Below, piece by piece: positions 1-30,161 of a stretch of DNA of 30,161 nt. The translations under genes and the position numbers were made by a program. How positions within the stretch are numbered: the first letter of the stretch is position 1; each line of letters starts with the position of its first letter. Origin of the DNA: a virus. The notes beneath the pieces were generated by a model. That model ran no database searches. It was not told the origin of the DNA and was given only the letters and a program-made list of their open reading frames with translations. The DNA is taken from the IMG/VR virus record IMGVR_UViG_3300049732_000060, positions 1 to 30,161 of that record. One strand, written 5' to 3'.

Positions 1-2
1 TG

Positions 3-395
3 CAATCGGACATCTACAGCCTCTTGAGCGACTTGCACTCAGATGTGGGCGTGCTGTCTGACGTGGTCTCCAACGTGTTGTCAGCCCTGGTGGTGGTCGA
101 TGACTTCCTTGATACCGAAGTGGCGGCCATCCTGGCTGCAACAGATACCGAAGTGGCAGCGACATTGGCGCTCTTGGACGATGCGCGGACTGAGCCAGGG
201 CAGGGGGCACCTCCGGTTAATCCTGACGCGGTTACAAAGCTGGATTACCTCTACAAGTGGGCTCGGAACAAGAAAGAGAACGACGGCACGCAGAATCTCT
301 ACTATGCGGATGATGGCACGACAGTCGATCAGAAGCAGAGCACGTCGGAATCAGGCGGGACGGTAACGGTCGGGGAGATGGCAACGGGGGCGTAA
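3..395 (+). CDS. C-terminal part of a repeat-containing phage virion protein (5' end outside window)
   Basis: The frame is open from the first bases, so this is probably the 3' end of a longer gene; a TTG at 24 is the first possible start inside the window but nothing marks it as a real one. The visible part begins with an alternating Leu/Val/Ser/Asp helix-like stretch, then two copies of an 11-residue DTEVAA-type repeat. It ends in a compact domain with Tyr-Leu-Tyr-Lys-Trp, a Tyr-Tyr-Ala-Asp-Asp-Gly-Thr turn and a Gly/Thr-rich end. Such tails, with a short helix repeat followed by a small beta domain about a dynamic Asp-Gly turn, are familiar in distal virion proteins of metagenomic phages, so a tail fibre or tail-associated protein is inferred. 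The next gene starts 4 bases after the TAA stop. Exact function is not established. Confidence 0.6.
   Translation, partial: QSDIYSLLSDLHSDVGVLSDVVSNVLSALVVVDDFLDTEVAAILAATDTEVAATLALLDDARTEPGQGAPPVNPDAVTKLDYLYKWARNKKENDGTQNLYYADDGTTVDQKQSTSESGGTVTVGEMATGA
111..176 (+). repeat. Two-copy 33-bp in-frame tandem repeat
   Basis: The 14-base string gataccgaagtggc occurs at 111-124 and again at 144-157, giving a 33-bp (11-residue) period inside the first gene. The second copy has diverged after the conserved start. Eleven-residue periods of this kind usually form helical, coiled stalk-like segments in fibre proteins. Confidence 0.7.
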
Positions 396-398
396 ACG

Positions 399-725
399 AT
401 GGCCATCGACACGATCAACGAGCAGTTCTCGCTGCTCTCGTTTGGCAGCACGCTCATGCCGCAAGTCGTGGTCAGTCCAAGCACGTTAGGCATGGACGAT
501 CAGCAACACCTCTTGTGGGGCTATCCAGGTATTTTGTGGAGCGTCCTCGCTTCATTGGGGTTCACCTTGGACATGAACACGCGGATCATGCAGTACCTGC
601 GGAGCCAGTACAGCGTGACTGGCGGGGATCTGCCGACCTTGATCAACCGCGATCTCGCCGGCCGGACGGGGGATTACACGGCCCGGATGAAAGCACTGAT
701 GGCGGATGCCACGGCGGCGATGTGA
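399..725 (+). CDS. Small phage protein of unknown function, probably virion-associated
   Basis: A 108-residue protein starting at ATG 399, four bases after the preceding stop. It has no Cys and no signal peptide. The centre (about residues 38-58) is rich in Leu, Trp and Gly, and the C-terminal third is an Arg/Ala/Met-rich probable helix. I do not recognise the family. It follows the end of a tail-type gene and overlaps the next gene by a TGATG junction (TGA 723-725, ATG 725-727), so it is expressed as part of the same message. A structural or assembly role is a guess from position only. Confidence 0.6.
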   Translation: MAIDTINEQFSLLSFGSTLMPQVVVSPSTLGMDDQQHLLWGYPGILWSVLASLGFTLDMNTRIMQYLRSQYSVTGGDLPTLINRDLAGRTGDYTARMKALMADATAAM

Positions 726-805
726 TGCGGACGCTGGTCTACTGGATTCGCGGCTATTGGTTGGCCTTGCGCATTGCCCACAGGACGCTGCGGCGGGAGG
801 ACTGA
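725..805 (+). CDS. 26-residue Trp/Arg-rich peptide
   Basis: A very short reading frame that exactly fills the gap between two genes: its ATG overlaps the upstream TGA and its own TGA (803-805) overlaps the downstream ATG at 805. The peptide has a short hydrophobic, Trp/Tyr-rich first half and an Arg/His-rich second half ending in Arg-Arg-Glu-Asp. A GGGAGGA ribosome-binding site for the next gene lies inside its last codons. It may be a real micro-protein or only a coupling frame that keeps ribosomes moving. No family recognised. Confidence 0.45.
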   Translation: MRTLVYWIRGYWLALRIAHRTLRRED

Positions 806-1038
806 TGGACTACGTCATTTTCGCCGCGCTCCTGCTGTTGACCGCGGCTGTCTGTGGGTTGGGATTCATGGTCTACGCCCTCCACCAAGCTCTAACACTC
901 CCGGAAGAGGGCGAGACCATTGGACGGCTTGAGCAGTTCAAGCGATTGCAGAAGGTGGATGGGCGAGCCCTTCTCCGCCAGCGGTTGATTGAGAAGGGCA
1001 TCAAATTCCCCAAGCCCAAGAAGGTGGCCCAGAAGTGA
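805..1038 (+). CDS. Small single-pass membrane protein
   Basis: A 77-residue protein. The ATG at 805 is chosen over an earlier in-frame start at 706 because GGGAGGA lies just upstream (about 796-802) and because the upstream part would only shadow other genes. Residues 4 to about 24 form one strong transmembrane segment (Ile-Phe-Ala-Ala-Leu-Leu and so on). The rest is a charged tail containing Arg/Lys-rich helices and ending in a Lys/Pro-rich stretch. The layout (short N-terminal membrane anchor, cationic tail) is seen in small phage membrane proteins such as holin-like or inner-spanin-like products, but no specific motif supports a lysis role. It is the last plus-strand gene before the minus-strand island. 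Confidence 0.65.
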   Translation: MDYVIFAALLLLTAAVCGLGFMVYALHQALTLPEEGETIGRLEQFKRLQKVDGRALLRQRLIEKGIKFPKPKKVAQK

Positions 1039-1040
1039 CG

Positions 1041-1196
1041 CTAGTCCCGAACGGCCTTGATCGCTACCTTGCCCTCGGCGTAGAGGGCCAGGAGCTTCAG
1101 GATCACGGCCCGCAGGGGTACGCCTTCCGCGCTCGAGCGTGCCTTGACGCGTGCCCAGAGGTCAGGGTCGATGGTACGGAGTATATACGAGGCCAT
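1041..1196 (-). CDS. Ribbon-helix-helix (Arc/CopG-like) protein, 51 residues
   Basis: Read on the minus strand from ATG at 1196 to TAG at 1043-1041, this short frame gives a coherent RHH-type protein. It has a beta-strand-like N terminus (Ser-Tyr-Ile-Leu-Arg-Thr-Ile), a helix beginning Pro-Asp-Leu-Trp-Ala-Arg-Val-Lys-Ala-Arg, a Gly-Val-Pro turn, and a second helix Leu-Arg-Ala-Val-Ile-Leu-Lys-Leu-Leu. The pattern fits small Arc-like repressors that bind DNA as dimers through the N-terminal strand. A clear AAGGAG site sits about 9 bases upstream of the ATG, inside the end of the metallopeptidase gene, whose TAA stop directly abuts this ATG, so the two are co-transcribed. It may autoregulate the pair. 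The RHH call is from pattern only. Confidence 0.7.
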   Translation of the reverse strand: MASYILRTIDPDLWARVKARSSAEGVPLRAVILKLLALYAEGKVAIKAVRD

Positions 1197-1652
1197 TTAC
1201 TCAACTCCTTCCGTGGTCGGCCGGCCAGCTTTCAGGATGGCATCGGCTGTCTTGAGGATCTTGCGCGCGGAGGCTTCCGGAATTGGCTGTCCCGAGCCGT
1301 ACCAGTGCTGCACGTAGCCGCGGGACTCCTCGAGTCCTGGCAAGCCCAGTGCCGCACAGACGAGCATCGCGGTCGCTTCCGCCTCGACTTCGCGGATGTT
1401 GCGCGGCGTGCGCTCATCGTCGCTCATGGTGGATTCGGCCGTGTGGCCGAGCAGGACGTGTGCGAGTTCGTGAAACAAGGTCTTAAACGGATTGCCGGCC
1501 ACCGGCGACACGGCCACGGTACGCGCACGGGCGTACCCCTGGCAGTTCCCATCGGTCAGGTCAAACGGGATTTCGGTGATGTCCAGCGAGGCCAGGTATG
1601 GAGCAGCGTGAGTGCTGCCTGACAGTCGATAGATTGCCGCAAAGATAATCAC
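1197..1652 (-). CDS. ArdC C-terminal-type / ImmA-IrrE-like zinc metallopeptidase lacking the ArdC N-terminal domain
   Basis: A 151-residue minus-strand protein with a zincin motif at residues 61-65 (His-Glu-Leu-Ala-His, followed by Val-Leu-Leu-Gly-His) and a downstream Arg-Glu-Val-Glu-Ala-Glu-Ala helix (about 87-93) that supplies the third zinc ligand. The flanking signatures Asn-Cys-Gln-Gly-Tyr-Ala, Val-Ala-Val-Ser-Pro-Val and Gly-Tyr-Val-Gln-His-Trp are typical of the peptidase half of ArdC anti-restriction proteins, which are normally about 300 residues with an N-terminal ssDNA-binding domain. Here that domain is absent: the only early start is GTG at 1652 and an in-frame TGA lies two codons upstream; no N-domain remnant is visible in other frames. 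It may be a decayed ArdC or a stand-alone peptidase. It is oriented against TerS, leaving only 19 bases between the two starts. Confidence 0.8.
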   Translation of the reverse strand: MIIFAAIYRLSGSTHAAPYLASLDITEIPFDLTDGNCQGYARARTVAVSPVAGNPFKTLFHELAHVLLGHTAESTMSDDERTPRNIREVEAEATAMLVCAALGLPGLEESRGYVQHWYGSGQPIPEASARKILKTADAILKAGRPTTEGVE

Positions 1653-1671
1653 GTGTCAATAGGAAAGTACG

Positions 1672-2253
1672 ATGCCCCGCAAGAAATTTGAAAGGACAGC
1701 GAAAGGTCAGAGACCGAGTGGCGACTTTGACAGCATCAAGGCCATGCAGACGGCTCAAGATCTGCCAGCAACCTGTAATGACGACGTCGTGGCAGTACAG
1801 ACGTCAGAGAAAGACTTTGGCCGGCTGTCCATCGCGGACCTTGGACTCGTCGCCAGATTGCACAAGGAGGGCAGATCCCAGCAAGCCATTGCCTCAGTTG
1901 TCGGCTGTTCTCAGCAATCCATCAGCTATACCTTGAAACGCCTCGCTGCCCACAGTGACGACATCCTGTCCGTCATGAAAGCCAAGAGTGAACAAGCCCT
2001 CGAGCAATGGGAACAGGCGACCAAGGTAGGCGCGAAACGAGGAGACCATCGGCCAGCTAAAGAGTTTATCGAGGCGGCCTACCCAGAACTACGACCGACG
2101 CAAGGTGTAAACGGTGGGGGTGGGGGAGTCACGATCAACATCGGGATGCCAGGACAGCCCGTGCAGCTGCCCACCATTACTGTGTCGCCTGTGAGTACCG
2201 CGGACTTTCGCCCACAGCTTTCGCCTGCCGATGCGACCGAATCAGGCTCGTAA
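1672..2253 (+). CDS. Probable terminase small subunit
   Basis: A 193-residue protein starting at ATG 1672 behind an AGGA site. Residues about 64-90 form a clear helix-turn-helix (Gly-Arg-Ser-Gln-Gln-Ala-Ile-Ala, then Gly-Cys-Ser-Gln-Gln-Ser-Ile-Ser), followed by a helical region with Glu/Gln/Lys, then a Gly-rich linker and a hydrophobic Val-Thr-Ile-Asn-Ile-Gly-Met-Pro strand near the C terminus. Small terminase subunits bind the packaging initiation site through an N-terminal HTH, oligomerise centrally and contact the large subunit through the C terminus. The size, domain order and position one gene before TerL fit that role. The basic, low-complexity first 50 residues are not assigned. A general HTH regulator is the alternative. 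Confidence 0.65.
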   Translation: MPRKKFERTAKGQRPSGDFDSIKAMQTAQDLPATCNDDVVAVQTSEKDFGRLSIADLGLVARLHKEGRSQQAIASVVGCSQQSISYTLKRLAAHSDDILSVMKAKSEQALEQWEQATKVGAKRGDHRPAKEFIEAAYPELRPTQGVNGGGGGVTINIGMPGQPVQLPTITVSPVSTADFRPQLSPADATESGS

Positions 2254-2257
2254 GTTG

Positions 2258-2299
2258 TTGACCCGCAAGGCTTACGTGTTATGTTCGTGTCGCATAACA
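2258..2299 (+). promoter_or_regulatory. Possible sigma70-type promoter overlapped by an inverted repeat
   Basis: TTGACC at 2258-2263 (5 of 6 to the -35 consensus) is followed after 16 bases by TATGTT at 2280-2285 (4 of 6). A perfect 7-bp inverted repeat, tgttatg at 2277-2283 and cataaca at 2293-2299 with a 9-base spacer, covers the -10 region, as an operator would. It lies in a 190-base gap between TerS and the zinc-finger/TerL genes. The first ATG downstream (2300) opens a 46-codon frame without a Shine-Dalgarno site, which I do not call. The promoter assignment is tentative because the host sigma factor is unknown. Confidence 0.35.
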
Positions 2300-2351
2300 A
2301 TGGATTACGTTAACCAAAGAGACAGCGAAGGTGCGCAGTCTTCGGCAGGCG

Positions 2352-2373
2352 GAGCGGGCAGGCCGGCCCGCTC
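2352..2373 (+). promoter_or_regulatory. GC-rich 8-bp hairpin in the TerS-TerL gap
   Basis: gagcgggc at 2352-2359 and gcccgctc at 2366-2373 form a perfect 8-bp stem with a 6-base loop. No T-tract follows, so it is not a standard intrinsic terminator; it could be an RNA stability or packaging-related element. The rest of the gap (2374-2443) shows nothing further. Confidence 0.4.
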
Positions 2374-2443
2374 GGCGCGCGACCACGCGGGGGACCCTAC
2401 CCGGCATATGCGTTGGTCGGTCCAATCATCACCCGATTAGCCT

Positions 2444-2659
2444 ATGCGTAGAGTGACTACTTCCCGTCGCGAAGTACTCATACCTAACTATGCGGCGCTG
2501 ATAGGCGAGTTAGAGCACGCGGAGTCAGTGACGGTGCGGCGGTGTGTCGGGTGTGGGGTGGTGTTTGTGGAGAGTCGCGGGCAGCAGCGGTATTGCGGGG
2601 CGCAGTGTCGGAGGCGTGTGGGACAGCGGCGCTATCTGGAACGGAAGCGGGCGGCATGA
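2444..2659 (+). CDS. Small zinc-finger protein (CxxC...CxxxC)
   Basis: A 71-residue basic protein with four cysteines at residues 34, 37, 51 and 55, in the pattern Arg-Arg-Cys-Val-Gly-Cys-Gly ... Arg-Tyr-Cys-Gly-Ala-Gln-Cys-Arg-Arg-Arg. The C-terminal helix is Arg-rich (Gln-Arg-Arg-Tyr-Leu-Glu-Arg-Lys-Arg). This is the classic form of small treble-clef-like or CGNR-like zinc fingers with a Cys-Arg-Arg-Arg helix, known from many phages and bacterial proteins and generally inferred to bind nucleic acid. Its stop overlaps the TerL start (ATG 2656, TGA 2657-2659). A role in packaging or late regulation is inferred from position only. Confidence 0.75.
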   Translation: MRRVTTSRREVLIPNYAALIGELEHAESVTVRRCVGCGVVFVESRGQQRYCGAQCRRRVGQRRYLERKRAA

Positions 2660-4230
2660 GGCGGGTAGTCTTGCCGGCTGTCTCTGAGACGCCGATTGGG
2701 CCTGGGGGGCTCTGTGGGTGGTGTGGGCAGGCGTATATCTGGGCGGCTGGGGCGTGGTGGTGTCCGACGCTTCAGTGTCAGCGGCAGCAGGCGGAAGCGG
2801 CAGTGTCGTTGACGGATAAGCAGGGGACTGTCCGGTATGTCTACGTCCCGACGTCGAAGGGTGTGGATTACGAGCGGGCGGCGGCGAAGAACCGGATGTT
2901 GGGTGGGGCGGCTGGCGGGGCCAAGAGTCACATTCTTCGGTGGGGGATGTTGCGGCGGGCGACGACGGTGCAGGGGTACAACGGGCTGTTGGTGAGACGG
3001 ACGTATGGGGAGTTGGAGAAGTCGCAGTTGCGGCGGTTGGCGGTGGAAGTGCCGATGTTAGGGGGGGTCTATCACGAGTCGAAGTATCTGGCGGAGTTCC
3101 CGCAGACGGGGGCGCTGATCGAGGCGGGGCATTTGGATGATGCGACGGCGCTGAGTCGGTGGTTGTCCACGGAGTATGACGAGATCGTGGCGGATGAGGG
3201 CAGCACGTTCAATCCGAAGTTCCTGTTGGAGTTGAGTACGCGGGCGCGGTCGAGTAAGCCGAGTGTGAAGGCGAGTGGGGGCGCGCGATTCGGCGTGGGC
3301 ACCAACCCCGGTGGGCCGGCGTGGCAGATCCTGAAGGAGCTGTTTGTCGATAAGAACCCGGATTTCGAGCAGTTCCCGGCGCTGAAGAAGTTCTACGACC
3401 CGGCGAAGTGGATGTATATCAAGGCGCTGTTGGACGACAACCCGTATCGGGACGAGGACTACGAGGAATCGTTGGCGGTCTTGGGGGAGGCGCGGTACCG
3501 GCAGTTGCGCTGGGGCGACGAGGACGTGTTTGACGGCCAGTTCTTTGCGGAGTGGCGGGAGCATGTGGACGGGAAGCCGTATCACGTACAACGGCTGGAG
3601 GTGCCTGCTGGGACGGAGGGGTTCTGCTCGCTCGACTGGGGGTTCAACGATCCGTTCGTCTGCTACTGGTGGTGCTGTCTCCCTGATGGGCGGTATTACA
3701 TTCGCCGGGAGTGGAAAGACGATCACGTGTACGCGGAGGACTTCGCGAAGGGCTGGTGGAAGATTACGCGGGACGAGGTCGGGTGGAAGCGGGCGCGGTA
3801 TCTGGTGGTCGGTGGGGATACGAGCGCGAAGCATGGGTTGAAGACGGCGCACGGCGAGAGCGTGCAGGACACGCTGCGGCATTACGGGTTGCCGGTACGG
3901 GATGCGGATCGGGACCGGAAACCGGGATGGTATCGGGTCCATGAGTTATTGCGGCCGACCCCGTGGGGGGAACCGTGGCTCGTGGTGGATCCGAGTTGTA
4001 CGTACCTGCGGCGGACGCTGCCGAATGCGCCGTGCGATCCGAACGACCTCGATGAGATTGACGAGAAGGCGTTTCCGCAGGTGCATGGGTTGGAAAGCCT
4101 GCGGTACGGGGCGATGAGCCGGCCAAGTCCGACACGTGTCACGAAAGCCCCTGAGTATCCGGTGGGCTCGCATGGGTGGTGGAACACCACCTATTACCAG
4201 AAGCCGAGTGAGGAGGGGCCGTTGCCGTGA
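2656..4230 (+). CDS. terL: Terminase large subunit (ATPase and nuclease) with N-terminal zinc ribbon
   Basis: A 524-residue packaging motor protein. The start at ATG 2656 is chosen because it overlaps the preceding stop; the longer frame to 2542 only shadows the zinc-finger gene. Residues 20-41 carry an unusual extra Cys cluster (Cys20, 23, 36, 41). The ATPase has a Walker A-like Gly-Gly-Ala-Ala-Gly-Gly-Ala-Lys-Ser at about 83-91 and Walker B Asp-Glu-Ile-Val-Ala-Asp-Glu at about 175-181. The C-terminal RNase H-like nuclease shows three plausible metal-binding acidic sites: Ser-Leu-Asp327-Trp-Gly-Phe, Gly-Gly-Asp388-Thr-Ser and Val-Val-Asp445-Pro-Ser. Length is normal for TerL. TerL translocates DNA into the prohead using ATP and cuts the concatemer. 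Residue numbers are hand-counted. Confidence 0.93.
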   Translation: MRRVVLPAVSETPIGPGGLCGWCGQAYIWAAGAWWCPTLQCQRQQAEAAVSLTDKQGTVRYVYVPTSKGVDYERAAAKNRMLGGAAGGAKSHILRWGMLRRATTVQGYNGLLVRRTYGELEKSQLRRLAVEVPMLGGVYHESKYLAEFPQTGALIEAGHLDDATALSRWLSTEYDEIVADEGSTFNPKFLLELSTRARSSKPSVKASGGARFGVGTNPGGPAWQILKELFVDKNPDFEQFPALKKFYDPAKWMYIKALLDDNPYRDEDYEESLAVLGEARYRQLRWGDEDVFDGQFFAEWREHVDGKPYHVQRLEVPAGTEGFCSLDWGFNDPFVCYWWCCLPDGRYYIRREWKDDHVYAEDFAKGWWKITRDEVGWKRARYLVVGGDTSAKHGLKTAHGESVQDTLRHYGLPVRDADRDRKPGWYRVHELLRPTPWGEPWLVVDPSCTYLRRTLPNAPCDPNDLDEIDEKAFPQVHGLESLRYGAMSRPSPTRVTKAPEYPVGSHGWWNTTYYQKPSEEGPLP

Positions 4231-4415
4231 GTGGTCCTGACTGTCCAGTCCACAAGAAGCCGATGGACTACCTGAGCACCACGAATCAGTGGACGTATTA
4301 CTGCCGCTGGTGCGACGAGCGGTATAACGACCGCTACGAGCGCATGTCTGAGGTCATGAAGGCGATGCGCGATCTCTACGATGCGTGCCGCAAGGGTGGT
4401 CAGGCGGTCTCGTGA
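4227..4415 (+). CDS. Small zinc-ribbon-like protein
   Basis: A 62-residue protein starting at GTG 4227, whose GTGA overlaps the TerL stop. Cys6 and His9 (Cys-Pro-Val-His) pair with Cys26 and Cys29 (Tyr-Cys-Arg-Trp-Cys-Asp) to give a likely single zinc site; the rest is a charged amphipathic helix. It could stabilise a protein-protein or nucleic-acid contact. I do not recognise a named family. Its TGA overlaps the ATG of the next gene (TGATG). Confidence 0.65.
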   Translation: MSGPDCPVHKKPMDYLSTTNQWTYYCRWCDERYNDRYERMSEVMKAMRDLYDACRKGGQAVS

Positions 4416-4615
4416 TGGACTCGCTGGTCCGTGAAGACCTCTTCCACCGGCCACGGGTCAACACCGTGAAAGCGGCGGAAATCGCTGGCGTGACGACCCG
4501 TACTATTTACAACTGGATGCGTCTCGGGATGATCGAGTACGTGCGGACGCCTTCGGGCGACGTGCGGATTTTCGCGGATTCGTTGCTGCGTCGGGGATCG
4601 GATGACGCGGCTTGA
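4415..4615 (+). CDS. MerR/excisionase-type winged HTH protein
   Basis: A 66-residue protein from ATG 4415; a longer frame from 4385 would overlap the preceding gene and is not preferred. Residues about 17-37 form a helix-turn-helix (Thr-Val-Lys-Ala-Ala-Glu-Ile-Ala-Gly-Val-Thr-Thr-Arg-Thr-Ile-Tyr-Asn-Trp). A wing follows with Tyr-Val-Arg-Thr-Pro-Ser-Gly-Asp-Val-Arg-Ile and then a short helix. This is the layout of the DNA-binding domain shared by MerR regulators and phage excisionases. Within a packaging operon it may bind phage DNA as a regulator or packaging cofactor. Excisionase function is not supported by neighbours, since no integrase is seen. Confidence 0.8.
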   Translation: MDSLVREDLFHRPRVNTVKAAEIAGVTTRTIYNWMRLGMIEYVRTPSGDVRIFADSLLRRGSDDAA

Positions 4616-4760
4616 CGATGACGCCCGGTTCGGCGGCATCGCCTTGGTAAATGGTGCGTTCGTATTCGGGGCGGGTGAAGTCGGCCCGCAGGTAGACGCC
4701 CGTGAACACTTCCACCAGTTCGCCCTGGTCGGCGTAGACGATGCGCGGGACATCAGCCAT
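4503..4760 (-). CDS. Hypothetical minus-strand protein, antisense-overlapping the HTH gene
   Basis: This 85-residue frame occupies the only plus-strand gap in the packaging module (4616-4776). Its first 55 residues look protein-like: beta-strand alternation around Arg-Ile-Val-Tyr-Ala-Asp-Gln-Gly-Glu-Leu-Val and Val-Tyr-Leu-Arg-Ala-Asp-Phe, with strong G/C preference in third codon positions. The last 30 residues are Arg/Ser/Lys-rich and lie antisense to the HTH gene, so the true end may be less meaningful. No good Shine-Dalgarno precedes ATG 4760. A plus-strand 60-codon frame at 4602-4784 is the competing reading; I judge it less protein-like. Function unknown. Confidence 0.42.
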   Translation of the reverse strand: MADVPRIVYADQGELVEVFTGVYLRADFTRPEYERTIYQGDAAEPGVIVKPRHPIPDAATNPRKSARRPKASARTRSSRDASSCK

Positions 4761-4776
4761 AGGGGCATTGTAGCCG

Positions 4777-5163
4777 ATGAATAGGCGCTCGTTCGTCCAG
4801 CGGCTGGTCTACGGGTCTGTCGCGGCTGCGGCACTGGCCTCAGTGCCTATTGGGGTGGTTCAGGCGCTCGGCCTTGAGCGGCCGGTGCGGTTCTGGGCGA
4901 TTGATCGGTTGCGCTGGCTCTATAACGACTGGACGCGCCTCCGTCGCCGCGGTCCGGAACTCATTGTCGTTGGCGCCGAGTTCTATGCGGCGTTAGAAGA
5001 CGAGATGCTCACCATTGCGCGTGACACGGGCCTCTGGTTCTTCGTGGATGGCCGGCTGCGTGAGCCAAGCCTGAAGTTCAAGGGGGCCACGGTCATTGCG
5101 CGCGGACGTGGCTACGGCATCGAGTTACGCCCAGTCATGGAATACGCGTTCAACCCAGCATGA
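4777..5163 (+). CDS. Membrane-targeted protein with a coat-protein-like C-terminal segment
   Basis: A 128-residue protein. The N terminus has twin arginines at residues 3-4 followed by Ser-Phe-Val-Gln and a hydrophobic run (about 13-31), resembling a Tat signal or a membrane anchor. The remainder reads like part of an HK97-fold coat protein: Leu-Tyr-Asn, then Gly-Pro-Glu-Leu-Ile-Val-Val and Phe-Tyr-Ala-Ala-Leu-Glu, then Leu-Lys-Phe-Lys-Gly-Ala at 99-104. The major coat protein in this window shows Ile-Tyr-Asn, His-Pro-Glu-Phe-Phe-Val-Phe, Phe-Ala-Gly-Tyr-Glu and Leu-Lys-Phe-Lys-Gly-Ala (247-252) in the same order. Known coat proteins do not carry a signal sequence. Paralogy is an inference from short motifs. 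The gene overlaps the portal start by four bases (ATGA). Confidence 0.65.
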   Translation: MNRRSFVQRLVYGSVAAAALASVPIGVVQALGLERPVRFWAIDRLRWLYNDWTRLRRRGPELIVVGAEFYAALEDEMLTIARDTGLWFFVDGRLREPSLKFKGATVIARGRGYGIELRPVMEYAFNPA

Positions 5164-7160
5164 TCGAGCAGACTCCTCCTGCGGCGGGCAATAGCCAGCA
5201 GGGTCCAGCCCAGACGGTCCCGTGGGCACCCAGTACGCCTCGGCCCCTCTCCGAAGAGGCATTGAAGCAGTGGGAATCGCGGCTGACGCGCGGGGAGAAC
5301 CGGAGCAAGCTGTTCCATCCCCAGTGGGAACGTGGGCTGTCCAACTACGCGAAGGCGATTGTTCCGAAGAAGTCGCGCCAGCTCAATGCCCTCTTGGACT
5401 ACCGGCATGTGGAGAGCAAGAAGGCGCAGTTGTTCCACCGGACCCCAGAGGTCACGCTGACGCCGATTGATCCAGCGGACCAGCAGATCCCGTATCACAT
5501 GCTCCTGCCCTTGCGGCAGAAGTTCCTGAACTACGAACTCGGTCCGTGCGGGGCGAATGCGAAGCGGGCGCTGCACAAGACGCTGATTGATACCCTCGCG
5601 GCGTCGGGCTGGATGATTTGCGTGGTGGGATTCGAGGCGGTGTCGCTGCCGGATCCCCTGACGGGGATGCCCACGGTCATGCTGGGGGAGCGGTTCATCA
5701 CCGCCATCTCCAGCAAGAAGTTGATCGTCCCGGACGACTTCACGGACTCGTCCAACTTCGATGCCGCGCCGTGGCTGGCCTATACCGGGGTCATGCCGGC
5801 GACACAAGCCAGACGGGCCGGCTGGGCGATTCCGAAGGACTTCACTGGCACGGCGCAGAAGGACGAGCACGTCTACGAGCACGGGGAAGTCACCGGGGAT
5901 GCCACCGACGCGCAGGTGGAGTACACGGTCATCTGGTACAAGGCGGCGCAGTTCGACCCCGCTGTCTGGCATCCCAAGCTCTATCGGTGTCTGGTGCTTG
6001 TGAAGGGACTCGAGCAGGCGGCGTGGCACGTGGATTCGCCGTTTCAGGAGTTGGATCCGCAGGGGCAGTTGACGGATCAATCCCTCGTGGGGAATCCCAT
6101 CCATGTCGGAACGCTCCGCGATCTGACGGATTCGGCCTATGTGCCGTCTGACCTGTGTGTCGGGGAGCAGCTGTCCTCGGAGTTGAACAAGTTCCGCACG
6201 GACCTGACGGAGAACCGCAAGGCCAGACGTCCGCTGACGTTTCTCTCCGATGCGGTCGGCGCGGAGAAGGCGGAGAAGCTGTGGAAGGACCACGGCGGGA
6301 TCGTGCCGCAGGAGTTCATCGGGGACGGGGGCACCCAGCGGATCGCGGCGATTGTGCAGGCTGGGTCGGAGCCACGGGACAACTACACGGCGCAGCAGAT
6401 CATCGAGCACGACTTTCAGGAAGCCTTAGGCCAGGGGGCGAACCAGCGCGGACAGGTCAACCCTCGGAAGACCACAGCGACCGAAGCGCGGATCGTCCAG
6501 GGCAATTCCGACGCGCGGGCGGAGACCGAGCGGGATCGCATGCGGGAGTACTTCATCGGGCTGGTGCGGAAGTTCGACACCATCGTCCAGCGCACGGTGA
6601 CGCCGCAGGAGTTACAGAAGGTGCTCGGGCAGCAGGGCGCGCAGTTGTGGGAGCAGTGGCGGGTGTTGCCGGGGAAGTACGCGTACGAGATTGTGCCGGA
6701 TTCCGGGCAGTATGTGGACGCGGAGGAATATCGGGCCAGCGTCATCAACAACTACAACCTGCTCCGGAAGGATGACCGGGTCAACACGGACGACCTGTTG
6801 ACGATGGTGGCGCGGGCGCTCAATCGCGATCCGGGGAAGTTCATCAATCCGCCGCAGCCGCCGAAGGCTGAACAGCCGAACATGACCATCAATTTCAAGG
6901 GCGAGGACACGGCCAACGCGGCGATGTGGAATCTCCTGATTGATGTGTTAGTGGCCTGTGCGATCAAGGTCAGTCCGCAGACGCAGCAGGCGGCGGAACT
7001 CCAGCACGGGGTGGTCAAGGCCGCGCAGCAGGCGGGACTCTTACCGCCCGGTCCACCGTCGGCGGCGAACAACAGTCATGGGGGCGCGGCGGATCGGACG
7101 GAACCGATCAACCAGCACTCCACGGAGCGGACGGGGCGCGTGCAGGGGTCTGTCCAGTGA
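5160..7160 (+). CDS. Portal protein
   Basis: A 666-residue protein directly downstream of the terminase block, of a size typical for podovirus-type portals. It starts with a Pro/Gln-rich segment, then charged helices (Trp-Glu-Ser-Arg-Leu ... Tyr-Ala-Lys-Ala-Ile-Val-Pro), a segment naming the plug and wing region with Phe-His-Arg-Thr-Pro-Glu-Val-Thr-Leu, and a long helical C-terminal half containing the Arg-Arg-Pro-Leu-Thr-Phe and Ala-Thr-Glu-Ala-Arg-Ile motifs common to portals. The last 60 residues are Gly/Pro/Ala-rich and probably disordered. Portals form the dodecameric ring through which TerL pumps DNA and on which the neck is built. The family call rests on size, order and composition, not on a search. 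Confidence 0.85.
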   Translation: MIEQTPPAAGNSQQGPAQTVPWAPSTPRPLSEEALKQWESRLTRGENRSKLFHPQWERGLSNYAKAIVPKKSRQLNALLDYRHVESKKAQLFHRTPEVTLTPIDPADQQIPYHMLLPLRQKFLNYELGPCGANAKRALHKTLIDTLAASGWMICVVGFEAVSLPDPLTGMPTVMLGERFITAISSKKLIVPDDFTDSSNFDAAPWLAYTGVMPATQARRAGWAIPKDFTGTAQKDEHVYEHGEVTGDATDAQVEYTVIWYKAAQFDPAVWHPKLYRCLVLVKGLEQAAWHVDSPFQELDPQGQLTDQSLVGNPIHVGTLRDLTDSAYVPSDLCVGEQLSSELNKFRTDLTENRKARRPLTFLSDAVGAEKAEKLWKDHGGIVPQEFIGDGGTQRIAAIVQAGSEPRDNYTAQQIIEHDFQEALGQGANQRGQVNPRKTTATEARIVQGNSDARAETERDRMREYFIGLVRKFDTIVQRTVTPQELQKVLGQQGAQLWEQWRVLPGKYAYEIVPDSGQYVDAEEYRASVINNYNLLRKDDRVNTDDLLTMVARALNRDPGKFINPPQPPKAEQPNMTINFKGEDTANAAMWNLLIDVLVACAIKVSPQTQQAAELQHGVVKAAQQAGLLPPGPPSAANNSHGGAADRTEPINQHSTERTGRVQGSVQ

Positions 7161-7372
7161 ATGACGAACTACAAGACAGGACGCTTGGGTATCTACTCAA
7201 CGGGACGATGGATCGGCAGCCCTATGATTTCACGCAGCAATATCAACGGCAGATACAAATGGCCTGGTTGACCCATTGCGCCGGCAAGGCGCACGTCTTT
7301 GAGTGCGACCACGTAGACACGTGCCGGTGCGGCAAGATTGTGAGACGGATGGACGACCAGAAGAATGGCTAG
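7157..7372 (+). CDS. Small Cys/His-rich protein
   Basis: A 71-residue protein starting at GTG 7157, overlapping the portal stop as GTGA. The C-terminal half carries Cys41, Cys50, His52, Cys56 and Cys58 in a spacing compatible with one zinc site (Phe-Glu-Cys-Asp-His ... Thr-Cys-Arg-Cys-Gly). The N-terminal half is Gln/Tyr/Asp-rich. No family is recognised. It overlaps the next gene by eight bases. An ATG at 7161 in another frame opens only a short, unconvincing frame. Confidence 0.6.
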   Translation: MNDELQDRTLGYLLNGTMDRQPYDFTQQYQRQIQMAWLTHCAGKAHVFECDHVDTCRCGKIVRRMDDQKNG

Positions 7373-7688
7373 GAAAGTGACCAAGCGTCAGCCCATCAAC
7401 AACCCAGACGACATGATGAAGTGTCATGTCAAGAATGTCTTCTATGACTTCGTGGCGAAGGCTGGCATCGTGCATCTCCCTGCTGGTGAGTGTGTAGACA
7501 TGGAGGGATGCATTAACTACTTCTGGAACATCGACCATGACGTCAGATTCATCGCCACGTTCGCAGGTGACTTCGTGGACACCTGTTATGAAAGGGTGCG
7601 GTGGGGCTGGATCGTAGCGATAGACGGGCCGACACATGAGCGGCACATCTTTCGGTCGTCTACTGGCGTGGCGAGTACTCTGCAATGA
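7365..7688 (+). CDS. Hypothetical phage protein
   Basis: A 107-residue protein from ATG 7365. It has a basic first ten residues, then a mixed alpha/beta composition with Asn-Val-Phe-Tyr-Asp-Phe-Val, Cys-Ile-Asn-Tyr-Phe-Trp-Asn-Ile and Arg-Trp-Gly-Trp-Ile-Val-Ala-Ile, suggesting a small folded domain of beta strands. Four cysteines (near residues 20, 43, 49, 74) are widely spaced and do not form an obvious zinc knuckle. The stop overlaps the next ATG (ATGA at 7685). Function unknown. Confidence 0.6.
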   Translation: MARKVTKRQPINNPDDMMKCHVKNVFYDFVAKAGIVHLPAGECVDMEGCINYFWNIDHDVRFIATFAGDFVDTCYERVRWGWIVAIDGPTHERHIFRSSTGVASTLQ

Positions 7689-7885
7689 CGCCGACACGGC
7701 TGGACCTCGCGACGTTGCAATACGTGCTGGAGATGGTGCAGGCGCACAAGCCCCGGTACGGCACCCTCCCGAATGTCGGGATTGCGGCGATTGAGCGGGA
7801 CATCCGCGAGCGCATGGAATCACTGATCCAGCAGATAGCGAATGAGGGACGGGTATGCGCTGCGACCGTTGCTACCAGTCGTTGA
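7685..7885 (+). CDS. Small helical hypothetical protein
   Basis: A 66-residue protein joined to its upstream neighbour by ATGA and overlapping the following gene by 31 bases. It is mostly predicted helix: Leu-Ala-Thr-Leu-Gln-Tyr-Val-Leu-Glu-Met-Val, then a Pro/Gly turn, then Ile-Glu-Arg-Asp-Ile-Arg-Glu-Arg-Met-Glu-Ser-Leu-Ile-Gln-Gln. This two-helix composition is common in small phage accessory proteins. No motif indicates its role. Confidence 0.6.
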   Translation: MTPTRLDLATLQYVLEMVQAHKPRYGTLPNVGIAAIERDIRERMESLIQQIANEGRVCAATVATSR

Positions 7886-8286
7886 CGGTGGGTGAGCACG
7901 GGCTAAACCTGTGCCCAATGGAACCCAGACGTGCGAATGCCGTCACGGATGTGACATGGCCGGGAGGCCGCACGTTTGAGAACCTTGCCAACGAGCCGCA
8001 GACCTTCTACCACCGTTCAGACTATGAACGGTATCTGAAGGCGCATCGGATCGAGGAGTTCGTGCGGCACGTGCCGGTGCCGGGGTCGGATCAGTCGCCG
8101 CATACGACCTCGTGGGCGGCGGTCTCGCAGCATCAGTTGGACGGGGCGAAGGCCATGTTGGAACGGGTGGGGAAGGCGTCGAACGACGCACCACCGCAGA
8201 CCTACATTCAGTCGATCACGTGGACGGTCACGGACGAAGTCGGGACAGTCGCGGCGCAGCGCGGCACGTTTGGGGTGTTTGGATGA
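7855..8286 (+). CDS. Phage zinc-ribbon protein of unknown function
   Basis: A 143-residue protein from ATG 7855. The N terminus holds a probable zinc knuckle (Cys3, Cys6, His15, Cys20). It continues with a region Gly-Gly-Arg-Thr-Phe-Glu-Asn-Leu and Thr-Phe-Tyr-His-Arg-Ser-Asp-Tyr-Glu-Arg-Tyr-Leu-Lys, followed by Arg-His-Val-Pro-Val-Pro-Gly-Ser-Asp. This order (short zinc ribbon, Phe-Glu-Asn, Tyr-x-Arg-Ser-x-Tyr helix, His-Val-Pro) resembles a small conserved family often found beside portal and coat genes in phages, whose function is not known to me. The last third is beta-rich. The stop overlaps the next start as ATGA. Confidence 0.65.
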   Translation: MRCDRCYQSLTVGEHGLNLCPMEPRRANAVTDVTWPGGRTFENLANEPQTFYHRSDYERYLKAHRIEEFVRHVPVPGSDQSPHTTSWAAVSQHQLDGAKAMLERVGKASNDAPPQTYIQSITWTVTDEVGTVAAQRGTFGVFG

Positions 8287-8555
8287 TCGTGCGTGCAGAT
8301 GGACGTCCGGCGCGAAAGCGCGTCGTGGAGATGTCAGCGAATCCGACGCTGTTCGCGTTCTTGATGACCGGCGACCCGATGAAGATGTTTTCTGACAATG
8401 GCTTGCTCTTGCGGTGTCGGAACCCGCACTGCAATGAGCCGATCATGGCAAGTAACCACGGTGACGATGGCACATGGCGCGTCGAGTGCTCATGCACAGA
8501 ATGGCGGTGCTCAAGCCGCGCCGCCGCTCATCATCGCCTAGTAGGAGCGCACTAA
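8283..8555 (+). CDS. Small zinc-ribbon protein
   Basis: A 90-residue protein; ATG 8283 is chosen because it overlaps the preceding stop, while the longer frame from 8112 runs through another gene. The centre carries Cys45 and Cys50 (Cys-Arg-Asn-Pro-His-Cys) and the C-terminal part Cys69, Cys71 and Cys76, a pattern fitting one or two zinc sites. The N terminus is basic. The TAA stop overlaps the next ATG (TAATG). Function unknown. Confidence 0.55.
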   Translation: MIVRADGRPARKRVVEMSANPTLFAFLMTGDPMKMFSDNGLLLRCRNPHCNEPIMASNHGDDGTWRVECSCTEWRCSSRAAAHHRLVGAH

Positions 8556-8929
8556 TGGGCTTCATTGCAGGCGGCAAGTTTGTCGGGCGAGACAACCGGG
8601 CCTCTGGGAGTCCCGCAGGCCGGGAGAACATGAGTGCCGGCACGCCGTATCCGGTGCCGTTCGTGGAGGCGAACCGATTGACCACGGCGATCAGCGCCTC
8701 GATCTCGTTTGCCTCGGAAGTGGCGACGGTGACGTGTACCGCGCACGGGCTGAACGTGGGGAACATCGTGCGGATCACTGGCGCGGATCAGGCGGCGTAC
8801 AACGGCCATCACCGGGTGACGGTGCGGACGGACGCGAACGAGTTCAAGTACACGGTCTACGGCTCGCCGGACGCGGCGACGGGCACGATCTTGGCGCAGA
8901 AGGTCCACCAGGAAGTGATCGGGGACTGA
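8555..8929 (+). CDS. Probable virion accessory protein with a small beta domain
   Basis: A 124-residue protein from ATG 8555, overlapping the upstream stop. After a Gly/Arg-rich lead (about 1-40) comes a domain reading Val-Ala-Thr-Val-Thr-Cys-Thr-Ala-His-Gly-Leu-Asn-Val-Gly-Asn, then Ile-Thr-Gly-Ala, Tyr-Asn-Gly and Phe-Lys-Tyr-Thr-Val. This His-Gly-Leu-x-Val-Gly ... Tyr-Asn-Gly pattern is a small all-beta module that recurs in phage tail and head decoration proteins and resembles the FCCH-type fold. A structural role in the virion is inferred. It is the last sizeable gene before the 9.1-kb non-coding gap. Confidence 0.65.
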   Translation: MGFIAGGKFVGRDNRASGSPAGRENMSAGTPYPVPFVEANRLTTAISASISFASEVATVTCTAHGLNVGNIVRITGADQAAYNGHHRVTVRTDANEFKYTVYGSPDAATGTILAQKVHQEVIGD

Positions 8930-8930
8930 G

Positions 8931-9032
8931 ATGACCTGTTCCTGTGGGATGCCCAAGCTGGTACAGAAACCGAGTGGCCTCACCGTCTGTCAGTGGTGTG
9001 GCGGGATGGCGCGTCGGGAGCCGAAGAAGTGA
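8931..9032 (+). CDS. 33-residue CxC...CxxC zinc micro-protein
   Basis: ATG 8931 follows the preceding TGA by one base. The peptide has Cys3, Cys5, Cys20 and Cys23 (Cys-Ser-Cys near the start, Cys-Gln-Trp-Cys-Gly-Gly later) and a basic tail Arg-Arg-Glu-Pro-Lys-Lys. Four regularly placed cysteines in 33 codons make chance less likely; this looks like a minimal zinc ribbon. Other short Cys-cluster proteins surround it. Function unknown. Confidence 0.55.
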   Translation: MTCSCGMPKLVQKPSGLTVCQWCGGMARREPKK

Positions 9033-9073
9033 AAAGGATCAACGTGGGACGGAAGAAACCCAAGAAGTGCTGA
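9029..9073 (+). CDS. 14-residue basic peptide frame
   Basis: GTG 9029 overlaps the stop of the zinc micro-protein (GTGA) and encodes a peptide with seven Lys/Arg among 14 residues, ending in Cys. The junction type matches the neighbouring real genes, but the length is too small to be sure. It would be the last translated frame before the structured non-coding gap and might act as a leader peptide. Confidence 0.25.
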   Translation: MKRINVGRKKPKKC

Positions 9074-9091
9074 TGCACTAAGGATTGACGT

Positions 9092-9149
9092 TCTCGCGTG
9101 AGCGCGGCTGATCACTGCGCTGACGAACGGTAGGGCCTACCGCGCGAGA
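9092..9149 (+). ncRNA. Candidate three-way-junction RNA element
   Basis: Three stems nest in 58 bases. The closing stem pairs 9092-9098 (tctcgcg) with 9143-9149 (cgcgaga); inside are 9101-9105 with 9117-9121 (agcgc/gcgct) and 9128-9133 with 9137-9142 (cggtag/ctaccg, 3-base loop). The third stem abuts the closing stem and could stack on it. The element lies in the gap upstream of the scaffold and coat genes. No known RNA family is recognised. Confidence 0.4.
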
Positions 9150-9172
9150 GCACAAAGGCCGCAGACATCGAG

Positions 9173-9223
9173 GCCAGTCTGCTTCCCCGGAGATAGGGGT
9201 GAGCAGGCTGGCTTTTGTGTTTT
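9173..9223 (+). terminator. Strong intrinsic terminator or attenuator upstream of the scaffold gene
   Basis: Left arm 9173-9183 pairs with 9202-9212 (gccagtctgct with agcaggctggc, one G-T position), and 9185-9188 with 9196-9199 (cccc/gggg) extends the stem. The tail 9213-9223 reads ttttgtgtttt. A further 9-bp stem, 9157-9165 with 9223-9231 (ggccgcaga/tctgcggcc), encloses the hairpin and shares the last T of the tail. The rest of the gap, 9224-9275, is GC-rich and shows no convincing promoter, so this site may attenuate rather than stop transcription into the coat operon. Confidence 0.75.
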
Positions 9224-9275
9224 CTGCGGCCCGCGTCTATCGCGAGTCCGGCGCGGTATCCGGACAGTGGACCGA

Positions 9276-10271
9276 ATGGAACAAAGCACAACGACCTCGA
9301 CGGTAAATGACGCAGCGGCGGCGCTCGCGTTCGCGGACTCGTCATTCGCGGCCCCGGAGACTCCAGCGGAGACCACGCCTGCTGCCGCGGTAGCGCAGCC
9401 TGCGGAGACCCCGGTTCCTGTCAGCGACCAGACATCGGAGGATCCTCGCTCGCCTTTCATTCCGCGCGAACGGTTCGACACCGTCAACACGCGGATGCAG
9501 AAGGCGGAAGAGGCACTCAAGCAGTACGAGCGGTTCAAGGACCTGCACCCCGACGAACTCAACGGCGTCACCCGTCTCGCGTTCGGCCTCAAAACCGATG
9601 CGGTGGGGACGGTCGCGGAGTTGCTCGAGCACGTGCTGGCGAATCCGGCCTTGAGTCCCGCACTCACGGCACGGCTCGCGCCACACGCAGGACGCTGGCT
9701 GGCTGGCCAGCGCGGGAGAGTCGCAGAGGCGGCCACCGACCTTGAACCGGAACCGGATCTCCAGGCACCTGACGGCACGTTGGTCTATTCCGCTCCACGG
9801 CAACGTGAGTGGCGCGATTGGAACAACCGGCAACTGACGAAGCAATTCGAGCAGAAGTTGCAGCCGTTGCAGCACGTCGCGCAGACGTTCGAGATGCAGT
9901 CTCGAACCGCGTCGTACTCGACTTCCACGCAGCGAGCCATCGCGGCGTTGAAGGCGGAGCATCCGGACTTCGAGAAGCACATGCCTGCCGTGGGGGCGGC
10001 CATCCAGGCCGATCCCGTGTTGCAGGACTTGGCCCTGTCCGAGCAGTCCGCCGCGTTCGCGTTGCGGGCGGCGTGGGACCGGGTGCGGCTCTCGACGGTC
10101 GTTCCTGCGCAGTTGAAAACCTCCGAAGCCACGGCGCTGGCGAACGCTCAACAGCGTGCCGCAGCGGCGACCCCCAATCCCGCGGCGGCCAGCACGACGA
10201 CCCCGAAACCCACGGTGGGTGATGCTCGAGCGGCGCTCGAGTACGCCAACCAGCAGTTAGGGGCCGCGTGA
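9276..10271 (+). CDS. Capsid scaffolding protein
   Basis: A 331-residue acidic, Ala/Thr/Pro-rich protein immediately upstream of the coat gene. ATG 9276 is used; GTG 9267 in the same frame is possible and neither has a strong ribosome-binding site. The first 70 residues are low-complexity (Ala/Thr/Pro/Glu). A coiled region follows (Arg-Met-Gln-Lys-Ala-Glu-Glu-Ala-Leu-Lys-Gln-Tyr), then helices with Trp-Asn-Asn-Arg-Gln-Leu and Glu-His-Pro-Asp-Phe-Glu-Lys-His, and a low-complexity Ala/Thr/Pro stretch before the end. This long, helical, disordered-ended composition is typical of scaffolding proteins, which guide coat assembly and leave or are cleaved on maturation. Identified by composition and position. 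Confidence 0.75.
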   Translation: MEQSTTTSTVNDAAAALAFADSSFAAPETPAETTPAAAVAQPAETPVPVSDQTSEDPRSPFIPRERFDTVNTRMQKAEEALKQYERFKDLHPDELNGVTRLAFGLKTDAVGTVAELLEHVLANPALSPALTARLAPHAGRWLAGQRGRVAEAATDLEPEPDLQAPDGTLVYSAPRQREWRDWNNRQLTKQFEQKLQPLQHVAQTFEMQSRTASYSTSTQRAIAALKAEHPDFEKHMPAVGAAIQADPVLQDLALSEQSAAFALRAAWDRVRLSTVVPAQLKTSEATALANAQQRAAAATPNPAAASTTTPKPTVGDARAALEYANQQLGAA

Positions 10272-10282
10272 CGGAGTAGCGC

Positions 10283-11251
10283 ATGCCAACGGTTACCGTG
10301 GGGCAGCGTCTGGCGGTGGCGTGGCCCGCCTTCGTGGGCAAAACGCCGTACGACCAGATCTTTCCCCAGTACTGGACGCTGGACCGGCTGAAGACCGGCA
10401 AGGCGTTCAAGGGCTTCGATGGCGGCACCTCGATTCAGGGGCCCATCGAATACGCCCTCAACTCCACCGTGGAACCGATGTCGCCCTACGGGACGATGTC
10501 GATCCAGCACGTCGATGTCTTCGATCAGTTTGATTTTGCCTGGAAGATGTACGGCGGACACGCCGTCCTCTCCTCGCAGGATCAGGCCGAGAACATGGGG
10601 TCGAGCAAGAAGATCGACCTCGAAGAAGCGACCCTTCAGAACCTGCGGAAGTCGATGATGGATCAGTTGTCGGTGGGCGTCCATTCGGACGGCACCGGCA
10701 CCAGCTCCCTGCAGGTCGGCGGCCTGCAGCACGTCGTCGCCAATACCCCGACCTCGGGCACGGTCGGCTCGATCAACCGGCTCACCTACTCGTTCTGGCG
10801 CAACCAGACGACCTCAGGCACGAAGTCCTCAACGGCCTACGACAACCTGCGGTCGGCGATGCGGACGATCTACAACGCCGCGTCGAACGGGTACTCCACC
10901 GATCACCCCGAGTTCTTCGTCTTCACGCAGACCGATTTCGCCGGCTACGAATCGCTTCTCGTCGCGAACGAGCGGTTCACCGACAAGTCGGCCGGTGACG
11001 GCGGGTTCAAGAACGAAGTCCTGAAGTTCAAGGGGGCGCTCGCGGCCTATGACGGCGACTGCGCGTCAGGCACGGCGTACGCGCTGAACACCGCCCACCT
11101 GAAACTCGGGTACCTGAACGGCTACTGGATGAAGGGCTATCCGGCGGTCGATCCGGCCAACCAGTTCGTCGAGGTCTTCAAGATCGAGACCAAGGCGAAT
11201 CTCTTTGCCACCAACCCACGCCACCTCGGCGTGATCACCTCGATTACGTAG
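10283..11251 (+). CDS. Major capsid protein (HK97 fold)
   Basis: A 322-residue protein with a GGAG site 6 bases upstream of ATG 10283. Central helical segments hold Tyr-Asp-Asn-Leu-Arg-Ser-Ala-Met-Arg-Thr-Ile-Tyr-Asn. Then comes the P-domain-like series His-Pro-Glu-Phe-Phe-Val-Phe, Phe-Ala-Gly-Tyr-Glu, and Val-Leu-Lys-Phe-Lys-Gly-Ala (LKFKGA at 247-252). The C terminus has Tyr-Leu-Asn-Gly-Tyr-Trp and Asn-Pro-Arg-His-Leu-Gly-Val-Ile-Thr. The Leu-Lys-Phe-Lys-Gly signature followed by a Tyr-rich end is frequent in HK97-fold coat proteins. Length, place after the scaffold and before a decoration-like gene, and regular G/C-ending codons support the call. It ends in TAG, so TAG works as a stop in this phage. 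Confidence 0.88.
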   Translation: MPTVTVGQRLAVAWPAFVGKTPYDQIFPQYWTLDRLKTGKAFKGFDGGTSIQGPIEYALNSTVEPMSPYGTMSIQHVDVFDQFDFAWKMYGGHAVLSSQDQAENMGSSKKIDLEEATLQNLRKSMMDQLSVGVHSDGTGTSSLQVGGLQHVVANTPTSGTVGSINRLTYSFWRNQTTSGTKSSTAYDNLRSAMRTIYNAASNGYSTDHPEFFVFTQTDFAGYESLLVANERFTDKSAGDGGFKNEVLKFKGALAAYDGDCASGTAYALNTAHLKLGYLNGYWMKGYPAVDPANQFVEVFKIETKANLFATNPRHLGVITSIT

Positions 11252-11267
11252 GAAAGGAGGACGCACA

Positions 11268-11855
11268 ATGGCCAATCTTCGTGGAATCGGCGGGTATGCG
11301 GCTTCCATTTCGACGTCGGAGACGGTGGGCACGTCCGTGGCGGATCCGGCACTCGGCTCGCTGTGGACGTCTCCGACCGGCGACAAGGTGTACGTCGTCG
11401 TGGATTGTCAGAATGCGTTCGTGGCTGGTGAGCCGTGTTACATCGACTCGTCCAACCTCGCCACGCGGCTCACCGACGCCAATGCGGCCACGGCTCGCGT
11501 GGGCGTGATCGTCGCGGCAGTCAGCGCGTCGGACACCAAGGCGTACGCCCAGATTTACGGGCTGTACTCCGGTGCCGCTGGCACGTCGAACGTGGCGACG
11601 TGCAAGACGCTGGGTGCAGCGACGGCGGTCTGCGACCTCGCGGCGTTCGCGGGCTTCAACGACTCGGACGAGGCCGCGGTCGTCATCTTCGGCGCGTATG
11701 CCATGACGGCGACGGACTCGGGGGCCACCTCGAGCTACGCCACGTCGTTCGTGTCTGCATCCGGCACCTCCACGGTGCAGATCGGATTCGACGTGTGGTT
11801 GAACTACCCGTTCACCATCAACAAGCCAATGATCGCGTCCCTGAATGACACGTAA
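11268..11855 (+). CDS. Probable capsid decoration protein
   Basis: A 195-residue Ala/Ser/Thr/Val-rich all-beta-type protein with the best ribosome-binding site in the window (AAAGGAGG, 7 bases before ATG 11268), consistent with high expression next to the coat gene. Features are Gly-Asp-Lys-Val-Tyr-Val-Val-Val-Asp, Phe-Val-Ala-Gly-Glu-Pro-Cys-Tyr-Ile-Asp and Ala-Arg-Val-Gly-Val-Ile-Val-Ala-Ala-Val-Ser. Decoration or head-stabilising proteins of this composition often follow coat genes. Four Cys are present. The function is inferred from composition, expression signal and position. It overlaps the next gene by 11 bases. Confidence 0.6.
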   Translation: MANLRGIGGYAASISTSETVGTSVADPALGSLWTSPTGDKVYVVVDCQNAFVAGEPCYIDSSNLATRLTDANAATARVGVIVAAVSASDTKAYAQIYGLYSGAAGTSNVATCKTLGAATAVCDLAAFAGFNDSDEAAVVIFGAYAMTATDSGATSSYATSFVSASGTSTVQIGFDVWLNYPFTINKPMIASLNDT

Positions 11856-12678
11856 AGCGACACCGTTGGTGATCAAGCGAGGGGATGGGGGCTTTCTGTC
11901 CCCTCCCCCGTCTCTCCCGCTGACCGGACTCGGTCGGCTCAGGAAGATTGCGCTCGTCGGGAGCGCGGAAACCGTCGAACACGCCCCGTGGTACGACCCC
12001 ACATGGGAAATCTGGGCACACTCGGTGACGTCCGGTCGCTGTAAGCGCATGACGCGCGTCTTTGAAATGCACCCGGAACACGTCTGGCGTGAGCACAAGA
12101 AACCGCAGTGGTCAGGCTATCTCCAGTGGCTGCAACGCTGTCCGCATCCGCTGTACATGCTGGAGAAGCACGCGGACATCCCGTCGTCGGTGCGGTATCC
12201 GCGTGAGCGCATCTTCGGGGAATGCCGGTCGATGATCGGGCGTCTCCACTTCGGGTCACAGGCCGATTTCATGATTGCGCTGGCGTTGTCGGAGGGCGTG
12301 ACCCATCTCGGCCTCTTCGGCGTGCAGTACACCGCGATGGCCGATGGCGTGACGCGCGACGAACAGTTGCTCGCCTTCAAGTTCTGGCTGGGTGTGGCGG
12401 CGGGGAAGGGTGTCCAAATTGTGATGCCGGAAGGGCATCCCACCTTCAACATCCCGGCTGAAGTCTACGGATTCGAATCGCACAGCACGCCGGCCAAGTA
12501 CGAGGCGCGGTTGCGCGCGGGGCACGCGGTGGCGGTCAAGGACCACGACGGCACGGTGCGTCCAGAGCGGCTGATTCCGGCGGTCAACATCACGCACGCG
12601 CCACCGCCCAAAGGATTCGACGCTAGCGAGATGGATGACCCGGACGTGGCGATGCGACGGTGGATGGCCCTCGCATGA
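11845..12678 (+). CDS. Phage protein with a Rossmann-like fold, first of two paralogues
   Basis: A 277-residue protein. Near residue 35 a beta strand and Gly turn (Lys-Ile-Ala-Leu-Val-Gly-Ser-Ala) resembles a nucleotide-type fold. Further motifs are Trp-Glu-Ile-Trp-Ala-His-Ser, Val-Phe-Glu-Met-His-Pro, Leu-Tyr-Met-Leu-Glu-Lys-His, Ser-Gln-Ala-Asp-Phe-Met-Ile-Ala-Leu-Ala, Leu-Gly-Leu-Phe-Gly-Val and Glu-Val-Tyr-Gly-Phe-Glu. Proteins with this order of motifs are frequent in tailed phages near head genes and remain unassigned as far as I know; a glycosyl or phosphate-handling enzyme is possible but unproven. The next gene is a diverged copy. Its ATGA junction couples translation of the two. Confidence 0.65.
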   Translation: MTRKATPLVIKRGDGGFLSPPPSLPLTGLGRLRKIALVGSAETVEHAPWYDPTWEIWAHSVTSGRCKRMTRVFEMHPEHVWREHKKPQWSGYLQWLQRCPHPLYMLEKHADIPSSVRYPRERIFGECRSMIGRLHFGSQADFMIALALSEGVTHLGLFGVQYTAMADGVTRDEQLLAFKFWLGVAAGKGVQIVMPEGHPTFNIPAEVYGFESHSTPAKYEARLRAGHAVAVKDHDGTVRPERLIPAVNITHAPPPKGFDASEMDDPDVAMRRWMALA

Positions 12679-13367
12679 AACTCAAGATGCGGACGTGGGC
12701 CACGCGGTTCAGTGACCTCACTTACACCGGAGACATTCACGCCCGTCTCCCGCCGAACCCGCACGCCCATGATGGGGTGAAGACCGTGATCATCACGGGC
12801 CGGCGCATTGCGCCGGAGTCGCCCAAGGTGCGATGGCCGCATGCGGAGCTGTGGGGCGTGACCCGCTGCAACACGTTCTATTGGCGGGAAACGCTGACCG
12901 ATTGGGACCGCTGGTTCGACGTGCATCCGGTGCAGCCGACCGACTACCACAAGGGCATTCTCGCGAAGCGGCCGGAAGCGTGGGAGTGGTACACCAGGCA
13001 GCGGAGCGGCAGGCCGATCTATCTGCTGGAGCCACATCCCGACGTGCCGGACTCCGTAGCCTTCCCGCGTGCGGAGGTGCAGGCGTTCTTTGACACCTCA
13101 CAGTTCACGGTCAGCGTGGACTGGTTGATCGCGCTCGCCCTAATGGAAGGGTTCCAGCGGATCGTCCTGAACGGCATCGGGACGCGCATGGAGCCGACCT
13201 ACCAGTACGCGCATAAGGGGATTCTCTACTGGATTGGGTTCGCGCGGGGGCGCGGGGTGGAGGTGCTGATCGAAGGCCCGTCGTGTTACGCGGAGCCGGA
13301 GAAGGTCTACGGGTACGAACTTGGGGCTCCGGTGTGGGAGTCGAACGCCACACCAGTGGCCGTGTAG
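12675..13367 (+). CDS. Phage protein with a Rossmann-like fold, second paralogue
   Basis: A 230-residue protein from ATG 12675, overlapping the first paralogue's stop. It shares in order the strand-plus-Gly/Arg turn (Val-Ile-Ile-Thr-Gly-Arg), Trp-Phe-Asp-Val-His-Pro, Ile-Tyr-Leu-Leu-Glu-Pro-His, Val-Asp-Trp-Leu-Ile-Ala-Leu-Ala-Leu-Met-Glu-Gly, Trp-Ile-Gly-Phe-Ala-Arg-Gly-Arg-Gly-Val and Lys-Val-Tyr-Gly-Tyr-Glu. It lacks the long C-terminal tail of the first copy. The similarity is visible by eye and indicates an old tandem duplication. Function unknown, as for the first copy. Confidence 0.65.
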   Translation: MKLKMRTWATRFSDLTYTGDIHARLPPNPHAHDGVKTVIITGRRIAPESPKVRWPHAELWGVTRCNTFYWRETLTDWDRWFDVHPVQPTDYHKGILAKRPEAWEWYTRQRSGRPIYLLEPHPDVPDSVAFPRAEVQAFFDTSQFTVSVDWLIALALMEGFQRIVLNGIGTRMEPTYQYAHKGILYWIGFARGRGVEVLIEGPSCYAEPEKVYGYELGAPVWESNATPVAV

Positions 13368-13375
13368 GAGAACAG

Positions 13376-13966
13376 ATGGCGAGAGAGAAAGAGTCAACGG
13401 AATCGGCACCGATGGTGGACCTGCAACAGATGGTGATGGACCTGCAAGCGCAGATTCAGGCGTTGCAGCAGCAGCAGGCACAGGCACCGGGCGGGCAGTG
13501 GATGCAGGCGTTCATGGAGCGCATGGTGGCGCTGCAGGAACAGCAGGCCACAGCGATGCAGGACCAGCGCAAGGCGCTCGAGGAGCAGTCGGCGCGGACG
13601 CTGCCGAAGGAGAACCCGAACTACGTCGCGCAGAGCATCTTCCTGAAGCCGAGTGGGGAGCCGTGGGCGGCGGATCTGAAGTGCGACATCTACCTGAACT
13701 CGATCAGGCTGAATCGCACGCCGCTGACGAAGGCGGAAGTGGACGCACTGAACACGCTCGTGGGCATTGACAAGGCGCGGATCCGGAAGGTGGACGGCTC
13801 CGATGTCCTCGGGTCGGTCACGCCCCGTGAGGACGCCTTGGGGCGCATCGACCGGCTCACGATGACGTTGCCGATGAAGAAGGACGACAACCCGCAGCAC
13901 TACCCGGCACTGGATGTCATTGCGCAGCAGTTCGCGGCACAGGCGGCGGCACTCGTCTCGGTCTAA
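13376..13966 (+). CDS. Gln-rich coiled-coil phage protein
   Basis: A 196-residue protein. ATG 13376 follows an AGGAG site by 5 bases, so it is preferred over the longer frame from 13283. Residues about 14-77 are Gln/Met/Leu/Ala-rich with heptad-like spacing (Leu-Gln-Gln-Met-Val-Met-Asp-Leu-Gln-Ala-Gln-Ile), suggesting a coiled coil. The C-terminal domain carries Leu-Thr-Lys-Ala-Glu-Val-Asp-Ala-Leu-Asn and Lys-Ala-Arg-Ile-Arg-Lys-Val, then an amphipathic Ala-rich end. It lies between head proteins and the neck-type protein, so it may be a minor structural or assembly factor. No named family recognised. Confidence 0.6.
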   Translation: MAREKESTESAPMVDLQQMVMDLQAQIQALQQQQAQAPGGQWMQAFMERMVALQEQQATAMQDQRKALEEQSARTLPKENPNYVAQSIFLKPSGEPWAADLKCDIYLNSIRLNRTPLTKAEVDALNTLVGIDKARIRKVDGSDVLGSVTPREDALGRIDRLTMTLPMKKDDNPQHYPALDVIAQQFAAQAAALVSV

Positions 13967-13969
13967 CCC

Positions 13970-14935
13970 GTGAACCTGCTCGATCTGCGGAAGCGGCTGG
14001 CGCGGCGGCGCAACGTGGACGACAGTTCGCCGCCGACCGCATTCGTCTCGCTGAGCAACGACCTCTTCAACGAGGCGCACCGGACGATTCTGCGGAAGCC
14101 GGGGATGGCCTCGTTGCGGTATGCGTTGGTGACGTTTCCCTCCGTCGCGAGCACGCAGCAGTACTGCCTGCCCACGCAGGGGGTGGCGCGGATTAATCGC
14201 ATCTGGGAGACGACGAACGACATCAAGTTGCAGTACCGCACGATGGACTGGCTGCGGACGCAAGACCCCGATCCCATCACGGGGACACCCTGCTACTGGA
14301 TTCCTACGGGGTTCTCGGAAGTCCACACGCAACCGTCTGATGCGTCCTCGGTGTTCGTGGACTCCACAGCGGCGGGTGACACGGGCACCGCCTACGTGGA
14401 AGGCATCACGACGGGCGGGTATTACCAGAGCAAGTCCGTGACGATGACCGGCACGACAGCCGTCAACATCTCTACGGCGGTGACGGACTGGGTGCAGATC
14501 ACCAAGTTCTATCTCTCCACGGCGGCGGTGGGCACCGTGACGTTGCACGAGGACGCGAGCGGCGGCACGGAGTTGTCGAAGATTGCCATCGGGGACGTGC
14601 GGGCGCAGTTCCTGCGGTTCCTCCTGTACCCCACGCCGGCTGCGGCGGTGACGTACTCCTGCGACATCACGCGGGCCATTCCCGATATGAGCAACACCAC
14701 GGACGAGCCGTTGTTGCCGGAGGACTTCCACAACCTCCTGGTGGACATGGCGGAACTGCGGCTGACGAAGAAGGCGGATGACCCCTCGCGCTACGCGATG
14801 CTGACCCGAGAGGTCGCAGACGCCACGCGCGATCTGGTGACGTGGGTGGGGAACCATCCGGACTACTCGCCGCAGTGGGTGCAGGACGAACCGGAACGGT
14901 CGGCGCTGGGCGCGTGGTATCCGGACGGGAGCTGA
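13970..14935 (+). CDS. Neck or head-tail adaptor-like structural protein
   Basis: A 321-residue protein starting at GTG 13970, four bases past the previous stop. The N-terminal 90 residues (Leu-Leu-Asp-Leu-Arg-Lys-Arg-Leu-Ala-Arg-Arg, then Phe-Asn-Glu-Ala-His-Arg-Thr-Ile, then Tyr-Cys-Leu-Pro ... Arg-Ile-Asn-Arg-Ile) match the general pattern of podovirus head-completion/adaptor proteins: a helix, then a hydrophobic Tyr-x-Leu-Pro strand. The middle is beta-rich (Thr/Ser/Val/Gly). The C terminus returns to helix (Leu-Leu-Val-Asp-Met-Ala-Glu-Leu-Arg-Leu). It probably sits between portal and tail. Its TGA overlaps the next ATG. Confidence 0.6.
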   Translation: MNLLDLRKRLARRRNVDDSSPPTAFVSLSNDLFNEAHRTILRKPGMASLRYALVTFPSVASTQQYCLPTQGVARINRIWETTNDIKLQYRTMDWLRTQDPDPITGTPCYWIPTGFSEVHTQPSDASSVFVDSTAAGDTGTAYVEGITTGGYYQSKSVTMTGTTAVNISTAVTDWVQITKFYLSTAAVGTVTLHEDASGGTELSKIAIGDVRAQFLRFLLYPTPAAAVTYSCDITRAIPDMSNTTDEPLLPEDFHNLLVDMAELRLTKKADDPSRYAMLTREVADATRDLVTWVGNHPDYSPQWVQDEPERSALGAWYPDGS

Positions 14936-15537
14936 TGAGTCAAGCCAAGGGCGGGCGGATGGTGTTCACTGGCATTCGTGGCCGGGACGGGGGCAGTGTC
15001 TCCACGATCAACTCACCAGACTGGCTCGCGGCGGAAGTCCTCAATGTGGAGTTGGACGGCACGTGCTTCGGGCGGCGTCGGGCCGGCCATATTGCCATCT
15101 CCACCAACAACAGTTTCCAAGGTGGCGGCACGATGGCCGCGATCCTCGTCCATGTCCCGGCTGGGGATTACAGCGTCACGCAAATCTTCGGCATCTCGTT
15201 CGATACCTCGGCCATCAATCGCCTGCCGGTGAACTCCCCGACGTGGGCGAACCTGACGTTGAAGGACGCGGCCTCGAGTGGGGCGGATGCGAGTTACGAC
15301 GCCGCAGGGTGTTCGTTCAACAGCAAGTTCCACATTCTGTACAACACGGCGGTGGATCGGTCGCATGTCATCGTGGACGGTGAGACGACGGTGCGGCGGC
15401 TGGGACTCGCCACGTCTGCCGCGCCCACGGTGGCGGATACGGGGTCCGGATCCTACACGGCCACCCAGCGGTGGTATCAACAGTCGTATCGCATCAAGAG
15501 TGGCTCGACGGTCCTCGCGGAAGGGGAACGCTCCTAG
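14935..15537 (+). CDS. N-terminal part of a tail-hub-like protein, ended by an in-frame amber codon
   Basis: A 200-residue frame from ATG 14935 that stops at TAG 15535-15537. It begins with Gly-Ile-Arg-Gly-Arg-Asp-Gly-Gly and then Asn-Val-Glu-Leu-Asp-Gly and Arg-Arg-Arg-Ala-Gly-His, a pattern frequent at the start of beta-propeller-like tail hub proteins. The end, Leu-Ala-Glu-Gly-Glu-Arg-Ser, runs without any frame change into the following gene: codons after TAG read Ser-Val-Ala-Phe-Thr-Pro-Ser-Gly, exactly where homologous full-length proteins continue, as I recall the family. The two pieces are thus probably one protein of about 651 residues broken by a single stop. Readthrough, suppression, mutation or assembly error are all possible. 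Confidence 0.75.
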   Translation: MSQAKGGRMVFTGIRGRDGGSVSTINSPDWLAAEVLNVELDGTCFGRRRAGHIAISTNNSFQGGGTMAAILVHVPAGDYSVTQIFGISFDTSAINRLPVNSPTWANLTLKDAASSGADASYDAAGCSFNSKFHILYNTAVDRSHVIVDGETTVRRLGLATSAAPTVADTGSGSYTATQRWYQQSYRIKSGSTVLAEGERS

Positions 15538-15540
15538 TCG

Positions 15541-16890
15541 GTGGCGTTCACGCCGTCCGGGTCAGGTACGGCCGCGCAGGTGACGAAGGGCACGGCGCTG
15601 AGCGAGGGCGAAACCCATTGGGTGCTCTGGGCGAGCGCGGATAGCACGTCCGGGCCGTTCTACGAGATTGCCGAGACTGCGGTGGGCACGACCACGTACG
15701 ACGACAGTGCCGCCCCGTCCACGTATTCCGCGAGCACGTCCGGGGTGGCGAAACTCGCCGGCACCTTTTCGACGCTCCCCTCCACAAAGTTCTGCGTCAC
15801 CGTCGATAACAAGGTGCTCTTTGCGGGGGCGTACGAGTCGGGTGTGAACGCCTCGCGTGTGTGGATGACGCCGACGCTCGGGTCATTGGGGCGCGGGGAT
15901 GACGAGCGGTATCTCAACACGACGGAGGTCAAGGGCTACATCGACGTCGAAGAAGGCAACGGCGGCATCATTACCGCCCTCGCGATTCTCGCCGGTCAAG
16001 CCATCGTCTTCAAGGAACGGCAGATCTGGCGATTCGTCGCGACCGGGGATCCGGTGGCCCCCTTCACCCCGCGGAACATCTCCCGCAGTGTCGGGTGCAT
16101 CAACCACCGCACGGTGGCAGCGGGCGTGGATGACCTCGGGAATCCCTGCCTCTATTTCGCGGCACAGGACGGTCCCTATCGCCTCGGTGTGAACGGACTG
16201 GAGTATCTCGGGTTCGACGTCGAAGACGTGTGGGCCACGCGCTCGAGCAACACGGCGTTCGGGGTGTTCTACGGGCAGAAGCATCAGTACTACCTCGCCA
16301 TCGCGAGCACGTCTGGCAACTATGTGCGCTTGCGGTTCAATCGCAAACTCGGGCGGGTCGTTGACGGCGTCATTCGTGGTGGCTGGATGAAAGATTCTGG
16401 CACGACGCTGTTGCAGTTCCAGCGCGGGATGGCGTTGGTGCCGTATTCACCGGGCCTCACCGGGGAACAGACGTATGTCCCTCGCCCGCATGTGCTGGAT
16501 ACCTCTGGGGTGGTGCATCGCGCGGATGACATCTACGACGACAACGGCACCGCCTATTCGGCGTATGTGGAGACCGTGCCGCAACTCCCTGCGGGTCCGC
16601 TGGTGAAGTTCACCACGGGCGTGCCGGGGGTGATTGCGTATACGGACACCAGCACGCAGACCCTGACGGTCAGCCAGCGCAAGAACTACAACACGTCGTC
16701 CAGTGACGTCACGGTGTCGTTGAATACCACCCGTCGGCATCTGCGCGTGGAGGAGGGCGGCATTCCTGGCGCTGGTGACATGGACGCCATTGCCTTCCGG
16801 GTGGGGGATACCGGCGTCACCGACAACACGTGGACGGTGGATGCCCTTGTGGTGCCGTGGAGTCCGCAGGAGGCGCTGACGGATCTATGA
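15541..16890 (+). CDS. C-terminal part of the tail-hub-like protein, after the amber codon
   Basis: A 449-residue frame that could start at GTG 15541, but no Shine-Dalgarno site is visible and the GTG is only two codons after the amber stop in the same frame. It begins Phe-Thr-Pro-Ser-Gly-Ser-Gly, then Glu-Gly-Glu-Thr-His-Trp-Val-Leu-Trp-Ala-Ser-Ala-Asp, then Tyr-Glu-Ile-Ala-Glu-Thr-Ala-Val-Gly-Thr-Thr-Thr-Tyr-Asp, motifs of the middle of phage tail-hub/stopper-type proteins. Later repeated short beta motifs (Val-Gly-Cys-Ile-Asn-His-Arg, Ala-Gln-Asp-Gly-Pro-Tyr-Arg-Leu-Gly) suggest a propeller fold. It would seal the portal channel and join the tail. Its ATGA junction leads into the next gene. 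Confidence 0.75.
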   Translation: MAFTPSGSGTAAQVTKGTALSEGETHWVLWASADSTSGPFYEIAETAVGTTTYDDSAAPSTYSASTSGVAKLAGTFSTLPSTKFCVTVDNKVLFAGAYESGVNASRVWMTPTLGSLGRGDDERYLNTTEVKGYIDVEEGNGGIITALAILAGQAIVFKERQIWRFVATGDPVAPFTPRNISRSVGCINHRTVAAGVDDLGNPCLYFAAQDGPYRLGVNGLEYLGFDVEDVWATRSSNTAFGVFYGQKHQYYLAIASTSGNYVRLRFNRKLGRVVDGVIRGGWMKDSGTTLLQFQRGMALVPYSPGLTGEQTYVPRPHVLDTSGVVHRADDIYDDNGTAYSAYVETVPQLPAGPLVKFTTGVPGVIAYTDTSTQTLTVSQRKNYNTSSSDVTVSLNTTRRHLRVEEGGIPGAGDMDAIAFRVGDTGVTDNTWTVDALVVPWSPQEALTDL

Positions 16891-17402
16891 GTGCCATCAT
16901 CGGCGCCCCGAATCGTGAACGGTACACCGGCCCGTTGGAGTTCATCGGGCAGGACTTGGACGAGATCACGGCGGCGATCCGAGCCATGACGCCTCCCCGG
17001 TGGACGTCGATTCCGTTCCTCGCGACGAACTTCACCGGCCTGACCACGATGATCTGGACGGTGGTGGCGGGTGATGTGGAAACGCTCGGCTACGTCCGGA
17101 ATGGCTCGACGGTGATTCTGGCGTTCACCATCAATACGACGACGGTGGCCGGGACGCCGACGAACCGACTCCGCATCAAACTGCCAGCCGAACTCGTGCC
17201 CGCACGGACCATCCGGCAGCCGTGTCAACTCTTCGACAACAGCAGTACGGGTGTGGCGGGAGTCGCGATTGTGACGGCGGTGGGGTCTGGGTCAGCGAAC
17301 GTGCCCTACCTCCTGATCGGGCGCGTGGACAACGGGAACTTCACGGCGTCGTCGCGGAACACGTATGCCTTGGGCCAAATCATCTTTGAGGTGGTGCAGT
17401 AA
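16887..17402 (+). CDS. Small beta-rich tail or fibre-like protein
   Basis: A 171-residue protein from ATG 16887 (ATGA with the hub gene); the longer frame from 16830 only shadows it. The first 40 residues are a linker with Gly-Gln-Asp-Leu-Asp-Glu-Ile. After that, alternating hydrophobic strands (Gly-Ser-Thr-Val-Ile-Leu-Ala-Phe-Thr-Ile, Asn-Arg-Leu-Arg-Ile-Lys-Leu-Pro, Tyr-Leu-Leu-Ile-Gly-Arg-Val-Asp-Asn-Gly-Asn-Phe-Thr) resemble a jelly-roll C-terminal module found at the tips of phage fibres and on some minor virion proteins. Its stop overlaps the next start (TAATG). Confidence 0.6.
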   Translation: MSAIIGAPNRERYTGPLEFIGQDLDEITAAIRAMTPPRWTSIPFLATNFTGLTTMIWTVVAGDVETLGYVRNGSTVILAFTINTTTVAGTPTNRLRIKLPAELVPARTIRQPCQLFDNSSTGVAGVAIVTAVGSGSANVPYLLIGRVDNGNFTASSRNTYALGQIIFEVVQ

Positions 17403-18766
17403 TGGCGATTACCGATCCCGCCCTCCAGCAAGCCTACAGCCAGCGAGCCCGTGCCGCAGGCGTACCCAAGGAATACGAGGACTTCTTCCTGCGTGGTGAT
17501 CCAAACGACTACCACCGGATCGAAAGCACCTGGAACGCCAGCGGGAAGGACCAGTGGGCGCAGGATGCCGCCGGCAAGTGGTCACTGCGGCCTGAGTTCG
17601 ACAAGCCGATGGACCCCACGGCGCTCGCGAATCAGCGGGCACAGGGGTACGGCGGGGCACCAACGCAGTACAACGCGATTGACCCACGCACGGTGAAGGG
17701 CGTCAACCTCGGCGCGTTGGGTGGTGACACGGCGAGCAACTTCGGGATCGACAACTCCCCAACGGGTGACAGCGGCATCAAGCCGGGAACCACCAACTAC
17801 GCGAACGGACGCGCTATCGCGAGTGGCGGGTTCAATCCCTCCCAGTTTGGGTATCAGGGCCAGCAGGGCGGATTCGGCTCCCACCAAAACGGCGGGTATG
17901 GGGCAGGCTTCCCGGGCGGCGGGGCACTGGGCGGGGCACTTGGGAACATGGGCGACCCGTCCCAGTTCGGCGGATTCGGCGGCGGTGTGCCCGGGCAGTC
18001 AGGGCCATACGGCGGCATCAATCCTGGTGGGGGGAATCCTCCAGCCGCACAGTCACAGAACCCGAACATCCCGCCCGCCTTGCAGCAGTTGATCGACCAG
18101 GCGCAGGCGAATCAGACGCGCCAGCAGGACCAGCGCACCCAACTCAATCAGGTGCTCATGGGCCAGTTGGGCGCACTCGGGACACCCGTCAGTGCCAACG
18201 ATGCCACGCTGAAGCCGATGCTCGATCAGGGCCGCTTGTCCTCACAGCGCGAAGCAGACAAGGCGCGAGCCCTCGCCGCTGAACGCCGTTCGGCGCAGGG
18301 GCTCGGTGACTCCGGGGCGATGGAGACCGACATCCGCGGCATTGACGAGCAGCGCGCGGAGAACAATCTGGCGAACGAATCCTCGGTGCTCTACAACGAG
18401 ATGAACAATCGTCGGAACTCGTTGCAGAACCTGCTGGGGATGGCGGTCGGATCCAATGACGCGCAAGCCGCCCAGCTCGCGGCCACACAACTCGGGGCCA
18501 TCGGGCAGCAGATGCAGGGGAACCAGTTTGGCCAGAGCCTCGCGAACAACCAGAACCAGTTCGGGCAAAACCTCGCGTTCAACTACGCGGGGTTGGGACA
18601 GAACAACAACCAGTTCAACGCGGCGCAGCAGAACGCGATGAACCAGTTCTTTGCAGGGCTGAATCAGAACCAGGGCCAGTTTCAGGACAGCATGGGGCTG
18701 AACTGGGCGCAGTTGCAACAGAGCGGGAACTTGCAGGCGCTGATGGCGCTCCTTGGGGTGCTCTGA
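17402..18766 (+). CDS. Gly/Asn/Gln-rich probable ejection (internal virion) protein
   Basis: A 454-residue protein. Residues 1-75 form a short folded region with Tyr-Glu-Asp-Phe-Phe-Leu-Arg-Gly. Residues about 135-220 are extremely Gly/Pro/Gln-rich (repeated Gly-Gly-Phe-Gly type), likely disordered. Then a long Gln/Asn/Ala helix series follows, with repeated Asn-Gln-Asn-Gln-Phe-Gly-Gln, ending in Leu-Met-Ala-Leu-Leu-Gly-Val-Leu. Such low-complexity, helical proteins in the cluster after the hub genes are typical of internal virion proteins that are ejected with DNA and form the channel across the cell envelope in short-tailed phages. Function is inferred from composition and position. Stop and next ATG share one base. 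Confidence 0.6.
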   Translation: MAITDPALQQAYSQRARAAGVPKEYEDFFLRGDPNDYHRIESTWNASGKDQWAQDAAGKWSLRPEFDKPMDPTALANQRAQGYGGAPTQYNAIDPRTVKGVNLGALGGDTASNFGIDNSPTGDSGIKPGTTNYANGRAIASGGFNPSQFGYQGQQGGFGSHQNGGYGAGFPGGGALGGALGNMGDPSQFGGFGGGVPGQSGPYGGINPGGGNPPAAQSQNPNIPPALQQLIDQAQANQTRQQDQRTQLNQVLMGQLGALGTPVSANDATLKPMLDQGRLSSQREADKARALAAERRSAQGLGDSGAMETDIRGIDEQRAENNLANESSVLYNEMNNRRNSLQNLLGMAVGSNDAQAAQLAATQLGAIGQQMQGNQFGQSLANNQNQFGQNLAFNYAGLGQNNNQFNAAQQNAMNQFFAGLNQNQGQFQDSMGLNWAQLQQSGNLQALMALLGVL

Positions 18767-19557
18767 TGTCGTTCCTCTCCATTCTCGGCAACATCGGCAA
18801 GGGGCTCATCGGGATGGGCGGCGCGTCCCCCGGCAAGATTGCCGACACGGTCATGGACCGCATCGGCCAGATCGGTGGCGTGGCGTCCGGGGCGGCGAAG
18901 GGGTCTGAAGACTCGCGACTCGCTGAAGCCATGATGGCCATGCAGTACGGCAATCAGGCCCAGACCGGTGCCCGCGATCAGTTCCAGTCGGACCTCGCCT
19001 CCGCACTCGCGCAGTTCAACACCGGCCTCCAAGGCGAGGAAGCGCGATACGGCTCAGACCTCTCTGGCGCACAGTCGAAGTTCAACGCGGACCTCGCCGG
19101 CAGCAATGCGCAGTTCGGCGCGGGGATGCAGGGCTCGCAGTTCGACCGTGAGGGTCAGAGCCGCGAACAGAAGCAGGCCATCCTCTCGTCGCTCCTTGGC
19201 AACATGCAGGATCTGCAACTCACGCCGGGGAATCCCAACATCGCGGCGGCGATGGGCTCGAGCAGTGGCGGGGCTCGCCCCTCTGCCCTGACCGCGAACA
19301 AGGATTCGCTGATGGCGCTCCTCGGGAAAGAGCAAATCAAGGCACCGACCTACAACGCCCCGGAAGCGTTCAAGGCACCGACGCCGTTTCAAGCCCCGGC
19401 ACCCTTCCAAGCACCAACGCCGTATCAGGCACCGAACCTGCCAGAACTCAAAGGGCCGGATGCGCTGGAGAACATCCTGGCTGGTCTCGGGTTGGGCGGC
19501 AACATCCTCGGCGCACTCGGCGGCTTCAAGAAACCTGGGAAGCGAGTGGAGGGCTAA
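18766..19557 (+). CDS. Probable ejection protein with a Pro/Phe/Gln-rich hexapeptide repeat
   Basis: A 263-residue protein. A hydrophobic, amphipathic N terminus (Phe-Leu-Ser-Ile-Leu-Gly-Asn-Ile-Gly-Lys-Gly-Leu-Ile-Gly) is followed by long Gln/Ala/Ser helices with repeated Ala-Gln-Phe and Lys-Phe-Asn-Ala. Residues about 198-221 hold four consecutive 6-residue Ala-Pro-x-x-Phe/Tyr-x units. The end is Gly/Leu-rich (Leu-Gly-Leu-Gly-Gly-Asn-Ile-Leu-Gly-Ala-Leu-Gly-Gly), which may insert into membranes. Both ends thus look membrane-active, as expected of an ejected virion protein. The neighbouring genes on both sides have similar composition. Confidence 0.6.
   Translation: MSFLSILGNIGKGLIGMGGASPGKIADTVMDRIGQIGGVASGAAKGSEDSRLAEAMMAMQYGNQAQTGARDQFQSDLASALAQFNTGLQGEEARYGSDLSGAQSKFNADLAGSNAQFGAGMQGSQFDREGQSREQKQAILSSLLGNMQDLQLTPGNPNIAAAMGSSSGGARPSALTANKDSLMALLGKEQIKAPTYNAPEAFKAPTPFQAPAPFQAPTPYQAPNLPELKGPDALENILAGLGLGGNILGALGGFKKPGKRVEG
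19357..19428 (+). repeat. Four 18-bp in-frame repeats (Ala-Pro-x-x-aromatic-x)
   Basis: Units begin at 19357, 19375, 19393 and 19411 and start GCN-CCN. They encode Ala-Pro-Glu-Ala-Phe-Lys, Ala-Pro-Thr-Pro-Phe-Gln, Ala-Pro-Ala-Pro-Phe-Gln and Ala-Pro-Thr-Pro-Tyr-Gln, differing mostly at third bases. A partial unit with Tyr-Asn precedes at 19342. Confidence 0.75.
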
Positions 19558-20688
19558 ATGAATCTCGCAGGCGCAGCCGCAGGATCCGCAGACGCCCTCC
19601 AGCGCATGTTGGCCGAAGCCTTCGCGCGCAAGATGCAGGAGGAACAGGCCCGCCGTCAGGAAGAAGCCCAGCGCATCCAGCAGGAGCAGTTCAACCGCAC
19701 CATGCGGGACCGGGCGGAAGACCGCGGCCTTGAGGCGATGGATCGCGCGGAACAGAACGCCATCCGCCAACAGGCACTCCAGCGTCAGCAGCAGCAGGAC
19801 GCGATTGCGGCCTCAGACCGGAGCAACGAGCAGGGCACGCGCACCATGCTCGGAGACTTCTTGACCCGTCGTCAGCCCGGGACACCCCTGAACGATGCCG
19901 AACGCGGCACGCTGGAAACGATGGCCGTGACGGACAACATCAAGCTGCCGGAGTCGCTGATGGCGAAGCCGCAGCGGCGACTCGTGACGACACTTGGGAA
20001 GCGCGGCGAGGCGGTGCAACGGCTGGCCTCCGAAGAGGAACTCATTGAAGGCGTGCCGGAGTATCAGGAACCGAAGTCCGGTCCTGCTCCGCGTCAGCCG
20101 AATTTCATCACGCTCGTCAGCCCTGATGGCAAGCAACAGCGGCGCGTGAGTGACGGCGCTGAAGCAAACACGCTGATGGGGCAGGGGTGGCGGATGTATG
20201 ACGCCGTTGCCGCGCGTGCAGGCGTCGGTGAGGGCACGCCAGAGGCCGCGAAGAACGCCGCGGACATCGTGCAAGTGGCGACAGACCTCAAGAATCACCC
20301 GAAATTCAACCGTGTGTTTGGGCCAATCGATACCATGCTGCCGACCTTCCGCAGCGGCACCTCCACGGCGGAAGAGATGCGGAACCGGCTGGAGTCACTG
20401 CTGACGGTGGACAACCTCGATCTGATGAAGGGCGTCCTCTCGGATTCCGACATCAAGATTCTGAAGCAGGCCGGGAGCATGTTGAGCACGCGCATCAATG
20501 AACAAGCGGCCATGAAGGAGATCAACCGCATCATCGAGGCGGCCAGCCGCACCCTCACTGGTGGCGGCAATAGTGGCGGTGGGTCTAACGCCACAGTCAA
20601 GATGAAGGCACCTGACGGCTCGGTTCAGGACGTGCCAGCGGATCAGGTCGATCACTACCGAAGCCTTGGCGCTCAGGTGGTCCAGTAA
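19558..20688 (+). CDS. Gln/Glu/Arg-rich coiled probable ejection protein
   Basis: A 376-residue protein beginning directly after the previous TAA. Residues about 10-85 are a long charged helix (Ala-Arg-Lys-Met-Gln-Glu-Glu-Gln-Ala-Arg-Arg-Gln-Glu-Glu-Ala) suited to a coiled coil. The central part (Asp-Asn-Ile-Lys-Leu-Pro-Glu, then Asn-Phe-Ile-Thr-Leu-Val-Ser-Pro-Asp-Gly) looks folded. A helical block follows with Leu-Glu-Ser-Leu-Leu-Thr-Val-Asp-Asn-Leu-Asp, Leu-Ser-Asp-Ser-Asp-Ile-Lys-Ile-Leu and Ile-Asn-Glu-Gln-Ala-Ala. The end is a Gly/Ser linker plus a small strand domain (Lys-Met-Lys-Ala-Pro-Asp-Gly-Ser-Val ... Val-Asp-His-Tyr-Arg-Ser-Leu-Gly-Ala), a module that recurs at the C termini of phage ejection-type proteins. 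Stop overlaps the next ATG (TAATG). Confidence 0.6.
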   Translation: MNLAGAAAGSADALQRMLAEAFARKMQEEQARRQEEAQRIQQEQFNRTMRDRAEDRGLEAMDRAEQNAIRQQALQRQQQQDAIAASDRSNEQGTRTMLGDFLTRRQPGTPLNDAERGTLETMAVTDNIKLPESLMAKPQRRLVTTLGKRGEAVQRLASEEELIEGVPEYQEPKSGPAPRQPNFITLVSPDGKQQRRVSDGAEANTLMGQGWRMYDAVAARAGVGEGTPEAAKNAADIVQVATDLKNHPKFNRVFGPIDTMLPTFRSGTSTAEEMRNRLESLLTVDNLDLMKGVLSDSDIKILKQAGSMLSTRINEQAAMKEINRIIEAASRTLTGGGNSGGGSNATVKMKAPDGSVQDVPADQVDHYRSLGAQVVQ

Positions 20689-22061
20689 TGCCACAGGACT
20701 GGTTCGCACAGAACGCACCCAAGCCACAGGGTGGCGATTGGTTCGCGCAGCACGCCCCGAAGCCTCCAGAACCCAAAAGCAAGTCTGTCGGTGGGTTCAT
20801 CGAGAACATCGGCTCGAGCGCCGAGAATACCCTCTCAGGCATGGCGTCGATGCTCAATCCTGCGAATTGGGATGACATCGCACGAGGCGTGGGCGCACAG
20901 CAGAAGGCGCTGAATGATCAGCCGCTGGACCCCAAGGGTGTCGGGTTTGATCCGAAACTGACGCGCATCCGCGAGCAGGTGGGGCAACTCGGAGACATCG
21001 CCTACGAGGATCCGGTCGGTGTGGCGCTGGCATTCGGTGCAGGCACCAGTCCGAAGACGGTTGCCGGGTTGACGACGAAGGCGGTGTCCAAAGGCGGCAA
21101 GGCGCTGGTGGACCTCGCCCCACGTGCGGTACAGGCCGCCGTCAAGCCGACCGTGGCGGAGCTGCGGAAGCAGGCCGGCGCGTCCATGACGGGCCTTCAA
21201 GGACAGGCCGACAAGGTCACGCGTGCGCTCCTGCGGAATCGGTGGACGAAACCGGGACAGGCGGACGAGGCCATCGTCCAGACCGAGAAGCAGATTCAGG
21301 ACGTCGTCCAGACGAACCCGAACGCCAACGTGCAGCCCTTACTGGACACGGCGGAACGGGTGCCGCGCTACCTCAAGAAGTTGGAGCGATCCGCTGGACG
21401 GCAAGCGAGTCCAGGCGCGGATGTCTCCACCATCGGCGGCGCGAGAGAGGGCGTGCTGGAAGGGCCGCTCGCGCAGACGGTGCGGGTGGAGAAGCCAGTC
21501 CCTGGACTCGCGCGGACGGTCGAAGGTCCAGTGGGGTTGCAGTCCGAGCAAGCCACGCGGATGACGCCACAGCGTGCGATGCGCGCGAATGTGACGCCGC
21601 AGGAAGGGCTGGAGATTGCCCGCGCCACTGGACGATGGAACAACCGGAAGGCATGGGGCGAACTGAAGGGCGCGGAGCAGGAATCCAGCAAGACGGTGGA
21701 ACGCGCGATCCGCGACTCCGTCAAAGAGGCCGTTCCAGCGGCGAAGCCATTGCTCCAGAAGCAGGGGGAAGCCCTGATGCTGCGCCCGATTTTGGACCGG
21801 ATGAAGTTGCGCCAGTCGAACCGGGACGTGGTTGGTCTGCCGGCGTGGGTCACGGCGGGGCCGGAGATCGCGGCCGGGAAGCCTCCGATTCTGAGCATGC
21901 TCGCGCAGGGCTTGCGAAACTCCCAACTGCCTCTCGGCTATGCCTTGCAGGACATCGGGCAGTTCTTGGGCCGGAACGCGGGCACAGCAGGCGAGATAGG
22001 GGCGAACGCAAACCTTGCGGTGCTGTTGTCGTTGCTGGCTAACCAATCGCCCGAACCATGA
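20688..22061 (+). CDS. Probable internal virion/ejection protein with N-terminal DWFA repeats
   Basis: A 457-residue protein. The N terminus has two copies of Asp-Trp-Phe-Ala-Gln-x-Ala-Pro-Lys-Pro (about residues 4-13 and 17-26), a signature I associate with large internal proteins of short-tailed phages. A helical and Gly-containing segment follows (Ile-Gly-Ser-Ser-Ala-Glu-Asn-Thr-Leu-Ser-Gly-Met-Ala-Ser-Met-Leu-Asn), then a central Ala/Val-rich helix series and a C-terminal hydrophobic part (Ile-Leu-Ser-Met-Leu-Ala-Gln-Gly-Leu, Leu-Ala-Val-Leu-Leu-Ser-Leu-Leu-Ala). It closes the run of ejection-type genes. No lytic transglycosylase or peptidase motif was seen. The last 23 bases overlap a minus-strand small membrane protein. 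Confidence 0.6.
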   Translation: MPQDWFAQNAPKPQGGDWFAQHAPKPPEPKSKSVGGFIENIGSSAENTLSGMASMLNPANWDDIARGVGAQQKALNDQPLDPKGVGFDPKLTRIREQVGQLGDIAYEDPVGVALAFGAGTSPKTVAGLTTKAVSKGGKALVDLAPRAVQAAVKPTVAELRKQAGASMTGLQGQADKVTRALLRNRWTKPGQADEAIVQTEKQIQDVVQTNPNANVQPLLDTAERVPRYLKKLERSAGRQASPGADVSTIGGAREGVLEGPLAQTVRVEKPVPGLARTVEGPVGLQSEQATRMTPQRAMRANVTPQEGLEIARATGRWNNRKAWGELKGAEQESSKTVERAIRDSVKEAVPAAKPLLQKQGEALMLRPILDRMKLRQSNRDVVGLPAWVTAGPEIAAGKPPILSMLAQGLRNSQLPLGYALQDIGQFLGRNAGTAGEIGANANLAVLLSLLANQSPEP

Positions 22062-22197
22062 GCAGGGCGAGCGCAATCGCGAGGGCCAGCGGCACGATGT
22101 AGCAGACGACGAACGCAGCCACCCAGAACGTGACGATGGCTGACCGTGACGTGAGCCACCACGCGATCTTCAACGGGATGACGAGCACTCTGACCAT
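22039..22197 (-). CDS. 52-residue membrane protein on the opposite strand
   Basis: This short frame, absent from longer-ORF listings, runs from ATG 22197 to TAG 22041-22039 on the minus strand and fills a 150-base gap that has no plus-strand gene. The ATG is preceded by TTAGGA eight bases upstream. Sequence character: a short amphipathic start with Trp-Trp, then an unbroken hydrophobic run of about 28 residues (Ile-Val-Thr-Phe-Trp-Val-Ala-Ala-Phe-Val-Val-Cys and so on), enough for one long or two short membrane spans. It lies divergent to the secreted-protein gene at 22212. Holin-like action is possible; no charge pattern proves it. Confidence 0.55.
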   Translation of the reverse strand: MVRVLVIPLKIAWWLTSRSAIVTFWVAAFVVCYIVPLALAIALALLMVRAIG

Positions 22198-22211
22198 TCG
22201 CGAATCCTAAC

Positions 22212-22715
22212 ATGAGACGACTCCTCGCCCTTCTCCTTGCGGTGCTCACCTCCACGGTGCCTGTGCAGGCACAGTGGGTGGCCGGCTCCCGTGTCCTGAT
22301 TCCCGCGAATGTCGCGCCAACGGTGTTCTATGTGTGGCATGAGGGTGAATCAGCCGCGCAGAACGTCCCGCGCAGACCACTCGCCGCGGATCAGTGGCAC
22401 ATTATTGACCTCTCCAGCCTCGTCCCACGCACGGCCGTCGCCGTGGAACTCCAAGGGATCTTGGTGTCCACCGGGCGAACGGGCGTCTATTGCGGCATGA
22501 CGATCACCTTCCGGCGTCATGGATCCGACTATCCCTCTGGCGCGTACCAGTGGCAAGCCGTCGCGTCGTTGCCGGGTGGAGCCTTCCGGACGCCGGTCTA
22601 TAAAACTGTCGCGCTCACGAATCGCAAATTCGAGGTGTATTGGCACTACGCCGAAGGCGGCGACCAATGCCCGATGGCGATTTCGGTGGCGCTCGACAAG
22701 GTGATCATGCCGTAG
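22212..22715 (+). CDS. Secreted protein with Sec-type signal peptide
   Basis: A 167-residue protein. Residues 1-20 form a classic signal peptide (Met-Arg-Arg, then Leu/Ala-rich core, Val-Gln-Ala before the probable cut). The mature part begins Gln-Trp-Val-Ala-Gly and is rich in aromatic and beta-type residues, with two Cys (near 94 and 155) that could form a disulfide outside the cytoplasm. The signals suggest export to the periplasm or cell surface during infection or lysogeny, for example for superinfection exclusion, but no family is recognised. It starts one gene after the ejection module and lies divergent from the minus-strand membrane peptide, only 14 bases away. Confidence 0.65.
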   Translation: MRRLLALLLAVLTSTVPVQAQWVAGSRVLIPANVAPTVFYVWHEGESAAQNVPRRPLAADQWHIIDLSSLVPRTAVAVELQGILVSTGRTGVYCGMTITFRRHGSDYPSGAYQWQAVASLPGGAFRTPVYKTVALTNRKFEVYWHYAEGGDQCPMAISVALDKVIMP

Positions 22716-22740
22716 ACGCGGCCCCGCAGCGGAGGCGGAC

Positions 22741-23010
22741 ATGGGCGAGACGGAACCAAACGGAGATATGCCGGTCTGGGTGAGGGTGCTGTACCGCTAT
22801 GGGATACCGGGCTTTCTGGCGCTGGTGTTGGTCTGGTTTCTGGTCAGTAGCGTGTCAGATTCTCAGGCGGCGATTCAGCACACGTTGGACAGTCACGCCC
22901 AACAGAGCCAGCAGAACGACGCGATCATCAAGTTCTACCTTCGTCAGCTCTGTATTAACACGGCGAAAGACGACGGGCGGAATTGTGATTTCCCGCAGGA
23001 CGCCCGGTAG
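22741..23010 (+). CDS. Small single-pass membrane protein, holin/spanin-like layout
   Basis: An 89-residue protein with a clear GGAGG site before ATG 22741. The first 20 residues are polar, residues about 21-38 form one membrane segment (Gly-Ile-Pro-Gly-Phe-Leu-Ala-Leu-Val-Leu-Val-Trp), and the tail is a Gln/Asp/Ser-rich helix with two Cys (71 and 82). A short N-terminal stretch inside, one span and a helical tail outside resembles small phage lysis proteins, but no lysozyme is nearby to support it. The next ATG starts seven bases beyond its stop. Confidence 0.6.
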   Translation: MGETEPNGDMPVWVRVLYRYGIPGFLALVLVWFLVSSVSDSQAAIQHTLDSHAQQSQQNDAIIKFYLRQLCINTAKDDGRNCDFPQDAR

Positions 23011-23017
23011 GCGTGTC

Positions 23018-23302
23018 ATGCACCCCTGCTTCTCAGACGCCTCGGACTTCCGGCCGGTCGGAGCTGCGGAAACCTCGGTGGAGCACGGGCCCGATGTCAC
23101 GCTCGGCTTCGTGGTCCGCTGCCCGTTCGGTCCTGGGACGGATGCGATCTTGTTGCTCCACGGTAACCGCAAGACCGGCACACACGGGGTGGCCATCGGG
23201 ACCGTCGTCGGGTTCCACATTGAGCCCCCACCGAAACCACCCATGAACATGAATCTGCTGAGCAATCCCCGCCGATGGACGGATGACTACGGGGGTGACT
23301 GA
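23018..23302 (+). CDS. Hypothetical protein, 94 residues
   Basis: ATG 23018 is used because a frame from 22799 would overlap the membrane protein. The protein has alternating strand-like parts: Val-Thr-Leu-Gly-Phe-Val-Val-Arg-Cys-Pro-Phe, Ala-Ile-Leu-Leu-Leu-His-Gly-Asn, Val-Ala-Ile-Gly-Thr-Val-Val-Gly-Phe-His-Ile, and a Pro/Lys linker before Met-Asn-Met-Asn-Leu. It reads as a small beta domain. Long minus-strand frames in this region are judged shadows. No family known. It ends two bases before the hairpin at 23304. Confidence 0.5.
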   Translation: MHPCFSDASDFRPVGAAETSVEHGPDVTLGFVVRCPFGPGTDAILLLHGNRKTGTHGVAIGTVVGFHIEPPPKPPMNMNLLSNPRRWTDDYGGD

Positions 23303-23303
23303 A

Positions 23304-23328
23304 GCCATTACGGTGAGTCGGTAATGGC
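23304..23328 (+). promoter_or_regulatory. Hairpin enclosing the ribosome-binding site and start codon of the metallophosphatase gene
   Basis: gccattac at 23304-23311 and gtaatggc at 23321-23328 pair perfectly over 8 bp with a 9-base loop. The loop holds GGTGAG (23312-23317), the most likely Shine-Dalgarno; the ATG (23324-23326) lies inside the 3' arm. Folding would hide the start codon and might couple translation to ribosomes arriving from the upstream gene, whose stop ends at 23302. Confidence 0.5.
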
Positions 23329-24403
23329 CGGTCCTCCCCTGAGTGCCGACATCGCGAAACAGACGCTGGAGGCGTACGCCCAGCACAAGACGAAGAAGGC
23401 AGCGGCGAGGGCGCTGGGGATCCCGTTGCAGACCTACCGCAGCCGGTGGGACCGCGCGCAGATGATGCTCGCGCTCGGCCAACTGGAGCTCCCACCCACA
23501 CCCGTGCCCGTGGCGGAGGAACCGCGCACCTTGCCCTTTGAGGAGGCGTGGCGGCTGTGGATGAACGCCATCGGGATGGCGAAGGACCGGTACACGCCAC
23601 CGACACGTCCGCGCGATGTGTCGAAGACCCGCAAGATTTTGGTCGTGCCAGACCTCCATGCGCCCTTCCACGAAGAAGAGATGTTCGCGGCGATGCTCGA
23701 GCGGGAAGCCGACGCCGACCATGTCATCTGCATCGGGGACTTGGGCGACTCCTACGCCCTCTCCCGATTCGAGAAATACGAGCGCATGCCGTACCGGGAG
23801 GAGTGGGCCAGCGTCACCCTGTGCATGCAGGAGATGGCCAGCCGGTTTCCCTCGGTGGAAATCATCATCGGGAACCATGACGCGCGTCTGGAACGGCAAC
23901 TGCGCCAGCGGCTGACGGAGGACATGGTTGACGCCATTCACCTGATCACGGGCGGCATCCTGTGCCCGATCACGGCGATGGCGAAGCGGTATCCTAACGT
24001 GACGATTGCCGGCCACGAAACCCCGTCAGGGCGGACGGTGGACTGGTTCACGACGTGCGGGGATGCGTGGCTCGGGCATCCGGAGAAGTACAGCCGAGTC
24101 CCCGGCAGTGCGCTCCGGGCCGTGGAGGAGTGGATCTCGGACAACGAGGTGGCGCTGGGGCTCGATCCGTTCCGGCTCGTCGTCATGGGCCACACACACG
24201 CGGCCTCCCTGATTCCGTGGCGAGCGAACAAGTTGCTGGTGGAGTGCGGGTGTCTCTGCCAGCAACAGGGCTACATGCTGAACCCGCGCATCGGCGGCAG
24301 ACCGCAGCGGCGGGGCTACGTGACGTTCACGCAGACCAACGGGCGGACGGACCTGAACTCGGTGCGGTTCGTCTGGTTCGATGTGATGGAGGCCGTCGCG
24401 TGA
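23324..24403 (+). CDS. Calcineurin-like metallophosphatase with N-terminal HTH
   Basis: A 359-residue protein. Residues about 22-46 resemble an HTH (Lys-Lys-Ala-Ala-Ala-Arg-Ala-Leu-Gly-Ile-Pro-Leu-Gln-Thr-Tyr). The catalytic domain shows the metallophosphatase signature in order: Asp110-Leu-His112, Gly-Asp139-Leu-Gly-Asp142, Gly-Asn184-His185-Asp186, a later Gly-His (about 252) and Gly-His290-Thr-His292. The expected metal-binding residues for two metals are therefore present. Substrates in this fold range from phosphoproteins to nucleotides and DNA ends (Mre11/SbcD, phage lambda PP). The DNA-binding N terminus favours DNA or nucleotide work, but this is inference. It starts inside the hairpin and joins the next gene by GTGA. 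Confidence 0.85.
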   Translation: MAGPPLSADIAKQTLEAYAQHKTKKAAARALGIPLQTYRSRWDRAQMMLALGQLELPPTPVPVAEEPRTLPFEEAWRLWMNAIGMAKDRYTPPTRPRDVSKTRKILVVPDLHAPFHEEEMFAAMLEREADADHVICIGDLGDSYALSRFEKYERMPYREEWASVTLCMQEMASRFPSVEIIIGNHDARLERQLRQRLTEDMVDAIHLITGGILCPITAMAKRYPNVTIAGHETPSGRTVDWFTTCGDAWLGHPEKYSRVPGSALRAVEEWISDNEVALGLDPFRLVVMGHTHAASLIPWRANKLLVECGCLCQQQGYMLNPRIGGRPQRRGYVTFTQTNGRTDLNSVRFVWFDVMEAVA

Positions 24404-24726
24404 CCATTGCAGACCTCGCCTTACTGGACGACCTGGAAGACGAGATGCGCCGTGGCCGGATCTACGAGTGCTCGCTGCGTGATCCGAAGTTCCACCTAGA
24501 CGGGCTGCAGCTCGGTGAGAACATCTACATCGACCCACGGCCGGCGATTCTGGAGACGCTCTGCCACGAACTCCTGCACAGAAGGAAGCCCAGACTCAGC
24601 GAGCGCACGGTGGACAAGATGGCGAAGCGGTTGATGGGCAACATGGACGAAGCCACGAAGGTGAAGTGGTTCAAGGCGTACAACAGAATCAAACGGAAGG
24701 GACGGCCGGTGGAGACGGAGAAGTAA
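24400..24726 (+). CDS. Small HExxH zinc metallopeptidase-like protein
   Basis: A 108-residue protein starting at GTG 24400 on the metallophosphatase stop (GTGA); a longer frame from 24055 only shadows that gene. After an acidic helix and a strand (Glu-Asn-Ile-Tyr-Ile-Asp-Pro), residues 56-60 read His-Glu-Leu-Leu-His preceded by Leu-Glu-Thr-Leu-Cys. The His-Glu-Leu-Leu-His and following Arg/Lys-rich helix resemble small SprT-like or WLM-like domains seen in phages. A third zinc ligand is not obvious. It may be active or a binding-only relic. Confidence 0.65.
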   Translation: MTIADLALLDDLEDEMRRGRIYECSLRDPKFHLDGLQLGENIYIDPRPAILETLCHELLHRRKPRLSERTVDKMAKRLMGNMDEATKVKWFKAYNRIKRKGRPVETEK

Positions 24727-24727
24727 G

Positions 24728-25129
24728 ATGCTACCGAAAGGGATCCCAGCAACAGAATCAAGCGAGACGTTCCATCAAGGCATGGATGACCGCATGGGTG
24801 TCAGCTATTGCAAGTACGGGCCTGTCGCAGACGCGTACCCGCACCGCGTAGACGCGCTCGCCAGCCTCAGAAAACGGTTGGAGAAGTACGAGGCTGACGG
24901 TAACACCGAATGGCTGATGGACGTTGCGAACTTCGCGATGATTGAGTTCATGCACCCGCGACATCCACGCGCACACTTCAAGGCGACAGACTCCGCTGAA
25001 TCACCTGGGCGCGTGTGGAACAGCGGCGCGGTGACGGACTCCGCGAACACGGTTGCACAAGAGAACAAGCGGCGCGGCGGTTCGGACTTGGTGACGAGCG
25101 GTGGATTCTACAAGCGCGAAGGCGACTGA
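24728..25129 (+). CDS. Conserved-type phage protein of unknown function
   Basis: A 133-residue protein from ATG 24728. The central helix pattern Arg-Lys-Arg-Leu-Glu-Lys-Tyr, Gly-Asn-Thr-Glu-Trp-Leu-Met-Asp-Val-Ala-Asn-Phe-Ala-Met-Ile-Glu-Phe-Met-His-Pro, followed by Ala-His-Phe-Lys-Ala-Thr-Asp-Ser-Ala-Glu-Ser-Pro-Gly, is a recurring feature of small phage and phage-related proteins that I cannot assign a role. The remaining C terminus is Gly/Ser-rich and probably flexible. The TGA overlaps the next ATG (TGATG). Confidence 0.65.
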   Translation: MLPKGIPATESSETFHQGMDDRMGVSYCKYGPVADAYPHRVDALASLRKRLEKYEADGNTEWLMDVANFAMIEFMHPRHPRAHFKATDSAESPGRVWNSGAVTDSANTVAQENKRRGGSDLVTSGGFYKREGD

Positions 25130-25293
25130 TGCGTTTACTGCTGTCAGATCCGAAGGTGTTTAACTACGTGATCATGGTGCTCTACGCGCTGAACGCGGCG
25201 CGGTGGGCGTACCAGAAGAACCTCGCGGATTGCTGCTATTGGCTGTCGGCGCTGGCGATTACGGCCACGGTGACGTTCCTCTACAAGCACTGA
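25129..25293 (+). CDS. Two-span small membrane protein
   Basis: A 54-residue protein from ATG 25129. Two hydrophobic stretches are separated by a short polar turn: Tyr-Val-Ile-Met-Val-Leu-Tyr-Ala-Leu-Asn-Ala-Ala (about 13-24) and Cys-Tyr-Trp-Leu-Ser-Ala-Leu-Ala-Ile-Thr-Ala-Thr-Val-Thr-Phe-Leu (about 36-51). The charged loop has Arg-Trp-Ala-Tyr-Gln-Lys-Asn. Membrane insertion is likely; a holin role is possible but unsupported. Stop and next start overlap (TGATG at 25291-25295). Confidence 0.6.
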   Translation: MRLLLSDPKVFNYVIMVLYALNAARWAYQKNLADCCYWLSALAITATVTFLYKH

Positions 25294-25481
25294 TGGCCAA
25301 GCACGCTCCGATGCCGTTGTGCAAGTCCTGCGGCGAGGATCGGCCGTCGATGGTGGAGGTCACGATTGACGGGGGGCGCGCACGGCGCATGGTCTGGCAC
25401 TGCAACGTGTGCGGCTCAAGCTGGACAGAAGAACCGTCCAAGACCGACATCAGCGGGAATCACATGCTGGATGGAGAGTGA
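25293..25481 (+). CDS. Small zinc-ribbon protein (CxxC...CxxC)
   Basis: A 62-residue protein; ATG 25293 overlaps the preceding stop. Cys10 and Cys13 (Cys-Lys-Ser-Cys-Gly-Glu) and Cys37 and Cys40 (His-Cys-Asn-Val-Cys-Gly-Ser-Ser-Trp) form a regular zinc ribbon with a strand pair between (Met-Val-Glu-Val-Thr-Ile-Asp). The Cys-Gly-Ser-Ser-Trp end resembles other zinc ribbons seen in transcription-related proteins. Role unknown. Confidence 0.7.
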   Translation: MAKHAPMPLCKSCGEDRPSMVEVTIDGGRARRMVWHCNVCGSSWTEEPSKTDISGNHMLDGE

Positions 25482-25484
25482 GGA

Positions 25485-25706
25485 ATGGCGCGGGCCTGTG
25501 CGCTCATCTTGGCAGTCTTGGCGGCCTTGATGGTGAACTGCGCCCAGCCGCAACAGGTCCAGACGCCCCAGCAGCCGCGAGGCATCGCCATCCCGATTGA
25601 CGTGGAACCCGACTTCCGGATCTGCGTCCAGACGACCCTGACACACTGGATCTGCACCGACCTCTACTCGCTCCGGGAGATTCTGATGACCATGCGGAAA
25701 GCTTGA
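25485..25706 (+). CDS. Probable lipoprotein or secreted small protein
   Basis: A 73-residue protein, three bases after the previous stop, with GTGAGGA overlapping the region before ATG 25485. Residues 4-18 are a hydrophobic signal; Cys19 follows as Met-Val-Asn-Cys, a poor but possible lipobox (Asn before Cys is unusual). The mature part has Gln/Pro-rich linker then Phe-Arg-Ile-Cys-Val-Gln-Thr-Thr-Leu and Trp-Ile-Cys, giving two further cysteines. Short phage lipoproteins can be outer spanins or exclusion proteins; evidence for either is missing. A 6-bp hairpin with 4-base loop (25702-25717) overlaps its stop. Confidence 0.55.
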   Translation: MARACALILAVLAALMVNCAQPQQVQTPQQPRGIAIPIDVEPDFRICVQTTLTHWICTDLYSLREILMTMRKA

Positions 25707-25881
25707 TGTGGATCAAGGGTGCAAATTCCTGACAAAAAATTCATGGTCCAGTCAGGATCCGTAAATGTCCCTTGTGTCAGCCAAAGTCGCGACAATCACG
25801 TATTTGTTAAATGAAATGTCAGAGTTCGGTGTTGATTCGCCGCAACTCGGCTGTTTAGGATTGTCATCCACCGGTCACATT
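25707..25881 (+). other. AT-richer intergenic gap without a convincing gene
   Basis: This 175-base stretch is visibly more AT-rich than its surroundings. It has an inverted repeat tcctgac (25727-25733) / gtcagga (25751-25757) and no T-tract after it. Frames here are short and unconvincing. It lies past the stop of the minus-strand repressor and after the plus-strand lipoprotein gene, so both operons converge on it. A terminator or an attachment site could sit here, but no duplicated core sequence is visible. Confidence 0.4.
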
Positions 25882-26574
25882 TCACACTTTGGGAGGGCGC
25901 GTTGGGGAACCCGGCTTCTGCGGCGGCGTTCGGGACTCGGATATCTTTCCGTTCGGACGAACTCGACGTGGTGTGGTTGGCTCGGGTGGCCCGTCGCCTG
26001 GACCCAACACGACGCCACCAGTTAGTGCTTCTGGCGGAGTGCCTTCTTCAAGCAGACGTAGAAGCCACGCAAGCACAGGCCGACGAATACTCCTCGGCAG
26101 CACACGGACGCGGTCCAGCAAATTAGCGGTGTCCTTATCGGGCACGCTCGCGGCGAAGAACTCCAGCATCAGCAGCCACCGGTCCTGCATGTCGGTCGGC
26201 CACGTCTGGTAGTGCTGGAGCAGCTTCATTTCGCGCGGCGTCAACTCGCGGACGACGGCATCGTCGTGGCGGACCAGCTCCCCCGGCGACAGCCCCAGCT
26301 TCTCGCAGACGGCATCGAGGTCTTCCCACGCGAGGTTCTGATAGCCGGTGAGGATGCCGGAAATCCAGGCGTCCCCTTTGCCGACCGCGTGAGCCACCTC
26401 ACGGCCGGTCATCCCGAGTTCGTCCAGCCGTGCGCGGATTCGCGCACGCACCCGCGCTGGCGCTGTTTTTTTCATCACGTGTTCCCGCTCACGAAGACGT
26501 TCGTCCGCGGATCGTAACGCTAAAACACGCTCCATGATGACTTTACGGTCATCCCGTAAAAATCGGTATCCCAC
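25882..26574 (-). CDS. CI-like repressor with N-terminal HTH
   Basis: A 230-residue minus-strand protein. After a basic lead, residues about 55-78 form an XRE-type helix-turn-helix (Met-Thr-Gly-Arg-Glu-Val-Ala-His-Ala-Val-Gly-Lys-Gly-Asp-Ala-Trp-Ile-Ser-Gly-Ile-Leu-Thr). The rest is helical, with a Pro/Arg/Gly-rich C-terminal tail; no LexA-type Ala-Gly/Ser-Lys protease domain is seen, so SOS-type self-cleavage is not supported. The start GTG 26574 has AGAGGA upstream; ATG 26535 and ATG 26475 are alternatives without good sites. If GTG is used, the palindrome at 26542-26560 lies inside the gene start. It is divergent from the Cro-like gene, forming a lysis-lysogeny-type switch. Confidence 0.75.
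   Translation of the reverse strand: MGYRFLRDDRKVIMERVLALRSADERLREREHVMKKTAPARVRARIRARLDELGMTGREVAHAVGKGDAWISGILTGYQNLAWEDLDAVCEKLGLSPGELVRHDDAVVRELTPREMKLLQHYQTWPTDMQDRWLLMLEFFAASVPDKDTANLLDRVRVLPRSIRRPVLAWLLRLLEEGTPPEALTGGVVLGPGDGPPEPTTPRRVRPNGKISESRTPPQKPGSPTRPPKV
26542..26560. promoter_or_regulatory. Perfect palindromic operator candidate
   Basis: tttacgg (26542-26548) and ccgtaaa (26554-26560) are exact inverse complements with a 5-base spacer, 19 bp in all. A half-site ccgtaa recurs at 26574-26579. The position between the two divergent regulators fits a repressor or Cro binding site. Confidence 0.7.
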
Positions 26575-26626
26575 CGTAACTTTCCTCTTGCAATTCCGAT
26601 AATACCGGGCATACTAGTGTCGCGCT
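26575..26626. promoter_or_regulatory. Divergent promoter region of the immunity switch
   Basis: The AT-rich gap between the two regulators contains, on the plus strand, GATAAT (26598-26603) and TACTAG (26612-26617); the latter lies nine bases before ATG 26627. The plus-strand ATG has no Shine-Dalgarno site, so its message may be leaderless. On the minus strand TATTAT-type and SD-like AGAGGA sequences serve the repressor. The exact promoter hexamers are uncertain because the host is unknown. Confidence 0.4.
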
Positions 26627-26914
26627 ATGGCAAGTCCGAAACTTACAACAGGAAGTGACGTGCTCCCCGAACTCTCACAGTGGATGGCTCGCACGGGTGT
26701 GACCCAGGCCGATCTCGCGCGATTCCTTGAGATCACCCAGCCTCAGATTCACAAGTATCTGGCCGGCAAAGTGGACATCCCGCTCGCGCGCTCGATCAAG
26801 CTGTCGCTCATCACGGACATCCCTGTGGAAAAGCTGTTGAAGGGGCCGGATGCTTCGCGATTGCTGGAACTGTTGGGGAATCGCGAGAGATCGGCCCATG
26901 AGAATGTTAACTAA
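26627..26914 (+). CDS. Cro-like XRE helix-turn-helix regulator
   Basis: A 95-residue protein. Residues about 25-46 form a good XRE HTH (Val-Thr-Gln-Ala-Asp-Leu-Ala-Arg-Phe-Leu-Glu-Ile-Thr-Gln-Pro-Gln-Ile-His-Lys-Tyr-Leu), with helices after it (Leu-Ala-Arg-Ser-Ile-Lys-Leu-Ser, Leu-Glu-Leu-Leu-Gly-Asn). Divergent to the larger repressor across the operator, it takes the Cro position. No Shine-Dalgarno precedes ATG 26627. The HNH gene overlaps its last 17 bases, so early lytic-type transcription through it would reach the downstream ParB-like genes. Confidence 0.75.
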   Translation: MASPKLTTGSDVLPELSQWMARTGVTQADLARFLEITQPQIHKYLAGKVDIPLARSIKLSLITDIPVEKLLKGPDASRLLELLGNRERSAHENVN

Positions 26915-27464
26915 TTCGTCAGGGTCGTATAACTGGCGTTCTAGTGACCACGGGGATGCCGTAATTTCCACAAGCGACATCGACCGTTTTTGGGCGAAGG
27001 TCAAGCGAACGCGTGGCTGTTGGCTGTGGACGGCGAGCCGGTCTGGTGGACGTCGCGGTGGCCGCTACGGGCAGTTCACCCTCATGGTGGACGGCAAGCA
27101 GAAGCACATCGGCGCGCACGTCTTCTCCTACGTCCTCCATTACGGCCCTGTCCCTGACGGCCAGGAAGTCATGCACGGGCCGTGCAACAACGGCCTATGC
27201 GTCCGTCCGGACCATCTCTCGGCCGGCACCCATCGCATGAACGTGCAGGACGCCGCCAGAGACGGGTTGTATCACGTCGAGCGCCCTCGCCGCCAGAAGG
27301 TCACGAACGCGCAGGTAGACCTCATGGTGGCCTTGCGGCAGTCGGGCCTGACCCTCCAAGCCATCTCCGAACGGTTCGGGGTAACGAAGGCATACGTCTC
27401 CTTTTTGGTGCGCGGTCTGCGCCGTCAATACCGTCCCTCCCTCGTCATCGAGAAAGCGAGCTGA
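26898..27464 (+). CDS. HNH endonuclease with C-terminal HTH
   Basis: A 188-residue protein from ATG 26898 (26904 also possible). The nuclease part has Cys-Trp-Leu-Trp-Thr near residue 41, His-Val-Phe-Ser-Tyr (about 74-78) and the HNH core His93-Gly-Pro-Cys96-Asn-Asn-Gly-Leu-Cys101-Val-Arg-Pro-Asp-His106-Leu, then Gly-Thr-His-Arg-Met-Asn115. This order matches HNH_3-type homing nucleases, in which these His/Asn residues hold the metal and activate water. Near residues 145-170 a second HTH-like segment (Leu-Thr-Leu-Gln-Ala-Ile-Ser-Glu-Arg-Phe-Gly-Val-Thr) probably gives target specificity. Free-standing HNH genes in phages are often mobile. Confidence 0.85.
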   Translation: MRMLTNSSGSYNWRSSDHGDAVISTSDIDRFWAKVKRTRGCWLWTASRSGGRRGGRYGQFTLMVDGKQKHIGAHVFSYVLHYGPVPDGQEVMHGPCNNGLCVRPDHLSAGTHRMNVQDAARDGLYHVERPRRQKVTNAQVDLMVALRQSGLTLQAISERFGVTKAYVSFLVRGLRRQYRPSLVIEKAS

Positions 27465-27471
27465 ACCATTG

Positions 27472-28491
27472 ATGGCAACAGTCCCGCTCGCTGACATTGC
27501 GGTCGATGCTGGCACGCAGATTCGCGCCGCCATCAACGAGTCCGTTGTGGCCGAGTACGCGGATCGGATGACGGACGGCGCTGAGTTCCCGCCCGTGGTG
27601 GTGTTCCACGACGGCACCCGCTACTACCTCGCAGACGGGTTCCACAGGGTTCTGGCGGCCACGCGGAACCAGTACCGAGACATCTCCGCAGACATCCGGA
27701 CGGGCACGAAGACCGACGCGCTGTGGTTCGCCTTGGGGGCCAATCGGACTAACGGGCACCGGATGACCGATGCCGACAAGAAGCATGCGATTGAGCTGGC
27801 CTACGCCACGTGGCCGGACCGTGGGCAGCGGGAGATCGCGGACCAGATCGGCTGTTCTCAGCGGTACGTCTCCACCGTCCGCAATGAAATACAGGTGAGA
27901 ACTGGTTCTCACCTGCCAGATGTCGTCACCGGCAAGGACGGCAAGCAGTATCCCGCCTCGCGTGGTCCAAACCCCAAGAGCATCGCGAAGCGCGCGGCGG
28001 TCGCAGCCGCGCTGAAGGAAGGACGGACAGCCGATGACATCGCGGCGAGCGTGGGCGTGAGCATGTCCACCGTGACGGAGGTCAAGCGCGATATCGGCGC
28101 TCCGGTGATCGACAAATCCAGGGCGGCCATTGAGAAGCGCCGTCAACGCATGCGGTCGATGGCGGCGGACGGGTTCACGTCGCGGCAGATTGCCGGCGCA
28201 GTCGGGATGACTGAGGAAGGCTGTCGCAAGGTGTTGCGCGATGAGGGCATCGAAGTGCCTGGCGATCGTGTGACGCGCGGGACGCACCGCCACGACGCGA
28301 ACCGCATCATCGAACGCATGGCGCTGGACGCCTCGAACCTCTGCGCAGACGTGGACCTGATCGACTTTTCGGACATCGACAAGTCCAATCTCGCGGAGTG
28401 GCTGAAGACGTTCCAGAACGCGAGAGAGCAACTCGGCGGATTCATTCGTCGCTTGATGAAGGAGCAGCAGAAACATGGCGAAGCAGCCTAG
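27472..28491 (+). CDS. ParB-like nuclease-fold protein with three HTH segments
   Basis: A 339-residue protein from ATG 27472 (a TTG lies just before). Residues 1 to about 95 form a ParB/sulfiredoxin-type domain with Ala-Asp-Gly-Phe-His-Arg at 54-59 and Leu-Gly-Ala-Asn-Arg-Thr-Asn-Gly-His-Arg about 88-97. Then come three HTH-like segments: about 119-140 (Arg-Glu-Ile-Ala-Asp-Gln-Ile-Gly-Cys-Ser), 184-207 (Asp-Asp-Ile-Ala-Ala-Ser-Val-Gly-Val-Ser) and 234-258 (Arg-Gln-Ile-Ala-Gly-Ala-Val-Gly-Met-Thr). Ordinary ParB has one. Such proteins bind DNA and may silence, partition or regulate; nuclease activity is known for some. No ParA partner is seen. The stop overlaps the next gene by 17 bases. Confidence 0.8.
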   Translation: MATVPLADIAVDAGTQIRAAINESVVAEYADRMTDGAEFPPVVVFHDGTRYYLADGFHRVLAATRNQYRDISADIRTGTKTDALWFALGANRTNGHRMTDADKKHAIELAYATWPDRGQREIADQIGCSQRYVSTVRNEIQVRTGSHLPDVVTGKDGKQYPASRGPNPKSIAKRAAVAAALKEGRTADDIAASVGVSMSTVTEVKRDIGAPVIDKSRAAIEKRRQRMRSMAADGFTSRQIAGAVGMTEEGCRKVLRDEGIEVPGDRVTRGTHRHDANRIIERMALDASNLCADVDLIDFSDIDKSNLAEWLKTFQNAREQLGGFIRRLMKEQQKHGEAA

Positions 28492-29296
28492 CCGTCGTCC
28501 ATCAAAGATTCGGCCGGTGCCCATCGGGAAGATGCGCGTGCCTCCGGCGCTGGTGACGCAGCGGGAGTTCCGTCAGTCGCACGGGGACCACCTCGCGTCG
28601 GAACTGGACTTGGACAAGCTCGGGTATCCGATCATCAACTTCCGCGACGGCAACTACTGGGTGCTGGACGGTCAGCATCGCCTCTACGCCCTAAAGCAGA
28701 ACGGATTCGACGGCAACGACGTGTTGGACTGCGAGGTCTACGAAGGACTGTCCGACGCGGAGATGGCCGAAATCTTTCTCGGCCGTGATGCCCGTCGCGC
28801 GATCAGTCCCTACGACAAGTTCCACGTGGCCTGCACCGCTGGGCGTCAACGCGAGAGTGACGTGCGGCGCACAGTCGAAGCGAACGGCCTGAAGATCGGA
28901 CGCAATAAGGAAGAGAGCACCATCGGCGCCATCGGGGCGCTGTGCAAGGTCTACGACCGCTCCGGCCCGATCGTGCTTGGTCAGACCGTGCGGGCGCTGG
29001 AGAACGCCTTCGCTGGCGATCCGCTGTCGTTCAGCGCGGAGCTGATCGAGGGCATCGGCCTGGTGTTCAACCGCTACAACGGGAAGACGAACGAACGCGA
29101 GATGGCCTCTCGGTTGAGCGCCACCAACGGCAGCGTGCGTGGTGTTCTTCGTCGGGCCGAAACCTTGCGCGAGCGCACCGGCAACCTCAAGTCTCAGTGC
29201 ATCGCGGCCACCGTCGTGGACATTTACAACCAGTCGTTGCCTCCACGGTCGAAGGATCGACTGCCGAATTGGTGGAAATCCGACGCGAACGCATAG
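28475..29296 (+). CDS. DGQHR-domain (ParB-like) protein
   Basis: A 273-residue protein, start ATG 28475. Residues 57-72 read Arg-Asp-Gly-Asn-Tyr-Trp-Val-Leu-Asp-Gly-Gln-His-Arg-Leu-Tyr-Ala; Asp-Gly-Gln-His-Arg at 65-69 is the hallmark of the DGQHR group related to ParB. The remainder is helical, including Phe-Leu-Gly-Arg-Asp-Ala-Arg-Arg-Ala-Ile and a later Arg-Arg-Ala-Glu-Thr-Leu-Arg-Glu-Arg-Thr. Homologues include DndB-type regulators of DNA modification and many unassigned phage proteins. It is coupled to the preceding ParB-like gene by a 17-base overlap, so the two probably act together. Confidence 0.8.
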   Translation: MAKQPSRRPSKIRPVPIGKMRVPPALVTQREFRQSHGDHLASELDLDKLGYPIINFRDGNYWVLDGQHRLYALKQNGFDGNDVLDCEVYEGLSDAEMAEIFLGRDARRAISPYDKFHVACTAGRQRESDVRRTVEANGLKIGRNKEESTIGAIGALCKVYDRSGPIVLGQTVRALENAFAGDPLSFSAELIEGIGLVFNRYNGKTNEREMASRLSATNGSVRGVLRRAETLRERTGNLKSQCIAATVVDIYNQSLPPRSKDRLPNWWKSDANA

Positions 29297-29303
29297 GTCA
29301 GTC

Positions 29304-29513
29304 ATGTCCAAACCCAAATCTCGCGGCATCCCGGCCTCGGCGTTCATGGCGCAGTCCTTCCACGGGCACCATGCGGATCTGCTGGAGAAGTGGCTGGAGG
29401 AAGACGCCAAGCGAGCCGCCACTGACACGCACGCCACCTGTGCCTGCGGCAACGGCTGGACGTTCGACTTCCAGGCGAAGCGGGTCTACTGCGCGAGTTG
29501 CGAAGGCAAGTGA
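29304..29513 (+). CDS. Small zinc-finger protein (CxC...CxxC)
   Basis: A 69-residue protein from ATG 29304. The N-terminal half is basic and His-rich (Phe-His-Gly-His-His), then a charged helix (Leu-Leu-Glu-Lys-Trp-Leu-Glu-Glu-Asp). The zinc site is Cys46-Ala-Cys48-Gly and Cys63-Ala-Ser-Cys66. It could bind nucleic acid. No family name is supported. The next ATG follows its stop by one base. Confidence 0.65.
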   Translation: MSKPKSRGIPASAFMAQSFHGHHADLLEKWLEEDAKRAATDTHATCACGNGWTFDFQAKRVYCASCEGK

Positions 29514-29514
29514 C

Positions 29515-29913
29515 ATGTGCAGACATGCTGACGCACTACTGCCAGAGAGTCTACGCAATCGTCTGTGCGCGATAGAAAGTCGAATGTTGCGGATGTCGGT
29601 GGCGTCCCGTACCGCGCTGGTGATGCTCGCGGAGAAGTCCATCTCGGCCTTTGAGCCGCTCCTCTGTGCGGTGGAGGAATCCGCCAGTGCGCGACAGAAG
29701 CAGGGCGCGGCACTGAGGGCAGCCCTGGAGGACGTGGGCTGGTCGGTGAACGACCTCCGGGGGATGTTGGGCCATCGGACGGGTGCCCATGTGAGTCGGT
29801 ATCTATCGGGGGAGGAATCGATCCCGGCGCGTATTTACGACGTGCCGAAAGTGGGGGCTGCGTATCACGCGCGGGTGTCGCAAATGTTTGGGTTGGAACA
29901 ACGGACGGCATAG
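29515..29913 (+). CDS. Probable DNA-binding protein with XRE-like HTH
   Basis: A 132-residue protein; ATG 29515 is used because the longer frame from 28942 lies inside another gene. The first 60 residues are helical (Arg-Leu-Cys-Ala-Ile-Glu-Ser-Arg-Met-Leu). About residues 67-95 read Ala-Leu-Glu-Asp-Val-Gly-Trp-Ser-Val-Asn-Asp-Leu-Arg-Gly-Met-Leu-Gly-His then Gly-Ala-His-Val-Ser-Arg-Tyr-Leu-Ser-Gly-Glu-Glu, which fits an XRE-type HTH recognition region. A role as a regulator of the downstream genes is inferred. Confidence 0.6.
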   Translation: MCRHADALLPESLRNRLCAIESRMLRMSVASRTALVMLAEKSISAFEPLLCAVEESASARQKQGAALRAALEDVGWSVNDLRGMLGHRTGAHVSRYLSGEESIPARIYDVPKVGAAYHARVSQMFGLEQRTA

Positions 29914-29921
29914 GAGGAGTC

Positions 29922-30161
29922 ATGCACCTTCTGAGACAAACACCGGAATCCGTAGCAGCAGCCAGAGAGGCGCAGGCACGTGACCGTGCGGCCACGGGGT
30001 TGCGGTTCAACCATGACGGGACGATCCGGAGATTCCCCGTCGAGATTCTCTGCCCGCAGTGCTTGCACGCCTGTGCGGCCGAGGGGCTGAGCGAGGGCGA
30101 GGCGGAAGGCAAGGCGGTGCGGAATCTCATCAAGCACATCGTGGCGAAGCATGGTCGGAGG
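29922..30161 (+). CDS. Zinc-finger-like protein, 3' end outside window
   Basis: An 80-codon frame that is still open at the window end. It starts at ATG 29922 after a strong GGAGGAG site. Residues 44-51 contain Cys-Pro-Gln-Cys ... Cys and residues 72 and 77 are His (Ile-Lys-His-Ile-Val-Ala-Lys-His), a C2H2-like arrangement with a helix between. The N-terminal half is Ala/Arg-rich and probably helical. Further domains may lie beyond the window. Confidence 0.6.
   Translation, partial: MHLLRQTPESVAAAREAQARDRAATGLRFNHDGTIRRFPVEILCPQCLHACAAEGLSEGEAEGKAVRNLIKHIVAKHGRR

Follow-up and report, generated by a model that had tools for sequence, protein, structure and literature searches.

A tail nozzle gene on a single metagenome-derived contig is interrupted by one in-frame amber codon, which is probably (at about 0.82) a lone nonsense codon private to this record, arising either from a sequence or assembly error or from a real, recent mutation. 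These two origins carry roughly equal weight. Under the first, the consensus base would be wrong, through a sequencing or assembly error or because the consensus took up a minor variant; under the second, the sampled phage would carry a recent nonsense mutation leaving an incomplete propeller, and it would be defective unless its host suppresses the stop. Positions refer to the window, by which we mean the whole 30,161-base virus record analyzed, whose coverage is unstated.

Table 1. Features of the window in and around the interrupted nozzle gene.
Feature	Position	Strand	Basis
Major head protein, TAG-terminated; query used for relatives	10283..11251	+	Gene call
SU10 adaptor-like protein (Pfam PF24175), encoded immediately before the nozzle gene	13970..14935	+	Pfam
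N-terminal 200 codons of the predicted nozzle/hub protein (P22 gp10 / T7 gp12 / SU10 nozzle fold)	14935..15534	+	Homologues, fold
AAGGGG purine run, sole Shine-Dalgarno-like sequence ahead of GTG 15541	15521..15526	+	Sequence
In-frame TAG	15535..15537	+	Homologues: Ala, Pro, Asp, Thr or Ser codon at the site
C-terminal 450 codons of the same predicted nozzle/hub protein, ending in TGA	15538..16890	+	Homologues
GTG, start candidate of the gene caller, aligned with a Val common in homologues	15541..15543	+	Alignment

Reading frame and protein family

The frame running on the plus strand from the ATG at 14935 to the TGA at 16888-16890 has the TAG as its sole interruption, with 200 codons before it (14935-15534) and 450 after it (15538-16887, then TGA). 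This confirms the original prediction, in which the amber codon lay exactly in frame between two open frames, and the junction is as described there (GERS*SVAFTPSG, the asterisk marking the stop). Both parts belong to one coding frame, because codon-usage log-odds are positive in the nozzle frame on either side of the stop (0.25 and 0.27 per codon) and negative in the other two frames; a 450-codon open frame would arise by chance with p about 1e-6. There is no second lesion within the gene. Its start codon (ATG) overlaps the stop codon (TGA) of the adjoining head-tail adaptor gene (PF24175, 13970-14935), and an SU10-adaptor-like gene directly upstream is a feature shared with podovirus nozzle loci.

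The protein is predicted to be the tail nozzle or hub of a short-tailed phage. An AlphaFold model was built on the closest homologue, L009, with 39 further rows in the input (pLDDT 91, pTM 0.88). Compared by Foldseek and VIA-align, this model matches the tail nozzle chains of Pa223, VP1, SU10, P22, Sf6, and T7 over nearly its whole length, with VIA Z scores of 29.8 for Pa223, 27.5 for VP1, 27.3 for SU10, 25.7 for P22 gp10, and 20.2 for T7 gp12; the best alignment joins 478 of its residues to 9nwi_Y (Z 29.8, rmsd 2.9). The beta-propeller nozzle fold was thus found over the whole chain of a model 38% identical to the window protein, although sequence identity to these nozzles is about 10-12% and, unlike them, the copy in the window carries a TAG in frame. 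The fold match and the contiguous homologues bear out the earlier reading of the two frames as one tail-hub-like protein. Pfam gave no match for any of the 40 family members, and PHROGs gave weak matches, mostly to unnamed families.

Unrelated propellers align to model residues about 35-540, and the propeller therefore spans the stop site, which corresponds to model residue 199 and falls in a loop linking strand 190-194 to strand 201-203. From strand order and repeat-like sequence, the site looks as though it lies within a beta-sandwich inserted in the propeller. Since the propeller extends across the stop, a product terminated after 200 residues would be an incomplete propeller.

Homologues at the stop site

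Relatives fetched with the head protein comprised 56 loci, 14 of which hold the nozzle gene, in each case as one open frame (14/14). An alignment (A1) of 13 nozzle homologues and the window protein was used for a second scan, giving 50 loci; its FTPSG-type motif pattern, the source of most homologues, is located downstream of the TAG site, so that stop-bearing copies would also have been found. The two parts of the window protein find the same homologues and align to them as one contiguous, in-register match. A residue is present at the TAG column in 64 nozzle copies, 51 of them distinct, and among the latter it is Ala in 32, Pro in 13, Asp in three, Thr in two, and Ser in one. A nearly invariant Glu precedes the column and an invariant F.PSG block follows it, so that the stop falls inside a conserved block when it is aligned to intact homologues. 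Across about 28,400 codons in these 51 distinct homologues, all on other virus contigs, the aligned gene contains no internal stop, and the family members do run uninterrupted through the site, as had been proposed; they are single genes, not two parts that are always separate. The ordinary causes named in the original prediction, recent mutation and assembly error, fit a stop absent from every one of them.

The closest homologue is the same for both halves of the window protein, at 35 and 38% identity to L009, and a chimera joined at the TAG was rejected on these grounds. No nozzle relative of >90% identity was found. Searches of viral contigs yielded no relatives with the C-terminal part alone as query, no instance of the exact pattern around the TAG, and no confirmed relative with the adaptor protein as query; DNA searches of phages recovered no near relatives. 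Against named phages, tblastn returned no match for the N-terminal part and one weak match, a "phage stabilization protein," for the C-terminal part.

Relatedness across 10283-16890 is mosaic. For the head protein and the two gene products after it, identity to relatives such as L008 and L004 is about 80-84%, whereas it is 60% for the adaptor (to L009) and only 37% for the nozzle protein. Two nozzle loci have unusual layouts: at L073:2962-7271 the end of the nozzle match (query 517-641) is separated from the main match, sitting about 2.4 kb farther downstream and in a different frame, and at L081:3001-5921 the full gene is closely preceded by an additional, partial match to the middle region of the nozzle protein (query 157-257).

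Possible restart, readthrough, or suppression

Gene fission would leave the TAG as a genuine terminator, with translation restarting at GTG 15541 three bases on and the two nozzle chains co-assembling. The in-frame GTG directly after the stop and the AAGGGG run upstream are consistent with such a restart; the split would fall, in the model, in a loop between strands and would leave the conserved Glu and FTPSG blocks intact, one before and one after it. Fission also occurs in this group, as the terminase genes of three relatives are split into two ORFs. However, no nozzle homologue is split (0 of 51 distinct), and the stop site seems to be internal to a single beta-sandwich instead of marking a domain boundary. 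The GTG after the stop is explained by its alignment with a conserved Val codon that most homologues carry (Val in 29 of 47, encoded by GTG in 18 of those). The downstream GTG had been described as lacking a Shine-Dalgarno sequence, which is right in part: a purine run is present and would form a duplex of -7.9 kcal/mol with the anti-Shine-Dalgarno, but the 14 bases between run and GTG are too long for a usual Shine-Dalgarno. The ATGA or GTGA overlap present in two of the split terminases is absent as well. A two-piece nozzle made by restart at this GTG is therefore unlikely, although, if true, a working one would show a well-studied machine arranged in a new way.

The split large terminase genes lie at L009:979-2594, L017:3886-5543, and L018:3231-5182. 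The break corresponds to a point close to residue 350 of TerL in the window, roughly at the expected junction of the ATPase and nuclease parts; the stop codon of one ORF overlaps the start codon of the next within GTGA in L017 and within ATGA in L018. In the window itself, TerL (2542-4230) is encoded by a single ORF. At L011:4217-4327, three TGA codons interrupt the alignment to the N-terminal part of TerL over a stretch of about 110 bases, through either a frame change or a false extension of the alignment.

Programmed readthrough, which would yield short and long nozzle forms from one gene, accords with an in-frame stop followed by an intact coding extension, and two hub forms of this kind had been proposed. 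Yet the stop is conserved in 0 of the 51 distinct homologues, and RNA folds downstream of and around it are ordinary (z 0.27 and -0.77). No contig had TRR (stops or Trp) at the site ahead of the motif in a partial scan of the collection, made with a motif version that matches only a minority of known copies. The related suggestion of a short hub form made by a leaky stop fares no better, as that product would be, by the model, an incomplete propeller (propeller at residues about 35-540, stop at 199). Readthrough is accordingly the least probable of the readings considered.

Host amber suppression, in which a UAG-decoding host tRNA would cause the stop to be partly read as an amino acid, is very improbable, though a little less so than readthrough. 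In its favor, the in-frame TAG stands alone in a gene that is otherwise intact and looks essential, and the site tolerates several residues (Ala, Pro, Asp, Thr, and Ser). Against it, an internal TAG occurs in one gene only, while TAG terminates six other called genes of the window; read as sense, it would extend the head protein by 59 codons into an overlap with the next gene. No tRNA gene was found in the window, a record that may be a fragment. ARAGORN called only tRNA-Lys(TTT) and tRNA-Ser(GCT) in 16 relative records, none with a CUA anticodon; one further Rfam tRNA match had no ARAGORN call. Dependence on amber suppression, as had been envisaged, is thus unsupported by the search for a suppressor tRNA in the window and these 16 records.

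Comparison with recoded phages points the same way. In phAss-1, a recoded phage, 41 ORFs contain TAG and three genes encode suppressor tRNAs (PMC10607447). Only 52% of code-15 phages carry a suppressor tRNA, however (PMC11210395). The window resembles TAG-recoded phages (code 15; phAss-1, Crassvirales) in that one of its late structural genes contains a TAG in frame. Unlike code-15 phages (PMC10607447; PMC11210395), it has the TAG in one gene and uses TAG as a normal terminator, and no suppressor tRNA was found in the window or called in the 16 relative records. No internal stop was found in any other true gene frame of the window when compared with relatives. General codon reassignment had been judged unlikely at the outset, and we reject general TAG recoding, given the six TAG-terminated genes and the TAG at 15535 as the only internal one in true frames. 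Internal stops at other regions of the window proved to be shadow-frame matches, every called gene being itself open.

Frequency of isolated stops in related genes

We infer that the nozzle stop is private to this record and recent. About 3.4% of random single substitutions in the window genes create a stop, and therefore a few stray consensus errors or mutations suffice to produce one. Neither error nor mutation is routine, however, because isolated internal stops outside TerL number 0 in 210 distinct homologous gene copies on related contigs (about 80,000 codons; portal, head, adaptor, nozzle, and three other genes). For TerL, 26 copies include the three two-ORF splits and the one alignment with three TGA codons. 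A lone stop would thus be uncommon in any one contig, yet may be expected now and then across many windows read.

When a metagenome contig shows a lone in-frame stop that is absent in all homologues, this should not be taken as recoding. The interrupted gene itself is predicted to be one more divergent podovirus nozzle gene, whose fold is assigned with confidence in a case where Pfam is silent and PHROGs are weak.
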